Shown in pieces: positions 1 to 64,000 of a stretch of DNA of 64,000 bases. Positions within the stretch are counted from its first letter, which is position 1; each line of letters opens with the position of its first letter. This DNA is from Halorubrum salinarum (GTDB taxonomy: Archaea; Halobacteriota; Halobacteria; Halobacteriales; Haloferacaceae), in contig NZ_CP053941.1 of NCBI RefSeq assembly GCF_013267195.1, positions 2,666,001-2,730,000 of the forward strand, in the 5' to 3' direction. The notes beneath the pieces were generated by a model. The model did no database searches and was not told the DNA's origin. It was given only the letters and a program-made list of their open reading frames with translations. Position numbers and translations under genes: made by a program.

Positions 1-225
1 GGAGGCCCAGCCGAAGTACAGCAGCGCCGCCATCGGGACCGCGCCGATGACCGCCGGCCAGAGGCCCATGGTGAACAGGATCGCGAGGAGGCCGGTCGTC
101 GCGAGGATGAGCACGTCCATGCCGAGCGAGACGAGGTTCCGTCGGCGGAGCTCCTCGGGGTCGAACATCCGCGCCAGCGACCCGCGCCGGTCGCCTCGGT
201 CGTCCGCGGTCGAGGGCGACTCCAT
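1..225 (-). CDS. ABC sugar transporter permease, N-terminal fragment
   Basis: This is the first 75 codons of a gene that continues past the left edge. The visible protein starts with a charged cytoplasmic segment (about residues 1-33) and then two hydrophobic stretches (about 35-55 and 57-75), as in MalF/UgpA-type inner-membrane permeases. It starts two bases after the stop of the solute-binding protein gene (228-1544) on the same strand, so the two are almost certainly cotranscribed. The permease call rests mainly on this context, because no diagnostic EAA loop is visible in the fragment. It would translocate the sugar delivered by the binding protein. Confidence 0.6.
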   Translation of the reverse strand, partial: MESPSTADDRGDRRGSLARMFDPEELRRRNLVSLGMDVLILATTGLLAILFTMGLWPAVIGAVPMAALLYFGWAS

Positions 226-227
226 CG

Positions 228-1544
228 TCAGTTGCTAAGGGTCTCCTCGTGGGCGTCGTCGAGCGGCCCGACGATGTCCTCGGTCGGCGTGTCGGGCGTG
301 GCCCACAGGCCCTTGAGTACCGACCAGAACTCCTGCTGGAACGGGTTCCCGAGCGCGTCGTCGAGGTCCGGCACGACCGTCACCTCGTCGGCGAGGTCGG
401 GCAGGTTCGCCATCACCTGGATCTCGTAGGCGTCGTCCGGGACCTGCGTGTTAGACGCGATGAAGCCGCCCTCCTCGACCCAGACCTGCTGGCCCTCGGC
501 GGAGACGAACGAGCTCAGCGCGTCGCGCGCGGCGTCGACGTTGTCCGAGTACTTCGGTACCGTGAACCAGTTGACCGACGAGGAGATGCCGTCGACGCCG
601 GGCAGCCGGAACACGCCGAGGTCCGAGGGGTCCTCGACCGCGTCCTGCGCCGGCGTGAACGAGCCCATGAAGTACAGCGGGAGGCTGTTGTCCCAGAAGT
701 ACTCGTACTGGACGCCGAAGTCGCGGGTCTGACTGAAGTACCCCTCGTCGTGGAGCATCTTGATCTCGTCGAACGCCGTCGCGACGCGATCGTCCGTGAA
801 GGAGGCGTCACCGCTGATGAGCCCCTGCTGGAGGGTGGCGCCGTCCTCCTGCCGCATGAAGAAGCCCTCGGTGATGTCGCTGAGCGGCCACCCGGTGCCG
901 TTCCCGGAGGCGATGGGCGCGTCGACGCCGTCGATGGCGGCGATGTCGTCGAGCAGCGTCATGAACTCGTCCCAGCTCTCCGGCTCGGAGAGGCCGTGCT
1001 CGTCGAAGAACGACTTCCGGTACCAGAAGCCCGGCTTGAGGTCCATCTTGAACGGCGCGGCGTACACGTCGCCGTCGACGGTGACCCGCGAGGGGTCGAC
1101 CGCGAAGTCGTCCGCGTTCCAGGCGTCGCCGACCGGCGCCAGGTGGCCGTTCTGCGCGTCGGAGATGATCCGCGCCGGCGAGGGCATCACGACGATGTCC
1201 GCGGAGGCGACGCCGGACTCGTAGTCCATGAGGGTCCCGGTGAGCAGGCTGTCGGTGTCGCGCGGGAAGTACTCCATGCTCATCCCGGTGTCGTCCTCCA
1301 CGAAGCTCATCACCTTGCTGAACGACTCCTGCTCGCCGCCCGACCAGACGCCCGTGATTTCGAGGCCGCTCCCGCTTCCGCCGTCACCCCCGTCGGAGCC
1401 GTCCGACCCGTCGGACCCGTCCCCGCCGTCGCCGCCGCCCCCGTCGCCCGAACAGCCCGCGAGCGCAACGCTCCCGAGCACCGACGCGGTGCCGGTCGTC
1501 TTCAGTACGTCCCGCCGCGTAGTACAGGATCGATCATCGGACAT
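228..1544 (-). CDS. Extracellular solute-binding lipoprotein of a sugar ABC transporter
   Basis: A 438-residue MalE/UgpB-type binding protein that would capture a carbohydrate outside the cell and hand it to the downstream permease. The N-terminus has a twin-arginine motif (Arg10-Arg11, RRDVLK), a hydrophobic stretch and a lipobox ending at Cys31 (ALAGC). A Gly/Asp/Ser-rich linker (about 33-60) tethers the periplasmic-binding fold. This is the usual haloarchaeal Tat-exported, lipid-anchored form. The reading frame also allows a GTG start at 1568, but the ATG at 1544 places the Tat motif at a normal distance. The gene is divergent from the sulfatase gene, with 132 bases between the starts. The substrate cannot be read from the sequence. 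Confidence 0.85.
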   Translation of the reverse strand: MSDDRSCTTRRDVLKTTGTASVLGSVALAGCSGDGGGGDGGDGSDGSDGSDGGDGGSGSGLEITGVWSGGEQESFSKVMSFVEDDTGMSMEYFPRDTDSLLTGTLMDYESGVASADIVVMPSPARIISDAQNGHLAPVGDAWNADDFAVDPSRVTVDGDVYAAPFKMDLKPGFWYRKSFFDEHGLSEPESWDEFMTLLDDIAAIDGVDAPIASGNGTGWPLSDITEGFFMRQEDGATLQQGLISGDASFTDDRVATAFDEIKMLHDEGYFSQTRDFGVQYEYFWDNSLPLYFMGSFTPAQDAVEDPSDLGVFRLPGVDGISSSVNWFTVPKYSDNVDAARDALSSFVSAEGQQVWVEEGGFIASNTQVPDDAYEIQVMANLPDLADEVTVVPDLDDALGNPFQQEFWSVLKGLWATPDTPTEDIVGPLDDAHEETLSN

Positions 1545-1642
1545 GTCGTCCGGATTCTTTGGTCCCACTTACTTCAAATTTGCTTATTAATTACCGCTAT
1601 AGTTACTAACCGAAATCGAACGGGGCCGGAACGCGATCACGG

Positions 1643-1650
1643 CTATTTAT
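1643..1650 (+). promoter_or_regulatory. TATA-like box of the sulfatase gene
   Basis: CTATTTAT lies 27-34 bases before the ATG at 1677, the spacing of an archaeal TATA box on a leaderless transcript. It supports that ATG over the much longer open frame upstream. Confidence 0.6.
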
Positions 1651-1676
1651 GGGCGTATCGCGGGGTAGTGGGGGAT

Positions 1677-3032
1677 ATGACGGACGGAGCCGCCCCCGAT
1701 TCCGCCGCCTCGAACCGCCCGAATCTCGTGCTCGTTCACTGTCACGACCTCGGTCAACACCTCGGCTGTTACGGGGCCGACGTCGACACGCCGAACATCG
1801 ACCGGATCGCGGCCGACGGCGCGCGGCTGGCGAACAGCTTCTGTTCGGCCCCGCAGTGCTCGCCGAGCCGGTCCAGCATGATGACGGGCTACTACCCCCA
1901 CGAGAACGGCGTCATGGGGCTCGCGCACATGGGCTGGGCGCTGGGCGACGAGTGGGAGACGCTGCCGAAGCGCCTCCGGAAGGCGGGCTACGAGACGGCG
2001 TTGCTCGGCTTCCAGCACGAGGTCCCGGACGACCCCGAGCGGCTCGGCTACGAGTACGTCGACAGCGGGACCAAGCGCGCGCTCGATCTCGTCGACGTCG
2101 TCGACGACTTCTTCGCCGAGCGCGCGGACGCCGACGAGCCGTTCTTCGTCTCCGTCGGGATCGAGGAACCGCACCGCCCCTTCCGCCGGGAGTACCTCTC
2201 CGACGGGACCTACGACGCGTACGACCCCGACGAGGTCCCGCTCGACGACTTCCCGTACCTCCCGGACGCGCCCGGCGTCCGCGAGGACGTCGCCGACCTC
2301 CGGTCGGTGATCTCGGAGGTGCTCGACCCCGCGGTGGGCCGCTACCGCGAGTCGCTCGCCGACCACGGGCTGGCCGAGGAGACGGTGTTCGTCTTCACGA
2401 CCGACCACGGGCTCGCGATGCCGCGCGCGAAGGGCACCTGTTACGACCCCGGCATCGAGACCGCGCTCCTCGTCCACCAGCCGGGCGTCGTCGAGGGCGG
2501 CGCCGTCCACGACGCGCTCGTCACCAACGTCGACTTCGCGCCGACGATGCTGGACCTGCTCGGCGTCGACCCGCCGACGGACGTCTCCGGGGAGTCGTTC
2601 GCGCCGCTGCTCCGCGGGGAGCCGCACGACGGCCGCGACCGCGTCTTCGCCGAGATGACGTGGCACGACCGGTACAACCCGATCCGCGTCGTCCGGACGG
2701 AGCGGTACAAGTACGTCCGCAACTTCTCCGTGCTCCCGCGGGTGTTCGTCCCGATGGACGTAGCGCCGACGGCCTCGGGCCGGGAGGTCCACGAGGAGTT
2801 CCACGTCCCGCAGCGCCCGACCGAGGAGCTGTACGACCTGGCGGCCGACCCCGCGGAGTCGGAGAACCTCGCGTCGGACAAGAAGCCCTTCGAGGCGGCG
2901 GCCGAGGCGAGCGACCCGGAGCCCGACCACGCCGACGCCCTCAACCGGCTTCGCGACGAGCTGGAGTCGTGGATGGAAGCGACCGACGACCCCCTCCTCG
3001 ACGGCCCCGTCCCGTACCCCGACGTGGCGTGA
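1677..3032 (+). CDS. Formylglycine-type sulfatase (N-sulfoglucosamine sulfohydrolase-like)
   Basis: A 451-residue arylsulfatase-superfamily enzyme expected to hydrolyse a sulfate ester or sulfamate on a sugar. The sulfatase signature CSPSR sits at Cys61-Arg65; in this family the Cys is converted to formylglycine. The N-terminal metal motif reads CHDLGQHLGCYG instead of the usual Asp-Asp, a variant I associate with heparan-N-sulfatase-like subfamilies. A C-terminal TTDHG metal motif is present. No signal peptide is visible, so it is probably cytoplasmic. The open frame reaches far upstream on codon bias alone; the TATA box and the conserved start of the fold (RPNLVLV, about residue 14) fix the ATG at 1677. 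Its neighbours suggest uptake followed by desulfation. Confidence 0.9.
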   Translation: MTDGAAPDSAASNRPNLVLVHCHDLGQHLGCYGADVDTPNIDRIAADGARLANSFCSAPQCSPSRSSMMTGYYPHENGVMGLAHMGWALGDEWETLPKRLRKAGYETALLGFQHEVPDDPERLGYEYVDSGTKRALDLVDVVDDFFAERADADEPFFVSVGIEEPHRPFRREYLSDGTYDAYDPDEVPLDDFPYLPDAPGVREDVADLRSVISEVLDPAVGRYRESLADHGLAEETVFVFTTDHGLAMPRAKGTCYDPGIETALLVHQPGVVEGGAVHDALVTNVDFAPTMLDLLGVDPPTDVSGESFAPLLRGEPHDGRDRVFAEMTWHDRYNPIRVVRTERYKYVRNFSVLPRVFVPMDVAPTASGREVHEEFHVPQRPTEELYDLAADPAESENLASDKKPFEAAAEASDPEPDHADALNRLRDELESWMEATDDPLLDGPVPYPDVA

Positions 3033-3097
3033 GCGGCTCGCCGCCGGTCGGGCGTCGGCGCTGGGGCCTCGCGGCCCGTGCGTCTCGGACTCGGTGA

Positions 3098-3105
3098 TTT
3101 TTATA
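3098..3105 (+). promoter_or_regulatory. TATA-like box of the TrmB regulator gene
   Basis: TTTTTATA lies 25-32 bases before the ATG at 3130, which argues for a leaderless start there. The AT-rich stretch that follows (3106-3129) is a plausible place for autoregulation, but I see no clear palindrome. Confidence 0.6.
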
Positions 3106-3129
3106 CACCGAAGTAGTTAATTGATCGTC

Positions 3130-4227
3130 ATGGACACCGAGGAACTCCTGGAGACGCTCCAGGCCGCCGATCTCTCTTACTATCAGGCGAACGCGTACGT
3201 CACGCTGTTGGAGCTGGGGACCGCGTCCGCGACCGAGGTCGCGCAGGCCAGCGACGTGCCGGACGCGCGGATCTACGACGTGCTCCGCGACCTCGACGAC
3301 CTCGGGTACGTGGAGCTGTACGAACAGGAGACGTTCCAAGCGCGCGCGACCGACCCCGAGACCATCGTCGCCGGGCTCACGGACCGGGCGAGCGCGTTCG
3401 AGTCGGCGGCCGAGGAGATCGAGGAGCGCTACGAGCGACCGACCCTCGACACCCAGACGGTCAGCATCGTCAAGCGGTTCGACACGGTGCTGGAGGCGGC
3501 CCGCACGTTCGTCCGCGACGCCGACACGCAGGTCCACGCGACGCTCACCCGCGACCAGTTCGAGGCGCTCCGGGGCGACCTCTCCGACGCCCGCGACCGC
3601 GGCGTCACGGTCAACGTCACGATCCTCGCCCGAGACGGGGACGACCCCCTCGACGACGACGACTTCGAGGGCGCCGTGACCGTCGCCCATCGGCTCTCCC
3701 GCCCCGCCCCGTTCGTCCTCACCTCCGACCTCCGGCGCACGGCGTTCGCGCCCAACCCCGCGGCGGTCGAGGACTACGGGCTGATCCTCCGTAACCGCTC
3801 GTTCACCTACGTCTTCTTCTGGCACTCCCTGCTTTTCATGTGGCTCCCCTCGCCCGTGGCGTACGAGGCCGACGAGGCGGGCCCGAAGCGGTACGCCGAC
3901 ATCCGGCAGTTCCTGCTGGAGAACCGCGACCGGATCCGCGGCGACGAGCCGCTCCACGTCGAGGTCAAGGGGCGCGAGACCGACGGCGACCGGTCGGTGA
4001 CCCTCTCCGGCGAGGTCGTCGAGGCCGAACACCTCTCGGACGCCGACGGCGACGCGGACAGCGCCCCCACGGTGATGGCGCTGACGGGCACCGCCTCCAT
4101 GGTCGTCGACGACGGCGAAACGCGCTGGACCGTCGGCGGCTGGGGCGCGACCTACGAGGACGTGGAGGCCGACCGGATCCGCGTGACCGGGGCCGCGCCG
4201 GTGAGCGGGGCCGAACCGGCGGAGTGA
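3130..4227 (+). CDS. TrmB-type transcriptional regulator of sugar metabolism
   Basis: A 365-residue protein with an N-terminal winged helix (about residues 10-70, with the recognition region around DVPDARIYDVLRDLDDLGYV), a short helical linker (about 80-105) and a large C-terminal domain. This is the TrmB family layout, in which the C-terminal domain binds sugars and switches DNA binding. A TTG at 3121 is in frame, but the ATG at 3130 fits the TATA box. Placed after the sulfatase and close to the ABC transporter, it is the likely local regulator of both; that assignment is inferred from position. Confidence 0.85.
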   Translation: MDTEELLETLQAADLSYYQANAYVTLLELGTASATEVAQASDVPDARIYDVLRDLDDLGYVELYEQETFQARATDPETIVAGLTDRASAFESAAEEIEERYERPTLDTQTVSIVKRFDTVLEAARTFVRDADTQVHATLTRDQFEALRGDLSDARDRGVTVNVTILARDGDDPLDDDDFEGAVTVAHRLSRPAPFVLTSDLRRTAFAPNPAAVEDYGLILRNRSFTYVFFWHSLLFMWLPSPVAYEADEAGPKRYADIRQFLLENRDRIRGDEPLHVEVKGRETDGDRSVTLSGEVVEAEHLSDADGDADSAPTVMALTGTASMVVDDGETRWTVGGWGATYEDVEADRIRVTGAAPVSGAEPAE

Positions 4228-4307
4228 GGGCGGGCGGGGCGCCCGCGGTCGCACCCCGTCGCGCGGCGGGCGGATTTATGCTGGCGGCGTCCGTCGATCG
4301 GTCCCGC

Positions 4308-5246
4308 ATGCCACCTCGACCCTCGACCTTCTCGATCGCCGCCCGCGACCCCGAGACCGACGCGGTCGGCGTCGCGGTCCAGTCGAAGTTCGTCGGCGTC
4401 GGCGCCGTCGTCCCGTTCGTCAGCGCGGACGCGGGCGCTGTGGCCACCCAGAGCTTCGCGAACGTCGCCTACGGCCCCGACGGGCTCGACCTCCTCCGCG
4501 AGGGCCGCGCTCCGGCCGAGGCGATCGACCGGCTCACGGCCGCCGACGACGAGGCGCCGTCGCGACAGGTCGGCGTCGTCGGCGTCGACCCCGACGACGA
4601 GCCCGCCGCGTTCACCGGCGACGAGTGCCACGACCACGCCGGCGACCGGCAGGGCGACCACTACACGGTCCAGGGGAACATCTTAGAGAACGCCGACACC
4701 CTCGACGCGATGGCGGAGGCGTTCGAGGAGACCGACGGCGGCCTCCCGGAGCGGCTCATCGCCGCGCTCCACGCGGGCAACGAGGCCGGCGGCGACAAGC
4801 GCGGCGAGCAGTCCGCGGCGCTGTACGTCGCCAAGCCCGAGGGCGGCTACGACGGGAAGAACGACCGCTGGGTCGACGTGCGCGTCGACGACCACGAGCG
4901 ACCGATCGACGAGTTAGAGCGCGTGTTCAAGATATACGACGTGACCCTCCTCGAACGCGAGGCCCCCGACGAGACCCGAGAGCTCTCCGGGGAGACCGCG
5001 GTCGCGGTCCAGTCGGCGCTCGCCGACCTCGGCTTCTACGACGGCGAGCCGAGCGCGGAGTTCGGCGACGACGCCCGCGAGGCCCTGGAGTCGTTCCGCG
5101 GCATGAACAACTTCGAGAACCACTCCCTCGCGGTGCTGGAGGACGCGGTCTCGCGCGGCTGGGCGGCCGCCGACGGCGACGGCGACCCCGAGACGCGACT
5201 CGTGGACGCCATCTGGCACGGGCTCTCCAGGCTCGACCGCGCGTAG
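4308..5246 (+). CDS. DUF1028 Ntn-hydrolase-like protein with C-terminal peptidoglycan-binding-like domain
   Basis: A 312-residue protein. Residues about 5-200 match the DUF1028 family (start TFSIAARDPETDAVGVAVQS, then GNILEN and a Gly/Asp-rich region), which has an Ntn-hydrolase fold with no established physiological substrate. Residues about 225-295 resemble the three-helix peptidoglycan-binding-like domain (VQSALADLGFYDGEPS...ALESFRGMNNFEN) found fused to DUF1028 in other organisms. An earlier in-frame ATG exists at 4278, but a TTTATG box at 4275-4280 lies 28-33 bases before 4308 and supports the later start. No signal peptide is visible. The peptidoglycan-binding name is misleading in an archaeon without peptidoglycan. 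Confidence 0.8.
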   Translation: MPPRPSTFSIAARDPETDAVGVAVQSKFVGVGAVVPFVSADAGAVATQSFANVAYGPDGLDLLREGRAPAEAIDRLTAADDEAPSRQVGVVGVDPDDEPAAFTGDECHDHAGDRQGDHYTVQGNILENADTLDAMAEAFEETDGGLPERLIAALHAGNEAGGDKRGEQSAALYVAKPEGGYDGKNDRWVDVRVDDHERPIDELERVFKIYDVTLLEREAPDETRELSGETAVAVQSALADLGFYDGEPSAEFGDDAREALESFRGMNNFENHSLAVLEDAVSRGWAAADGDGDPETRLVDAIWHGLSRLDRA

Positions 5247-5328
5247 CGTCGCCCCGGTGCCGTTCCCTCGCCCCGAAGCGGTCGGACCGGGCCGGTCGAC
5301 TTTTGCCCGTTCGCGTCCGAGCGGGACC

Positions 5329-5652
5329 ATGACCATCGCACCCGACGACGTCGCGGACCTCATCGAGGAGAACCTCCCGGACGCGGTCGCCAGCGTGACC
5401 GCGCCCCGGGTCCACGACGACGAGGACGAGGACGCCCACTTCGCGGCCGTCGTCGTCTCGCCCGCCTTCGAGGGCGAGTCGCTCGTCGACCAGCACCAGT
5501 TGGTGTACGACGCGGTCGGGGACCACATGACCCGGTCCGTCCACGCCTTGGAGATCAAGACGTACACCCCCGAGGCGTACGCCGAACACGGCGACGGCGC
5601 CCTCGACGACGACCTCCGCGAGGCCGGGCTGCTCCCGGCCGGGAGCGAGTGA
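5329..5652 (+). CDS. BolA family protein
   Basis: A 107-residue protein with the BolA/IbaG-type fold: an N-terminal helix (DVADLIEENLPDAVASVTAP), a strand pair around HFAAVVVSPAFEGESLVDQH, and the helix LVYDAVGDHM followed by HALEIKTYTPEAY. In other organisms BolA proteins partner monothiol glutaredoxins in Fe-S or redox regulation; the haloarchaeal role is not settled. The C-terminal tail (about 88-107) is acidic. The start ATG is the only reasonable one. The downstream EamA gene begins 10 bases after the stop, so the two may be cotranscribed. Confidence 0.8.
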   Translation: MTIAPDDVADLIEENLPDAVASVTAPRVHDDEDEDAHFAAVVVSPAFEGESLVDQHQLVYDAVGDHMTRSVHALEIKTYTPEAYAEHGDGALDDDLREAGLLPAGSE

Positions 5653-5662
5653 GGGCGGACCG

Positions 5663-6076
5663 GTGAACGCCGTCGTCGGCCTCGCCCTAATCGGCGCCGT
5701 CGCGTGGGGGTGCTGGGCGGTGCTCGCGGACGTCGCCACGCGGTCGATGGCACCGGAGGCGGCGATGATCGTCTCTTACGCCGTCGGGATCGGCGTCGCC
5801 TCCCTGTACGTCCTCTACCGCGGGTCGACCGTCCTGGGGAACGACCCGACCGCGCTGGGCGCCGCGGCGCTCGCCGGCGTCGCCTCCGGCGTCGGCGCGG
5901 TCGCGTACTACGCCGCGCTCCAGGCCGGCGCCGCCGGGATCGCGACCACGGTCACCGCGCTGTACTTCGTCGTCGCAGCGATCCTCGGCGCCGTCGTGCT
6001 CGGCGAGTCGCTGGCGCTCAGCGACGTCGCCGGAATCGGCGCCGCGGTCCTCGCCGTCGCCTTCATCGCCTACTGA
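5663..6076 (+). CDS. Half-size EamA/DMT-family membrane protein
   Basis: A 137-residue protein with a GTG start and about five hydrophobic segments covering nearly its whole length. It ends in the typical EamA tail (ALYFVVAAILGAVVLGESLALSDVAG). It corresponds to one EamA repeat, whereas drug/metabolite transporters usually have two, so it probably works as a dimer. Substrate unknown. Its last 7 bases overlap the 3' end of the convergent membrane protein gene (6070-6681). Confidence 0.8.
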   Translation: MNAVVGLALIGAVAWGCWAVLADVATRSMAPEAAMIVSYAVGIGVASLYVLYRGSTVLGNDPTALGAAALAGVASGVGAVAYYAALQAGAAGIATTVTALYFVVAAILGAVVLGESLALSDVAGIGAAVLAVAFIAY

Positions 6077-6681
6077 CCGCCGTCGCCGCCCTCCGCGTCG
6101 TCGCCGCTCGTCGTCCGGGTCGACGTCGCGTCCGACGCGCCGGACTCGGCGTCCGCCTCCCCCGCGACGCGGTCGGCGACCAGTTCGGCCAGCGGGTCGA
6201 CCGTGACCGTCAGGCGGGCGACGAGGAACACCACTGGGACGAGCGCAACGAACAGGAACGCGGCGTCGTACGCCCACGCGGCGCCGTCCAGGACGGGGAC
6301 CGCGACGCCTGCCAGCCCGCGGTACGCGACGAGGACGGCCCCGAAGACGACGAGCCAGTGGACGACGCCGCCCGCGTTCTCGACGATCCGGTCCGCTCGG
6401 GCGTCGCCCTCGGCCTCGGACGTGCCGAGCGCCAGCCGCGTCAGCAGCGCGAACTTCGGCGCCGCGTACAGGAGGATGCCCGCCACCGCGAGCGCGACGA
6501 CCGCCGTCGCGACCGCGGCGAACGTCACGGGCGCGAACGGGACGAGTCGGTCGACGCCCGGCAGCAGTGTGACGACCGCGAGGACGCCGACTATCGCCAG
6601 CGCGCCGATCAATAGCTTGCTCGTCGACCGGACGGTGTCGCGGTCGAGCGCCGCGCCGATCGCTGAGTCGTTCGAGCTCAT
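6070..6681 (-). CDS. Haloarchaeal integral membrane protein, function unknown
   Basis: A 203-residue protein with four or five predicted membrane helices (about residues 21-40, 50-72, 105-125 and 137-158) and an acidic C-terminal tail (about 170-203, rich in Asp, Glu, Gly and Ser). I recognise no catalytic motif. A TATA-like box (GCTTATAT on the minus strand, 6711-6718) lies about 30-37 bases upstream of the ATG, so the gene is expressed separately. It converges on the EamA gene with a 7-base overlap. Confidence 0.7.
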   Translation of the reverse strand: MSSNDSAIGAALDRDTVRSTSKLLIGALAIVGVLAVVTLLPGVDRLVPFAPVTFAAVATAVVALAVAGILLYAAPKFALLTRLALGTSEAEGDARADRIVENAGGVVHWLVVFGAVLVAYRGLAGVAVPVLDGAAWAYDAAFLFVALVPVVFLVARLTVTVDPLAELVADRVAGEADAESGASDATSTRTTSGDDAEGGDGGQ

Positions 6682-6844
6682 GTGCGCCCGGCCGTTGCGG
6701 ACGGACCGGCATATAAGCCGGAAGCGTTTGCGCCGATTTTCGGCCGTTTTCGCTCGGGTTAACGCCTCGCTCCGTCATCGTCTCGCGGTAGCAATTGTCT
6801 CGGTAGCAGTCCGCACGATCCCGCGCGCTGCCGGCTTCCAGTAC

Positions 6845-6852
6845 CTTTTACA
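6845..6852 (+). promoter_or_regulatory. TATA-like box of fumC
   Basis: CTTTTACA lies 24-31 bases upstream of the fumC ATG (6876), consistent with a leaderless or near-leaderless transcript. Confidence 0.5.
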
Positions 6853-6875
6853 GCGTCTCGCGGGAAGGTCGGCGC

Positions 6876-8285
6876 ATGGGTGACGACTACCGCACGGAAG
6901 AGGACAGCCTCGGCGAGATGCAGGTGCCGGCGGACGCCTACTGGGGCGCACAGACCCAGCGCGCCGTCGAGAACTTCCCCGTCTCGGGGATCCCGATGAG
7001 TCGACGGTTCATCCGCGCGCTCGGCGTCGTGAAGAAGGCGGCCGCGCAGGCGAACCGCGACCTCGGGCTCATCGAGGACGACACCGCGGAGGCGATCGTC
7101 GCCGCCGCCGACGAGGTGATCGCGGGCGAGCACGACGACCAGTTCCCGGTCGACGTGTTCCAGACCGGCTCCGGCACCTCCTCGAACATGAACGCCAACG
7201 AGGTGATCGCCAACCGCGCCGCCGAGATCGCGGGCGCGGAGATCGGCGACCGCGTCGTCCACCCCAACGACCACGTCAACTACGGCCAGTCGTCGAACGA
7301 CGTGATCCCCACGGCGATGCACGTCGCCGCGCTGGAGGCGGTCGAGAAGGACCTCGTGCCGGCCTTAGAGACGCTCCACGCCGAACTGGAGGCGAAGGAG
7401 GCCGAGTTCGACGGCGTCGTCAAGACCGGCCGGACGCACCTCCAGGACGCGACCCCGATCCGGCTCGGCCAGGAGTTCAGCGGCTACCGGACGCAGGTCG
7501 CGAAGGGCATCGAGCGCGCCGAGGGCGTCCAGTCGAACCTCCGCGAGCTCGCCCTCGGCGGGACCGCGGTCGGGACCGGGCTCAACACCCACCCCGAGTT
7601 CCCGGAGCTCGCCGCGGAGTACATCTCCGACGAGACCGGGACCGAGTTCCGCGAGGCGGCGAACCACTTCGAGGCGCAGGCGGCCCACGACGCGATGGCG
7701 GAGGGCCACGGCGCGCTCAAGACGATCGCCGGCAGCCTCAACAAGATGGCCAACGACCTCCGGCTCCTCGCCTCCGGGCCGCGGAACGGCCTCGGTGAGA
7801 TCGAGCAGCCCGAGAACCAGCCCGGCTCCTCGATCATGCCCGGGAAGATCAACCCGGTCGTCGCCGAGTCGGTCAACCAGGTCCACAAGCAGGTCGTCGG
7901 CAACGACGCCGCGGTCTCCGCCGGCGCCGCGCGCGGCGAGATCGACCTGAACCTCTACAAGCCCGTCATCGCGCACAACTTCCTCGAATCGGCGGAGCTG
8001 CTCTCGAACGTCGCCGAGACGTTCGGCGAGCGCTTCGTCGGGAAGCTGGAGGCCAACGAGGAGTTCGCCCGCGAGCGCGTCGAGCAGTCGATGGCGCTGG
8101 CGACGGCGCTCAACCCCGCGATCGGCTACGACAAGGCCAGTACGGTCGCGAAGACGGCGCTGAAGGAGGGCAAGAGCGTCCGCGAGGCCGCCGTCGAGGC
8201 CGGCTACCTCACCGAGGAGGAGGCCGACGAGGTCCTCGACCCGGAGGCGATGACTCACCGCGTCATCCTCGGCGACGAGGACTGA
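6876..8285 (+). CDS. fumC: Fumarate hydratase class II
   Basis: A 469-residue tetrameric class II fumarase catalysing reversible hydration of fumarate to malate in the TCA cycle. The length is normal for FumC. The family signature [10 protein letters not shown] lies at about residues 317-326. The N-terminal [14 protein letters not shown] and the central [10 protein letters not shown] active-site segments are intact. A C-terminal helical domain ([27 protein letters not shown]) completes the protein. It sits about 600 bases upstream of sucCD, so three TCA steps are grouped, although an opposite-strand ACT gene lies between them. Confidence 0.96.
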
Positions 8286-8328
8286 CGGGGTCGAACCTCC
8301 CTCTGAGGAGCCCTCGTCCCGCTCGCCG

Positions 8329-8712
8329 TCAGCCGTCGACCTCGCAGCCAAGTTCCTCCAGTCGCCGCGCGGCGGCCGACAGGTCCTCCTCCCCGACGAA
8401 CACGTGGTCCGTCGCGTACGACGAGACGACGAACACCGACACGTCGACCTCGGCGAGCGCCGTCGCGACCGCCGCGAGGAAGCCGACGAGTTCGAAGGGG
8501 AGTTCCATCTCGAATGTCAGGCGCCTCCAACCGGGCTCGACCGCGTCCGCGTCGACCGCGTCGACCTCGCACTCCTCGACGACGACCGTGGTCTCCTCGG
8601 CCTCGCGGACCGTCGCGAACGCCCCCGGGTGGTCGCCGTCGGTCCGACAGACCGCGTACGTCGCGTCCGACACGCTGACCGCGCCGCCGTCGAGGAACTC
8701 GGCCGGGTCCAT
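8329..8712 (-). CDS. ACT-domain protein (CASTOR-like)
   Basis: A 127-residue protein made of two ACT-like halves: an N-terminal half with [23 protein letters not shown] and a C-terminal half with [36 protein letters not shown], typical of the CASTOR/ACT_7 type that binds small ligands, often amino acids. The frame is open 36 codons further upstream, but MDPAEFL is the sensible start: a T-rich box (GCCTTTTTG, about 8736-8744 on the minus strand) lies 24-32 bases before it. The gene is convergent with fumC. No regulatory target is evident. Confidence 0.8.
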
Positions 8713-8851
8713 GGGGGCCGCAGGCGCCCGCGAGACAAAAAGGCGGGTCGTCCGCCGACCCCGCCGCGACCGGTCCGCTCCCTCCCGCGGTCGCCGCGGT
8801 TCGCGCCGAATCGGAACCATTTAAGCCGGTGTCGGTACCGATCCCACACGG

Positions 8852-9997
8852 ATGAAACTTCACGAGTATCAAGCGAAGTCTCTCTTCGCGGACGCCGGGA
8901 TCCCTGTTCCGGACTCCCGGCTCGCGACGAGCGTCGAGGACGCGCTCGACGCCGTCGACGAGATCGGCTACCCGGCCGCGATCAAAGCGCAGGTCCACGT
9001 GGGCGGCCGCGGCAAGGCCGGCGGGATCAAGATCGCGACCGACCGCGAGGAGGCCGAGCAGTACGCCGACGAGATCCTCAGGATGGACCTCAAGGGGTAC
9101 ACGGTCGACCAGGTCCTCGTCGAGGCGGGCGTCGACTTCGTCGACGAGCTGTACGTCGGCGTCACGATGGACCGCGCCGAGGGCAAGCCGGTCCTGATGG
9201 TGTCGACCGAGGGCGGCGTCAACATCGAGGAGGTCGCCGAGGAGAACCCCGACGCCATCGCTCGCGAGCACGTCGACCCCGCGTTCGGGCTCCACCCGTA
9301 CCAGGCCCGGAAGGTCGTCTACGAGGCCGGCGTCGACGCCGACGTGGCGCTCGACGTGGCGTCGATCCTCTCGACGCTGTACGAGCTCTACGAGGAGAAC
9401 GACGCCTCCGAGATCGAGGTCAACCCCGTCATGATCACGAGCGACCGCGACGTGATCGCGGCCGACGCCGTGATGAACATCGACGAGGACGCGCTGTTCC
9501 GCCAGCCCGACCTCGCCGACATGGCCGAGGAGTCCTACGAGGACGACCTCGAACGCAAGGCCGGCGAGTACGGCTTCGACTACGTCCGCCTCTCCGGGAA
9601 CGTCGGGATCATCGGCAACGGCGCCGGGCTCGTGATGACGACGCTCGACTTAGTCGACTACTACGGCGGCGCGCCCGCCAACTTCCTCGACATCGGCGGC
9701 GGCGCGAAGGCCGAGCGCGTCGCGAACGCGCTCGATATGGTGTTCTCCGACGACAACGTCGACGCGGTCGTCTTCAACATCTTCGGCGGGATCACCCGCG
9801 GCGACGAGGTCGCGAAGGGGATCAACGAGGCCCTCGAACAGTTCGACGAGATCCCGAAGAAGGTGGTCGTCCGGCTCGCCGGGACGAACGCCGAGGAGGG
9901 GATGGAGATTCTGAACACCGACCTCGTCGAGGTCGAGAAGACGCTGGAGGACGCGGTCCAGCGCGCGGTCGCGAACGCCGAGGAGGTGACCCAATGA
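8852..9997 (+). CDS. sucC: Succinyl-CoA synthetase (ADP-forming) beta subunit
   Basis: A 381-residue ATP-grasp subunit. It starts with [20 protein letters not shown], has [16 protein letters not shown] in the nucleotide-binding half, EVNPV for metal/ATP binding, and the C-terminal CoA-ligase part with LDIGGGA and [15 protein letters not shown]. Together with SucD it interconverts succinyl-CoA and succinate with substrate-level phosphorylation. A TTTAAG box at about 8820-8825 lies 27 bases before the ATG. It overlaps sucD by 4 bases (ATGA), which indicates translational coupling. Confidence 0.96.
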
Positions 9998-10863
9998 GCA
10001 TTTTCGTCGACGACGACACCAGAGTGGTGGTCCAGGGGATCACCGGCGGGGAGGGCAAGTTCCACGCCGGACAGATGATCGAGTACGGAACCAACGTCGT
10101 CGCCGGCGCGGTGCCCGGCAAGGGCGGCCAGGAGGTCCACGGCGTTCCCGTCTACGACACCGTGGACGAGGCCGTCGAGGCCGAGGACGCGGACGCCTCC
10201 GTGATCTTCGTGCCGCCGGCGTTCGCCGCGGACGCGGTCTTCGAGTCGCTCGACACGGACCTCGACCTCGCGGTCGCGATCACCGAGGGCATCCCGACCC
10301 AGGACATGGCGAAGGTGAACAAGCGCCTCGGCGAGACCGACACCCGCCTCATCGGCCCGAACTGTCCGGGGATCATCACGCCGGGCGAGGCGAAGCTCGG
10401 CATCCTGCCGGGGAACATCTTCTCCGAGGGTAACGTCGGGCTCGTCTCCCGCTCCGGCACGCTCACCTACCAGGTCGTCGACAACCTCACCGAGCGCGGG
10501 CTCGGCCAGTCGACCGCCATCGGCATCGGCGGCGACCCGATCATCGGCACCTCCTTCGTCGACGCCCTCGAGGCGTTCGAGGCCGACCCCGACACCGACG
10601 CCGTCGTGATGTGCGGCGAGATCGGCGGGGAGGACGAGGAGCAGGCGGCGAGGTTCATCGGCGAGCACATGGACACGCCGGTCGCCGGCTTCATCGCCGG
10701 CCGCACCGCGCCGCCGGGCAAGCGCATGGGCCACGCGGGCGCCATCGTCTCGGGCTCCGGGACGGGCACGGCGCAGTCGAAGATCGACGCGCTCAACGAG
10801 GCCGGCGTCCCCGTCGGCGACACCCCCGAGGAGGTCGCCGACCACGTCGAGGACTTCCTGTAA
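9994..10863 (+). CDS. sucD: Succinyl-CoA synthetase alpha subunit
   Basis: A 289-residue CoA-binding subunit. The N-terminal Rossmann domain has [13 protein letters not shown] and later [16 protein letters not shown]. The phosphohistidine loop GHAGAIVSG places the catalytic His at residue 247. The length is normal. The ATG is embedded in the sucC stop (ATGA overlap), so sucCD form a coupled operon. The stop is followed by a short T-run that may be the terminator. Confidence 0.96.
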
Positions 10864-10888
10864 AGACGACTCGACCCTCTCTGCCTCG

Positions 10889-10893
10889 TTTTT
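10889..10893 (+). terminator. Candidate oligo-T terminator after sucCD
   Basis: TTTTT inside a pyrimidine-rich stretch (CTCTCTGCCTCGTTTTTG) 26 bases after the sucD stop. Archaeal termination commonly uses short T-runs on the coding strand. No hairpin is obvious. Confidence 0.35.
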
Positions 10894-10979
10894 GTCGTTC
10901 GAGACGGGTAGCGGTCCGATTTTCAGTATCGGTAGCCGGGGCGAAAGCTAAAATTACTGGTAGTGTAACACGTACGCAT

Positions 10980-13544
10980 ATGAATTCAGGTCCCGACGAC
11001 CCGCCGACGGACGTCGACTCGGCCGCCGCAGGCGCGTCGGGACCGACCGACGCCGGCAGTCGCGTCCTGTTCGTCGACGACGAACCCGGCGCGGCGGACC
11101 TCGCCGCCACGCACGTGGAGCGCCTCTTGGACGGCGTCGAGACGGTCACCCGGATGTCCCCGGAGGCGGCGCTCGACGTCGTCCGGAGCGAGCGCGTCGA
11201 CTGCGTCGTCAGCGACTTCGACATGCCGGGAAAGGACGGGCTGGCGTTCCTCGAAGCGGTCCGCGAGGTCGACCCCGGCCTCCCCTTCGTGCTGTTCACC
11301 GGGAAGGGGAGCGAGGAGATAGCGAGCGAGGCCATCTCCGCCGGCGTCACCGACTACCTCCAGAAGGGCGCCGGCAAGGACCGCTACGAGATGCTCGCCA
11401 ACAGCGTCGCGAACGCGCTCGGCCGGCGGCGCGCGGAGCGCGACCTCCGCGACGTGAACGCGAAGGTCACGGCGATCCACGAGTTCGCGACGGCGCTGGC
11501 ATCCGTGAGCGACGTCGGGACGGTGTTCGACCGCACGGTCGACGCGGCCGAGGACATCCTGGAGTTCGACCGCTGTGTCACGGCCCGCCGCCGCGGCGAC
11601 CGGGTCGTCCCCGCCGTCCTCTCCGATAGCGTCACCGAGGACGAGGTCCGGACGTTCGACGTCGGCGAGGGCGTCGTCGGGACCACGGTCGCCGAGCAGG
11701 AGACGATAGTGGTCGACAACCTCAGCGTCGACCCCGCCGACCCGGACGAACTGGAGGACCCCGCCTCCCCGGGGCGGACCGTCGGCGGGACCGACCGACG
11801 CGAGGGCTCGGACGTCGCGGACCCGGTCGCCGACGACATCCGGTCGGCGATCAGCGTTCCGATCGGGTCGCATGGGGTGTTACAGGCGGTCTCGAACGGC
11901 TACGCCGCGTTCGACGACCGAGACGTCGAGTTCGCGGAGCTGCTCGCGTCCCACGCGGCCAACGCCATCGAGCAGATCGAGACGGAGACCGCGCTCCGGA
12001 CCGAGCGCGACCGCCTCGCCGCGCTGTTCGAGAACCTCCCGCTCCCGATGGCCAGGACCGTCGTCGACGAGCGGGGCGAGCGGACGCTCGCGGAGACGAA
12101 CGACGCGTTCGTCGACACGTTCGGGTACGACGCCGCGGACTCGTCGTACGACGAGGTGGTGGAGGGGATAATGTCCCCCGAGGCGGAGCGGTTCGACCAC
12201 GACGCGCTGATCGCCGCCGACGAGCCGACCAGGCTAGAGGTGCAGCGGCGCGCGACCGACGGGATGCGGAGCTTCATCCTCCACGCGATTCCCGTCGTCC
12301 AGCCGGAGGAGTCGGTCGTCTACTCCATCTACGCCGACATCGACGAGCACAAACGCGTGGAGCGGACGCTGCGCCGGCTCCACGCGACGACCCGCGAGAT
12401 GTTCGGCGGCGACGACCGCGAGGAGGTCGCCGCGGTGGCCGCGCGCGCCGCCATCGACATCCTCGGGTTCCCGAACAGCGGCGTCCGGCTGTACGACCCC
12501 GAGGCGAACGTGCTCCTCCCGACGGCGATAAGCGAGGAGGCGACGGCGGCCTTCGGCGACCGACCCCCGTTCGGGCCGGGCGACGGCCGCGTTTGGGAGG
12601 CGTTCGAGTCCGGCCAGCCGATCGTCGTCGACGACCTCGACGCGGTCGACACCGCGGTGGGGTACGGCGACCTCCGGAGCCTCCTCGTCGTGCCGCTCGG
12701 CGAGCACGGCGCGATGCCGCTCGGGTCGCGCGAACCGGGGTTCTTCGACGAGACCGACCTCCAGCTGGCGCGCGTCCTCGCCGCGAACGTCACCGTCGCG
12801 CTCGATCACGCCGAGCGGACCGAACAGCTCCGCGACCGGGACGCCGCGCTCCAGCGCGAGATCGACCGCTTAGAGAAGTTCGCCGGCCTGGTCTCGCACG
12901 ACCTCCGGAACCCGCTCAACGTCGCCGCCGGCCGGACGGACCTGGCGCGCTCACTGAGCGACGACGAGGCGGTCCTCGGCGAACTCGACCGGGTCGAGGA
13001 CGCCCACGAGCGGATGAGCCAACTGATAGACGACCTGCTCGCGCTGGCGCGGCAGGGCCGGACGGTCGACGAACTCGAGTCCGTCCCGCTGAAGGAGGCG
13101 GCCGAACGGGCGTGGCGCACGGTCGACACGGGTGACGCGACGCTCGACGCGGCCGACGCGTCGTCGACCGTCGAGGCCGACCCGGAGCGGCTCCGCACGC
13201 TGTTCGAGAACCTGTTCACGAACAGCGTGGAACACGGTTCCACGAGCAGTCGGACGGAGTCCGACGACAGCGTCGAGCACGGCTCGAAAAGCGACACCGA
13301 AGGCGACGACGGACTCACCGTGACCGTCGGCTCCCTCCCCGACGGGTTCTACGTCGCGGACGACGGGGCCGGGTTCGGAATCGACCCGCAGGAGGCGACG
13401 GAGTACGGCCGGTCGAGCACGGAGCGTGGAACCGGATTCGGCCTCGCGATCGTGCGCGAGATAGCGGCCGCACACGGCTGGGAGCTCTCGATCGAGGGCG
13501 AGGACGGCGCTCGCTTCGAGTTCAGAAACCGAACCGCTATATAA
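10980..13544 (+). CDS. Hybrid receiver-GAF-PAS-GAF histidine kinase
   Basis: An 854-residue soluble signalling protein. Domain order: response-regulator receiver (about 28-145, phospho-acceptor Asp79 in DFDMPGKDG), GAF (about 160-325), PAS (about 330-450), second GAF (about 465-600), HisKA (about 620-690, phospho-His640 in SHDLRNPLN) and HATPase_c (about 725-850). The order, with the receiver first, suggests an input or phosphorelay role. The frame is open upstream into sucD, but the ATG at 10980 follows an AT-rich promoter region. The ATPase N-box carries a short insertion with a repeated SVEHGS segment (residues 749-755 and 764-770). No transmembrane segment is visible. Ligands are unknown. 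Confidence 0.9.
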   Translation: MNSGPDDPPTDVDSAAAGASGPTDAGSRVLFVDDEPGAADLAATHVERLLDGVETVTRMSPEAALDVVRSERVDCVVSDFDMPGKDGLAFLEAVREVDPGLPFVLFTGKGSEEIASEAISAGVTDYLQKGAGKDRYEMLANSVANALGRRRAERDLRDVNAKVTAIHEFATALASVSDVGTVFDRTVDAAEDILEFDRCVTARRRGDRVVPAVLSDSVTEDEVRTFDVGEGVVGTTVAEQETIVVDNLSVDPADPDELEDPASPGRTVGGTDRREGSDVADPVADDIRSAISVPIGSHGVLQAVSNGYAAFDDRDVEFAELLASHAANAIEQIETETALRTERDRLAALFENLPLPMARTVVDERGERTLAETNDAFVDTFGYDAADSSYDEVVEGIMSPEAERFDHDALIAADEPTRLEVQRRATDGMRSFILHAIPVVQPEESVVYSIYADIDEHKRVERTLRRLHATTREMFGGDDREEVAAVAARAAIDILGFPNSGVRLYDPEANVLLPTAISEEATAAFGDRPPFGPGDGRVWEAFESGQPIVVDDLDAVDTAVGYGDLRSLLVVPLGEHGAMPLGSREPGFFDETDLQLARVLAANVTVALDHAERTEQLRDRDAALQREIDRLEKFAGLVSHDLRNPLNVAAGRTDLARSLSDDEAVLGELDRVEDAHERMSQLIDDLLALARQGRTVDELESVPLKEAAERAWRTVDTGDATLDAADASSTVEADPERLRTLFENLFTNSVEHGSTSSRTESDDSVEHGSKSDTEGDDGLTVTVGSLPDGFYVADDGAGFGIDPQEATEYGRSSTERGTGFGLAIVREIAAAHGWELSIEGEDGARFEFRNRTAI

Positions 13545-13617
13545 AAACCCGGTTGCCGTGCGCCGGCGGCGCACAGGCGGGCCACGGTTATGCGCGAATC
13601 GCCACTGTATGTAACGT

Positions 13618-13938
13618 ATGGACGAAGGAACCCGCGAGCTGCTCGAACCGCTCCCGCCGAGCGCAAAGCTGGTCTACTACGTGCTCGACGCGGAGGGCCG
13701 GTTCGACCAGACCGGCCTCGCCGAGGAGACGCGCCTCTCGACGCGCACCGTCCGGTTCGCGGTCGAGAAGCTCACCGAGGTCGGCCTCGTCGAGGAGGGC
13801 CTGTGCCCCCGCGACGCCCGCCGCTCCGTCTACCAGGCTGTGCCGCCCGCGGAGCGCGACCCCGTCGACGAGCCCGAGGCGACCGCCGACTCCGCCACCG
13901 AGGCCGACGCCCCGGCCGCCGCGGTCGCCGAGGACTGA
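13618..13938 (+). CDS. Winged-helix DNA-binding protein (MarR-like)
   Basis: A 106-residue protein. Residues about 10-75 form a winged helix (LPPSAKLVYYVLDAEGRFDQ, then the recognition segment LSTRTVRFAVEKLTEVGLVEEG), similar to small haloarchaeal MarR/HTH regulators. The acidic Ala/Glu/Asp tail (about 78-106) is low-complexity. GGTTATGCG at about 13586-13594 lies roughly 25-32 bases before the ATG and may be its TATA box. There is no ligand-binding domain, so it may be constitutive or act with partners. Targets are unknown. Confidence 0.75.
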   Translation: MDEGTRELLEPLPPSAKLVYYVLDAEGRFDQTGLAEETRLSTRTVRFAVEKLTEVGLVEEGLCPRDARRSVYQAVPPAERDPVDEPEATADSATEADAPAAAVAED

Positions 13939-13945
13939 GCCCGGT

Positions 13946-14001
13946 CCGCACCGCCGCCGAACCGACGCCGACCGCTACCGCACCGCCGCCGAACCGACGC
14001 C
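13946..14001. repeat. 24-base direct repeat, two copies
   Basis: Two identical 24-base copies at 13946-13969 and 13978-14001, separated by 8 bases, each beginning CCGCACCGCCGCCGAACC. They fill the intergenic space between the winged-helix gene and the methylthiotransferase gene, just upstream of the GCTTTTGCC promoter-like box. Confidence 0.85.
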
Positions 14002-14049
14002 CGGATCCGTCGCGCTTTTGCCCCCGCGACCGGTAGTGAGCGCACTCCG

Positions 14050-15372
14050 ATGGCGACGTACCACATCGAAACCTACGGCTGTAGCTCGAACCGGGGAGAG
14101 AGCCGGGAGATCGAGCGTGCCCTCCGCGACGGCGGGCACCGACCGGCCGACGGCCCCGACGACGCGGACGTCGCCATCCTCAACACCTGTACCGTCGTCG
14201 AGAAGACCGAGCGCAACATGCTCCGGCGCGCGGAGGAGCTGGCCGAGACGACGGCCGAACTCGTCGTCACCGGCTGTATGGCGCTCGCGCAGGGCGACCT
14301 GTTCGACGATGCGGACGTCGACGCCGAGATCCTCCACTGGGACGAGGTCCCCGAATACGTGCTCAACGGAGAGTGCCCGACGGTCACGCCCGACGCGGAG
14401 CCGGTCCTCGACGGCGTCGTCGGCATCCTCCCCATCGCGCGCGGCTGTATGAGCAACTGCTCGTACTGTATCACCAAGTTCGCCACCGGTCGCGTCGACT
14501 CCCCCTCGGTCGAGGAGAACGTCGAGAAGGCCCGCGCCCTCGTTCACGCCGGCGCGAAGGAGATCCGCGTCACCGGCCAGGACACGGGTGTCTACGGCTG
14601 GGACGACGGCGAGCGGAAGCTCCCGGAGCTGCTCGACCGGATCTGCGACATCGACGGCGACTTCCGGGTCCGGCTGGGGATGGCGAACCCCGGCGGGATC
14701 CACGGGATCCACGAGGAGCTGGCCGACGTGTTCGCCGCGAACGAGGAGCTGTACGACTTCATCCACGCGCCGGTCCAGTCCGGCTCCGACGACGTGCTCG
14801 AGGACATGCGCCGGCAACACCGCGTGGAGAAGTTCCGCGAGATCGTCGCGACGTTCGACGACCGGCTCGACCACTGGACGCTCTCGACGGACTTCATCGT
14901 CGGCTTCCCCACCGAGGACGAGGCCGACCACGAGCTGTCGATGGACCTCCTCGCCGAGGTCCGCCCGGAGAAGATCAACGTCACCCGCTTCTCGAAGCGC
15001 CCCGGCACCGACGCCGCCGACATGAAGGGGCTCGGCGGGACGGTCAAGAAGGAGCGCTCGAAGGCGATGTCCGAGCTGAAGATGGAGGTCGTCGGCGAGG
15101 CGTACGAGTCGATGGTCGGCGAGACGTTCGAGGCCCTCGTCGTCGAGGAGGGCACCGGCGACTCCGTGAAGTGCCGCGACGGCGCCTATCGACAGATAAT
15201 CGTCCAGAACGCCGCCGAGCGCGGGGTCGAGGTCGGCGACTTCGTCACGGTCGAGGTCACCGGGCACAACACGGTGTACGCGTTCGGCGACCCCGTGATG
15301 CCCGGGCGCGACCCGGTCGACGGCGACGTCGAGCGGGACGACCGGCCCGAGTCGACGACCTCGTCCGCGTAA
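14050..15372 (+). CDS. tRNA t6A37 methylthiotransferase (MtaB/CDKAL1-type radical SAM)
   Basis: A 440-residue enzyme that would add a methylthio group to N6-threonylcarbamoyl-adenosine 37 in tRNA. The N-terminal MTTase domain has its three cluster cysteines at Cys11 (ETYGCSSN), Cys47 (NTCTVV) and Cys76 (VTGCMA). The radical-SAM CxxxCxxC motif is Cys133, Cys137 and Cys140 (GCMSNCSYC). A C-terminal TRAM domain follows (about 375-420, VGETFEALVVEEGTG...GVEVGDFVTVEVTGHN). All cluster ligands are intact. This is the archaeal/eukaryotic e-MtaB type. The short acidic tail is haloarchaeal in style. Confidence 0.92.
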   Translation: MATYHIETYGCSSNRGESREIERALRDGGHRPADGPDDADVAILNTCTVVEKTERNMLRRAEELAETTAELVVTGCMALAQGDLFDDADVDAEILHWDEVPEYVLNGECPTVTPDAEPVLDGVVGILPIARGCMSNCSYCITKFATGRVDSPSVEENVEKARALVHAGAKEIRVTGQDTGVYGWDDGERKLPELLDRICDIDGDFRVRLGMANPGGIHGIHEELADVFAANEELYDFIHAPVQSGSDDVLEDMRRQHRVEKFREIVATFDDRLDHWTLSTDFIVGFPTEDEADHELSMDLLAEVRPEKINVTRFSKRPGTDAADMKGLGGTVKKERSKAMSELKMEVVGEAYESMVGETFEALVVEEGTGDSVKCRDGAYRQIIVQNAAERGVEVGDFVTVEVTGHNTVYAFGDPVMPGRDPVDGDVERDDRPESTTSSA

Positions 15373-15411
15373 GGGTCGGAGGCACCTCGCTCTCTCCGGC
15401 CGATGCGGGGT

Positions 15412-16590
15412 TCAGGCGGACTCGTCCGCCTCGGGATCCGCCGTTCCGGCGGCCGCGACGTCCGGGTCCCCCCACATCGCGGCCCGTTTTGCCCGTCTCC
15501 TGAGTTCGGCGGCCTCCGGGACGGGCCCGCTCGGGCCGTCGTATTCGGGGCGGTCCGGGAGCCGGATCCGGACGACGGTCCCGCGCGGGTCGTTCTCCGC
15601 GAACTCGACCGTCCCGCCGCCCCGCGTCACCGTCCAGTAGATCAGCCACAGCCCCAGCCCCTCGGTGTGTTCGAGCGGCGTCTCCTCGGCGTTCCGAAGC
15701 GTCTCCCGCTCGGTCGCGGGGAGGCCGCGCCCGGTGTCCGCGACGACGAGGGTCGTCGCGTCGCCGTCGCGTCCCACGCGCACCGTGACGGTCACGTCGT
15801 CCCCGTTGTGCTCGACCGCGTTCCGGAGCGCCTCCTCGAACGCGAGCGGCAGCGACGGGTGTGCGCGGACGATGCGCCGGTCCGGTAGCTCCGTCTCGAT
15901 CGCCGCCTCGGGGTCCTCCGCGGTCACCCGGTCGACCCGCTCCCGAACGAGGGGCACGAGGTCGAACGACTGGAGCGACTCGGTCCGCCAGATCGACGCG
16001 ATGCGGCGGGTCCGCTCGCTCGTCTCGGAGAGCTCCGACAGGTGGTCGCGAACGATCGCGGCGCGCTCCGCGATTTCCGCGTCGTCCTCCACGTCCTCGA
16101 TCCCGTCGAGGTAGCCGAGCGCGACCGACAGCTCGTTCCGGATGTTGTGTCGCAGCACGCGGTCGTTGATCGAGAGCAGGGTCGCCAGCTCCTGGGCCTC
16201 GGCGAGCTGCTCGTCGGCCTTCACCGCGTACGGCCCCGCCCGGGACCCGACCGCCCCGCCGAGGCTCGTGGCGAACGCGATAAGGAAGGAGAGCTTGAAC
16301 GCGTGGTGGTCGAGCAGCCAGATGAGCCAGACCACGCCCGCGAGCGAGGCGAACGAGAGGGCGGTGAGGGCGGCGATCCGGACCGCTCGCCACTGCCCGG
16401 GCGGGGATATCCCCCAGTCCGGCAGGTCGTACACGGTGTAGAAGACGAACCCGGAGAGCCCGACGATCAGCGCCGATTCGAGCAGCGCCCCCACGTCTCC
16501 CCCCTGTAACGCCAGGTGACCGACGCCGAGGCCGGCACAGAGCGTGCCGAGCGCGCCGAACCCGACTCGGGGGGTGACGAGGGAGGCCAT
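15412..16590 (-). CDS. Membrane-bound sensor histidine kinase
   Basis: A 392-residue kinase with four N-terminal membrane helices (about residues 9-30, 37-55, 69-92 and 98-116), a short linker, a HisKA-like dimerisation region with the phospho-His at residue 148 (RVLRHNIRNELSV), and HATPase_c (about 245-350: EEALRNAVEHNGD N-box, VADTGRGLP, EGLGLWLIYW). The C-terminal tail is Asp/Glu/Ala-rich. This is a common haloarchaeal layout with no extracellular sensor domain, so sensing probably occurs in the membrane part. A CATAAGC box at about 16614-16620 (minus strand) lies 24-30 bases before the ATG. No response regulator gene is adjacent. Confidence 0.88.
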   Translation of the reverse strand: MASLVTPRVGFGALGTLCAGLGVGHLALQGGDVGALLESALIVGLSGFVFYTVYDLPDWGISPPGQWRAVRIAALTALSFASLAGVVWLIWLLDHHAFKLSFLIAFATSLGGAVGSRAGPYAVKADEQLAEAQELATLLSINDRVLRHNIRNELSVALGYLDGIEDVEDDAEIAERAAIVRDHLSELSETSERTRRIASIWRTESLQSFDLVPLVRERVDRVTAEDPEAAIETELPDRRIVRAHPSLPLAFEEALRNAVEHNGDDVTVTVRVGRDGDATTLVVADTGRGLPATERETLRNAEETPLEHTEGLGLWLIYWTVTRGGGTVEFAENDPRGTVVRIRLPDRPEYDGPSGPVPEAAELRRRAKRAAMWGDPDVAAAGTADPEADESA

Positions 16591-16654
16591 CGGGACCCGT
16601 ACTCCGCCACGAAGCTTATGGGTTTCCCAGCGGGGCGGGCGCGACGGCCGGGAT

Positions 16655-16722
16655 CAGCCGTCGTCGTAGATCATCTTCAGCCGTCGTCGTAGATCATCTT
16701 CAGCCGTCGTCGTAGATCATCT
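16655..16722. repeat. 23-base tandem repeat, three copies, at the 3' end of the acyl-CoA synthetase gene
   Basis: Units at 16655-16677, 16678-16700 and 16701-16722 (the last matching over 22 of 23 bases). On the minus strand each unit encodes the same tail (MIYDDG) followed by TGA. Because 23 is not a multiple of three, the three TGA codons (16700, 16677 and 16654) fall in three different reading frames. Confidence 0.95.
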
Positions 16723-18772
16723 CGACCTCGTCGGCGAACCGGTCTAAGATGTTCCGCCGCTTCTTCTTCATCGTCGGCGTGAGCAGGTCGTTCGCCTCGG
16801 TGAACTCCTCTTCGACGAGGCGGAACTGCTTGATCTTCTCGTAGGACTCGAACTCCTCGTTCACGCGGTCGACCTCTGTCTGGATGCGCTCCCGGACGCG
16901 GTCGTCGCGGCAGACCGCCGCGCGGTCCTCGGGGAGGTCGACCCCGTTCTCGTCGGCCCACGCCGCCACCCGCTCGAAGTTCGGGACGATGAGCGCCGAG
17001 ACGAACTTCCGGCCGTCGCCGAGGACGACGCACTGCTCGACGAACTCGTTGGCGGCGAAGCGGTCCTCGATCGGCCCCGGGGCGACGTTCTTCCCGGTCG
17101 AGAGCACGAGCAGCTGCTTGGCGCGCTCGCGGAAGGCGACGTACCCGTCCGGGCGGAGCTGGACGATGTCGCCGGTGCGGAACCACGGCTCCGCGGCGGC
17201 CTCCGCGTCGTCCCCGTCGTCCGACCCGTCGCCGTCGACGCCGATGCGCTCGTCGGCGGGGGTCCCGGCGGTCACGGCGTCGGGCGGGAGATCGTCCGCG
17301 TCGACGAACGCCTCCGCGGTCGCGTCCGGTCTGTTCCAGTAGCCGTCGGTCACCTGCGGCCCCCTGACGAGCAGCTCGCCGACGTCGCCGGCGAGGTCGG
17401 CAACCTCCTCGCCGACGACGGAGCCGTCGATCGCTATCTCGGTGTCGACCACCGGCGGCCCGATGGTGCCGACCTTCGGCTCCTCGGGCGGGTTGACGCT
17501 GATGACCGGCGAGGTCTCGGTCAGCCCGTACCCCTCCAGGATCGGAAGGTCCATCGCGTGGTACAGCGCGCACAGCTCGGCCGACAGCGACCCGCCGCCC
17601 GAGATGAAGAACTCGATGTTGCCGCCGATCGCCTCGCGGACCGACGAGAAGACGAGCCGGTCGGCGATCGCCCGCTTGGCGTCGAGCAGGGCGCCGGGAT
17701 TGTCGGCCTCGTGGTGGGCGCGCCCCACGTCGACCGCCCACTCGAAGATGCGCTCCTTGACGGGCGACTCGCTCGCCTGCTCGCGGATCGCGTCGTACAG
17801 CTTCTCGTAGACGCGCGGGACGCTGGTCGTCGTCGTCGGGCGCACGAGCCCGAAGTCCTCCCGGAGCGTGTCCGGGCTCTCGGCGTACGCGACCGTCGCG
17901 CCCGCGGCGAACATCATGTAGTGGCCGGCCATCCGCTCGAAGACGTGCGCGAGGGGGAGGAACGAGAGCGTGGTCGACTCCGCGGAGATCCCGGGGACCG
18001 ACGGGTCGCGGTCGGGCCGATCGGCGAAGCGCCGGTAGCACTGCGAGACGTTGTCGCGGAAGTTCGCGTGCGTCAGCCGGACGCCCTTCGGCTTCCCGGT
18101 GGTCCCGGAGGTGTAGATGAGGCTCGCGAGGTCGCCGACCTCGACCGCGTCGACCCACCCCTCGTAGGCCGCCTCGTCGAACGCCTCGGCGCCGAGTTCG
18201 TGGACTTCGCCGAGGCCGTACACGTCGTCGAGGTCGTCGGCCTCGACCGCGTCGCCGTCGACCTCGTCGACGGTCACTATCGCGTCGAGGTCGTGGTCGA
18301 GGTCGTCGCGCACCGCGAGCACGTCTTCCAGCATCTCGCCGTTCTCGGCGACGACGACCGTCGCTTCCGGGTCCTCCAGCAGGTAGCGCAGCTGGCTCGG
18401 CGACGACGAGGCGTACACGGTCGTCACGACGGCGCCCGCGGCCAGCGCCGCGAAGTCGGTCTGGGCCCACTCCATGCGGGTCTGCGAGTACATCGCGACC
18501 CGCGTGTCGCCGTCGACGCCCAGCTCGCGGAACCCGGCCGCGAGGTTCCGGACGATCCCGCGCATCTCGGCGTACGTCAGGTCGGCGTAGTCGCCGGCCG
18601 GCGCCGGCGGAACCACCCCGGCAGCGACGAGCGACCGGTCGTAGGTGCCGCCCTTGTACCGCTGGGCGATCCGGTCCGCGTGCCGCTCCGCGGTGCGCTC
18701 GAACATCTCGGGGAGCGTCTCCCGGGCGATGGCCTCGTCCGTGAACGCTCGTTCCGCCGCTTGCCAACTCAT
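16700..18772 (-). CDS. Long-chain acyl-CoA synthetase (AMP-forming)
   Basis: A 690-residue ANL-superfamily ligase activating fatty acids through acyl-AMP to acyl-CoA. It shows the P-loop motif LIYTSGTTGKPKGV, the A5-type motif EGYGLTETSPVISVN, WFRTGDIVQL, and a C-terminal FADD15-like region (ERAKQLLVLSTGKNVAPGPI). An acidic Gly/Asp-rich insertion precedes WFRTGDI. The ATG at 18772 is supported by a TTTATGATG box on the minus strand at 18796-18804, 24-32 bases upstream; an earlier GTG at 18788 lies in another frame. The 3' end is a 23-base unit present three times, giving stops in every frame. Confidence 0.92.
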   Translation of the reverse strand: MSWQAAERAFTDEAIARETLPEMFERTAERHADRIAQRYKGGTYDRSLVAAGVVPPAPAGDYADLTYAEMRGIVRNLAAGFRELGVDGDTRVAMYSQTRMEWAQTDFAALAAGAVVTTVYASSSPSQLRYLLEDPEATVVVAENGEMLEDVLAVRDDLDHDLDAIVTVDEVDGDAVEADDLDDVYGLGEVHELGAEAFDEAAYEGWVDAVEVGDLASLIYTSGTTGKPKGVRLTHANFRDNVSQCYRRFADRPDRDPSVPGISAESTTLSFLPLAHVFERMAGHYMMFAAGATVAYAESPDTLREDFGLVRPTTTTSVPRVYEKLYDAIREQASESPVKERIFEWAVDVGRAHHEADNPGALLDAKRAIADRLVFSSVREAIGGNIEFFISGGGSLSAELCALYHAMDLPILEGYGLTETSPVISVNPPEEPKVGTIGPPVVDTEIAIDGSVVGEEVADLAGDVGELLVRGPQVTDGYWNRPDATAEAFVDADDLPPDAVTAGTPADERIGVDGDGSDDGDDAEAAAEPWFRTGDIVQLRPDGYVAFRERAKQLLVLSTGKNVAPGPIEDRFAANEFVEQCVVLGDGRKFVSALIVPNFERVAAWADENGVDLPEDRAAVCRDDRVRERIQTEVDRVNEEFESYEKIKQFRLVEEEFTEANDLLTPTMKKKRRNILDRFADEVEMIYDDG

Positions 18773-18858
18773 ACACCCTCAGTCCCACCCTACCATCATA
18801 AACAAACCGGTAGTTTGTAGTTTCTCGCCGCGACCTCTTCCGCCTCTCGCGTCGGCAG

Positions 18859-19839
18859 TCAGTCGCTACCGGCGATCCGCCTGCCGACGCGGTCCCTGTC
18901 CGCGCGGACGTCGTCGGCCATCTCCGCGATCTGCGCCAACACCGGGTAGCGAGGCCCGTCCTCGGCGCCGTAGAGGTAGTCGTGGAACGGGTGGTCGCTC
19001 TCGCCGTCGAGCGGCGACTCCGGGGTCAGCGGCGGGTCGTCGAGCGAGCGCTGCCGGTCGGCGGCGAGTTCGTCGCACTCCCGCTCCAGCTCCGTCAGCC
19101 GGTTCCAGACGTCGATCGCCGCGCCGGTCTCGCCCTCGGACCGGATCCCGTCCAGGTGGCCGACCAGGCACCGGCGGCGGCGATCTATCGCCGACAGCGC
19201 CGCCTCGCAGTCGTCCAGTTCGTCGATCTCCGTCCCGATCGCGTCGGCGAGCCGCTCGCGCGCGTCCGCGGCGCGCCGGCTCCGGTCGACGAGCGCCGAC
19301 TGGGCGCCGCTCGACAGGGCGCCGTCGGTCGCCAGCGCGGTCGCCGCGTCGGGCCCGAGCTCGGCCGCCAGGCTCTCCGCGGGCGTCTCGTCGTACTCGG
19401 CCCGGTAGTGCGGCAGCGACAGCACCGTGTCGCGGTACGCGGCCATCACCCGCCTGAGGGTGACGCTCCGGCCGCTCGGCCCCCCGCCCGGCGGGCCGCC
19501 GCCGTCGCCGTCGATCCGACGGAGGGCGCCGGCCGGTACCCCGGTCGGCGTCGCGTCCGCCGCGACGGAGACCGCGTCGATCTGCGCCACGCGGTCGGCG
19601 AACGACTCGAACGCGTCCCGCTCGTCGAGGACGCGGCGGCGCTCGCGACGGCAGGCGGACTCGGCGTCGCGCACGTACGCGAACGCGAGCAGCGCGAGCA
19701 CCCCGACGAGCGCGATCGCCGTGACGACCCCCGGCTCGGTCGCGATCGCGCCCAGCTCGCACCAGCCGCTCGAACACCCCTCCGTCAGTCCCCGATCGGG
19801 GATCTGGAACACCGCCGCCGAACCCGGCTGAACAGTCAT
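18859..19839 (-). CDS. Haloarchaeal coiled-coil membrane protein, function unknown
   Basis: A 326-residue protein with one clear membrane helix (about residues 36-56, VVTAIALVGVLALLAFAYV). A helical, charged cytoplasmic region follows (about 57-300) with several predicted coiled-coil segments (ERERRRVLDERDAFESFADRVA type and RLTELERECDELAADRQ). It resembles a haloarchaeal-only family (DUF7260-like, from memory). The short N-terminal segment has two Cys (GCSSGWC) before the helix. No enzymatic motif is visible. It is preceded by an AT-rich region (19840-19880) but no confident TATA box. Confidence 0.7.
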   Translation of the reverse strand: MTVQPGSAAVFQIPDRGLTEGCSSGWCELGAIATEPGVVTAIALVGVLALLAFAYVRDAESACRRERRRVLDERDAFESFADRVAQIDAVSVAADATPTGVPAGALRRIDGDGGGPPGGGPSGRSVTLRRVMAAYRDTVLSLPHYRAEYDETPAESLAAELGPDAATALATDGALSSGAQSALVDRSRRAADARERLADAIGTEIDELDDCEAALSAIDRRRRCLVGHLDGIRSEGETGAAIDVWNRLTELERECDELAADRQRSLDDPPLTPESPLDGESDHPFHDYLYGAEDGPRYPVLAQIAEMADDVRADRDRVGRRIAGSD

Positions 19840-19930
19840 TTGGGTCTGTTAACACGGTACACACACAAAGCGCTTTGGTCTCGTCGGCGGCGTTGGCCGG
19901 GTTACGGCGGTTTCTGTCCCGGATCCGGGG

Positions 19931-20773
19931 TCAGTTCCGGACGCCGTCGTCGGTGATCACGGTGTCGATCATCCCGATCGGCGTGGCGTCGTAGCTCGGG
20001 TTCTCGATCTCCACGTCCTCGACGGGCTCGCGCATCACCTCGACGGCGTCGCGGAACTCGTTTTCGAACCGGAACTCCTCGATGGTCTTCGCGCCCGAGC
20101 CGACCGCGGTGACGGGGACGCCGAGCTCGCGGGCGGTGACGACCAGCGGGAACGTGCCGATGCGGTTGTAGTAGGTCCCGCCGGTGATACAGGTGATCCC
20201 CAGCAGGACGCGGTCGCAGTCGCGGAGCGCGTAGCCCATCGCGCTGTCGACGACCATCCGCGTCTCGACGCGCGACATCCCGGCGAGGACGCGCGCGGTC
20301 TTGCGCCCGAGGGTCCGCGGGCGCGCCTCGGTGACGTAGACGGTGAGGTGAGCGCCGTCGCGGGCGGCGTCCTCGATGGCTTCGAGCACGGTCGTCGAGT
20401 AGTCGTGGACGAGCAGCGTGTCGCCGTCGTCGAGGTGTTCGGCCGCGTTGGCGGCCGCCTCCCCCTTGGCCGTCTCGATGTCGTCGACCACGCGGGCGAT
20501 CACGTCCTCCAGCAGCTGCTTCGCGCCCTCGACGCTCGTCGCCTCGCCGACGATTGAGCGCTCGACCTCGCGCATCGCGTTGTGGAGCGCCGCGTGGGAG
20601 GGGTTCGAGCGGCGCAAGACGCCCGCGTTGTGTTCGAGGTCGCGCTCGAACTCGTCGACGGTCACGTACTCGCGGTCCAGCAGGTCCGCGAGCGACCGCG
20701 TCGCCTTCACGGCCACCGCGGACGTGCTGTGGGTCCGCATCGCCCGGATCTCGGCGACGGTCTCGTCGATCAT
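19931..20773 (-). CDS. eIF-2B / ribose-1,5-bisphosphate isomerase family protein lacking catalytic residues
   Basis: A 280-residue member of the eIF2B-alpha/R15P isomerase/MtnA superfamily: helical N-terminus (about 1-105), then a Rossmann-like half with LLVHDYSTTVLEAI, VDSAMGYALRDCD and NRIGTFPLVVTARELGVPV. Family knowledge: isomerases use a Cys in a T-H-C-x-S type motif and an Asp in GAD. Here the first reads V-H-D-Y-S and the second GITCI, so both catalytic residues are missing. It is therefore more likely a regulatory eIF2B-like protein than an isomerase. A CTTTTACG box (20795-20802, minus strand) lies 22-29 bases before the ATG. Confidence 0.75.
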   Translation of the reverse strand: MIDETVAEIRAMRTHSTSAVAVKATRSLADLLDREYVTVDEFERDLEHNAGVLRRSNPSHAALHNAMREVERSIVGEATSVEGAKQLLEDVIARVVDDIETAKGEAAANAAEHLDDGDTLLVHDYSTTVLEAIEDAARDGAHLTVYVTEARPRTLGRKTARVLAGMSRVETRMVVDSAMGYALRDCDRVLLGITCITGGTYYNRIGTFPLVVTARELGVPVTAVGSGAKTIEEFRFENEFRDAVEVMREPVEDVEIENPSYDATPIGMIDTVITDDGVRN

Positions 20774-20830
20774 GCCCCAACGGTCGACCGCGCTCGTAAA
20801 AGGGGTTCCGGGGACGCGTCGGCGCGCCGA

Positions 20831-21808
20831 CTATTCGAGCCCGAGACGGTCGGTCGCGCGCGGCACGCACCCCGCCTCGGGCTCGACGTACGAGTAGTGG
20901 TCCGCGACCAGGTCGGTGACGTCGACGTCGACGTAGCCGTCCGGCGTGGTCGCCGACGCCGGGAGCCCGTCGTGGCCGACCGCCCGGGTCCGGTCCGACG
21001 CGCGGTACACCCAGCCGAGCACGCGGTCGTTCCGGCTGTGGAAGTTGTAGACGGGGGCGTCGAGCGCCGCGATCGCCTCGCCGTACCGCCCGTCCGCCGC
21101 GGCGCTCTCGTCCGGGATCGCGCCGCCGAACAGCGACGCCGAGGCGAGGACGCCCGTCCGCCCGCGGGCCGCGAGCTCCCGAAGGGTCGCCCCCGTCACG
21201 CGGGCGCCGAGCGAGTGGGCGAACAGGTGGACCGGGCGGCCGTCCGCGTCCGCCCACGCCGTCAGCCAGTCCGCGAGCGGCACGGCGTTTGCGTCGGCGG
21301 TCTCCTTCGCCGGCCCCCAGTCGACGTTCGACGCCCACGAGTAGCCGATCACCGGGCGGGCCTCGTCGACCGCGGCGTCGCCCTCTGCCGCCGCGTCGGT
21401 CCCCGACTCCTCGCCCGTCGCCGCGGCGAGCGCGAGCCGAGCGGTGTACGCCTGGTCGCGCGCCGACTCGGCGTCCGCGCCCAGCCCGTGGACGTACAGG
21501 ACCACGGAGCCGGCGCCGTCGAAGCCCCACGACCCCGAGCGCTCGGTCGGGTCGTCGGCGTCGAGGCGCCCGCGCGTCGACACCATCGGCTGCGTCTCCG
21601 GCGCGTCGTACCCGCCGAAGTCGCCGTCGAGCGCGTTCGCGACGTAGAGGCCGCCGCCGCCGAGGAGCCCGACGCCGCCCGCGACGCCGTAGAGGAGTCG
21701 GCGTCGGGTGACGAGGCCGCCCGCGTCGTCGTGCGCGCGCTCCGTCGCGCCCGGGTCGGTCGATCCGCCCGCGTCGTCGGCGCCGTCCCGCGAGGTGTTG
21801 GAGGAGAT
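20831..21808 (-). CDS. Tat-signal alpha/beta hydrolase (lipase/esterase-like), start codon missing
   Basis: An alpha/beta-hydrolase-fold protein of about 325 residues with VVLYVHGLG (oxyanion strand) and the nucleophile elbow FAHSLGARVTG, plus a late FHSRNDRVLG and a C-terminal DHYSY that can supply the acid and His. Near the N-terminus is a twin-arginine signal (TRRRLLYG followed by a Gly/Leu/Val-rich stretch), so it is probably exported folded. No ATG, GTG or TTG lies in frame near the expected start. The 5' end given is an ATC at 21806-21808 that sits 26 bases after a TATTTGAT box. The next in-frame candidate, a GTG, lies inside the divergent gene. Confidence 0.7.
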   Translation of the reverse strand: MSSNTSRDGADDAGGSTDPGATERAHDDAGGLVTRRRLLYGVAGGVGLLGGGGLYVANALDGDFGGYDAPETQPMVSTRGRLDADDPTERSGSWGFDGAGSVVLYVHGLGADAESARDQAYTARLALAAATGEESGTDAAAEGDAAVDEARPVIGYSWASNVDWGPAKETADANAVPLADWLTAWADADGRPVHLFAHSLGARVTGATLRELAARGRTGVLASASLFGGAIPDESAAADGRYGEAIAALDAPVYNFHSRNDRVLGWVYRASDRTRAVGHDGLPASATTPDGYVDVDVTDLVADHYSYVEPEAGCVPRATDRLGLE

Positions 21809-21859
21809 ACCGATCCGTCGCCCCGGACGATCAAATAGCTGACGCGGCGGCGACGGCTG

Positions 21860-21865
21860 TTTATC
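21860..21865 (+). promoter_or_regulatory. TATA-like box of the zinc-ribbon-like protein gene
   Basis: TTTATC lies 22-27 bases before the ATG at 21887. The divergent hydrolase has its own TATTTGAT box (about 21829-21836, minus strand), so about 24 bases separate the two promoters. Confidence 0.5.
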
Positions 21866-21886
21866 GGTCGCTCCCCTACGTGGGGT

Positions 21887-22396
21887 ATGAGCTACCCGGT
21901 CACGTACTACTGTCCCCACTGCGGGACGCTCGTCGCGCTCGAACGCGAGGGGTACCTCGCGGACAAGTCGGTGACCCCGTACCCGCTGGAGGGGTGGACG
22001 TACGTCGCGCCGACGGAGCCGTTCGACGCGGAGGCAGGCGACGGCGGTGCGGACGGCGACGAGGATGGCGAGGACGGCGAGGACGCGGTCGAGGCCGACG
22101 GCGTCCGGTTCGTCTGCGGCGAGAGCGACGGCGTCGACTGGGACCCCCACGACGGCGTCCGCGGCACCGACGTGGGCGGCGACGAGCCGTATCGGGAGCC
22201 GGACGCGGACGGCGTCGGCTGCGGCGAGCCCTTCTACCTCTCGTTCGTCCGCTACGAGGAGGGCCGCGAGGTCGACCCCCGAGCGGAGTCTGAGCCCGTC
22301 GCGATCAACCCCGACCCGCGCCCGAGCGGGCCCCGCGGCCCGTCCGGCCCCGGCGAGGCCGGCGGGCCGAGCGACTCTGACGGCGGCTTCTGGTGA
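21887..22396 (+). CDS. Small zinc-ribbon-like haloarchaeal protein, function unknown
   Basis: A 169-residue protein that begins with a CxxC pair (TYYCPHCGTLVALEREGYLADKS split over residues 5-27), followed by an acidic low-complexity linker (about 45-70) and two more Cys contexts (VRFVCGES at about 75 and GVGCGEPFYLSFV at about 110). The four Cys could form one zinc site. The C-terminus is Gly/Pro/Ser-rich (PRPSGPRGPSGPGEAGG). I do not recognise a named family. It is divergent from the Tat hydrolase, with separate promoters. Confidence 0.65.
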   Translation: MSYPVTYYCPHCGTLVALEREGYLADKSVTPYPLEGWTYVAPTEPFDAEAGDGGADGDEDGEDGEDAVEADGVRFVCGESDGVDWDPHDGVRGTDVGGDEPYREPDADGVGCGEPFYLSFVRYEEGREVDPRAESEPVAINPDPRPSGPRGPSGPGEAGGPSDSDGGFW

Positions 22397-22801
22397 CTAC
22401 GTAGTTGTCTCCTTATGGACTAATGACCACGACTCGGCGGTGAACACCTCCAAGGCCCCAGCCGGGCGGACGGCGCACGCTCGCTGTGCGCCTCGCTCGC
22501 TCGCTCACTTCGTTCGCTCCCTCGCTGCGGTGCTTACATCGCCTGCGCCGTCCGCCCGGCTGCCCCTTTGAGTCCCGCCCGACCGCGACCGTACCGCAGC
22601 CTCACTCCTCCCCAGCCTCGCGGTTCGCGCTCTTCGAGCGCTCACCGGCTCCCTCGCGCGTGCTCCTCGCGGCCGCCTTCGGCGGCCACTCGGAGGCACG
22701 CGCCACCGCCTCTTTCAGCTGTGCGAACCATCTCGCAGCGTCACGAAGGTTCCCGAGCCGAACAGCCAAACGCCTTAAACGGTGAGCGAGTAGGCCGGGA
22801 C
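22397..22801. repeat. Non-coding block rich in inverted repeats, possible dispersed element
   Basis: This 405-base gap has no convincing gene. It contains a perfect 19-base inverted repeat (22459-22477 with 22544-22562, starting CAGCCGGGCGG) flanking a 66-base loop of TCGCTCGC-type simple sequence, a GCGCTC/GAGCGC hairpin (22627-22641), and a strong hairpin GGCCGCC-TTC-GGCGGCC (22671-22687) with a longer imperfect stem around it (about 22658-22703). Blocks of this style occur in multiple copies in Halorubrum-like genomes as far as I remember, but I cannot verify that here. The last 30 bases contain the mch promoter (CCTTAAACG). Confidence 0.6.
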
Positions 22802-23740
22802 ATGGAGAGCATCAACCGGACCGCGATCGAGCTGGTCGACGAGGCGCTCGATTTCGCCGGCGAGCTGGACGTCGTCGGCTACGAGCTTGACAACGGCGCC
22901 ACGGTCGTCGACTTCGGTGTCGACGCGGCCGGCGGCGTCGAGGCGGGACTGCTGCTCGCGGAGATACAGACGGCCGGGCTGGCGAACCTCCAGACCCGGA
23001 TGGGCGAGCTCGCGGGCGCGCCCCGCCAGTACGTCGAGCTGTCGACCGACCACCCCGCGGTCGCGCTGCTGTGCTCGCAGAAGGCGGGCTGGGAGATCAC
23101 GACCGAGGACGGCTTCGAGGGGCTCGGCTCCGGGCCGGCGCGCGCGCTGGTCGGCCGCGAGACCGAGTTCGAGCGCGTCGGCTACTACGACTCCTCGGAG
23201 TTCGCCACGCTGGCGGTCGAGTCGACGGCGCTCCCCGACGAGGCGGTGGCCGAGCAGGTCGCGGAGCTGGCCGAGGTCGACGCCGACGGCGTGTTCCTCC
23301 CGGCGTTCGCCACCGGCTCGACCGCGGGCTCCGTCACCACGGCGGCCCGCGCCGCCGAGCTCGCCGTCTTCCGCCTGCTGGAGATCGGCTACGAGCCCAC
23401 GGACGTGCTCCACGCCTCGGGGTCCGCGCCGCTCGCGCCCGCGACCCGCGACGAGACGGAGGCGATGGGCCGGACGAACGACGCGCTCGCGTACGGCGGC
23501 GAGGTCCACCTCCAGGTCGCCCGCGACGACGACCGCTTCGACGAGATCGTCTCGACCGCCGGCGAGGAGTACGGGACGCCCTTCGTGGAGGTGTTCGAGG
23601 ACGCGGACTGGGACTTCTACGACGTGCCCGAGAGCGTCTTCGCGCCGGCGCAGGTCACCGTCGACGTGGTCGACGGCCCCGTCTACACCGTCGGCGAGAC
23701 CGACGAGGAACTGCTCGCGGAGTCGTTCGGCTACCGCTGA
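22802..23740 (+). CDS. mch: Methenyltetrahydromethanopterin cyclohydrolase
   Basis: A 312-residue protein of the Mch family, which hydrolyses the methenyl bridge of the C1-carrying pterin cofactor. It starts MESINRTAIELVDEALDFA and has the conserved blocks GVEAGLLLAEIQTAGL, STDHPAVALLCSQKAGWEI, GSGPARAL, ASGSAPLAPATRDETEAMGRTNDALAYGG and FVEVFEDADWDFY. The size is normal. Haloarchaea keep this enzyme although they do not make methane, presumably for C1 transfer. The frame is open about 230 bases further upstream through the repeat block, but the ATG and its CCTTAAACG box (about 22772-22780) mark the true start. Confidence 0.93.
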   Translation: MESINRTAIELVDEALDFAGELDVVGYELDNGATVVDFGVDAAGGVEAGLLLAEIQTAGLANLQTRMGELAGAPRQYVELSTDHPAVALLCSQKAGWEITTEDGFEGLGSGPARALVGRETEFERVGYYDSSEFATLAVESTALPDEAVAEQVAELAEVDADGVFLPAFATGSTAGSVTTAARAAELAVFRLLEIGYEPTDVLHASGSAPLAPATRDETEAMGRTNDALAYGGEVHLQVARDDDRFDEIVSTAGEEYGTPFVEVFEDADWDFYDVPESVFAPAQVTVDVVDGPVYTVGETDEELLAESFGYR

Positions 23741-23772
23741 GACGAGCGAGCGCCCACACCGCCCAGAATCCC

Positions 23773-24318
23773 GTGCGACTCAAGCCCGTCCCCGACCCCC
23801 CGCCCGACCTCGACGCGCTCCGCGAGTACCAGCGGGCGGTGCCGCTCGTGCCGGGCGACACGGACGACTGCTGCGCGCGGCTCCGGCGGCGCCGCGACCT
23901 CCCCGACCGGCAGACGGCGAACGACTGGCTCGCCTTCCTGCGCGCGCTCGACCTGGTCGAGGAGACCCCGCGCGGCTTCGTCCGCGCCGACGCCGAGCCG
24001 ACCCCCGAGCGCGTCCGCGAGGGGCTCCGCGAGGGGGTCCTCCTCGTCCCGGAGGCGCTCGCCGCGCTGCGGGAGGCCTCGCCGGAGGCCCCCCTGACGC
24101 CCGATGACCTCTTCGCGGCCACCCGCGACCGAGTCCCGCGCCACGACAGGGCCCGCAATCCCGACTGGGAGGCCGCGTGGCGCGACCGCGCCGCCCGCCT
24201 CCTCGGGTGGCTCGCGCTCGTGGACCTCGCCGCGCCGGTCGGCGGCGACCCGGACGCGACGGAGCGGTCGGAGGGGCCTTTGACAGACGACGGGTACGTC
24301 GCCGGCGACGCGCTCTGA
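23773..24318 (+). CDS. Haloarchaeal hypothetical protein
   Basis: A 181-residue protein beginning at a GTG 32 bases after mch, probably in the same transcript. It is rich in Arg, Asp, Leu and Pro, largely helical, and resembles a helix-turn-helix-like small domain (TANDWLAFLRALDLVEETPRGFVRA). It has a pair of adjacent Cys (DDCCARLRRRRDLPDRQ) near residue 35. A second block reads WRDRAARLLGWLALVDL. I cannot place it in a characterised family; a nucleic-acid-binding role is possible from the charge pattern only. Confidence 0.6.
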   Translation: MRLKPVPDPPPDLDALREYQRAVPLVPGDTDDCCARLRRRRDLPDRQTANDWLAFLRALDLVEETPRGFVRADAEPTPERVREGLREGVLLVPEALAALREASPEAPLTPDDLFAATRDRVPRHDRARNPDWEAAWRDRAARLLGWLALVDLAAPVGGDPDATERSEGPLTDDGYVAGDAL

Positions 24319-24395
24319 TCCGGTCAGAGCGGGCTCCGACCCGTCTCGTCGTCCCCCGCAACAAGCCTTTTACTCGCCCCCGGAGAGGGTCACGC

Positions 24396-25589
24396 ATGGG
24401 ACGCTTCGACGGGCGCACGGTCCGCTACGAGCCGACGAGCGTCAAGGACCTGCTCGTCGAGATGAAGGACACGGCGGAGCTCCTGATCGACCTGTCGTAC
24501 TCGGCGGTGCTCCACGGCAGCCCGACGGTCGCACACGAGGTCGTCGAGCTCGAACACCGGATGGACGTGCTCCAGCTGCGCGCCCGGATGAGCCTGATGC
24601 TCGCGGCGCGGAACCCGAGCGAGGCGGAGACGCTCGCGCCGGTCCTCGGCGTGATCGCCGCCGCCGATAAGGTGGCCGACGCCGCGGGCGACATCGCCAA
24701 GATCGTCACCGAGGAGATCGGCCTCCCCGACGCGATGCGGGGCGCGCTCTCCGCCGGCGTCGAGACGCTCGTCCGCGGGACCGTGGCGGGCGAGTCCGCG
24801 TACGCCGGCCGCACGCTCGACGACATCGACCTCGAATCGCGGACCGGCGTCCGCGTCATCGCCGTCCGGCGCGACAAGGACTGGATCCTCAACCCCGGAC
24901 CGACCACCCGACTGAAGCCGGGGGACGTGACGCTGCTTCGCGGCCCCGAGGCCGGCGTCGCGGACGTCTTCCCCGAGCTGAGCGGCGACCCGTACGAGCC
25001 GGAGCCCGAGGCCGAACCGGGGATCGACGACCTCGAACGCGCCGTCGGCTCGATCGTGTTGATGAAGAACCTCTCGGAGCTCGCGGTCGACCTCGCGTAC
25101 GGCTCCGTCCTCTTCGACAACGAGGAGCTGGCGGAGGAGGTGAGCAACCTCGAGGTCGAGGTCGACGCGCTCCAGTCGCGCTTCGAGGCGTGGACGCTCC
25201 GCGCCGCGGCCGAGGCGGACGACCCGGTGTCGCTGCGCGGGCTCATCCACCTCGGCGTCGCGACCGAGGAGATCTCCGACGCCGCGCTGGCGATCACCGA
25301 GGGGGTCCGCCGCGACCTCGACGTCCACCCGGTCGTGGAGATGGCGGTCCAGGAGTCCGACGAGATCATCACCCGGACCGAGGTCGGCGCGGGGAGCGAC
25401 CTCGACGGGACCGCGGTCGTCGACGGCGTGCCCGCGACGGACATCTCGACGAGCGTCCTCGCGATCCGGCGCCCGGACGACGGCTGGCTGGTCGGTCCCG
25501 ACATCGACACCACCCTCCGGGGCGGCGACGTGATCATCTCGAAGGGGACCCGGACCTCGGCGGAGGAGTTCCATGCCCTCGCGGCGTGA
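24396..25589 (+). CDS. Tandem PhoU-TrkA-C domain protein (potassium channel/transport regulator-like)
   Basis: A 397-residue cytoplasmic protein made of two copies of a PhoU-like helical domain plus a TrkA-C/RCK_C domain. Copy 1: helices at about 13-95 (VKDLLVEMKDTAELLIDLSY) and TrkA-C at about 115-185 (GVRVIAVRRDKDWILNPG, RLKPGDVTLLRG). Copy 2: about 200-290 (VLMKNLSELAVDLAYGSVLF) and 305-395 (VLAIRRPDDGWLVGPD, LRGGDVIISKG). Such proteins sense ligands and often regulate K+ or anion transport. A CCTTTTACTC stretch lies about 25-33 bases before the ATG. No channel gene is adjacent. Its last 17 bases overlap the next gene. Confidence 0.88.
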   Translation: MGRFDGRTVRYEPTSVKDLLVEMKDTAELLIDLSYSAVLHGSPTVAHEVVELEHRMDVLQLRARMSLMLAARNPSEAETLAPVLGVIAAADKVADAAGDIAKIVTEEIGLPDAMRGALSAGVETLVRGTVAGESAYAGRTLDDIDLESRTGVRVIAVRRDKDWILNPGPTTRLKPGDVTLLRGPEAGVADVFPELSGDPYEPEPEAEPGIDDLERAVGSIVLMKNLSELAVDLAYGSVLFDNEELAEEVSNLEVEVDALQSRFEAWTLRAAAEADDPVSLRGLIHLGVATEEISDAALAITEGVRRDLDVHPVVEMAVQESDEIITRTEVGAGSDLDGTAVVDGVPATDISTSVLAIRRPDDGWLVGPDIDTTLRGGDVIISKGTRTSAEEFHALAA

Positions 25590-25953
25590 GGGCGGGGAGC
25601 GAGCGGAGGCGACGCCTTCGGACCCGGCTGCCCTCGCGCGGGCCTACTACGACGCGCTCGACGCGGGCGAGTACGACCGGCTCGCGTCGCTGCTCGATCC
25701 GGACTTCGTCCAGCGGCGCCCCAACCGGACCTTCGAGGGACGCGAGCGCTTCGTCGCGTTCATGCGCGACGAGCGGCCGAACACCGACACGACGCACGCG
25801 GTCGACGGCGTGTACCCGTCCGGCCCCGGCGTGGCCGTCCGCGGGCGACTGCTCGACGCCGACGGCGAGGTCCTGTTCGCGTTCGTCGACGTGTTCGACG
25901 CGGCGGGCGGACGGCTGACCGCGCTGGAGACGTACGCGGCGGCGGACGACTGA
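25573..25953 (+). CDS. NTF2-like / SnoaL-like domain protein
   Basis: A 126-residue protein with the small alpha+beta-cone fold typical of the SnoaL/NTF2-like group: ALARAYYDALDAGEYDRLASLLDPDFVQRRP at the start, FEGRERFVAFMRDERP in the middle, and beta strands GVAVRGRLLDADGEVLFAFVDVFD at the end. Such domains may be enzymes or ligand binders; no catalytic pair can be assigned. It overlaps the end of the PhoU/TrkA-C gene by 17 bases in another frame, so the two are probably translationally coupled. Confidence 0.75.
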   Translation: MPSRREGGERAEATPSDPAALARAYYDALDAGEYDRLASLLDPDFVQRRPNRTFEGRERFVAFMRDERPNTDTTHAVDGVYPSGPGVAVRGRLLDADGEVLFAFVDVFDAAGGRLTALETYAAADD

Positions 25954-25963
25954 GCCCCCCCCC

Positions 25964-27175
25964 TCACCAGGCCGCGCGCAACACGCCGAGGATCCCCGCC
26001 GCGGTCGCGTCGAGGTCGGCCGGCGCGCGCTCCATCGGCGGGTCCTCGGCGACGAACTCGGCGATCGCCGGGAGGTCCGCCTCGTCCGTTTCGGGGAGGT
26101 CTCGGAGCCGGCTCGGCACGTCGAGCGCGTCGCGGACGTCGGCGACCGCCTCGACCACGTCCTCGGCGATCGCGCCGTCGTCGCGCCCGTCGGTCGGGAC
26201 CCCCAGCCCGGCCGCGAGCGCCCGGCGGCTCCCGTCGACCTCGTCGAAGAGGTACGCCAGCGCGTGCGGCGCGACGACCGCGTGGATCGCGCCCTGCTGG
26301 ACGTCGTAGCGCCGGGCGAACCCGTGCCCGAACGCGTGGATCACGCTGATCTTGCGGTCCAGTTGGACGAGCAGCGACCCCACCACCGCGCGGTCCGTCG
26401 CGTCCTCGCCGCCCGGTCGGTCGCCGGCCACGCGGGGCAACGCGTCGGAGAGGAGCCGGAGCCCGTGGACCGCGGCCGCGTCGCTCACTGGGTCGGCGTC
26501 GCGGGCGTACGGCGTCTCGATCCCCTTGTCGAAGCCGTTCATCGCCGACCCGGCCAGCACCGAGGTCGGCGTCGTCTCGAACAGCGCCGGGTCGGCCACG
26601 TCCGCGATCGGCCACGCGCCGCTCCCGCTGACGGTCACCGGCTGGCCGGTCGGCGACTCGTCGGCGGAGAAGATCTCCAGCGACCCGCCCGTGGATACGT
26701 CCGCGCCCGCGAACGTCGTCGGCACGGCGACGAACGGGACCGCCGGACCGCTCTCGGGCGCGAGGTCGCCGAGCGCCTCCGCCCCCGCCTCCGCGTCGTC
26801 GCGGAGGTCGTCGAGGTCGCGGCCGTCGGCGGCGAGCAGCGTCGCCTGCCGCGCGACGTCGAGGCTCGCGCCGCCGCCGACCGCGACGAGGACGTCGGCC
26901 CCGACCTCGGCCCGGGCGTCCAGCAGGTTGTAGGCGGTCTCGACGCGCTTGTCGGGGGTGGTTCCGTCGAAGACGCCGGCGAGCCGGTCGCCGAGCCCGG
27001 CCCGTATCGGGTCCATCAGCGCGTCGTTCGCGCCCGTGTTCGAACCGCAGACGACCAGGGCGTCGTCGAGGCCGCGCTCGGCGAGCCAGCCCCCGAGGTC
27101 GGCGATTCGCCCCCGTCCGTACCGGATCTCGCAGCCGCGGTGAACGTGTTCGAAGGAGTCCGCGATCGGTAACAT
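25964..27175 (-). CDS. Iron-containing alcohol dehydrogenase family protein with altered metal site
   Basis: A 403-residue member of the Fe-ADH/maleylacetate-reductase superfamily with the NAD-binding GGGASLD at residues 100-106 and the PTTFAGADVSTGG segment at 152-164. Aligning the usual metal ligands Asp, His, His, His by motif gives Asn213, Lys217 (AMNGFDKGIETPY), His284 (AFGHGFARRY) and Gln294 (DVQQGAIHAV). Three of four are replaced, so it probably does not bind iron in the usual way. The start ATG is supported by a TTACAAG box about 28-34 bases upstream on the minus strand (27203-27209). It is divergent from gyrB and convergent with the NTF2-like gene. Confidence 0.8.
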   Translation of the reverse strand: MLPIADSFEHVHRGCEIRYGRGRIADLGGWLAERGLDDALVVCGSNTGANDALMDPIRAGLGDRLAGVFDGTTPDKRVETAYNLLDARAEVGADVLVAVGGGASLDVARQATLLAADGRDLDDLRDDAEAGAEALGDLAPESGPAVPFVAVPTTFAGADVSTGGSLEIFSADESPTGQPVTVSGSGAWPIADVADPALFETTPTSVLAGSAMNGFDKGIETPYARDADPVSDAAAVHGLRLLSDALPRVAGDRPGGEDATDRAVVGSLLVQLDRKISVIHAFGHGFARRYDVQQGAIHAVVAPHALAYLFDEVDGSRRALAAGLGVPTDGRDDGAIAEDVVEAVADVRDALDVPSRLRDLPETDEADLPAIAEFVAEDPPMERAPADLDATAAGILGVLRAAW

Positions 27176-27318
27176 TCGGCGATCGGTACGCGGGGACGCG
27201 GCTTGTAACTGTGGGAACGCTACCCACACTCCGGCGCGTCTCCTCGGTCCGTCGGCGGTGCCGATCGCGTCTCCTCGGTTCGTCCGGGGCGTCGCTCACG
27301 CCCGCGCGCGTGCGCCGG

Positions 27319-27327
27319 CTTTATAAG
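27319..27327 (+). promoter_or_regulatory. TATA box of the gyrBA operon
   Basis: CTTTATAAG lies 30-38 bases before the gyrB ATG (27357), which predicts a short leader of about 5-12 bases. It is the clearest TATA box in the region and serves both gyrase genes. Confidence 0.65.
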
Positions 27328-27350
27328 CCGACAGCGATTAGCGGTAGTAA

Positions 27351-31768
<4,418 letters not shown>

Positions 31769-31851
31769 CGGAACGGACACCGACTTCCTCTTCGCGGGTT
31801 CACACCGCTGGGGTGTGCGGGGTTGAAGTCCCGCCCCGACCACCGGCTAGC

Positions 31852-32229
31852 ATGGAACGACGGAGCCTCCTCGCCGCGAGCGCCGGCGCGCTGGCCGCCG
31901 CGGCGGCCGGGTGTCTCGGCGACCCCGAGCCGAGCCGACTCGACCTCACGGTCCGCAACGACGGCGACGCTCCCGTGGACGTGGACGTGGTCGTCGCGGG
32001 CGACGACGGGTCGACCTACGCCGAGGAGTCCGACCGCGTGGAGCCGGGGGTCGCCCGCGCGTTCGAGGTCACCGTGGGCGCGGCGGGCCGACACGAGGCC
32101 GCGGTGACCGGTTCCGACTGGGAGGGGCGTCTCGCGTGGGACGCCGGCACCTGCGCCCTGTACGACGGGGTGATCGCGGTCGACGCCGAGGTCGTCGAGG
32201 TCGCGGGCGAGTGCGCCGAGCCGCGGTAG
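31852..32229 (+). CDS. Small Tat-type lipoprotein, function unknown
   Basis: A 125-residue exported protein. The signal peptide starts MERRSLLAASAGALAAAAAGCL, split here as Arg3-Arg4 twin-arginine, an Ala-rich hydrophobic run, and a lipobox Cys at about residue 22 (AAGCLG). The mature domain is a compact beta-rich domain (LDLTVRNDGDAPVDVDVVV) reminiscent of small beta-sandwich haloarchaeal lipoproteins. The mature part contains two further Cys (GTCALYD and GECAEPR) that could pair. The gene sits between gyrA and the CoA ligase gene; the start chosen matches the Tat motif. Confidence 0.7.
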   Translation: MERRSLLAASAGALAAAAAGCLGDPEPSRLDLTVRNDGDAPVDVDVVVAGDDGSTYAEESDRVEPGVARAFEVTVGAAGRHEAAVTGSDWEGRLAWDAGTCALYDGVIAVDAEVVEVAGECAEPR

Positions 32230-32241
32230 TCCTTCAGGAAA

Positions 32242-32249
32242 GTTACTTA
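32242..32249 (+). promoter_or_regulatory. TATA-like box of the acyl-CoA ligase gene
   Basis: The segment around GTTACTTA lies 28-35 bases before the ATG at 32277 and decides that start over the open frame extending upstream. Confidence 0.45.
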
Positions 32250-32276
32250 CTGTCGCCGCGAAAATCACCGGGCAAG

Positions 32277-34304
32277 ATGGACGAGTACGAGGGGATAGAC
32301 GAGGTCGTACACGAACCGAGCGAGGCGTTCGCCGAGTCGACGAACGTCGCCGCGTTCATGCGGGAGTACGGGATCGACGACTACGAGGCGCTCATCGAAC
32401 GCACCACCTCCGAGGTCCCGGGCGAGCCCGAGTCCGGCGTCGACTGGTTCTGGGACGAGATCGTCGACTACCTCGACATCGACTTCTACGCCGACTACGA
32501 CGCCGTTCGGGACGACGCGGAGGGCCCGCAGTTCTCCGACTGGTACCCCGGCGGGGAGATCAACGTCGCGCACAACGTCGTCGACCGCCACGCCGCGGTC
32601 GACTCCCCGAACCGCAACCGCGTCGCGCTGATCTGGGAGGGCGAGCCGGGCGACGTCCGCGAGGTCACGTTCCACGAGCTCCGCCGGCAGAGCGACCGCG
32701 TCGCGAACTACCTGACGGAGGCCGGGATCGAGACGGGCGACACGGTGGGCCTCTACATGCCGATGGTGCCTGAGGTCGTCTCGATCCTCTACGGGTGCCT
32801 GAAGGTCGGCGCGGTCGCCGTCCCGATCTTCTCCGGCTTCGGCCGCGAGGCGACCGCGACGCGGATCGACGACGCGGAGCCCGCGGTGCTGTTCACCGGC
32901 GACGGGTTCTACCGACGGGGCGACGGGGTCCGGCTGAAGGGGACCGCGGACGACGCGATCGCCGACGCCGGGCAGGTCGAGGGGGTGGTCGTGTACGACA
33001 GGCTGGGGGCGACGCCGGCCGGCGACAGTGACGGCGGAACCGACGCCGATCCCGTCCCGTGGGACGACGACCGCGACCGGACGTGGGACGAGGCGGTCGG
33101 CTCGCAGCCGGCGACCTACGAGACGAAGCACCTCTCGAGCGACCAGGAGTCCATGCTGTTGTACTCCTCGGGGACGACGGGGACGCCCAAGGGGATCGTC
33201 CACACCCACGCGGGCGTCCTCACGCAGTGCGCGAAGGAGATCCACTTCGGCTTCGACCAGAAGCCGGCGGACCGGTTCTTCTGGGTCTCCGACATCGGCT
33301 GGATGATGGGCCCGTGGACGCTGATCGGCAACCACGCGTTCGGCGGGACGGTGGTGATGTACGAGGGCGCGCCCGACCACCCCGAGCCGGACCGCTTCTG
33401 GGAGATGATCGACCGGCATTCGATCACGCAGTTCGGCATCTCGCCGACCGCGATCCGCGCGCTCCGTAAACACGGCGACGAGTGGGTCGAGGGCCACGAC
33501 CTCTCCTCGCTCCGGATCTTGGGCTCCACCGGCGAGCCGTGGGACCCGGAGTCGTGGCGGTGGTTCCACGACGCCGTCGGCGGCGGGGAGTGCCCGATAA
33601 TCAACATCTCCGGCGGCACGGAGATCTGCGGCTGCTTCCTCATGCCGATGCCGAACCAGCCGCTGAAGCCCTGTACGCTCGGCGGCCCGGGGCTCGGGAT
33701 GGACATCGACATCGTCGACGAGACCGGCGAGTCGGTCAGGGAGTCGGGCGATCGCGGCTACCTCGTCGCGCGCGACTCCTGCCCCTCGATGACGAAGTCG
33801 CTGTGGTCGGGCGACGAGCGCTACCTCGAGGAGTACTGGTCGACGTGGCCCGACCTGTGGGACCACGGCGACTTCGCGCAGAAGGACGACGACGGTTTCT
33901 GGTTCCTCCACGGGCGCGCCGACGACGCCCTGAACGTCGCGGGCCGGAAGGTCGGTCCGGCAGAGATAGAGGGCGTCCTCATCGACCACGACGCGGTCAA
34001 CCAGGCGGCTGCGGTCGGCGTGCCCGACGACACCACCGGCACCGCGGTCGTCGCGTACGTCGTGCTCGAACCGGGCGTCGACCCGAGCGACGACCTCCGC
34101 GAGGAGCTCCGCGCGCTGGTCGGCGACGAACACGGCAAGCCGTTCCGGCCGCGCGAGCTGCTGTTCGTCGACGCCTTCCCGAAGACGCAGTCGGGGAAGA
34201 TCATCCGCCGCGCGATCGAGTCGGTGTACGTCGGCGAGGACCCGGGAGACCTCTCCTCGATGGAGAACCCCGAGGCGCTCGACTCGCTCCGCGATCCGGC
34301 CTGA
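32277..34304 (+). CDS. AMP-forming acetyl/propionyl-CoA synthetase-like enzyme
   Basis: A 675-residue ACS-family ligase that activates a short carboxylic acid to its CoA thioester. It has an ACS N-terminal domain (about 1-110), the P-loop YSSGTTGTPKGIVHTHAG, the core ISGGTEICGCF and the C-terminal domain ending in the catalytic-lysine motif TQSGKIIRRAI (Lys641). In bacterial ACS this lysine is regulated by acetylation; whether that applies here is unknown. It resembles haloarchaeal acs paralogues, but exact substrate (acetate, propionate or other) cannot be told from the sequence. The ATG at 32277 is supported by a TATA-like box. Confidence 0.88.
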   Translation: MDEYEGIDEVVHEPSEAFAESTNVAAFMREYGIDDYEALIERTTSEVPGEPESGVDWFWDEIVDYLDIDFYADYDAVRDDAEGPQFSDWYPGGEINVAHNVVDRHAAVDSPNRNRVALIWEGEPGDVREVTFHELRRQSDRVANYLTEAGIETGDTVGLYMPMVPEVVSILYGCLKVGAVAVPIFSGFGREATATRIDDAEPAVLFTGDGFYRRGDGVRLKGTADDAIADAGQVEGVVVYDRLGATPAGDSDGGTDADPVPWDDDRDRTWDEAVGSQPATYETKHLSSDQESMLLYSSGTTGTPKGIVHTHAGVLTQCAKEIHFGFDQKPADRFFWVSDIGWMMGPWTLIGNHAFGGTVVMYEGAPDHPEPDRFWEMIDRHSITQFGISPTAIRALRKHGDEWVEGHDLSSLRILGSTGEPWDPESWRWFHDAVGGGECPIINISGGTEICGCFLMPMPNQPLKPCTLGGPGLGMDIDIVDETGESVRESGDRGYLVARDSCPSMTKSLWSGDERYLEEYWSTWPDLWDHGDFAQKDDDGFWFLHGRADDALNVAGRKVGPAEIEGVLIDHDAVNQAAAVGVPDDTTGTAVVAYVVLEPGVDPSDDLREELRALVGDEHGKPFRPRELLFVDAFPKTQSGKIIRRAIESVYVGEDPGDLSSMENPEALDSLRDPA

Positions 34305-34337
34305 GCGAGGCCCGCGCCGACCCGGGCGTCGCGCCCG

Positions 34338-34808
34338 TCAGGCGCTCGCGTCCGCAACCGCCGCGGCCAGTTCGTCGTAGTCCGGCTCCTGTCCGGCGTT
34401 GTCCGCGAGCCAGCGGTACGTCACGGTCCCGTCCGCGTCGATCACGAACACGGCGCGCTGCGCGACCGTCTCGACGCCGTAGTGCTCGAAGTCCTCGATC
34501 ACGTCGTACGCCTCGATCGCGCGGTGGTCGGGGTCGCCGACCAGCGCGAACGGGAGGTCGTACTGGGCCCGGTACGCGCCGAGCGCGTGCGGGAGGTCGG
34601 TGCTCACGCCGAACAGCGTACAGTCGTCGCGGTCGAACCCGTCGCGGAGCGCCTCCATCTCGTCGGTACAGGTGTTCGAGAAGGCCGCCGGGAAGAAGGC
34701 GAGGACGACCGGCTCGTCGCCGAGGTGGTCGGAGAGTTCGAACGGCGCGATGTCGCCGTCCACGAGCGATCCGGTGAAGTCTGGGGCGTCGTCGCCGACG
34801 TCTGACAT
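34338..34808 (-). CDS. Peroxiredoxin (AhpE/BCP-like)
   Basis: A 156-residue thiol peroxidase reducing H2O2 or organic peroxides. Catalytic motif P40-A-A-F-S44-N-T-C47 (FFPAAFSNTCTDEM); the usual Thr of PxxxTxxC is Ser here, a conservative change seen in some members. A second Cys at residue 63 (DDCTLFG) could be a resolving residue, but its position is unusual. The layout FELSDHLG...VVLAFFP matches one-Cys AhpE-like enzymes. The frame extends 24 codons further upstream, but the ATG of MSDVGDDAPDF is the normal start. No reductant partner gene is adjacent. Confidence 0.9.
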   Translation of the reverse strand: MSDVGDDAPDFTGSLVDGDIAPFELSDHLGDEPVVLAFFPAAFSNTCTDEMEALRDGFDRDDCTLFGVSTDLPHALGAYRAQYDLPFALVGDPDHRAIEAYDVIEDFEHYGVETVAQRAVFVIDADGTVTYRWLADNAGQEPDYDELAAAVADASA

Positions 34809-34966
34809 ACCGGCACCTCGTCGGCCGGGCGTATCACCGTTTCGACGGCGGAACCCGGGCCGGAATCCCGCACTCCCCACCTCCTGCCTGCCTCCAGTCG
34901 GCAGCCCGGGCAGCGCGTTCCGTGCTCGGGGACGGAATCAAGTGCGCCCCCGACGAAGGGCCGCCG

Positions 34967-35884
34967 ATGTCCCGCCCTCCACGCGGCCCCTCCCGTCGAC
35001 AAGTGGCGCTGCTGACCGCAACCGCATCGCTGACCGGCTTGTCAGGTTGTCTCACGGACTATTCGGCGGACGACGGTCGCTCGCGGACGGTGCTGCGACT
35101 CGACGAGGCCTCGCCAGTCGGCGTCTCGAACGAGTTCAGCACCCCGGTCGACGCCGTCGGGCACGCGGGGCGGGCCGCCGTCAGGACCGCGATCGGCGGC
35201 GAGGAAGGCACCGTCGACGGGTACTACGGCCCCGACGTCTCGGCGCCGTACGTCGTCACCGACGACCCCGAGTACTACCGGATCGCGACGGAGACCGTCC
35301 GATCCGTCTCGGCGCCGGGCTACGCGTACACGGTGGCGGTCGACGACCTCGACTCGTTCCTGTTCGGTCCCCCGCAGAGCACGTCGTTCGCGGAGCTGCC
35401 GGCCCACGACCGCGACACCGTCCTCGACGCGCTCGGCGACGCGTCGCTCGTCCACGCGCCACACTACCCGCCGTTCGAGGTCACCTTCGCGTACCCGTCC
35501 GCCGAGCGGCGGGAGCGCTCCCGCTTCGTCCCCGAGAACGACGGTCAGCGGGTCGCGTGGGACGGCGAACTCCTCCGGTTTTCGTTCGAGGAGGAGCGGT
35601 CGGTCGAGGTGCGGACCGTCGCCGTCCGCGCCGACCGCGTCGCCTCGTCGCAGCGCGGCTTCCGCGAGGCCGTCGGCGAGGAGCGCGGCCGTTCGCTCGA
35701 CAACCCGACCGAGGACCAGCGCGCGGTCCTCGACGCGGCGATCGACTCCGAGCACGCGGAGGCCCCGCCGCTCTCCGACCCGTTCGCGGCCGTCGTCGAC
35801 GCCGTCTCGACGGACGACGGCGTCGCCCCGCTCGTCCGCTACGACGGCGACTGGTACTTCGCGCAACTCGCTCGCCCCGATTGA
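34967..35884 (+). CDS. Tat-exported lipoprotein, function unknown
   Basis: A 305-residue protein with a twin-arginine signal (RRQVALLTATASLTG) ending in a lipobox Cys at residue 28 (GLSGCL). The mature part is beta-rich, with several Tyr/Asp-containing loops (VDGYYGPDVSAPYVVTDDPEYY) and no motif I recognise. The terminal YDGDWYFAQLARPD block suggests a compact globular domain. It lies alone between the peroxiredoxin and tatA, on the same strand as tatA with about 150 non-coding bases between them. Likely cell-surface anchored. Confidence 0.7.
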   Translation: MSRPPRGPSRRQVALLTATASLTGLSGCLTDYSADDGRSRTVLRLDEASPVGVSNEFSTPVDAVGHAGRAAVRTAIGGEEGTVDGYYGPDVSAPYVVTDDPEYYRIATETVRSVSAPGYAYTVAVDDLDSFLFGPPQSTSFAELPAHDRDTVLDALGDASLVHAPHYPPFEVTFAYPSAERRERSRFVPENDGQRVAWDGELLRFSFEEERSVEVRTVAVRADRVASSQRGFREAVGEERGRSLDNPTEDQRAVLDAAIDSEHAEAPPLSDPFAAVVDAVSTDDGVAPLVRYDGDWYFAQLARPD

Positions 35885-36004
35885 CTCGGTCCATTCGCGT
35901 GCGGACGACCATTTGCCGGCCGATCGACGCCCGAGCGACGACGCCCTCCGCTCGGCCCGTCGCGCCGGGCGAGGCGCCGTGCGACGACCCGACGAGGCAA
36001 AAAG

Positions 36005-36013
36005 ACTATAATC
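36005..36013 (+). promoter_or_regulatory. TATA-like box of tatA
   Basis: ACTATAATC lies 26-34 bases before the tatA ATG (36039) in an otherwise GC-rich gap. Confidence 0.55.
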
Positions 36014-36038
36014 GACACAGGGCTACAGCGAGACAGAG

Positions 36039-36314
36039 ATGATAAGTGCGATTCCACTGATCGGCGGCATTCCGGCGGGGCCGGAACTCCTCATAATCCT
36101 GCTCGTGCTGGTCCTGCTGTTCGGGGCGAACAAGATCCCGAAGCTCGCTCGGTCGACCGGCCAGGCGATGGGTGAGTTCAAGAAGGGCCGCGAACAGGTC
36201 GAAGAGGAGCTGAAAGACATGCAGGACGGCAAGAGCGCGGACTCGACGCTCGACGACGAGGACGACGACCTCGACGAGCTGGAGACCGAGACCGAAAAGG
36301 AAACGAGCGCGTAA
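36039..36314 (+). CDS. tatA: Twin-arginine translocase subunit TatA
   Basis: A 91-residue pore-forming component of the Tat system, which exports folded proteins. Residues about 14-29 form the short membrane helix (GPELLIILLVLVLLFG), followed by the FG hinge (Phe28-Gly29) and the KIPKLARSTGQAMGEFKKG amphipathic helix. The C-terminal half is very acidic (STLDDEDDDLDELETETEKE), as in haloarchaeal TatA. Haloarchaea rely heavily on Tat, and at least four proteins in this window have Tat-type signals. TatC genes are not in the window, so it stands alone here. Confidence 0.9.
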   Translation: MISAIPLIGGIPAGPELLIILLVLVLLFGANKIPKLARSTGQAMGEFKKGREQVEEELKDMQDGKSADSTLDDEDDDLDELETETEKETSA

Positions 36315-36366
36315 GCCGGCCCCGACGCCGACCGATCCCCGCCGTACCGTTTTCTCCACCCGTTCT

Positions 36367-36439
36367 GGGCGCGTGGCCTAGCGGACAGGGCGAGAGGTTC
36401 CTAACCTCTCGATCGCGGGTTCGAATCCCGTCGCGCCCG
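36367..36439 (+). tRNA. tRNA-Arg (anticodon CCU)
   Basis: A 73-base tRNA without intron: acceptor arms GGGCGCG (36367-36373) and CGCGCCC (36432-36438) with discriminator G36439, a D-arm around GCC...GGGC, an anticodon stem AGAGG/CCTCT with loop TTCCTAA (anticodon CCT), and the T-arm with GGTTCGAATCCC. CCA is not encoded. The 3' end overlaps the stem of the first of three downstream palindromes. Confidence 0.95.
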
Positions 36440-36551
36440 TGACTTCGCTTCGCTCAGTCACGGGCGTGACTGGCTCCACGCTCGCTCACTGCGTTCGCTC
36501 GCGTGGATCCCGCCGTGCCCGCTACCTGCGAACGAAGTGCGCAGTAGCGGG
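36434..36551. repeat. Three consecutive palindromes 3' of tRNA-Arg
   Basis: Hairpin 1: 11-base perfect stem CGCCCGTGACT (36434-36444) with 36456-36466, loop 11 bases; its left arm covers the last bases of the tRNA. Hairpin 2: CCACGC (36476-36481) with GCGTGG (36501-36506). Hairpin 3: CCCGCTAC (36518-36525) with GTAGCGGG (36544-36551), extended imperfectly into the loop. The rest of the gap to 36636 holds no gene that I can support. Confidence 0.8.
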
Positions 36552-36636
36552 CCGTGGATTCGAACCCGATAGCGAGACTCACCTAGTTCGTCTCGCGTGG
36601 ATCCCGCTGTGCCAGCCGGTAACCCATTGCGTACGA

Positions 36637-36975
36637 CTACTCCTCGACCCGTTCGAGGACAATCCGTTCGTCGAACCGCCCCCGTCGCTCGGCCTTCTCC
36701 GCCCGTAGTTCCGCCAGTTCCTCAGGGGTGAGCCCGTTCAGTTCGCGGAGCGCGTGGACCACCTCAAGTACGTCCGCCAGTTCCCGCGGATCGCGGCTCT
36801 CTCGGTACTCCGCGGTCTCCTCGGCCAGCTTCGCGGCGAGCCGGTCCGCGTACTCGTCCTCGCCGGCGACGTGCGTCTGCGCTCGCCCGCCGTCCGCCTC
36901 GATGATCTCCGGAATTTCGTCTCGGACCAGTTTGTCGTATTCCTCGGCCATGTCGACCGATCGGTCCCCGCTCAT
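36637..36975 (-). CDS. MazG-like / phosphoribosyl-ATP pyrophosphohydrolase-like protein
   Basis: A 112-residue small helical NTP pyrophosphohydrolase. It carries the MazG-type metal motif EETAEYRES...ELADVLEVVHAL (EExxE followed by ExxD), preceded by YDKLVRDEIPEIIEADGG, the usual N-terminus of this house-cleaning family. It probably removes non-canonical nucleotides; HisE-like activity is possible but the fold fits the short MazG-like group better. A second start (MAEEYDKL, 36951) is plausible. The ATG at 36975 begins 24 bases from the end of the DUF1405 gene, on the same strand. Confidence 0.8.
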   Translation of the reverse strand: MSGDRSVDMAEEYDKLVRDEIPEIIEADGGRAQTHVAGEDEYADRLAAKLAEETAEYRESRDPRELADVLEVVHALRELNGLTPEELAELRAEKAERRGRFDERIVLERVEE

Positions 36976-37000
36976 TTGACGTTCCGGTCCGGCCCGCCTC

Positions 37001-37699
37001 TCAGCCCGCGTCCTCGCTCAGCCGCGGGAAGGACCGCGCCGCGAGCGCGACCGCTCCGACCGCGATGGCCAGCGTCGCGGCCGCCAGCAGCGGCCCGGGC
37101 TCGTACAGGAGCGGCGGGTGATAGCCGAGCCCGTAGTCGAGGACGACGTTCGCGACGCCGAGCGTCAGCGCCGTCGCGAGCGCGCCGCGCGTCGTGCGGC
37201 CGAACACCGGGAACAGCAGCGCGAGCCCCACGAACAGCAGGTGCGTGCCGATCACGCCCCAGTAGTAGATCCAGGCGTCGGGCGCGGCGACGTACTCGCC
37301 GAACGCGAGGTTCAGCGAGACCAGCGGCCAGAGGCCGAACGTGACCAGCCAGACGAACGCGAGCGTGTGGAGGTACGCCAGCGGCCGCGACGCCGGGGCG
37401 TCCGCGGTGACGTCGCCGCCGCGCCGAACGGTCGCGACGAGGCTCGCGAGGACGGCACCGCCGAGCGCGACCGCGACCGCCGAGTCGGCGTACAGCGGCC
37501 AGAGTGGGACCGGCACCTGGCCCGCGGTCGGCGCGTAGTACGCGACCCCCACCGCGACCATGAACGCGGTGAACGCGCAGACGACGGCGAGGCTCCGCGG
37601 GCTCCCGAGCAGCTCAGCCGCTATCGCCGCCCGGACGCGCCGCCTGACCGCCGGGCTGCGGAGCCGTCGAAGCCGTCGGAGCCGTTCGGCGCGGGACAC
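37001..37699 (-). CDS. DUF1405 family membrane protein
   Basis: A 232-residue integral membrane protein with six or so predicted helices. The family markers are visible: VPVPLWPLYADSAVAVALGG after the first helix, LAYLHTLAFVWLVTFGLWPL in the middle, and ANVVLDYGLGYHPPLLYEP near the end. DUF1405 proteins are widespread in archaea and some bacteria, with no established function. The N-terminus is Arg-rich. The gene reads on the minus strand and could be cotranscribed with the downstream MazG-like gene. Confidence 0.8.
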   Translation of the reverse strand: MSRAERLRRLRRLRSPAVRRRVRAAIAAELLGSPRSLAVVCAFTAFMVAVGVAYYAPTAGQVPVPLWPLYADSAVAVALGGAVLASLVATVRRGGDVTADAPASRPLAYLHTLAFVWLVTFGLWPLVSLNLAFGEYVAAPDAWIYYWGVIGTHLLFVGLALLFPVFGRTTRGALATALTLGVANVVLDYGLGYHPPLLYEPGPLLAAATLAIAVGAVALAARSFPRLSEDAG

Positions 37700-37806
37700 G
37701 CTACCCGGTCGGTGCGCGGGGGCCTAAAATCCGCCCGTCGCCGACGATTATCAATCACGGTGTTTAGCGAGACACCTTTTTCAACGGACGCACCGTTCTC
37801 GCGATT

Positions 37807-40800
37807 ATGGCCAACGAGGACGCCGAGCGGTCCGCCCACCGATCCGCCCCCCAGGGCGATCGATCGGCGTCCGACGCGGCCGAGTCCGACGCGACGGACC
37901 CGGACGCGGACCCGACCGAAGCGGACGGGGGCGAGGTCGAGTCGGCGGTGCGTGCGGACCCCGGCGACCTGCGAGAGGAATCGCTCGACCGCCCGGAGGA
38001 CGCCGAGCGAGACGAGACGAGCGCGGGCTCCCCGGTCGTCACCGATCGGTACACGTGGCGGTCGCTGCTGACTGACCGGGGACACGAGGCGGCCGCGGAG
38101 CGCGTCTACGCCGACGTGCCGGACGCGCCGGCGGTCCCGGCGGACGCCGTCGCGCTCCACCTCCCGAACGGCGCGAGCGACGTGGTCCGCGCGGCGGGCG
38201 TCGACGAACCCTTCGAGGCGGACGGCGAGACCGAGGTCCCCGGGCACGGCACCCCGGAGCGAGGCACGCTCGTGGTGGGCCCGGACGCCGTGGTCCTGCG
38301 CGGCGCCGCCGTCGTGCCGACCGGCGAGCGGGTGGCGGCGCCGCCGACGCCCGACCCCGTCGAGGCCGGCGAGCGCGAGGACGACACAGCGGACGGCAAC
38401 GGAGCCGGCGGAGAGACGGACGAGGCCGATGACGCGGACGAGACGAAGTCCGACGCGGATGAGGCGAACGATGTAGACGAAGCGGACGACGCGGATGAGG
38501 CCGATGGCGACGCGGACTCGGCGGCCCCGGAAGACGCGGAAGACGCCCCGGAAGACGACGCTAAGGAGAGCGATGCCCCAACTGCTGACGGCGACGAGGA
38601 CGCCGGCGGAGATCCCGACTCCGGGACGGCCGAACCCGCTGACGCCGGCCCGGAGACCGTCTTCGACCGTCCGGTCGGTCGGGAGGGCGTCTCGGGGGTC
38701 GTCGTCGCGCCCGGCGACGGCGTCGAGTCGGTGCCCTCGCGCGCGCCGACCCCCGACGAGTGGGACCGGGTCGAGTTCGACCCGGCGACGCTGCTGGGGT
38801 TCGACCCGAGCGAGACCGACTACCGGTTCCGCGCGGCCGCCGCGGTCGGCGACGTCCTCTGGGACATGTGCGCTGCCCGCTACGACCCGTACTCGGTCCC
38901 GGTGTTGAAGGGGTACTACACGTGGGAGAACTACCGCGAGGAGTTCTTCCTCGACGAGGACGGGAACCCCCCGACCGAGGAGAACGAGGAGGGCGAGCCG
39001 GTCCCGCTGGAGTTCACCCACGAAGACAAGACGGAGGCGCTCGGGTTCGACCCGGACCGCACCGAGGAACTGCTCGGCGCGGGCGGGAGCGCCGCGGCCG
39101 AGCTCGCCGACCTCGTCGACGAGCGGACCGTGGACGTGAACCCCGAGGTCGACGAGGACGCGTTCTTCTCGACCGACGAGGGCCACACCACGCTGACGAA
39201 CCGGTACGACCTGGAGAAGGCGGTGCCGATGCAGAAGAAGACCCACTTCCGGGAGGAGGAGCGCTACTGGGTGAACAAGCCGTACGCGTTCGTCATCGTC
39301 TTCCGGTCGCGGAAGGAGAACGAGGCGAAGTACTACGCCGTCCAGCCGTACCGCACCGAGATCGAGACGGACCTCACGGAGTTCCTCACCGGGAAGCTCC
39401 GGACGTCGATCAAGTACGCCGACGAGTCGATCGCGGGCGGCGACGAGGCGTTCCGCGAGGAGGTGATCGTCGAGGAGGCGCGCACGCTCCTCGACCGCTA
39501 CGGGCTCTACGAGGACGACGAGGACGAGCGGGGCATCGCCGACACGCTGGTCGACCGCTTCGGCATCGACCCGACGGAGGGGATCGCCGGGCGGATCGCG
39601 GAGTCGCTCGGGTACGAGCCGCCGACCGAGGAGCCCGACGACCCGCCGGAGATCAGCGCCCGGCCCGAGCCCGCGGTGCTCGCGGAGGACGCCCGCACGC
39701 TGTCCGCTCACCAGGTCGAGAAGCTCCTGTACTACCTGAAGCGCGACTTCGTCGGCTACGAGCGGATCGACCCGATCAAGTACGACATCAACGTCGAGGA
39801 CATCTCCTGTGACGGGTACAACTCCCCCGTCTTCGTCTATCACTCCGAGTACGAGCAGATCATCACCAACGTCTACCACGGCACCGACGAGCTCGACGAC
39901 TTCGTCGTGAAGCTCGCGCAGCGCTCCGGGAAGGGCATCTCGAAGCGCCGGCCGCAGGTCGACGCCACGCTCCCGGACGGCTCGCGCGCGCAGCTCACCC
40001 TCGGCCGCGAGGTGTCCGACCACGGGACCAACTACACGATCCGCCAGTTCAACGACGTCCCCTTCACCCCGATCGACCTCATCAACTGGAAGACGTTCTC
40101 GCTCGACGAGATGGCGTTCCTGTGGCTCTCCATCGAGAACCACAAGAGCCTGATCTTCGCCGGCGGCACCGCCTCCGGGAAGACGACGAGCCTGAACGCG
40201 GTCTCCCTGTTCATCCCCTCGAACGCGAAGATCGTCTCCATTGAGGACACCCGCGAGGTCGAGCTCCCGCAGCGCAACTGGATCGCCTCCGTCACCCGAC
40301 CCTCCTTCTCGGACGACGACAAGGGCGACATCGACGAGTTCGACCTGCTGGAGGCCGCGCTCCGCCAGCGCCCCGACTACATCGTCATGGGCGAGATCCG
40401 CGGCGAGGAGGGCCGGACGGCGTTCCAGGTCATGTCGACCGGTCACACCACCTACACCACGTTCCACGCCGACTCCGTCGGCGAGGTGCTCAAGCGGTTC
40501 ACCACCGACCCGATCAACGTCTCGAAGACGATGTTCACGGCGCTCGACTTGGTCTCGATCCAGACCTCGACCCGCGTTCAGGGCAAGAAGGTGCGCCGGA
40601 ACAAGTCGATCACCGAGATCAATCACTACGACGCCGAGAACGACGAGATCAACGTTCAGGACGTGTTCCAGTGGCAGGCGGAGACGGACGAGTTCCTCCA
40701 AATGGGCGACTCGAACACGCTCGAAGACATCATGTTCGACCGCGGCTGGAGCCGGGCGACCCTCGACGAGGAGCTGCGGAAGCGCCGGGTCGTCTTGGCC

Positions 40801-41772
40801 TACCTCATCGACCGCGGACTCAACAGCTACGCGCAGGTGGCGGCGACGTTCCAGGCGTTCATCAACGACCCGGAGACGGTGCTCGCGCTGATGGCCAACG
40901 AGGAGCTCGAGCGCTCGCTGGAGGACCTCCGCGAGATGGAGTCGGTCCTGATCAACGTCGACCGCGAGAAGGAGGCGCTCGTCCCCCGTCCGACGCCGGA
41001 CGCGGACGGCGAGGCGGAGGCCGCCGAGATACTCGAGTCCGCCGAGGACCTCTTCGAGACGTACCGCGGGCAGGTCCCCGACTCCGTCGCCGACGCCCTC
41101 CTGGAGATGAACCATGCTGGCGACGTGGAGGCCGCCCCGGCGAGCGACCACGAGGCCCTCGCGGAGGCGGCCCGCGAGGCGGACGCGGCGTACGACGAGC
41201 CGGCCGGTCCGGAACCGGCGCCCGGCGCGACCGACGCGGACGACGCTGACGACGCCGATGCCGACGGGACGCCCGCGGAACCGGAAGACGCGGCCCCCTC
41301 GGGGACGCCGTCGCCGGACCCCGCGCACGGCGACTTCGAGGGCGTCTCCGAGGCGGCCGGCGACGGCTCGGGCGACCTCGACGGGATCGACTTCGGCGAG
41401 CCGTTCGACGAGGGCGTCGACGTGCTCTCCTCGCCCGCGGGGCCCTCCGAGCCCGGCTCCCCGCCCGACGCCGGCGCGGGCGACGGCGCTGACGCGTCTC
41501 CCGACGTGAGCGAGGGGTTCAGCGCCGCCGAGCCCGTGGAGGGCCAGCCCTCCGCGGAGGCCGACGACAGCGAGGCGTTCGACACGGACGCGCCGGACGA
41601 GCCGGACGCGGTGGACGCGGCGGACGAGGCTGACCCGGCAGACACGGCGGCTGAAGCGGCGGATGCCGACGAGACCGAGCAGGGGGACGACCCCGACGAG
41701 GCTGACGACGGAACGGGCGACGACATCGACGAATGGGGGTTCGACGCCGTCGAGCCCGCGGAGGACGGGTGA
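37807..41772 (+). CDS. Type IV pilus/archaellum-like secretion ATPase (PilB/VirB11 family), very large
   Basis: A 1321-residue cytoplasmic motor ATPase that would power assembly of a pilus-like fibre. The catalytic core lies at about residues 630-1020: Walker A FAGGTASGKTTSLNA (about 785-798), Asp-box VSIEDTREVELPQRNW (about 813), Walker B region DYIVMGEIRGEEG (about 857) and His-box STGHTTYTTFHADS (about 878). Compared with usual 500-700-residue archaeal homologues it has a long N-terminal region containing an acidic repeat-rich linker (about 190-290, DEADDADE type) and a C-terminal acidic tail of over 200 residues. It is followed at 28 bases by the membrane platform gene. PilB3-like by family knowledge, but the specific paralogue is not assigned. 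Confidence 0.9.
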   Translation: MANEDAERSAHRSAPQGDRSASDAAESDATDPDADPTEADGGEVESAVRADPGDLREESLDRPEDAERDETSAGSPVVTDRYTWRSLLTDRGHEAAAERVYADVPDAPAVPADAVALHLPNGASDVVRAAGVDEPFEADGETEVPGHGTPERGTLVVGPDAVVLRGAAVVPTGERVAAPPTPDPVEAGEREDDTADGNGAGGETDEADDADETKSDADEANDVDEADDADEADGDADSAAPEDAEDAPEDDAKESDAPTADGDEDAGGDPDSGTAEPADAGPETVFDRPVGREGVSGVVVAPGDGVESVPSRAPTPDEWDRVEFDPATLLGFDPSETDYRFRAAAAVGDVLWDMCAARYDPYSVPVLKGYYTWENYREEFFLDEDGNPPTEENEEGEPVPLEFTHEDKTEALGFDPDRTEELLGAGGSAAAELADLVDERTVDVNPEVDEDAFFSTDEGHTTLTNRYDLEKAVPMQKKTHFREEERYWVNKPYAFVIVFRSRKENEAKYYAVQPYRTEIETDLTEFLTGKLRTSIKYADESIAGGDEAFREEVIVEEARTLLDRYGLYEDDEDERGIADTLVDRFGIDPTEGIAGRIAESLGYEPPTEEPDDPPEISARPEPAVLAEDARTLSAHQVEKLLYYLKRDFVGYERIDPIKYDINVEDISCDGYNSPVFVYHSEYEQIITNVYHGTDELDDFVVKLAQRSGKGISKRRPQVDATLPDGSRAQLTLGREVSDHGTNYTIRQFNDVPFTPIDLINWKTFSLDEMAFLWLSIENHKSLIFAGGTASGKTTSLNAVSLFIPSNAKIVSIEDTREVELPQRNWIASVTRPSFSDDDKGDIDEFDLLEAALRQRPDYIVMGEIRGEEGRTAFQVMSTGHTTYTTFHADSVGEVLKRFTTDPINVSKTMFTALDLVSIQTSTRVQGKKVRRNKSITEINHYDAENDEINVQDVFQWQAETDEFLQMGDSNTLEDIMFDRGWSRATLDEELRKRRVVLAYLIDRGLNSYAQVAATFQAFINDPETVLALMANEELERSLEDLREMESVLINVDREKEALVPRPTPDADGEAEAAEILESAEDLFETYRGQVPDSVADALLEMNHAGDVEAAPASDHEALAEAAREADAAYDEPAGPEPAPGATDADDADDADADGTPAEPEDAAPSGTPSPDPAHGDFEGVSEAAGDGSGDLDGIDFGEPFDEGVDVLSSPAGPSEPGSPPDAGAGDGADASPDVSEGFSAAEPVEGQPSAEADDSEAFDTDAPDEPDAVDAADEADPADTAAEAADADETEQGDDPDEADDGTGDDIDEWGFDAVEPAEDG

Positions 41773-41799
41773 CGCCGTGTTCCTCGTGAGGGCCGTCCC

Positions 41800-43836
41800 G
41801 TGAGTCTCGACGTGGACGCGGGCGACGGCGGCGTCGACGCGAACGTCCTCGCGGAGCTGTGTTACCCGGTGTTCGAGCTGCTGTTCGACCCCGACGGCGA
41901 CTTCGTCGCGGACGTGGAGCGCAAGCTCGCGGAGGCGCGGATGCCCGACCAGGTCGAGATGTACGTCTCGCTGGCGCTGGCGGTCGGTCTGCTGGTCGGC
42001 GGGCTGCTCTGGGCGCTCGGCACGCTGATCGGCTACGGCGTGTTCTCGCTGGGGCTGATCGACCCGTCGACGCTCTCGCTCGGCGTGCCGGCGCCGACGA
42101 CGGCGATCCAGGAGCTGCTCCGCTCGCTCGTCGTGCCGACCGCAGTGCTCCTCAGCGGGCTCGTCTTCGGCTCGATCGGGTTCGCGATCGGGTTCGGCGG
42201 CCTCGTCGCGGTCCCGTACTCGCGCGCCTCCTCCCGGAAGCGGGAGATCAATCTCCTGCTCGCGGACTCGGTGTCGTTCATGTACGCGCTCTCCGTCGGC
42301 GGGCTGAACCAGCTGGAGATCCTCCGCGCGATGGCGACGGCGGAGGACACCTACGGCGAGGTGTCCCGCGAGTTCCAGAGCATCGTCAACGAGACGGAGT
42401 ACTTCGGCACCGACTACCGGAACGCCATCCGCCAGCAGTCCATGGAGACACCCTCCGACGAGCTCTCGCAGTTCCTCGCCGACATGCTCTCCATCGTCAA
42501 CTCCGGCGGCGACATGGAGGGGTTCCTGAAGGACAAAAAGGAGAAGCACCTCCGCACGTCGAAACAGGAGCGCGAGATGACCCTGGAGACCCTGGAGCTG
42601 TTCGGCGAGATGTACATGACGCTCTCGTTGTTCCCGCTGCTGCTCATCATCATCCTCGTCATCATGGGGATGATGGGCGAGGCCGACGACCGCCTGCTGT
42701 ACGTCACGGTGTACCTGCTCATCCCCCTGGTGGGCGTCGGCTTCCTCGTGCTGGTCTCGACGGTGAAACAGGACGACCCCGGCGACGGCTACCTCCAGGC
42801 CGACGGTGGCAGCGAGCGCCTCCAACAGACGAGCCAGGAGGGGCTCTTCCACTTCGGGCTCGTGGAGGCGTTCGTCGGAACCTTCGGCGTCTTCGACCGC
42901 ATCCGCGACCGCGAGGGGACCCACAAGACGATGGAGATCCTCTCGGCGCCGCACCTCTTCCTCCGCGAGAACCCGCTGTACACCCTCGCGTTGACCGTGC
43001 CCGCGGCGCTCGCGCTGGTCGTCGTCGCGGCCGCGGCCGGGTCGGCGCCGACGACGGTCGACGGCTGGATCGCCCGCCCGGTGTGGTCGGCGTTCGTCTG
43101 GGTCTACGTCCCGCTCTACGTCGTGCTTGTGCCGCTCGGGGTGTTCTACGAGTGGCACCAGCGCTCGCGGCGGGCGGTGACCGGCAAGCTCTCGGAGACG
43201 CTCCGGAAGCTCTCCTCGGCGAACGACACCGGACAGACGCTGCTCGAATCGGTGCGCACGGTCTCGGAGACCTCGACCGGGAAGCTCGCCGAGGAGTTCG
43301 AGGTGATCCACGCGAAGGTGAACTACGGGATGAGCCTCCGGGACGCGCTCGTCGAGTTCAACAACGCCTACGCGGTGCCGCGGCTCGCCCGGACGGTGAA
43401 GCTGATCACCGAGGCCCAGGAGGCGTCCTCGCAGATCACGGACGTGCTGACGACGGCCGCGCAGGCCTCGGAGAACCAGGACGACATCGAGCGCGAGCGG
43501 AAGTCGCGGACCCGGATGCAGGTGGCGATCATCGTGATGACGTACGTCACGCTGCTCGGCGTGATGGCCATCCTCCAGACGCAGTTCATCGACGTGATGG
43601 GCGATCTGGTCGCGCAGAGCGACGGCGCCGGGAGCACCGGGGGAGCCGGGTTCGGCGGCGGCGGCAGCATCGACCCCGACGTGCTCTCGATGCTGTTCTT
43701 CCACGCGGTGACGATCCAGGCGGTCCTCTCCGGGTTCATCAGCGGCTACATCCGCGACGCGGAGCTGATATCCGGCGTCAAGTACGCCGTGGTCCTGATG
43801 ACGCTGGCGCTGGGGGTGTGGATCTATGTCGGCTGA
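41800..43836 (+). CDS. Type IV pilus-like membrane platform protein (PilC/TadC, two T2SF domains)
   Basis: A 678-residue integral membrane protein starting at GTG. Membrane helices at about 49-78, 103-135, 270-320, 395-450 and 580-605, and a C-terminal pair at about 628-678. Two T2SF domains (about 150-260 and 475-575) face the cytoplasm; the first contains GLNQLEILRAMATAEDTYGEVSREF and the second SANDTGQTLLESVRTVSE and NYGMSLRDALVEFNNAYAVP. This is the inner-membrane partner of the secretion ATPase upstream. The gap to that gene is 27 bases; it overlaps the next pilin gene by 11 bases. The size is typical for haloarchaeal PilC. Confidence 0.9.
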   Translation: MSLDVDAGDGGVDANVLAELCYPVFELLFDPDGDFVADVERKLAEARMPDQVEMYVSLALAVGLLVGGLLWALGTLIGYGVFSLGLIDPSTLSLGVPAPTTAIQELLRSLVVPTAVLLSGLVFGSIGFAIGFGGLVAVPYSRASSRKREINLLLADSVSFMYALSVGGLNQLEILRAMATAEDTYGEVSREFQSIVNETEYFGTDYRNAIRQQSMETPSDELSQFLADMLSIVNSGGDMEGFLKDKKEKHLRTSKQEREMTLETLELFGEMYMTLSLFPLLLIIILVIMGMMGEADDRLLYVTVYLLIPLVGVGFLVLVSTVKQDDPGDGYLQADGGSERLQQTSQEGLFHFGLVEAFVGTFGVFDRIRDREGTHKTMEILSAPHLFLRENPLYTLALTVPAALALVVVAAAAGSAPTTVDGWIARPVWSAFVWVYVPLYVVLVPLGVFYEWHQRSRRAVTGKLSETLRKLSSANDTGQTLLESVRTVSETSTGKLAEEFEVIHAKVNYGMSLRDALVEFNNAYAVPRLARTVKLITEAQEASSQITDVLTTAAQASENQDDIERERKSRTRMQVAIIVMTYVTLLGVMAILQTQFIDVMGDLVAQSDGAGSTGGAGFGGGGSIDPDVLSMLFFHAVTIQAVLSGFISGYIRDAELISGVKYAVVLMTLALGVWIYVG

Positions 43837-44356
43837 CCGCGCGCAGACGGTGCTCGACTTCGTCGTCGGGATGTCGGTGTTCCTCGTCGCGGTCGGGTTC
43901 ACCTTCGCGTTCGTCCCGTCGCTGCTCGAACCGTACGCCGTCGGCGAGGGGGCGACCGTCATCGTCGCGGAGCGCGGCGCCGCGCGGCTCGCCGAGTCCT
44001 CGCTCGCCGCCGCGGGCTCGACGGCGACGCTGTCGCACGCGTGTACCCTCGCCTTCTTCGACGGCACGGACCCCGCGACGGCGGCCGCCGAGTCCGGCTG
44101 CGACTGGACGGCGAACGGCGACGACCTCCACGCGGAGCTCGGCGTCGACGACTTCCGGGGGCTCAACCTCACCGTGACGCGGAACGGAACCGTTCGCACG
44201 CTGGACCCGGGCGGGGCCAACGTCACGATGCGTGCCGGCCCCGCGCCGCCGCGCGACCGGAGCGTCGCGGCCGCGAGTCGCATCGTCGCCATCGACGTCG
44301 ACCCCGAGGACGACGTCGGCCGCGAGACGCACCGGCTCACGCTGCGGGTGTGGTGA
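43826..44356 (+). CDS. Pilin-like protein 1 (DUF7287-like)
   Basis: A 176-residue secreted protein with the pilin-like start MSADRA-QTVLDFVVGMSVF. The charged residue before a Gln and a hydrophobic helix (about 8-30) resembles a class III signal peptide processed by PibD. The mature domain contains two Cys (SHACTLAFF and SGCDW) that may pair, and N-x-S/T sites (LNLTVTRNGT, ANVTMRAG) typical of haloarchaeal surface proteins. It overlaps the platform gene by 11 bases, consistent with one operon. Likely a minor pilin or pilin-like assembly factor. Confidence 0.75.
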   Translation: MSADRAQTVLDFVVGMSVFLVAVGFTFAFVPSLLEPYAVGEGATVIVAERGAARLAESSLAAAGSTATLSHACTLAFFDGTDPATAAAESGCDWTANGDDLHAELGVDDFRGLNLTVTRNGTVRTLDPGGANVTMRAGPAPPRDRSVAAASRIVAIDVDPEDDVGRETHRLTLRVW

Positions 44357-44358
44357 CG

Positions 44359-44958
44359 ATGTTCGTCGAACACCTCCCGGACGACCGAGGGCAGGCACAC
44401 ACCTTAGAGGCGTTCACGGCGGCGCTGCTGTTGGTCGCCGGGCTCGTCTTCGCGACGCAGGCGACGGCCGTCACGCCCCTCTCGGCGAGCACGTCGAACC
44501 AGCACGTCGAGAACCAGGCGGCGATCGCGGCGCAGGACGTGCTGACGACCGCAGAGGCGAGCGGCGAACTGAGGGCGGCGCTGCTGTACTACGACGACGG
44601 CTTCGTGGGCGCCGACGACGAGTACTACACCGGGCTCCCGAACGCGTCGCACCCGCTCCACGGGCAGCTCCGCGAGGCGTTCGACAACAGGCGGATCGCG
44701 TTCGACGTCGACGTCTACTACCCGGCCGCCGACGGGGAGGGGCTCGACCGGACCCGGATGATCGACATGGGGTCGCCGAGCGACAACGCGGCGACGGCGA
44801 GCACGCGGGTGGCGCTGTACGGCGACGACCGATTCGGGGACTCGGACCAGTACGTCCTCGCCGACGACGGCCCCGGCGGGTACTTCGCCGCGCCCGTCGG
44901 CGCCGGCGACACGCTGTACACGGTCGTGGAGGTGCGCATCACCGCATGGCAGATGTGA
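44359..44958 (+). CDS. Pilin-like protein 2 (DUF7288-like)
   Basis: A 199-residue protein starting MFVEHLPDDRG-QAHTLEAFTAALLLVAGLV (split), the Asp-Arg-Gly followed by Gln then a hydrophobic helix (about 19-37). The rest is an extracellular globular domain with acidic loops and an N-glycosylation-type site (NASH). It follows pilin-like 1 by two bases and overlaps the next gene by 13 bases. No enzymatic motif is present. It fits a minor pilin of the same system. Confidence 0.75.
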   Translation: MFVEHLPDDRGQAHTLEAFTAALLLVAGLVFATQATAVTPLSASTSNQHVENQAAIAAQDVLTTAEASGELRAALLYYDDGFVGADDEYYTGLPNASHPLHGQLREAFDNRRIAFDVDVYYPAADGEGLDRTRMIDMGSPSDNAATASTRVALYGDDRFGDSDQYVLADDGPGGYFAAPVGAGDTLYTVVEVRITAWQM

Positions 44959-46028
44959 GAACGCGCTCCGGCGGCGACCGGAGCGACGCGACGACGGGGG
45001 CGACGACCGAGAGCGGCGCGTCCGCCGGGCGCACGCCCCCCGACCGCGCCGACTGGGGGCGCCGCGGCCGCGACGTGAGGGAGAGCCCCGACGAGGACCG
45101 CGGGCAGATCATCCTGATCACGGGGCTGACCCTCGCTGTGCTGTTCGTCGCGGTCGTCCTCCTGTTGAACACCGTCATCTACACCGAGAACCTCGCGACC
45201 CGCGGGGTCGACGCGGGCGGGGCGGAGGCGGTCGAGTTCCGCGACGGCTCCGTGGAGGACCTCGCCGGGATCCTGTACCGCGAACACCGGAACGGCTCGG
45301 CCAACGCGACGGCCCCCTTCCTCGCGAGCGCGGAGCGCTACGGCCGGACGGTCGGGGGCCTCCGGGCGCGCGACGGCGTGGTCGCCGACGTGCGCGTGAA
45401 CGCCTCCACCGTCGACTCGGGGCACTTCATCGCGCAGAACGAGACCGACGCCGGGTTCCGCAACATGACGGCGCCGGACGGGACGACCGCGGACTGGACC
45501 GTCGCGGGCGGGGTTAATCGAACGCGCAACTACCGGCTGACCGTCGACTCGACGTCCGTCGCGACCAGCGCGGGGGCCGCGTTCACCGTCGTGGCCGACG
45601 GAGCGGGCGGGAACTGGTCGGTCTCGCTGTCGAACGACGCGGCCGACGCGATCGACGTGACTGTGCGCAACGAGACCGACACCGTCTCCGAGACCTTCCT
45701 CCACGACTCGGGCGAGAACGTCACGATCGACCTGACCGCCGGCACGGTGGACGGCCAGCGGTTCCCCGCACTCGTCTGGGCGGAGGGCGTTCAGAACGGG
45801 AGCGAGCCGTACGACTCGTACGACGTTCGCTACGAGAACGGCACCGAGGCGCGGGGGACGTACCACCTCGTCGTCGACGAGCGCGACGGGACCTCCCCCC
45901 TCACCGACTCCTCGCGCCCGTACGTCGTCGAGGGGATATACAGCGTCGAGGTCGAGGTCCTCCACCGGACGCCGGGGCTGACGTACGGCGACACGGTCCG
46001 GCTCGCGCCGGGTGAGCGCGATGCGTGA
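44946..46028 (+). CDS. Pilin-like protein 3 (DUF7261-like)
   Basis: A 360-residue protein. A charged, low-complexity N-terminal stretch (about 1-45) precedes the pilin-type junction EDRG-QIILITGLTLAVLF (helix about 56-78). The large extracellular part is Ser/Thr/Asp-rich with many N-x-S/T sequons (NGSAN, NATAP, NRTRN, NGSEP), suggesting heavy N-glycosylation. The extension before the junction is longer than in its neighbours. The start ATG lies inside the previous gene; the stop overlaps the next by 8 bases. Confidence 0.75.
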   Translation: MADVRTRSGGDRSDATTGATTESGASAGRTPPDRADWGRRGRDVRESPDEDRGQIILITGLTLAVLFVAVVLLLNTVIYTENLATRGVDAGGAEAVEFRDGSVEDLAGILYREHRNGSANATAPFLASAERYGRTVGGLRARDGVVADVRVNASTVDSGHFIAQNETDAGFRNMTAPDGTTADWTVAGGVNRTRNYRLTVDSTSVATSAGAAFTVVADGAGGNWSVSLSNDAADAIDVTVRNETDTVSETFLHDSGENVTIDLTAGTVDGQRFPALVWAEGVQNGSEPYDSYDVRYENGTEARGTYHLVVDERDGTSPLTDSSRPYVVEGIYSVEVEVLHRTPGLTYGDTVRLAPGERDA

Positions 46029-46506
46029 CGGCCCGGGCGGGACGGACCGCGCGGTGTCGGTCACCGTCGGCTACGTGATGACGCTCGCCGTCTCGACCCT
46101 GCTGCTCTCCGGCCTGTTCGTCGCCGGCGGGTCGTTCGTCGAGTCGGAGCGCGAACGCGCGGCGCAGGGGGAGCTCACCGTCGTCGGCGAGCGGGTCGCG
46201 GCCGACCTCGGCACCGTCGACAGGCTGGTCGCGAGCGGGGCGTCCCGAGGGGATCTCACGGTGAACCGGTCCCTGACGCTCCCGGACAGGGTGTCCGGGA
46301 CCAGCTATCGGATCCGAGTGAGCGCGAACGGCACCGAAGGGACGGTCGCGCTCGAGAGCGACCGGAGCGACACGGTCGTCGAGGTCCCGTTCCGCTCGAC
46401 CGAGGACGTGGCGGTTCGGAACGCGACCGTCGACGGCGGCGACCTCCGGATCTGGTGGGACCCCGACGCCGGGGCCGACGGCGAAGTGGTGGTGAGCGCG
46501 GCGTGA
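46021..46506 (+). CDS. Pilin-like protein 4 (DUF7266-like)
   Basis: A 161-residue protein: MRDGPGGTDRA-VSVTVGYVMTLAVSTLLLSG (split), with the Arg-Ala followed by Val and a hydrophobic helix at about 13-35. A small extracellular beta-rich domain follows (SYRIRVSANGTEGTVALES). An alternative in-frame GTG at 46012 would add three residues; the ATG at 46021 is chosen because it overlaps the upstream stop by 8 bases, like the other junctions of the operon. Confidence 0.75.
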   Translation: MRDGPGGTDRAVSVTVGYVMTLAVSTLLLSGLFVAGGSFVESERERAAQGELTVVGERVAADLGTVDRLVASGASRGDLTVNRSLTLPDRVSGTSYRIRVSANGTEGTVALESDRSDTVVEVPFRSTEDVAVRNATVDGGDLRIWWDPDAGADGEVVVSAA

Positions 46507-47276
46507 GCCTCCGCGACGCCGTCGCCGGTCTCGGCTCGGACGACCGCGGCGTGAGCGAGACGGTCGGGTTCGTGTTGGTGTTCGCGCTGATCACGTCGAC
46601 GATAGCGGTCACGTTCACCGTCGGGCTGGGGGGGCTCGAAGACGCGCAGCTCGCCGAGCGCGACAACAACGTCGAGCGCGCGTTCGACGTGCTCCAGGAC
46701 AACCTCGACGACGTCAGCCGCGACGGCGTGCCGAGCCGGGCCACCGAGATCCAGCTCGGCGGCGGCGAGCTGGTGTTAGAACAGGAGTCGACGTTCCGGC
46801 TCAACCACACGGCGACGCCCGGGACGGTAGTCGAAACCGGGTCGCTCACGTACCGCGGGGCCGGCGGCACGCGCATCGTGTACGAGAACGGCGCCGTCTT
46901 CCGCATGCGGGGGGACAACGGGGTCATGCTCAACGAGCCCAACCTCCTGCTCGGCGACACCGTCGTCTACTCGCTGTACGGGCTCGGCGGGCCGGCGCAG
47001 TCCGAGAGCGGCGACCGAACGGTTCTGGTGATCGGGCAGCTCGACACCCGGGAGGCCGCACTCGACGACCGGGCGGCGACCGACAACGTCACCCTGGCGA
47101 TCAACTCGTCGCAGGCGACGGTCTGGGAGCGGTACTACTCGGAGCTCGCGGCGGAACACGACCACGTCTCGGTGTCGACGGCCGGCGGGCCGGACCTCAC
47201 GGTGACGTTCGACGCGGACCACTACGAGCGGTTCGTCGTCCACCGCACCGAGACGCGGATCGACTTCTCCGACTGA
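46503..47276 (+). CDS. Pilin-like protein 5 (DUF7289-like)
   Basis: A 257-residue protein with the clearest prepilin-type signal of the set: GSDDRG-VSETVGFVLVFALI (about residues 9-30), i.e. Arg-Gly with Val+1 and Glu+4 as in archaeal type IV prepilins, then the helix and a beta-rich extracellular domain with N-x-S/T sites (LNHTATP, NVTLAINSS). GTG start, in the four-base GTGA overlap with the preceding gene. It is the last gene of the plus-strand run and converges on the 607-residue protein with a 15-base gap. Confidence 0.78.
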   Translation: MSLRDAVAGLGSDDRGVSETVGFVLVFALITSTIAVTFTVGLGGLEDAQLAERDNNVERAFDVLQDNLDDVSRDGVPSRATEIQLGGGELVLEQESTFRLNHTATPGTVVETGSLTYRGAGGTRIVYENGAVFRMRGDNGVMLNEPNLLLGDTVVYSLYGLGGPAQSESGDRTVLVIGQLDTREAALDDRAATDNVTLAINSSQATVWERYYSELAAEHDHVSVSTAGGPDLTVTFDADHYERFVVHRTETRIDFSD

Positions 47277-47291
47277 GGCGGCGGGCCGGGG

Positions 47292-49115
47292 TCACTCGGA
47301 CTTGATGGCGACCTCGTGGACGGAGACGTGGAGGTGGCTCACCACCGGGACCGAGTCGCCCTCGAACGGCTGTTGGGTCGCCAGCGACTCGTCGTAGTGG
47401 ATCCGTATCTCGGCGTCGTCGAACTCGAAGAGCTCGAAGGTGAACGACCCCTTGATCGTCATGTTGCCGGCGAGCTCGGTCGTGCTCTGGGGCGCGTAGA
47501 ACACCCCGCCGAACCGGACGGGGACGTCGTCGTCGGCCGTCACGTCGATCCGGTCCCCGCTGGAGTACACCCACAGGTTCTCCGCCACGTCCTCGTCGGC
47601 GGCGACCACGGCGCTGTCTTCGAGGTCGATCCCGGCGGTGTTTTGCACCTCCAACCGCGTGTCGGCGGCGCTCGTTACCGACGCGGTGTTCCGGACGGCG
47701 AGCGTGTCGTCGACGTAGAGCGTGGCCTGCCCGCCGCCCGTCGCCCTGACCGTCGCGTCGCCGCTGACGGTCGTCGACTCCTCGACCAGCACCTCGACCT
47801 CGCCGCCGCCGGTGTCGAGGTCGACGCCGCCCGCGTCCGCGGAGACGCTCAGGCCGCCCGCGACGTGGAGCGTCGCGCCGTCGGTGACCGTGAGAGTCGC
47901 GTCGTCGGCGACCGATACGTCGCCGTCGACGTACGTGTCGTTCTCTATCACCTCCGTCTGGGTGCCGGAGAGGTCGATGTCGCCCCCGCGGTAGTCGCCG
48001 TTCGCGGCGAGGTCCCGGTCCCGAACGCCCTCGATCCGCTGGCTGATCGCGCCGTCGACAGACGCCACGTCGTCGAACGCGGTCTCCGTGCGCCGCTCTC
48101 CGGTGACGTTCAGCTTGTCCGCCTGCCCGGGCGGGATGTTGTAGGACTCGGCGATCAGGTCCCCGCGGATCGTGATCGACTGGGTGTTACCGCCTCCGCC
48201 CGCGGTGAGCCGGAACTGGTCGCGCGTCTGGATGACCGCCCCGTCGCTCGGCGTCTGGTCGTCGTACGAGCCGAGCCCCGAGTCGTAGCTGTCGGCGTAC
48301 AGCTCGTCGACGCCACCGGTGTCGAACGTCGATCGGCCCGTCGCGGAGACCCCGGCGCTCAGCGTGGGATGGACCGTGGTGGTCCGGAGCCGGACCTCCA
48401 CCCGTCGGTCGCTGACGTCGGTCACCGACGCGCTCGTCCGGGTCTCGAAGAAGCGTCCCCACGCGTCCGCGTAGTCGCTCTGGACCGTGATCGTGACGTT
48501 GCCGCCGAGGAGCGGGTTCGAGCCGTTCGGCGAAGGGAACACCCGCTCGGACCGGCCGCCCGTGTCGGTGATGCGGACCGCGTCGCCGATCGGCGCGGAG
48601 CCGTTCCCGATCGTCACGAGCGGGAGGGTGAGCGTCTCGGTCCCGCCGCTCCCGCGGTAGTGGAACTCCGGCGGCGAGACCATCTCGGAGCCGCCGCCGC
48701 GCGACCGCCAGACGCCGCCGCCCTGGTACGCGATCGTCTCGCCGTCGCGCTCGTAGGTCACCGCTCCGAGCGGGATGGTCCTGTTCGTGGCGTTCGGGTT
48801 CTCGCTCGTCGTCACCTCGATGCGCATCCACCCCGCGTCGCCGTCGACCCGGAAGTCGGCGCTCCGGCCCACGTCCAGGCGGACGCGCTGGGCGGGCGAC
48901 TCGCCGTGCGCGACGAGGCTGGCCTTCGAGTCCACCTGCGTCATCGCGCCCTCGACGCGCTGGAGGTCCGCCGACGCCTGCGAGTCGTCGAGCGCGGCGC
49001 CGCCGAGCGCGACGGTGGTGCCGACGACGGCGACCGTCAGCCCCAACAGGAGGACCGTCCCGAGCACTTCGCTCTGGGCGCGCTCGGCGGTCGCTCCGCG
49101 CTCGCCTCCGTTCAT
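47292..49115 (-). CDS. Large beta-helix-like surface protein with prepilin-type N-terminus
   Basis: A 607-residue secreted protein. The N-terminus ERGATAERA-QSEVLGTVLLLG matches the pilin-type junction with a hydrophobic helix at about 19-40 (Glu+3 retained). The rest is beta-rich: residues about 380-520 consist of short repetitive strands (VDGDVSVADDATLTVTDGATL type) typical of a right-handed beta-helix, and the end (FGGVFYAPQSTTELAGNMTIKGS) resembles DUF7305 surface proteins. Many N-x-S/T sites occur. The start is supported by a TATA box at 49140-49147 (minus strand). It could be the adhesive tip or the major shaft subunit. Confidence 0.78.
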   Translation of the reverse strand: MNGGERGATAERAQSEVLGTVLLLGLTVAVVGTTVALGGAALDDSQASADLQRVEGAMTQVDSKASLVAHGESPAQRVRLDVGRSADFRVDGDAGWMRIEVTTSENPNATNRTIPLGAVTYERDGETIAYQGGGVWRSRGGGSEMVSPPEFHYRGSGGTETLTLPLVTIGNGSAPIGDAVRITDTGGRSERVFPSPNGSNPLLGGNVTITVQSDYADAWGRFFETRTSASVTDVSDRRVEVRLRTTTVHPTLSAGVSATGRSTFDTGGVDELYADSYDSGLGSYDDQTPSDGAVIQTRDQFRLTAGGGGNTQSITIRGDLIAESYNIPPGQADKLNVTGERRTETAFDDVASVDGAISQRIEGVRDRDLAANGDYRGGDIDLSGTQTEVIENDTYVDGDVSVADDATLTVTDGATLHVAGGLSVSADAGGVDLDTGGGEVEVLVEESTTVSGDATVRATGGGQATLYVDDTLAVRNTASVTSAADTRLEVQNTAGIDLEDSAVVAADEDVAENLWVYSSGDRIDVTADDDVPVRFGGVFYAPQSTTELAGNMTIKGSFTFELFEFDDAEIRIHYDESLATQQPFEGDSVPVVSHLHVSVHEVAIKSE

Positions 49116-49139
49116 GCGGGACCGTAGGCCGCCCCCGCT

Positions 49140-49147
49140 GATAAACG
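49140..49147 (-). promoter_or_regulatory. TATA box of the 607-residue surface protein gene
   Basis: CGTTTATC on the minus strand lies 25-32 bases before the ATG (49115), as in leaderless haloarchaeal promoters. Confidence 0.6.
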
Positions 49148-49155
49148 TGGACTCC

Positions 49156-49177
49156 CGGCTATCAGTCCCGATAGCCG
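49156..49177. promoter_or_regulatory. Palindrome between divergent promoters (possible operator)
   Basis: Perfect 8-base arms CGGCTATC (49156-49163) and GATAGCCG (49170-49177) with a 6-base spacer lie between the TATA boxes of the surface protein gene and alaX. The spacing is that of a dimeric regulator site, but no regulator is known. Confidence 0.4.
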
Positions 49178-49232
49178 TGTATCCCGGCTCGCTCCGCTCC
49201 GAGGGCGTCGGCCGCGGCCGCGTCGGACCGGG

Positions 49233-49240
49233 GATATATC
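49233..49240 (+). promoter_or_regulatory. TATA-like box of alaX
   Basis: GATATATC lies 25-32 bases before the GTG start at 49265 and supports that start. Confidence 0.55.
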
Positions 49241-49264
49241 TCGCCGGCGCCCCTTCTCGGACCC

Positions 49265-50101
49265 GTGACCGAGCGACTCTACCTCGCGGACGACGCGGTG
49301 ACGACGTTCGAGGCGACCGTCGAGCGCGTCCTCTCGGACCCGCACCGGATCGTCCTCGACCGGACGCACTTCTACCCGACCGGGGGCGGCCAGCCGCACG
49401 ACACCGGGACGATCCGCGCGGTCGACGGCGACGGGAGCACTCGCTGGCGCGTCGTCGACGTCGAGATGCGAGACACGGTGTACCACGAGGTCGAACCGGC
49501 CGACGACGCGGGCGGCGCGGACGACGACGCGGGCGGCGCGGACGACGACGCGGGCGACGACGGCGAGCGGGTCTCGCTCCCGGAACCGGGAACGGCGGTC
49601 GCCTGCGAGGTCGACGCCGACCGGCGCGCGGCGCACTCGCGGTACCACACCGCACAGCACCTGCTGTCGGCGCTGCTGCTCGACGAGTTCGACGCGCCGA
49701 CGACCGGCAACCAGCTGTACCGCGACCGGGCGCGCCTCGACGCCGAGTACGACCGGTTCACGGACGCCGACCTCGACCGGATCGAGGCTCGGCTCAACGA
49801 GCTCGTCGCCGACGGGCGGGCGGTGTCGAGCTACACGATGGACCGCGAGACCGCGGAGGCGACGCTGGACACCGACCGGACGCGGATCGACCTCCTCCCC
49901 GACTCGATCGAGGAGCTCCGGATCGTCGAGATAGCGGGCGCGGACGCCGACGACGAGCCGTACGACCGCACCGCCTGTGCGGGGACCCACGTCGCGAACA
50001 CCGCCGACATCGGGGAGGTCGTCGTCACCGGGCGGGAGACGAAGGGCCCCGAGGAGGAGCGCGTCCGCTTCGCGCTCGCCGACCACGTGGACGCGGACTG
50101 A
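49265..50101 (+). CDS. alaX: Alanyl-tRNA editing protein AlaX
   Basis: A 278-residue free-standing editing domain that deacylates mischarged tRNA-Ala (Ser or Gly). Zinc-site motifs: HSRYHTAQHLL and the C-terminal CAGTHVANTADIGEV. The N-terminal half (RTHFYPTGGGQPHDTGTI) is the usual AlaX/ThrRS-type entry. Start is GTG, supported by the TATA-like box. A tandem acidic insert (DDAGGADDDAGGADDDAG), encoded by a 21-base unit repeated nearly three times at about 49502-49559, lies between the two halves and is probably a flexible loop. Confidence 0.9.
   Translation: MTERLYLADDAVTTFEATVERVLSDPHRIVLDRTHFYPTGGGQPHDTGTIRAVDGDGSTRWRVVDVEMRDTVYHEVEPADDAGGADDDAGGADDDAGDDGERVSLPEPGTAVACEVDADRRAAHSRYHTAQHLLSALLLDEFDAPTTGNQLYRDRARLDAEYDRFTDADLDRIEARLNELVADGRAVSSYTMDRETAEATLDTDRTRIDLLPDSIEELRIVEIAGADADDEPYDRTACAGTHVANTADIGEVVVTGRETKGPEEERVRFALADHVDAD
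49502..49559. repeat. 21-base tandem repeat inside alaX
   Basis: Nearly three copies of a unit beginning GACGACGCGGGCGGCG, in frame and coding for an acidic Asp/Ala/Gly linker. Copy number could vary between strains without shifting the frame. Confidence 0.8.
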
Positions 50102-50154
50102 CGGCGGCGTGGGCGCCCCGCGGGCGCGTCCGCCGCTCGCCCGCGATCCCGCCG

Positions 50155-50162
50155 TTTAAATA
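50155..50162 (+). promoter_or_regulatory. TATA box of the TFS gene
   Basis: TTTAAATA lies 22-29 bases before the ATG at 50184, one of the best-matching boxes in the window. Confidence 0.6.
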
Positions 50163-50183
50163 CGATCCGCGGTAGGTTCGGGC

Positions 50184-50504
50184 ATGAAGTTCTGCGACGA
50201 GTGCGGATCCATGATGAAGTCCGGCGAGGGCGAGGACCACTGGGTGTGCGACTCCTGCGGCCACGAGATCGGGCGCGACGAGGGCGACGACGAGTGGACG
50301 ACCGAGTCGCAGGTGGAGTCGGAGATCGTCGACGTGAGCGACGCCGAGGACAAGGGGCTCCCGACGACGACGGCCCAGTGTCCCGAGTGCGACAACGACC
50401 AGGCGTACTGGTACATGCAGCAGATCCGCGCGGCCGACGAGTCCGAGACCCGCTTTTTCGTCTGTACCGAGTGCGAGCACAAGTGGCGCGAAGACGACCA
50501 CTGA
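50184..50504 (+). CDS. tfs: Transcription factor S (TFS/TFIIS-like RNA polymerase cleavage factor)
   Basis: A 106-residue protein with two zinc ribbons: N-terminal Cys4, Cys7, Cys22, Cys25 (MKFCDECG, WVCDSCG) and C-terminal Cys66, Cys69, Cys94, Cys97 (QCPECD, FFVCTEC). The acidic catalytic hairpin has Asp85-Glu86 in RAADESETRFF. It stimulates intrinsic RNA cleavage by RNA polymerase to rescue backtracked complexes. The linker between the ribbons is acidic, as expected in a halophile. All key residues are intact. Confidence 0.94.
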   Translation: MKFCDECGSMMKSGEGEDHWVCDSCGHEIGRDEGDDEWTTESQVESEIVDVSDAEDKGLPTTTAQCPECDNDQAYWYMQQIRAADESETRFFVCTECEHKWREDDH

Positions 50505-50576
50505 GCACCGACGCGCCCATCCAACCGTTCATTCCTCGCCCGTCCGTTTTATTCCCGTCCGGAGAGAGGCGGGACC

Positions 50577-51113
50577 ATGGAGCCGCCCGTCGTCCCCCGC
50601 GACCGCCTCGAGGGCTGGACGCTCGTCGCGGAGGCGACGGAACGCCCGTTCGAGGCCGGCCCCGTCTCGGTCACGGCGGGGACGGCGCGGTACGAGCGCG
50701 AGACCCAGCCCCCGCGGCCGTTCTTCTTCGCGAGCCGGCTCCGCATCTCGCCCGACGCCGGGCCGAACCCCGCCCTGACGCGGCTCGTCGAGTCCCGGGC
50801 CCGCGAGGGGTTCCGCGACCGCCTCGCCGACCGGCGCATCGGCGACCTCGCGCGCCGCGACGAGCGGCGCCTCGACGTCGACGACCCCGCGGCGTCGCCC
50901 GCCACGCTCACCGTGTTCCACGGGCGCTGCGCGGTCGACGGCGGGCGGGTCCCGGTGGAGGCGCTGCTGGCGGTGTGGGAGGCCGGCGAGTACCTGCTCG
51001 CCGGCGGCGCCTACCCGACCGGCGACGGGTTCGAGGCGACCCGTCAGGACGTGTTGCGACTGGTCCGGGGCGTTCGGCCGCCGGCGGCGTCGGACGCGGT
51101 CGAGCGCTCGTGA
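50577..51113 (+). CDS. Haloarchaeal hypothetical protein
   Basis: A 178-residue protein with a mixed alpha/beta look: DRLEGWTLVAEATERPFEAG at the start, TARYERETQPPRPFFFASRLRI, and a C-terminal TLTVFHGRCAVDGGRVPVEALLAVWEAGEYLLAGGAYPT block. I do not recognise a characterised family. A TTTTATTCC stretch about 23-31 bases upstream of the ATG can serve as its TATA box. It follows tfs on the same strand with its own promoter and converges on the secreted protein gene at 51121. Confidence 0.6.
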   Translation: MEPPVVPRDRLEGWTLVAEATERPFEAGPVSVTAGTARYERETQPPRPFFFASRLRISPDAGPNPALTRLVESRAREGFRDRLADRRIGDLARRDERRLDVDDPAASPATLTVFHGRCAVDGGRVPVEALLAVWEAGEYLLAGGAYPTGDGFEATRQDVLRLVRGVRPPAASDAVERS

Positions 51114-51120
51114 GGCCCGG

Positions 51121-51693
51121 TCAGCAGGCGACCGCGCCGGCGCTCGACTCGATCGGCGACCCGTCGTCCTCGTAGTCCGCGTCGCCGACCGCGCCGGCGA
51201 ACATCGGGAGCCGCATCTCGTAGGTGTACAGCACGTCGAACGCCGCGAGCGGGTCGAAGCCGTTCGCGATCGCCTCCCGCCCGGTCAGCCTGACCCCCGC
51301 CGCGAGCGTCACGATCGGCTCGCCGTCGAGGCGCCCGGCGGTCTCGACGCCGAACTCGTTGCCCGCGGCGGGGTCGGTCAGCACGGAGAGGTGGACCACC
51401 GTCTGCATCGTCGCTCCGCCCTCGCCGTCGCCGATCGAGATGGGATATCCCCGCCCGGTGAAACAGCGCGTGATCGGCGGCGCCGAACTCCGGTTCGCGT
51501 CGGCGCCGGTCCCGACGGTCGCCGGACCGTCCGCGGGCGCGCCCCCGACCGACTGGACGGTCGCCCCTGGTGCGCGGGCGTCCGCTCCGGGCGCCGCGGG
51601 CTGGCCCGCGACAGCGCCGACGCCGACGCCGACGCTCGCGGCGAGCAGCAGCAGCGAGAGGGCGAGGGCGCGGGTCCGTTGCGGGCGCGTCAT
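51121..51693 (-). CDS. Secreted or membrane-anchored hypothetical protein
   Basis: A 190-residue protein with an N-terminal Sec-type signal (about residues 8-30, RALALSLLLLAASVGVGVGAVAG), a Gly/Ala/Pro-rich linker (about 31-70) and a compact C-terminal domain with TRCFTGRGYPISIGDGEGGATMQTVVHLSVLTD (split) and a terminal Cys that could pair with the Cys of TRCFTG. A CTTTAACC box on the minus strand (about 51716-51723) lies 24-31 bases before the ATG. No function is suggested. Confidence 0.65.
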   Translation of the reverse strand: MTRPQRTRALALSLLLLAASVGVGVGAVAGQPAAPGADARAPGATVQSVGGAPADGPATVGTGADANRSSAPPITRCFTGRGYPISIGDGEGGATMQTVVHLSVLTDPAAGNEFGVETAGRLDGEPIVTLAAGVRLTGREAIANGFDPLAAFDVLYTYEMRLPMFAGAVGDADYEDDGSPIESSAGAVAC

Positions 51694-51740
51694 CGCCCGC
51701 CCCTTCGGCCGCCCGGGTTAAAGCACCGCGGTCCGCGGTA

Positions 51741-52121
51741 TCAGTCGAGAGAATCGCAGTCCAAGAGCCCCTCGACGAGCAGCTCCGCGGACGCCACGTT
51801 CGTCGCCAGCGGCACGTCCTTCACGTCGCAGACCCGCAGCAGCGCCGAGATGTCGGGCTCGTGCGCCTGCGCGGTCAGGGGGTCGCGGAGGAAGACGACC
51901 CCGTCGATCCGGTCGTCCGCGATCATCCCGCCGATCTGGAGGTCGCCGCCGTACGGCCCCGAGGCCTGTCGGTTCACGGCGAGCCCGGTCGCGTCCGCGA
52001 TGCGCTTGCCAGTCGTCCCGGTGGTGACCAGTTCGCACTCGTCGAGGACGCCGGTGTGTCGCTCGACGAACGCGACCATCTCGTCTTTCAGCTCGTCGTG
52101 TGCGATGAGCGCGATGCGCAT
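51741..52121 (-). CDS. mgsA: Methylglyoxal synthase
   Basis: A 126-residue enzyme converting dihydroxyacetone phosphate to methylglyoxal and phosphate. Motifs align with E. coli MgsA: His8 (LIAHDELKD), Asp60 in [12 protein letters not shown], Asp80 and His87 in [13 protein letters not shown]; these are the catalytic Asp and phosphate-binding positions by family comparison. The length fits the short haloarchaeal form. The start is supported by a palindromic GCTTAAGC box (52144-52151, minus strand) 23-30 bases upstream. Confidence 0.92.
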
Positions 52122-52170
52122 ACGTGGCGCTCGCTCCGGCGTCGCTTAAGCGCTCGCCTCGCCGCGGCGT

Positions 52171-53595
52171 TCACTCCGCCGCCGCGGGGCCGTCGCCCGG
52201 GCCGTCGCCGTCACTGTCGCCGCCGTCGGTTCCCCCGGACGCGAAGGACGCCCCGAACCGGCCGAGCGCGACGCGGGCCAGCGTCCCGGGGCTGTGCCGG
52301 CGGATCACCAGCAGGGCGTTCGTCGCGAACACCGCGGCCCCGAGCGTCGCGAGCGACAGCCCGACGAGCGCGGGGCGCGTGGCCGCGCCGGCGAGTGCCG
52401 TCCCCGAGGCGCCGGCGGCGACGTCGGCGCCGACGACGAGCGCGGTACCGGTGAACAGGAGCGCGCCGTCGGCGGCCGCGAGCCGGTCGTCGTAGAGGTC
52501 GTCGACCATCGGCACCGCCTCGAAGCCGAGCCGGTCGCTGTACCGCTCGACCCACACGACGAAGGGAACGACGTGGTACAGCGTGCCGAGGACGACGAAC
52601 GCGACCGCGCCGAGGAGCAGCAGCGGCGCGCTTCCCGGTCCGCCGAGGACGGTCTCGGCGGCGAGCGGCGACCGGAGCCACGCCGGCGCGGCCGTCGCGA
52701 CCCACCCGACGAGCGCGAGCGCGACGACGGCGTACCGCGTGTGCATCGGGGTCCGCTCGACGCGCATCTCTAAGAGCCGGCGGGCGAGGACGGCGGCGAA
52801 CGCCAGCGCGGCGAGCAGCACGAAGGCGGCGCCGACGCGGGCGAGCGCGGCCGCGCCGAGCAGTCGCCCGCCCGCGAGCGCGGCGACGCCGACCGGGTGG
52901 CCGACCTCCTCGACCGCGCGGAGCCGGTGGTCGACCCCGCGGAGCTCCGTCTGCGTGAACATCGTGGCGAGCTGGTAGAGGGCGCCGTAGACGGTCGTGA
53001 GCACCGCGCCGAAGACGGCGAGGGTGACGTGCGCGCCGCGGACCCCGGCGTGCGAGACCCCGACCCCGGCGAGGAGGCCGGAGCCGAGGTCGGCCGCCAG
53101 CAGGACGCCGAGGCCGGTCAGGGCGACGAAGCAGGCGAGCGCGACGGCGAAGTGGCGCTCGGTCACGTCGAGGTCCTCGACCGTCGCGAGCGTCCGCCCG
53201 ACGTTGTAGACGAACGCCCAGAAGCCGGCGAGCATGACGGCCCCGAATCCGGCCAGCCACGAGAGCCGTCCCAGCGCGAGCGCGGCCGCGAAGCCGACGA
53301 GTCCGACGGCGACCAAGCCGAGCTGGGCGCTCGCCAGCCGCCGGGAGTGGAGCGTCGTCCCGGACCATACCGGCACGAACTGCGTCATCGCGCCCATGAT
53401 CGTCACGCACACCCACCCGACTAACAACAGGTGGACGTGGACGAGGCCGCCGAGCCCCGGCATCGCGCCGATGAGGTGGCCGATCCCGACGAGCAGGGCG
53501 GCGCCGAGGAAGGGTAGCCCGACCAGGAAGTGCCGAAGCGGCACCGTCATCGGCGGGCCGCGCTCCGCGTCGATACCGCCCGGAACTGCTCCCAT
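52171..53595 (-). CDS. Heme-copper oxidase subunit I-like (CcoN/NorB-like) membrane protein
   Basis: A 474-residue protein with about twelve membrane helices. It resembles stand-alone members of the heme-copper oxidase fold, with candidate heme-ligand His in GGLVHVHLLLVGWVCVTIMG, RGAHVTLAVFGAVLTTVYGALYQL (split) and TLYHVVPFVVWVERYSDR. The functional metal set cannot be proven from sequence, so it may be a cytochrome-like or regulatory homologue. Two starts are possible: 53595 (given) and an ATG at 53550 before TVPLRHFLVGLPFLG. The C-terminal tail is Gly/Asp-rich. No partner subunit gene is nearby. Confidence 0.6.
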   Translation of the reverse strand: MGAVPGGIDAERGPPMTVPLRHFLVGLPFLGAALLVGIGHLIGAMPGLGGLVHVHLLLVGWVCVTIMGAMTQFVPVWSGTTLHSRRLASAQLGLVAVGLVGFAAALALGRLSWLAGFGAVMLAGFWAFVYNVGRTLATVEDLDVTERHFAVALACFVALTGLGVLLAADLGSGLLAGVGVSHAGVRGAHVTLAVFGAVLTTVYGALYQLATMFTQTELRGVDHRLRAVEEVGHPVGVAALAGGRLLGAAALARVGAAFVLLAALAFAAVLARRLLEMRVERTPMHTRYAVVALALVGWVATAAPAWLRSPLAAETVLGGPGSAPLLLLGAVAFVVLGTLYHVVPFVVWVERYSDRLGFEAVPMVDDLYDDRLAAADGALLFTGTALVVGADVAAGASGTALAGAATRPALVGLSLATLGAAVFATNALLVIRRHSPGTLARVALGRFGASFASGGTDGGDSDGDGPGDGPAAAE

Positions 53596-53728
53596 ACACG
53601 GATCACGAACCCCCGCCGCCCTCCGCCTGGTCCCGAAGATGTTCGCGCGCTCGTCGCCTCGCGGGAACCCGATTCCCGAGCGCCGCGCGGGGAACGGGTC
53701 GAGGGCGTCGGGCGGCCGGACGGGGCGG

Positions 53729-53735
53729 TCTTAAG
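53729..53735 (+). promoter_or_regulatory. TATA-like box upstream of the hyuA uORF
   Basis: TCTTAAG lies 25-31 bases before an ATG at 53760, not before the hyuA ATG (53829), so the transcript probably starts at or near the 22-codon ORF. Confidence 0.5.
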
Positions 53736-53759
53736 TCCGTCCGGTAACGAAGGGGCTCC

Positions 53760-53828
53760 ATGCCACGCGACCGAGATACCTCGCCGCTCGGCGTCCGGAC
53801 GCTCCGCGACGCCGCGGAGGTGTCGTAG
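53760..53828 (+). CDS. Possible 22-codon upstream ORF (leader peptide) before hyuA
   Basis: An ATG-initiated 22-residue ORF starting MPRDRDTSPLG and ending with TAG directly abutting the hyuA ATG (TAGATG, no gap). A TATA-like box at the leaderless distance makes this the first start codon on the mRNA. It is Arg/Asp-rich with no membrane segment. The coding status is inferred from position only; alternatively it is a plain 5' leader. If translated, it would couple hyuA to ribosomes arriving from this ORF. Confidence 0.35.
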   Translation: MPRDRDTSPLGVRTLRDAAEVS

Positions 53829-55862
53829 ATGGGCGGCGATACGGCGGACGGCCGGGCGACGGACGCGCGAGCCGTCGGCGTCGACGTCGGCGGGACGTTC
53901 ACCGACGTCGCGCTCGCGCTCGACGACCGCCTCGTCACCGCGAAGGTGCCGAGCACCGACGACCAGAGCGAGGGCGTCGCGGCCGGCATCGAGAAGGCCT
54001 GCGAGGCGGCCGGGATCGACCCCGAGAGCGTGACCGAGTTCTCCCACGCGATGACCGTCTCCGTCAACGCGCTCCTGGAGGGCGACGGCGCGCGGACCGC
54101 GCTCGTGACGACCGAGGGCTTCCGCGACGTGCTGGAGATCGGCCGGCAGACCCGGCCGTCGCTGTACGACCTCGACGCCGAGAAGCCGGCGCCCCTCGTT
54201 CCCCGGCGCCGCCGGTTCGAGGTCTCCGAGCGCGCGACCGTCGACGGGATCGAGCGGCCGGTCGACGACGCGGCGATCGAGTCGCTCGTCGCCGACCTCC
54301 GCGACGCCGACGTCGAGTCCGTCGCGGTGTGCCTGCTCCACGCCTACGCCCACCCCGAGAACGAGGACCGCCTCGCCGAGGCGCTGCGCGACGCGCTCGA
54401 CGCGCCCGTCTCGGCCTCCAACGAGGTGCTGCCGGAGTTCCGCGAGTACGAGCGCACCTCCACCACGGTCGTCGACGCCTACGTCCGCCCGGCGATCGAC
54501 GGCTACGTCGGGCGCCTCACCGAGCGGGCGCGGGACCTCGGGCTGCCGCAGCCGCGGATCATGCAGGCCAACGGCGGCGTCACCGACGCCGAGACGGTCA
54601 GGCGGAACGCCGTGACGACCGTGCTCTCCGGGCCCGCCGCCGGGGTCGTGGGCGCGAGCGCGACGGCCGCGACCGAAGCCGAGCGCGACGGGCTGATCAC
54701 CTTCGACATGGGCGGCACTTCCAGCGACGTGAGCCTCGTCCGGGACGGGGAGGTGGAGCGGACGACGGAGTCGACGATCGCCGACCGGCCGATCGGCACC
54801 CCGATGGTCGACGTCGAGACCGTGGGCGCCGGCGGCGGGTCGATCGCGTGGGTCGACGCCGGGGGCGCGCTCCGCATCGGCCCGCGCTCCGCGGGCGCGG
54901 ACCCCGGCCCGGCCTGCTACGGCAAGGGGGGCACGGAGCCGACCGTCACCGACGCGGACCTCGTGTTGGGGTACGTCGGCGCGGACACCGACCTCGGCGG
55001 CGACCTGTCGCTCGACGCGGCGGCCGCCCGCGAGGCGCTCGCCGACCTCGCCGACGAGGCGGGGATGGACGGCCCGGTCGCGGCCGCGCTCGGCGTCCAC
55101 CGCGTCGCGAACGCCGACATGACCCGCGCGATCCGCTCCGTCACGGTCGAACGCGGCCACGACCCGCGCGGGTTCGGTCTCGTCGCGTTCGGCGGCGCCG
55201 GCCCGATGCACGCGGTCGCGATCGCCGACGCCCTCGACGTCAGGCGCGTCGTCGTGCCGCGCGCCTCCGGCGTCCTGTCGGCGTACGGCCTGCTCGCGGC
55301 CGACGAGACGCGCGACGCGGTGCGGACCCGTCAGGCCCCCCTCGCCGAGGTCGACCCCGACGCGGTCGAGGCCGTCTACGGGGAGCTGACCGAGGGGCTG
55401 TCGGACGAGGTCAGCGACCCGGCGGCCGCGCGCGTCGAGTACGCGGCGGACTGCCGCTACGCCGGACAGAGCTTCGAACTGACCGTCGACGTCGACCGAC
55501 CGTTCGACCCCGCGGCGGTCGGCGAGCGGTTCGCGGCGGCCCACGAGTCGGCGTACGGCTACCGCGCCGACGAGCCGGTCGAACTGGTGAACTGCCGCGC
55601 GACGGCGACCGTCCCGCGGACGGCCCCGGCGGTCGGCGTCGACGCGCCCGAGGACCCCGGCCCGCGGACGACGCGGGAGGCGGTGTTCCCCGACGGCGCC
55701 CGGGAGACGCCGGTCTACGACCGCGACCGGTTCCCGCTCGGCGAGGCCGTCGAAGGGCCGGTCGTCGTCGAGGGCCCGGAGAGCACGGTCGTCGTCCCGC
55801 CGGGGTGGGCGATGCGGCTCCGCGGCGACGGCGCGCTGGTCGCGGAGGTGAGCGAGGCGTGA
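53829..55862 (+). CDS. hyuA: Hydantoinase/oxoprolinase subunit A (HyuA-like)
   Basis: A 677-residue subunit of the ATP-dependent hydantoinase/5-oxoprolinase/acetone-carboxylase family. The ATPase start VGVDVGGTFTDVALALDD, the middle ITFDMGGTSSDVSLV and ETVGAGGGSIAWVDAGGALRIGPRSAGADPGPACYG (split) are diagnostic. A C-terminal domain with the usual FGGAGPMHAVAIADAL follows. Substrate (hydantoin, oxoproline or related) is unknown. The GTGA overlap with hyuB and the shared operon indicate an A/B complex. Confidence 0.9.
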   Translation: MGGDTADGRATDARAVGVDVGGTFTDVALALDDRLVTAKVPSTDDQSEGVAAGIEKACEAAGIDPESVTEFSHAMTVSVNALLEGDGARTALVTTEGFRDVLEIGRQTRPSLYDLDAEKPAPLVPRRRRFEVSERATVDGIERPVDDAAIESLVADLRDADVESVAVCLLHAYAHPENEDRLAEALRDALDAPVSASNEVLPEFREYERTSTTVVDAYVRPAIDGYVGRLTERARDLGLPQPRIMQANGGVTDAETVRRNAVTTVLSGPAAGVVGASATAATEAERDGLITFDMGGTSSDVSLVRDGEVERTTESTIADRPIGTPMVDVETVGAGGGSIAWVDAGGALRIGPRSAGADPGPACYGKGGTEPTVTDADLVLGYVGADTDLGGDLSLDAAAAREALADLADEAGMDGPVAAALGVHRVANADMTRAIRSVTVERGHDPRGFGLVAFGGAGPMHAVAIADALDVRRVVVPRASGVLSAYGLLAADETRDAVRTRQAPLAEVDPDAVEAVYGELTEGLSDEVSDPAAARVEYAADCRYAGQSFELTVDVDRPFDPAAVGERFAAAHESAYGYRADEPVELVNCRATATVPRTAPAVGVDAPEDPGPRTTREAVFPDGARETPVYDRDRFPLGEAVEGPVVVEGPESTVVVPPGWAMRLRGDGALVAEVSEA

Positions 55863-57487
55863 CGGGCGCCGACCTCGACCCGGTCACGCTGGAGATCCTC
55901 CGGAACCAGCTTGAGAGCGTCGCGGCCGAGATGGGCCACGTGCTGATCCGCGGGGCGTACTCGCCGAACATCAAGGAGCGCCAGGACTGCTCGACGGCGC
56001 TGTTCGACGCCGACGGCCGGATGGTCGCGCAGGCCGAGCACATCCCGGTCCACCTCGGGGCGATGCCGGACGCCGTCGACGCCGTCCTCGGGAAGGACCC
56101 GAAGCCGGGCGACGTGTTCGTCGTCAACGACCCGTTCGCGGGCGGGACCCACCTCCCGGACGTGACGCTCGTCTCGACGGTCGCGCCCCGCGGCGAGGTC
56201 GTCGGCTACGCGGTGTCGCGCGCGCACCACGCCGACGTGGGCGGGAGCGCGCCGGGCAGCATGCCGCCCGGCGCGCGGGAGATATACGAGGAGGGGCTCC
56301 GGCTCCCGGCGGTCCGGCTCGTCGACGGCGGCGAGCCGAACGAGGCCGTCCGCGACCTGATCCTCGCCAACGTCCGCACGCCGGACGAGCGGGCGGCGGA
56401 CCTCCGGGCGCAGCGCGCCGCGAACGCGCGCGCCGAGGAGCGGGTCGGCGAGCTGCTCGACGAGCACGGCGACGCGCTCCTCGACGCGTTCGACGCCGTC
56501 ATCGACTACTCGCGCGACCGGATCGAGGCCGAGATCCGGAACCTCCCGGACGGGACCTATCGCGCCCGTGACGCGCTCGAAGGCGACGGCGTGACCGACG
56601 GGAACATCCCAGTCGAGGCGACCGTCACCGTCGACGGCGCGTCGCTCGACGTGGACTTCGCCGGCACCGCCGACCAGGTCGACGGCAACCTGAACGCCCC
56701 GTTCTCGGTCGCGAAGAGCGCGGTGTACTTCGTGGTCCGCGCGGTCACCGACCCGGAGATCCCGCCGAACCACGGCTGTTACGAGCCGGTGTCGATATCG
56801 GCGCCCGAGGGGTCGCTGCTCGACCCGCGCCCGCCGGCCGCGGTCGTCGGCGGCAACGTCGAGACGAGCCAGCGCGTCACCGACGTGACGCTGGCGGCGC
56901 TCGCCGAGGCGGTCCCGGAGGTCGTCCCGGCCGGCGGTCAGGGGACGATGAACAACCTGATCATCGGCGACCGCGCCGGCGAGTTCACCTACTACGAGAC
57001 CATCGCCGGCGGCTTCGGCGCCCGGCCGGGCAAGGACGGGATGGACGGCGTCCAGGTCGGGATGACGAACACGCTCAACACCCCGGTCGAGGCGCTGGAG
57101 GCGGCGTACCCGCTCCGGGTCGAGCGCTACGCCCTCCGCCCGTCGAGCGGCGGCGACGGCCGACACCGGGGCGGCCTCGGCGTCGAGCGGCGCCTCACCG
57201 TCGAGGCGGACGCGACCGTCTCGCTGCTGACGGAGCGACGCCGGACCGCGCCGCGCGGGCTCGACGGCGGCGGCGACGGCGCGCTCGGCGAGAACCTGAT
57301 CGACGGGGAGCCGGTCCCGGCGAAGGCGTCCGTCGACGTCCCGGCCGGCACGACGGTCTCGGTCCGCACGCCGGGTGGCGGCGGGCACGGCGACCCCGCC
57401 GAGCGCGACCCCGAGGCGCGGGAGCGAGACCGCCGCGACGGGAAGGTCGACGCGAGCGGCGACGGAGCCGACGACGGGCGGGAGTGA
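55859..57487 (+). CDS. hyuB: Hydantoinase/oxoprolinase subunit B (HyuB-like)
   Basis: A 542-residue subunit beginning at a GTG in the 4-base overlap with hyuA. Family blocks: DPVTLEILRNQLESVAAEMG, NIKERQDCSTALFD, VNDPFAGGTHLPDVTLV, NPPNHGCYEPVSI-like sequence (IPPNHGCYEPVSI) and TPGGGGHGDPAERDP at the end. The C-terminal acidic tail is haloarchaeal. It forms the catalytic complex with HyuA; the reaction here is unspecified. The next gene, an amino-acid permease, is a plausible transporter for the same compound class but has its own promoter. Confidence 0.9.
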   Translation: MTGADLDPVTLEILRNQLESVAAEMGHVLIRGAYSPNIKERQDCSTALFDADGRMVAQAEHIPVHLGAMPDAVDAVLGKDPKPGDVFVVNDPFAGGTHLPDVTLVSTVAPRGEVVGYAVSRAHHADVGGSAPGSMPPGAREIYEEGLRLPAVRLVDGGEPNEAVRDLILANVRTPDERAADLRAQRAANARAEERVGELLDEHGDALLDAFDAVIDYSRDRIEAEIRNLPDGTYRARDALEGDGVTDGNIPVEATVTVDGASLDVDFAGTADQVDGNLNAPFSVAKSAVYFVVRAVTDPEIPPNHGCYEPVSISAPEGSLLDPRPPAAVVGGNVETSQRVTDVTLAALAEAVPEVVPAGGQGTMNNLIIGDRAGEFTYYETIAGGFGARPGKDGMDGVQVGMTNTLNTPVEALEAAYPLRVERYALRPSSGGDGRHRGGLGVERRLTVEADATVSLLTERRRTAPRGLDGGGDGALGENLIDGEPVPAKASVDVPAGTTVSVRTPGGGGHGDPAERDPEARERDRRDGKVDASGDGADDGRE

Positions 57488-57582
57488 GCGGCGGCCGTCC
57501 GCCGCGTTATCGACCCCGAAATCCGCGAGTCCTGTATTACCGATAGCGAAGGATTAACTGTGGGTATTCCAAGCGGTATGTA

Positions 57583-58977
57583 ATGGGTGAAGGGGACCTG
57601 AGCCGGGACCTCGGGCTCTATTCGGCGGTGACGCTGAGCATGGGCGCCATGATCGGCGGCGGCATCTTCGTCCTCCCGGCGGTCGGCTACGAGAAGGCCG
57701 GCCCGGCGGTCATCCTCGCGTACCTGATCGCCGGCCTGATCGTCCTCCCGAACGCGCTCTCGAAGGCCGAGATGGCGACGGCGATGCCCGAGGACGGCGG
57801 CACCTACATCTACATCGACCGCGCGATGGGTCCGCTGTTCGGAACGATCGCGGGCGTCGGCGTCTGGTTCTCGCTCGTGTTCAAGAGCGCGTTCGCGCTC
57901 GTCGGCCTCGGCGCCTACCTGCTGTTGCTCGTGAACATCCCCGTCGGCCTCGTGAAGACGGTCGCGCTCGTCCTCGGGGTCGTCGTCATCCTGCTCAACG
58001 TCGTCGGCACGGAGAAGAGCGGGCAGGTACAGAGTGTCCTCGTCACCTTCGTCGTGCTCGTGCTCGGCGCCTACGTCGTCGGCGGGATCCGGCCGGCGGA
58101 GTCGGCGCAGTACGTCCCGTTCACGACCCACGGCGTCGGCGGGGTCGCGACCGCCGCCGCCTTCGTGTTCGTCTCGTACGCGGGGATCGGCGAGGTCGCG
58201 TCCGTCGCCGAGGAGATCGCCGACCCGGACCGGAACATCCCGCTCGCGATGCTCGTCTCCATCGGGGTGATGATGGCCATCTACACGGCGGTCGTGGCCG
58301 TCGTCGTCGGCGTCGTGCCGGGCGAGACCCTCGTCACCGGCGGTCCGGGCGGCGGGACCTCCCTCACGCCGATGGCCGACAGCGCGGCGCGGGTGTTCGG
58401 CGGCGCCGGCGTCACCGTCGTCGCGGTCACCGCGGTCCTCGCGCTCACCAGCATGGCGAACGCGGGCGTCTTGGGGACCTCTCGGTTCCTGCTCGCGATG
58501 AGCCGCGACTCGCTCATCCCCGCCCGCGTCGGCCGGATCAACCCCCGGTTCCTCACGCCGGTGAACGCCGTCCTCGTCACCGGCGCGCTGCTGCTCGCGC
58601 TCATCGCGTTCGTCCCGGTGGTCGACCTGGCGAAGCTGGCGAGCGCCTTCCTCATCCTCGTCTTCTCGCTGGAGAACCTCTCCGTGATCGTCTTCCGGGA
58701 GGCCGACGTGGACTTCTACGACCCCGACTTCCGGTCTCCCGGGTACCCGGTGCTACAGGCACTCGGCGTGATCGGCGGCGCCGTGCTGATCGTTCAGATG
58801 GGGCGCCTCTCGATCCTCGGCGCGGTCGGCATCACCCTCGGAAGCCTCGCGTGGTACCTGGCGTACGCGCGCTCGCGGACCGCTCGCACCGGCGCGCTGG
58901 CGACGTTCCTCGACAGTGACGCCGACGCCGCGGAGCCGCCTGACGAGGCCGCCACCGCGGAGCAGCGAGACGACTGA
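57583..58977 (+). CDS. APC-family amino-acid permease
   Basis: A 464-residue transporter with about twelve membrane helices. The APC entry motif is visible in helix 1 (VTLSMGAMIGGGIFVLPAVG), then EMATAMPEDGGTYIYIDRAMG and VFVSYAGIGEVASVAEE, a segment typical of the amino acid/polyamine/organocation superfamily. The C-terminus is a short acidic tail. A GATTAACTG stretch about 25-33 bases before the ATG may be its TATA box. Substrate unknown; it could import a hydantoin- or oxoproline-related compound for hyuAB. Confidence 0.88.
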   Translation: MGEGDLSRDLGLYSAVTLSMGAMIGGGIFVLPAVGYEKAGPAVILAYLIAGLIVLPNALSKAEMATAMPEDGGTYIYIDRAMGPLFGTIAGVGVWFSLVFKSAFALVGLGAYLLLLVNIPVGLVKTVALVLGVVVILLNVVGTEKSGQVQSVLVTFVVLVLGAYVVGGIRPAESAQYVPFTTHGVGGVATAAAFVFVSYAGIGEVASVAEEIADPDRNIPLAMLVSIGVMMAIYTAVVAVVVGVVPGETLVTGGPGGGTSLTPMADSAARVFGGAGVTVVAVTAVLALTSMANAGVLGTSRFLLAMSRDSLIPARVGRINPRFLTPVNAVLVTGALLLALIAFVPVVDLAKLASAFLILVFSLENLSVIVFREADVDFYDPDFRSPGYPVLQALGVIGGAVLIVQMGRLSILGAVGITLGSLAWYLAYARSRTARTGALATFLDSDADAAEPPDEAATAEQRDD

Positions 58978-59074
58978 GCCGCGGCGACCGAGACTGGGAC
59001 GAGGCCGTCCCGGAGTGGTCCGGTCGCCTCCCGTCGCGCGGAAAACCTATTACGCGGGTCTCGCTGATCGGCCC

Positions 59075-59287
59075 ATGGAGTCGCTCGCGGCGCTGCTCCT
59101 CGTGGTCGTCGGGGTCCCGCACGCGGTCTGGCCGTTCGAAGCCGCGAAGCTCCGCGAACGGATCGACGCCGTCGGCAGCCGACGGTCCGGGTCCGAGAGC
59201 GAACCGAAGGAGTGGGCGGGGAGGCTCAACCGCGTCCTCGGAGCGGGGCTATCGCTCGTCGGCGTCGCGCTGCTGATCGTGGCCTGA
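59075..59287 (+). CDS. Small two-helix membrane protein
   Basis: A 70-residue protein with an N-terminal helix (about 3-22, LAALLLVVVGVPHAVWPFEA), a charged central loop (about 25-50) and a second helix (about 53-69, LGAGLSLVGVALLIVA). It resembles the DUF6199-type small membrane proteins from memory. CCTATTACG at about 59046-59054 lies 21-29 bases upstream of the ATG and may be the promoter. Function unknown; it is transcribed separately and converges on fttA. Confidence 0.65.
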   Translation: MESLAALLLVVVGVPHAVWPFEAAKLRERIDAVGSRRSGSESEPKEWAGRLNRVLGAGLSLVGVALLIVA

Positions 59288-59312
59288 AAACGGGCGCCCC
59301 GCGCCACCGCGC

Positions 59313-61238
59313 TTACTTGAACCGGAACGTCTCCAGGTTCTTCGGCGCGAACGTCCGCATGTTGTAGTCGTGGTACAGCGACGACGAGAGGTCCTGGACC
59401 GAGCTCTCGTCGCCGTGGACGCACAGCACCTTCTCCGGGCGCGGGTTCATCGTCTTCACGAAGTTCTCTAACCCCTGCCGGTCGGCGTGGCCGGAGAAGC
59501 CGTCGACGACCTCGGTGTCCATCTCCAGGGTGAGCGTGTCGCCGCGGCTCCCGCCGCCCCAGCCGTCGACCGGGATCTCGTCCCAACCGTTCTGGATCCG
59601 GCGGCCGAGCGTCCCCTGCGCCTGGTAGCCGACGAAGACGAGGTTCGAGTCCGGGTCGGGGCCGATGTGGCGGAGCCACGACATGATCGGCCCGCCCTCG
59701 ATCATCCCCGACGTGGAGATGATGATACACTCGTCGCCGTCGGCGACGTCCTGCCGCTCCTCCTCGCCGCCGTCGATGTGGTTGAACTGGTCGGCGAGGA
59801 ACGGGTTCTCGTCCTCGTGGAAGATGCGGTCGCGGAGGTCGTCGCGGAGGTACTCGGGGTAGGTGGTGTGGATCGCCGTCGCCTCCCAGATCATCCCGTC
59901 GAGGTGGACGGGCATCTCCGGGATCTCGCCCTCGCGCATCGCCTCCTCCAAGACGAGCATGATCTCCTGCGAGCGCCCGACGGCGAAGGCGGGGATGACG
60001 ACCTTCCCGCCCTGCTCGTACGTCTCGTTGATGACCCGCTTGAGCGCCTCCTCGGAGTCCTCCTGGTCGGTCTGGTAGTCGTTGCGGCCGCCGTAGGTGG
60101 ACTCTAAGACGAGCGTCTCGACGCGCGGGAAGTCGTTGACCGCGCCGTTGAACAGCCGCGTGTCCTCGTAGTGGATGTCGCCGGAGAAGGCGACGTTGTA
60201 GAGGCCGTCGCCGATGTGGAAGTGGGTGACGGCGCTGCCGAGGATGTGGCCCGCGTTGTGGAAGGTGAGCTTCACGTCAGGCGCCACGTCGGTCACGTCG
60301 CCGTACTCCAGCGGGATGGTGTGTTTGATCGCGTCGCGGACCTGCGCCGACTCGTACGGCGGCGTCCGGCCGTCCTTCGCCGCCACGTCGAGGTAGTCGA
60401 GCGTGAGCAGGCCCATCAGGTCGCGCGTCGGCTCCGTCGTGTAGATGGGGCCGTCGTAGCCGTACTTGAACAGGAGCGGGACCAGCGCCGAGTGGTCGAG
60501 GTGGGCGTGGGTGAGCACGACCGCGTCGAGGGTCGCGGCGCCCGCGCCGAGCGCCTCGGGGACCTGGAGGTACGGCACCTCGCCCTCGGCGCCGGGCTTG
60601 TCGCCGCAGTCGATGAGGATCCGGGTCTCGGGCGTCGAGAGGATGAAGGCGGCGCGGCCGACCTCGCGACAGCAGCCGAGCGTCGTGATCCGGACCCACT
60701 CGTCGTCGGACATCTCCTCGCGGTGGATCTGCCGGCCGACGCGTTCGAGGATGTCGCGGCGCTCCTCGCGCTCGTTCTTCAGGAAGCCGCGGACGTTCGA
60801 GACGGTGGAGGACTCGATCGGCGGCGTCCGAACGACCTCGGGGGTCCAGCCGACTTCCTGGGTGATCTCGCGGAGGGTCGAGCCGCGGCGGCCGATCACC
60901 ATGCCGGGCTTCTCGGCCTCGATGACGACCTCGCCGGTGTCCTCGTGGAAGTCGAGGTCCGTGACGCCGGCCTCCTCGGGGATCACCTCGCGGACCTGGT
61001 CCTCCGCCCGTGCCGGCGGCGAGAGGGCGCTCGGGTCCGGTCGGACCGTGATCCGCTTGCGGAGCTTCGAGGCGAGCCGCCGGATGAGGTCGCCGTCGCC
61101 GGCGAACCGCTTCGGGTCGCGCGTGTACACGACCAGCTCCGGCCCCTCGTATTTCACGTCGGTGACCGTGATGTCGTTCGGAATCTCCTGTTCGATCTCT
61201 GATTTCAACGTATCGAGCTGCTTGTCGACTTGACTCAT
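59313..61238 (-). CDS. fttA: KH/beta-CASP ribonuclease and transcription termination factor (FttA/aCPSF1)
   Basis: A 641-residue archaeal CPSF73-like nuclease. N-terminal KH domains (about 1-145, including GMVIGRRGSTLREI), a metallo-beta-lactamase core with HAHLDH at His244-His249, NAGHILGSAVTHFHIG, AFSGDIHYED and ESTYGGR, a beta-CASP domain (about 390-510, IPAFAVGRSQEIM) and a C-terminal region with VDGFSGHADRQGL and VLCVHGDESSVQDL. It cleaves RNA and terminates transcription by RNA polymerase in archaea. All zinc-site motifs are present. It reads toward the 70-residue gene, and no TATA box is evident in the 221-base gap upstream. Confidence 0.95.
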   Translation of the reverse strand: MSQVDKQLDTLKSEIEQEIPNDITVTDVKYEGPELVVYTRDPKRFAGDGDLIRRLASKLRKRITVRPDPSALSPPARAEDQVREVIPEEAGVTDLDFHEDTGEVVIEAEKPGMVIGRRGSTLREITQEVGWTPEVVRTPPIESSTVSNVRGFLKNEREERRDILERVGRQIHREEMSDDEWVRITTLGCCREVGRAAFILSTPETRILIDCGDKPGAEGEVPYLQVPEALGAGAATLDAVVLTHAHLDHSALVPLLFKYGYDGPIYTTEPTRDLMGLLTLDYLDVAAKDGRTPPYESAQVRDAIKHTIPLEYGDVTDVAPDVKLTFHNAGHILGSAVTHFHIGDGLYNVAFSGDIHYEDTRLFNGAVNDFPRVETLVLESTYGGRNDYQTDQEDSEEALKRVINETYEQGGKVVIPAFAVGRSQEIMLVLEEAMREGEIPEMPVHLDGMIWEATAIHTTYPEYLRDDLRDRIFHEDENPFLADQFNHIDGGEEERQDVADGDECIIISTSGMIEGGPIMSWLRHIGPDPDSNLVFVGYQAQGTLGRRIQNGWDEIPVDGWGGGSRGDTLTLEMDTEVVDGFSGHADRQGLENFVKTMNPRPEKVLCVHGDESSVQDLSSSLYHDYNMRTFAPKNLETFRFK

Positions 61239-61410
61239 ATCTCACTGCGGGTCGTCGGGGCCGCCGTCGTCGTCGAATCGCGTCGCGCGGCGACTCGGCG
61301 CCGATCGATCGACCGTGACGGGGTAGGCATAGTGGAAGTACTGTCCGTACTGGTTCCGTACGCGGGAACAGCCAGCGAAAACCCGCTTGGATCACGGTAC
61401 TGCCCCGCCG

Positions 61411-61418
61411 TTATAAAA
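61411..61418 (+). promoter_or_regulatory. TATA box upstream of the 174-residue protein gene
   Basis: TTATAAAA lies 42-49 bases before the ATG at 61460, so this gene should have a short leader of about 15-20 bases rather than being leaderless. The space back to the fttA start (61239-61410) shows nothing else I can name. Confidence 0.55.
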
Positions 61419-61459
61419 GCCTTCGCAAAGGGCAAGCCCTGGCCGGCCCAAGTCGAGCT

Positions 61460-61984
61460 ATGCGCGTCACGCCGCAGACGGTCCGCGACGAACACGCCTG
61501 GGTCCGCGACCGCGCCGACGTGGTCGTTCCGATACTCAACGACACCCGCGACCGCCTCGGTCGCCTCTTCGAGACGGAGGTGGACGCGGTCGCGCCGGAC
61601 GCGTACCGCCGCGAGGTCGACGCCGTCTTCGCCGACGGCGAGGTCGCGGTCAACGTCGCGGGCTGCGTCGCGCTCTTACGCGACCTCGACGTCGAGGGCG
61701 ACTACCCGGGCTTCGTCGTCGACGAGGTGCTGGGCCGCGAGCTGGCGGCGACGATCGCCGGCGGGCGCCCGCTCTCGCTGCTCGCGCAGGCGACGTTTCA
61801 CGTCGCCGACCTCTACGTGGACCGGGACGTGACCGCGGATGAACCGGACGAACCCGGCGCCGGCACAGCGGGCGCCGACGACCTCGATGCCGCGCTCGCG
61901 GCGGGGTTCCAGACGCGGCTGCCGGGCTGGGACTGGCGGGAGGGAACGAGTCCGTTCGCGGTCAACGCGGGGGGTAGCGGGTGA
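61460..61984 (+). CDS. Haloarchaeal helical protein, possibly translin-like, function unknown
   Basis: A 174-residue protein, mostly helical, with an N-terminal VRDEHAWVRDRADVVVPILNDTRDRLGRLFETEVDAV region, LLRDLDVEGDYPGFVVDEVLGRELA in the middle and an acidic linker (DEPDEPGAGTAGADDLDAA) before the C-terminal WREGTSPF. The helical pattern may be compatible with an RNA-binding translin-like fold, but this is only an impression. It is divergent from fttA, an arrangement that would fit an RNA-related role. It converges on the SDR gene with a 15-base gap. Confidence 0.6.
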   Translation: MRVTPQTVRDEHAWVRDRADVVVPILNDTRDRLGRLFETEVDAVAPDAYRREVDAVFADGEVAVNVAGCVALLRDLDVEGDYPGFVVDEVLGRELAATIAGGRPLSLLAQATFHVADLYVDRDVTADEPDEPGAGTAGADDLDAALAAGFQTRLPGWDWREGTSPFAVNAGGSG

Positions 61985-61999
61985 CCGGCGCGCGACCGT

Positions 62000-62866
62000 C
62001 TACGACGTGACGTTCCTGACGAGGCCGTACACCCGGTCGAGCAGCGCGTCGGGGACGAACCGCGCGAGCACGCCGACGCGGGCGACCGTCCCGGGCTGGA
62101 CCCGCGCGGGGGGCTGGGTCGCGCTCGCGGCGTCGTAGATGGCGTTCGCGACGAGCTCCGGCTCCACGGCGCCGGGGCCGTCGCCGCCCATCAGCTTCGC
62201 GTCCTCGAACATCGCGTAGAACGCCTCGTAGGCGTCGGTGCGCTCTATCCCCTCGCGCTCCTCGGGGTCGGCCTCCCGCTCCGCGCGCTCGGAGAAGTTC
62301 GTCTTCACGGGGCCGGGCTCGACGACGACCACGTCGATGCCGAGGTCGGCCACCTCGTTGCGGAGCGCGTCCGACATCGCCTCCAGGGCGAACTTCGAGC
62401 CGCTGTACACGCCGCCGCCGGGGATCGACACCCGGCCCGCCACGGAGGATACGTTGACGATGGTCCCGTCGCGCTCGCGGCGCATCGCGGGGAGGACCGC
62501 GCGGATCAGCCGGTGCGGCCCGTACACGTTCACGTCGAACTGGTCGTGGACGCGGTCCGTGGTGACGTCCTCGACCGGGCCGAACTGGCCGTAGCCGGCG
62601 TTGTTGATCAGGGCGTCGATCGCGCCCTCCTCGTCTAAGATCCGCTCGACGACGCGGTCGATGTCGTCCTGATCGGTGACGTCGAGCGTGGCGAGCTCAC
62701 AGCCCGCCTCGCCGAGCGCCTCGACGTCCGCCGGGTTCCGCGCGGTGGCGTACACGGTCCATCCCTCGTCGAGGAACGCGTGCGCCGCGGCGCGGCCGAT
62801 GCCCGAGGAACAGCCGGTGATGAGTACCGTCTTCTGCACGCGTCTCCGGTCAGTCTCCGACGGCAT
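62000..62866 (-). CDS. Short-chain dehydrogenase/reductase (SDR, classical type)
   Basis: A 288-residue NAD(P)-dependent oxidoreductase. The cofactor motif TGCSSGIG lies at residues 17-24, NNAG at 88-91, the catalytic Ser at 140-141 (NVSSVAG) and the YxxxK pair at Tyr154/Lys158 (YSGSK). A C-terminal region with EPGPVKTNF follows. It resembles retinol/17-beta-hydroxysteroid-type SDRs, but substrate is not predictable. No clear TATA box is seen. It reads toward the 174-residue gene. Confidence 0.9.
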   Translation of the reverse strand: MPSETDRRRVQKTVLITGCSSGIGRAAAHAFLDEGWTVYATARNPADVEALGEAGCELATLDVTDQDDIDRVVERILDEEGAIDALINNAGYGQFGPVEDVTTDRVHDQFDVNVYGPHRLIRAVLPAMRRERDGTIVNVSSVAGRVSIPGGGVYSGSKFALEAMSDALRNEVADLGIDVVVVEPGPVKTNFSERAEREADPEEREGIERTDAYEAFYAMFEDAKLMGGDGPGAVEPELVANAIYDAASATQPPARVQPGTVARVGVLARFVPDALLDRVYGLVRNVTS

Positions 62867-62932
62867 AACTCTCCCGACCGATGGCGGTCGAGCCGGCGAC
62901 GCGCCGGCCCTCGCGCCCGCGGCGACGACGAC

Positions 62933-63715
62933 TTACTCCTCGTCGCTCTCCGCGTCGTCGTCCGCCTCGTCCTCGTCCTCGTCGGTCGCGAGGAGGTCTC
63001 GCTCGTCGAGGATCCCCTCGACCTCGTCCGCGGGTAGCTCGCCGTACTGCGGGTTGTCGACGGTGATCGTCGCGACGCCGACGCCGTCGGGCTCCAGTTC
63101 ACCGTCGTTCGACTGCGCGAGGGTGTCGAGCGCGAGCCCGACCGCCTCGTCCGTCGAGATGCCCTCCTCGTACTCCGCTTCGAGGTAGTCGCGGAGGTCG
63201 TTGCGGTCCGAGCCGATCGACAGCGCCTGCCACTCGTAGGGGGTGCCCGAGGGGTCGGTCTCGAAGAGGCGCGGCTCGCCGTCCTCGATGCCGCCGACGA
63301 TGAGCGCGACGCCGAACGGGCGCGCGCCGCCGACCTGCGTGTACTGCTGAATGTGGTCGGTGATGTTCTTCGTCAGCGTCTCGATGCCGACGGGCTCGCC
63401 GTAGCGGAGCTGGTTGATCTGCGCCTGCCGCCGCGCGAAGTCGATGAGCTGGCGCGCGTCGGCGACGTGGCCGGCGCTCGCGACGCCGACGTGGTCATCG
63501 GCCTTGTGGAGCTTCTCGATGCTCTCCGGCTCCATGAGGGGGGAGCGGGCGCGCTTGTCGGCCGCGAGGACGACGCCGTCCTCGGCGCGGACGCCGACGC
63601 TCGCCGTCCCTCGCTTCACCGCCTCCCGGGCGTACTCGACCTGGTAGAGTCGGCCGTCCGGAGAGAAGATTGTGATGCCGCGGTCGTACGCCTGCTGTTG
63701 GGATTGGCCCTGCAT
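62933..63715 (-). CDS. psmA: 20S proteasome alpha subunit
   Basis: A 260-residue alpha-type subunit of the archaeal 20S proteasome. The N-terminal YDRGITIFSPDGRLYQVEYA is the alpha-ring signature (gate region), followed by the alpha/beta sandwich motifs KRGTASVGVRAEDGVVLAADKR (split) and GARPFGVALIVGGI. It lacks an N-terminal catalytic Thr, as expected for alpha subunits. The C-terminal tail is strongly acidic (DEDEDEADDDAESDEE). It follows rnp2 with a 4-base gap (TGATATCATG), matching the archaeal exosome/proteasome superoperon order. Confidence 0.95.
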   Translation of the reverse strand: MQGQSQQQAYDRGITIFSPDGRLYQVEYAREAVKRGTASVGVRAEDGVVLAADKRARSPLMEPESIEKLHKADDHVGVASAGHVADARQLIDFARRQAQINQLRYGEPVGIETLTKNITDHIQQYTQVGGARPFGVALIVGGIEDGEPRLFETDPSGTPYEWQALSIGSDRNDLRDYLEAEYEEGISTDEAVGLALDTLAQSNDGELEPDGVGVATITVDNPQYGELPADEVEGILDERDLLATDEDEDEADDDAESDEE

Positions 63716-63719
63716 GATA

Positions 63720-64000
63720 TCACTCGGTGTCGAACGTCGTCGCGCCGACGCGACCCGACTCGGTCCGCACGTCGCACGCGTCTCCGCGCACGGTCGCGGT
63801 CCGCTCGGCGCCCTCGAACGCGACGTCTCGCTGTGTCGAACTGGCGGTCGCGCGACCCATATATCTTTCTTCACAGGCACGCACCGTCCCCGAAATCCCC
63901 CTGACGAGGATCCCGACCGGCTCGCCGTCGACCTCGCTCACGCAGGCTATCGCGGCGCGAGCGTCGTCGACGTGGCCGTGTCTGACGCGGACGACGGCCT
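63720..64000 (-). CDS. rnp2: RNase P protein component 2 (Pop5 family), C-terminal part
   Basis: The last 93 codons of a gene that continues past the right edge. The visible part matches the Pop5/Rnp2 C-terminal half: VVRVRHGHVDDARAAIACV, then a Gly/Val turn GEPVGILVRGISGTVRACEERYM, and a short acidic tail. Pop5 is a core protein of archaeal RNase P that matures tRNA 5' ends. Gene order rnp2-psmA is conserved in archaea, which supports the call. An internal GTG at 63941 should not be taken as the start, as the homology begins upstream of it. Confidence 0.8.
   Translation of the reverse strand, partial: AVVRVRHGHVDDARAAIACVSEVDGEPVGILVRGISGTVRACEERYMGRATASSTQRDVAFEGAERTATVRGDACDVRTESGRVGATTFDTE

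Follow-up and report, generated by a model that had tools for sequence, protein, structure and literature searches.

An ATC codon conserved at the predicted leaderless start of a Tat-signal hydrolase gene in Halorubrum and other haloarchaea

Where does translation begin in a gene which has no ATG, GTG or TTG codon at the expected start of its protein? This question is raised by a hydrolase gene in a stretch of 64,000 nucleotides of the Halorubrum salinarum genome, which was analysed as a whole and is called the window here. A preliminary description of the window had noted that the hydrolase frame lacks a canonical start codon between the divergent neighbouring gene and its Tat signal, that it has an ATC codon where ATG is expected, and that a sequencing error, a lost gene or non-canonical initiation could each account for this. 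The features discussed below are listed with their window coordinates and strand.

20831..21808, minus strand: gene for a Tat-signal alpha/beta hydrolase (DUF726/DUF900, from profile matches), 325 codons from the ATC plus the stop codon TAG
21808..21806, minus strand: ATC, proposed translation start (from the codon list, orthologue comparison, and codon and promoter models)
21828..21844, minus strand: extended promoter box CGTCAGCTATTTGATCG, which contains TATTTGAT at 21830-21837
21713..21805, minus strand: variable N-terminal stretch, from the ATC to the Tat motif
21640..21712, minus strand: Tat signal VTRRRLLYG and hydrophobic stretch
21584..21586, minus strand: internal ATG (MVSTRGRL), 74 codons downstream of the ATC
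21212..21214, minus strand: predicted nucleophile Ser199 (HSLGAR), from alignment A1
21887..22396, plus strand: divergent open reading frame with an ATG start, containing the in-frame GTG 21917-21919

The window protein matches PF05277 with 43.8 bits (curated cut-off 22.6) and PF05990 with 23.5 bits (curated cut-off 20.5), and PF05277 is matched by all 19 members of alignment A1 at E ≤ 0.001. Its Tat signal sequence, VTRRRLLYGVAGGVGLLGGGG, has the twin arginines followed by a hydrophobic stretch which characterise Tat substrates; the twin arginines are present in 16 of the 19 rows of the alignment and replaced by Lys-Arg in L058, L061 and L062, and on this basis the product is predicted to be Tat-exported. 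Besides Ser199, Asp261 (21026-21028) and His304 (20897-20899) are also invariant in the alignment, and the three residues would form the catalytic triad, while a search of solved structures gave no matches to the hydrolase at E ≤ 0.01. With regard to the neighbouring genes, the divergent reading frame encodes 169 residues with a CPHCG motif and has no Pfam or NCBIfam match at E ≤ 0.001. Downstream of the hydrolase gene and on its strand, 19931-20773 encodes an IF-2B family protein (PF01008), with a match to TIGR00511 (ribose 1,5-bisphosphate isomerase) of 140.5 bits, below the curated cut-off of 314.1.

The codon list of the hydrolase frame (22150 to 21601) shows that the ATC is followed by TCC TCC AAC ACC TCG CGG GAC GGC (SSNTSRDG), and that no ATG, GTG or TTG is present from the ATC to the twin arginines (21706..21701). 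The first in-frame canonical codon upstream is the GTG at 21919..21917, within the divergent reading frame, and the first one downstream is the ATG at 21586, past the Tat signal, and the preliminary description of an interval free of canonical codons, from the divergent gene to the Tat signal, is therefore confirmed. Since the frame is open upstream to 22396, the window alone cannot fix where translation begins.

The TATTTGAT box is located at 21837..21830, with its TATTT at -29 to -25 from the A of the ATC. In 244 predicted ATG genes of the same genome (from the window and a 400 kb sample) the A/T content peaks at -29 to -26 from the ATG, and the ATC is therefore at the usual leaderless distance; likewise, the TATA-like box approximately 26-30 nt before the start codon that is typical of leaderless haloarchaeal mRNAs is present in the window. 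The leaderless distance given in the preliminary description thus stands, while its figure of 26 bases holds approximately from the middle of the box, as the end of TATTTGAT is 21 bases from the ATC. The ATC is predicted to be at, or no more than 2 nt from, the 5' end of the transcript. The exact box CGTCAGNTATTTGATCG is present as one copy each in 23 of 52 genomes of the genus, always adjoining the hydrolase gene, and was found in none of the 23 genus genomes without a match to the hydrolase protein. From the start of the box to the ATC there are 36 nt in all 28 distinct Halorubrum-type regions. A TATA box would need neither the length nor the degree of conservation of the 17-base box CGTCAGnTATTTGATCG, which was seen only next to the hydrolase gene and may double as the operator of a dedicated regulator.

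We compared the start region in orthologues from 19 loci of species-named genomes and from the 52 genus genomes. A hydrolase match was found in 29 of the 52, with a full-length copy in 27, and all 27 full-length copies have ATC at the start position, downstream of the same type of box in 26 and of a diverged promoter in one (L047/L067). The 81 bases around the ATC occur in 27 distinct forms, all with the ATC and the same spacing, one of which comes from a broken copy (L048/L068, with the ATC kept and a TGA three codons before it) that was counted only in the 27 forms and the 28 regions; a weak match (L002, E 7e-4) and two fragments of decayed copies (L049, L050) were left out of the start codon counts. 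Beyond the genus, ATC is found in 14 loci (L051, L054-L059, L061-L064, L104, L117, L118) from eight further genus codes (g12, g13, g14, g24, g25, g48, g51, g95), which together with the window's genus makes nine genus codes and four family codes (f1, f6, f7, f12). The hydrolase loci of other genera have 43-77% identity, and those in which an isoleucine heads the similarity all encode it with ATC. Peptides following from the ATC in these genera include ISDTDS, ITDSSG and ISENTQ, which we take to have the look of ordinary haloarchaeal N-termini with I replacing M. One of these loci, L064, comes from the same genome as L057, in which it is a second and distant copy (43% identity). The decayed copies (L048/L068, L049, L050) are from three genus genomes (G004, G023 and G017, the last at a second locus); one of them retains the box and the ATC with the middle of the gene lost, and one such genome has a full-length copy elsewhere.

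The conservation of a non-canonical codon at the start position across species resembles that known from infC and sigR, with exceptions. In L060 the aligned codon is GTG, and this identifies the position as a start, while L103 has ATG; in the Haloarcula-type copies (L101, L102, L105-L116) an ATG precedes the Tat motif by 7 codons. Of the more distant loci, L069 has ATG and L065 was left unlabelled. When the window's gene (L001), L067 and the 14 loci of other genera are aligned (16 sequences, 69 columns), no column apart from the three of the ATC is invariant. This invariance is partly circular because the alignment was anchored on the isoleucine codon, so that A and T are given and only the third base is free. 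As 78 of the 96 isoleucine codons in these 16 genes are ATC, the constant third base is only mildly surprising, and the use of ATC over ATT or ATA is weak evidence. Within the genus, invariance also extends to many columns around the ATC.

For the same 16 loci, promoter positions were scored with a weight matrix derived from 114 ordinary ATG genes of the 400 kb sample that have an A/T box, with the window left out. Of the 200 positions scored per locus, the highest is no more than 2 nt from the ATC in 8 of the 16, where chance would give approximately 0.4 loci; in the remaining eight it is elsewhere, with the ATC ranking 131 of 200 in L059 and 65 of 200 in L117. For three tested Haloarcula rows the maximum is 11 nt upstream of the ATG.

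Next to its position behind a promoter, the ATC can be judged by what follows it. In the 28 distinct Halorubrum-type regions the distance from ATC to Tat motif has 13 different lengths, and although all three frames were searched, all are multiples of three. In 8 of the 28 regions the codon score of this stretch is above zero and highest for the hydrolase frame, and its mean over the regions is -2.6; codons 2-13 of the 244 ordinary ATG genes have a mean of +3.5, a rough comparison as the lengths differ. The pN/pS ratio of the stretch is 0.74 (37 pairs). The window's own stretch scores +11.1, compared with -24.6 for an equal length upstream. An N-terminal coding signal as proof of translation was dropped, as the score is weak in most copies. 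We also scanned 330 strongly coding genes from 464 kb of the genome with a codon model that included competing frames. Looking for a coding signal before the first canonical codon missed the hydrolase gene, because the far-upstream GTG shares its open frame, and the 330 genes were ranked by the gain of the best boundary over the best canonical start. Forcing a canonical start costs the hydrolase gene 37.8 nats, which ranks first of the 330 (the next gene has 15.3), and its best boundary is exactly 21808.

A protein tree of 47 rows was constructed with the N-terminal stretch included and start labels assigned from the comparison (L065 unlabelled). In this tree 41 orthologue rows group together, comprising 35 with ATC, five with ATG and one with GTG; both L103 and the ATG clade of Haloarcula branch from within the ATC rows, and L060 (GTG) pairs with L118 (ATC). 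Although the root position of the clade is only weakly determined and some of the rows are long, ATC is probably ancestral, with two later changes to ATG and one to GTG. A recent change from ATG to ATC in the window's genome does not agree with this nesting, in which the ATC form is probably the older one. Orthologues at E ≤ 1e-90 were found in few genomes of other families (1/9 in f6, 2/26 in f12 and 1/125 in f7), and this patchy distribution, together with the presence in 29 of the 52 genus genomes, suggests that the gene moves between species. Copies are located on the large plasmids pHLAC01 (Hrr. lacusprofundi), pHH400 (Har. hispanica) and pNG700 (Har. marismortui), which fits the patchy distribution. 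The Hrr. lacusprofundi gene HLAC_RS16410 (WP_049934018.1) is annotated in the PLSDB gene table from an ATG 74 codons past the ATC, with the Tat signal lost, showing that gene models limited to ATG, GTG and TTG can remove a whole Tat signal.

Viewed in a single genome, the ATC could be a sequencing error or the mark of a dead gene, and the decayed copies in G004, G023 and G017 show that the gene does decay in relatives. As ATC precedes conserved hydrolase frames in each of the 27 full-length copies of the genus and in the 14 loci of eight other genus codes, we attach practically no probability to either, and on comparison of the sequences both error and gene loss are excluded as the cause of the ATC, leaving non-canonical initiation as the supported one of the three early proposals. 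Translation might also start at an upstream in-frame codon such as the GTG at 21919, on a leadered transcript. The frame of the window is open far enough for this, and among the 15 ATC rows which do not belong to the main Halorubrum group, eight contain a canonical codon within the open stretch listed upstream of the Tat motif: an ATG 4 codons before the ATC in L054, a GTG 3 codons before it in L059 and 2 codons before it in L055, and codons further from the ATC in L056, L057, L063, L064 and L104, with L057 (TTG) and L064 (GTG) also having one after the ATC. However, the canonical codons of these rows are at dissimilar distances from the ATC, and if the same promoter distance is used, the upstream ones would lie before the transcript. 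Against it there are also seven loci (L011, L051, L058, L061, L062, L067, L117) with an in-frame stop codon 4-32 codons before the ATC, in which there is no ATG, GTG or TTG from that stop to the Tat motif, so that an upstream canonical start, which the preliminary description had set against the ATC, fails for the family as a whole and is very improbable for the window. These brackets and the window's codon list give the lack of a canonical start at the coding 5' end that is also seen in infC and sigR. L118 is likewise without a canonical codon over the 210 codons of open frame covered, while in the Hrr. lacusprofundi copy (L042/L100) the ATC is followed six codons later by a GTG, a canonical codon between ATC and Tat signal. 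The brackets exclude canonical starts without by themselves singling out the ATC, because other near-cognates occur in them: in L117, where the bracket begins TAG CAG TAC ACT ATC ACT GAA, the ATC is the sole near-cognate, L061 and L062 have a second ATC two codons earlier, and besides these second ATCs, four of the seven loci hold further near-cognates upstream, among them L051 (ATA, CTG), L058 (ACG, ATT) and L067 (CTG, ATT).

Unlikely, but deserving more weight than an upstream start, is that the ATC serves as a transcription initiator only, with translation from the codon before TRRR (GTC or GTT in the listed genus copies) or from the internal ATG. The base before the ATC is a pyrimidine in 16 of 16 aligned sequences, the coding score between ATC and Tat signal is weak in many copies, a GTG is located just before TRRR in four tested Haloarcula rows and a TTG in L057, and public annotation begins the Hrr. 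lacusprofundi copy at the internal ATG. On the other hand, the length from ATC to Tat motif varies by multiples of three only in all 28 regions, and the codon before TRR or TKR is CTC in L062 and L117 and a Phe codon in L067. Conservation of the internal Met does not extend to several other genera (L054-L057), and a start there would leave the conserved Tat signal untranslated. A family-wide GTC start before TRRR, as in sigR, was considered separately and rejected, with the codon being CTG in L054 and L118 in addition to the CTC, TTG and Phe codons already mentioned.

We therefore consider it likely that the ATC represents an old AUC start on a leaderless mRNA which has been kept by selection, most likely for low or initiation-factor-dependent output. 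Sequence comparison provides the basis for this reading in the form of the conserved ATC, the promoter spacing fixed within the genus, the open frame, the seven loci lacking a canonical alternative and the wide occurrence of ATC in the clade. Transcription would start from the TATTTGAT box, with the 5' end of the mRNA coinciding with the A of the ATC or lying one or two bases from it, and translation would initiate at the 5'-terminal AUC. The initiator Met-tRNA (anticodon CAU) would pair with the first two bases and mispair at the third, making initiation weak, and the methionine would probably be removed afterwards, as the second residue is mostly Ser or Thr. The secreted hydrolase would thus be produced in small or conditional amounts. 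As a single base change gives AUG, and some relatives do use ATG, the poor start would appear to be selected, most likely for low hydrolase output or for dependence on initiation factor activity. In S. solfataricus aIF1 is reported to discriminate against non-canonical starts (PMC8211752, PMC6237735), which makes aIF1 a candidate brake on the AUC start.

There are other ways in which an AUC could be decoded. If an undissociated 70S ribosome were to read it with the elongator Ile-tRNA, the hydrolase would begin with isoleucine; we regard this as improbable, and if true it would be a natural and conserved example of a leaderless mRNA initiated with an elongator tRNA. A search for a dedicated initiator tRNA with a GAU anticodon used one exact pattern, the 13-mer GGGCTGATAACCC, presumably the signature of an initiator-type anticodon arm. 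It was found in only 6 of the 52 genomes, four of which are among the 29 with the hydrolase gene or a remnant of it, and in G000 it falls in no tRNA gene called by ARAGORN, and on this one pattern the candidate was rejected.

How does the AUC start compare with known systems? In Halobacterium salinarum, initiation at GUC is reported to have required a mutant initiator tRNA. No haloarchaeal AUC or ATC start was apparent by title among the exact-phrase literature matches listed, although one may have been reported elsewhere. Leaderless mRNAs themselves are known from haloarchaea, with 72% leaderless in Hfx. volcanii, and the start codons named for them in the review in question are AUG, GUG and UUG (PMC7531240); the hydrolase gene has the same promoter-to-start distance as the predicted ATG genes of the window's genome, whereas its AUC lies outside this set. 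Whether archaeal leaderless mRNAs are initiated by the 30S subunit or the 70S ribosome is described as an open question in the same review (PMC7531240), and a native, mispairing AUC at a predicted mRNA 5' end, present in four family codes, offers a ready test of start codon discrimination in haloarchaea. An archaeal ATC start has been proposed for the L12ae gene of Staphylothermus marinus, and like the one described here it was deduced by alignment of orthologues, but it concerns a single gene in one crenarchaeal genome, and its conservation in other species is not reported in the L12ae account (PMC2678158). Among the bacteria, infC likewise has a non-canonical start of the ATH type, with ATT used in E. 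coli, while Streptomyces has the same ATC as the hydrolase gene (PMC5472188); the infC product discriminates against its own start, resulting in autoregulation, whereas the hydrolase is a predicted secreted enzyme of an archaeon with a predicted leaderless mRNA. The sigR gene of Streptomyces also has a non-canonical start throughout the genus, GTC in 32 and GTT in 2 of 34 species, which is repressed by IF3, and with canonical starts the protein is overproduced (PMC5472188). It differs in having a strong ribosome-binding site, in the use of GTC rather than ATC and in its dependence on bacterial IF3, and while the sigR account gives no evidence for other actinobacterial genera (PMC5472188), the ATC of the hydrolase gene is found in nine genus codes. 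Conserved non-canonical starts are thus known, and what would be new here is their occurrence on a predicted leaderless archaeal mRNA, for a predicted secreted enzyme, across nine genus codes.
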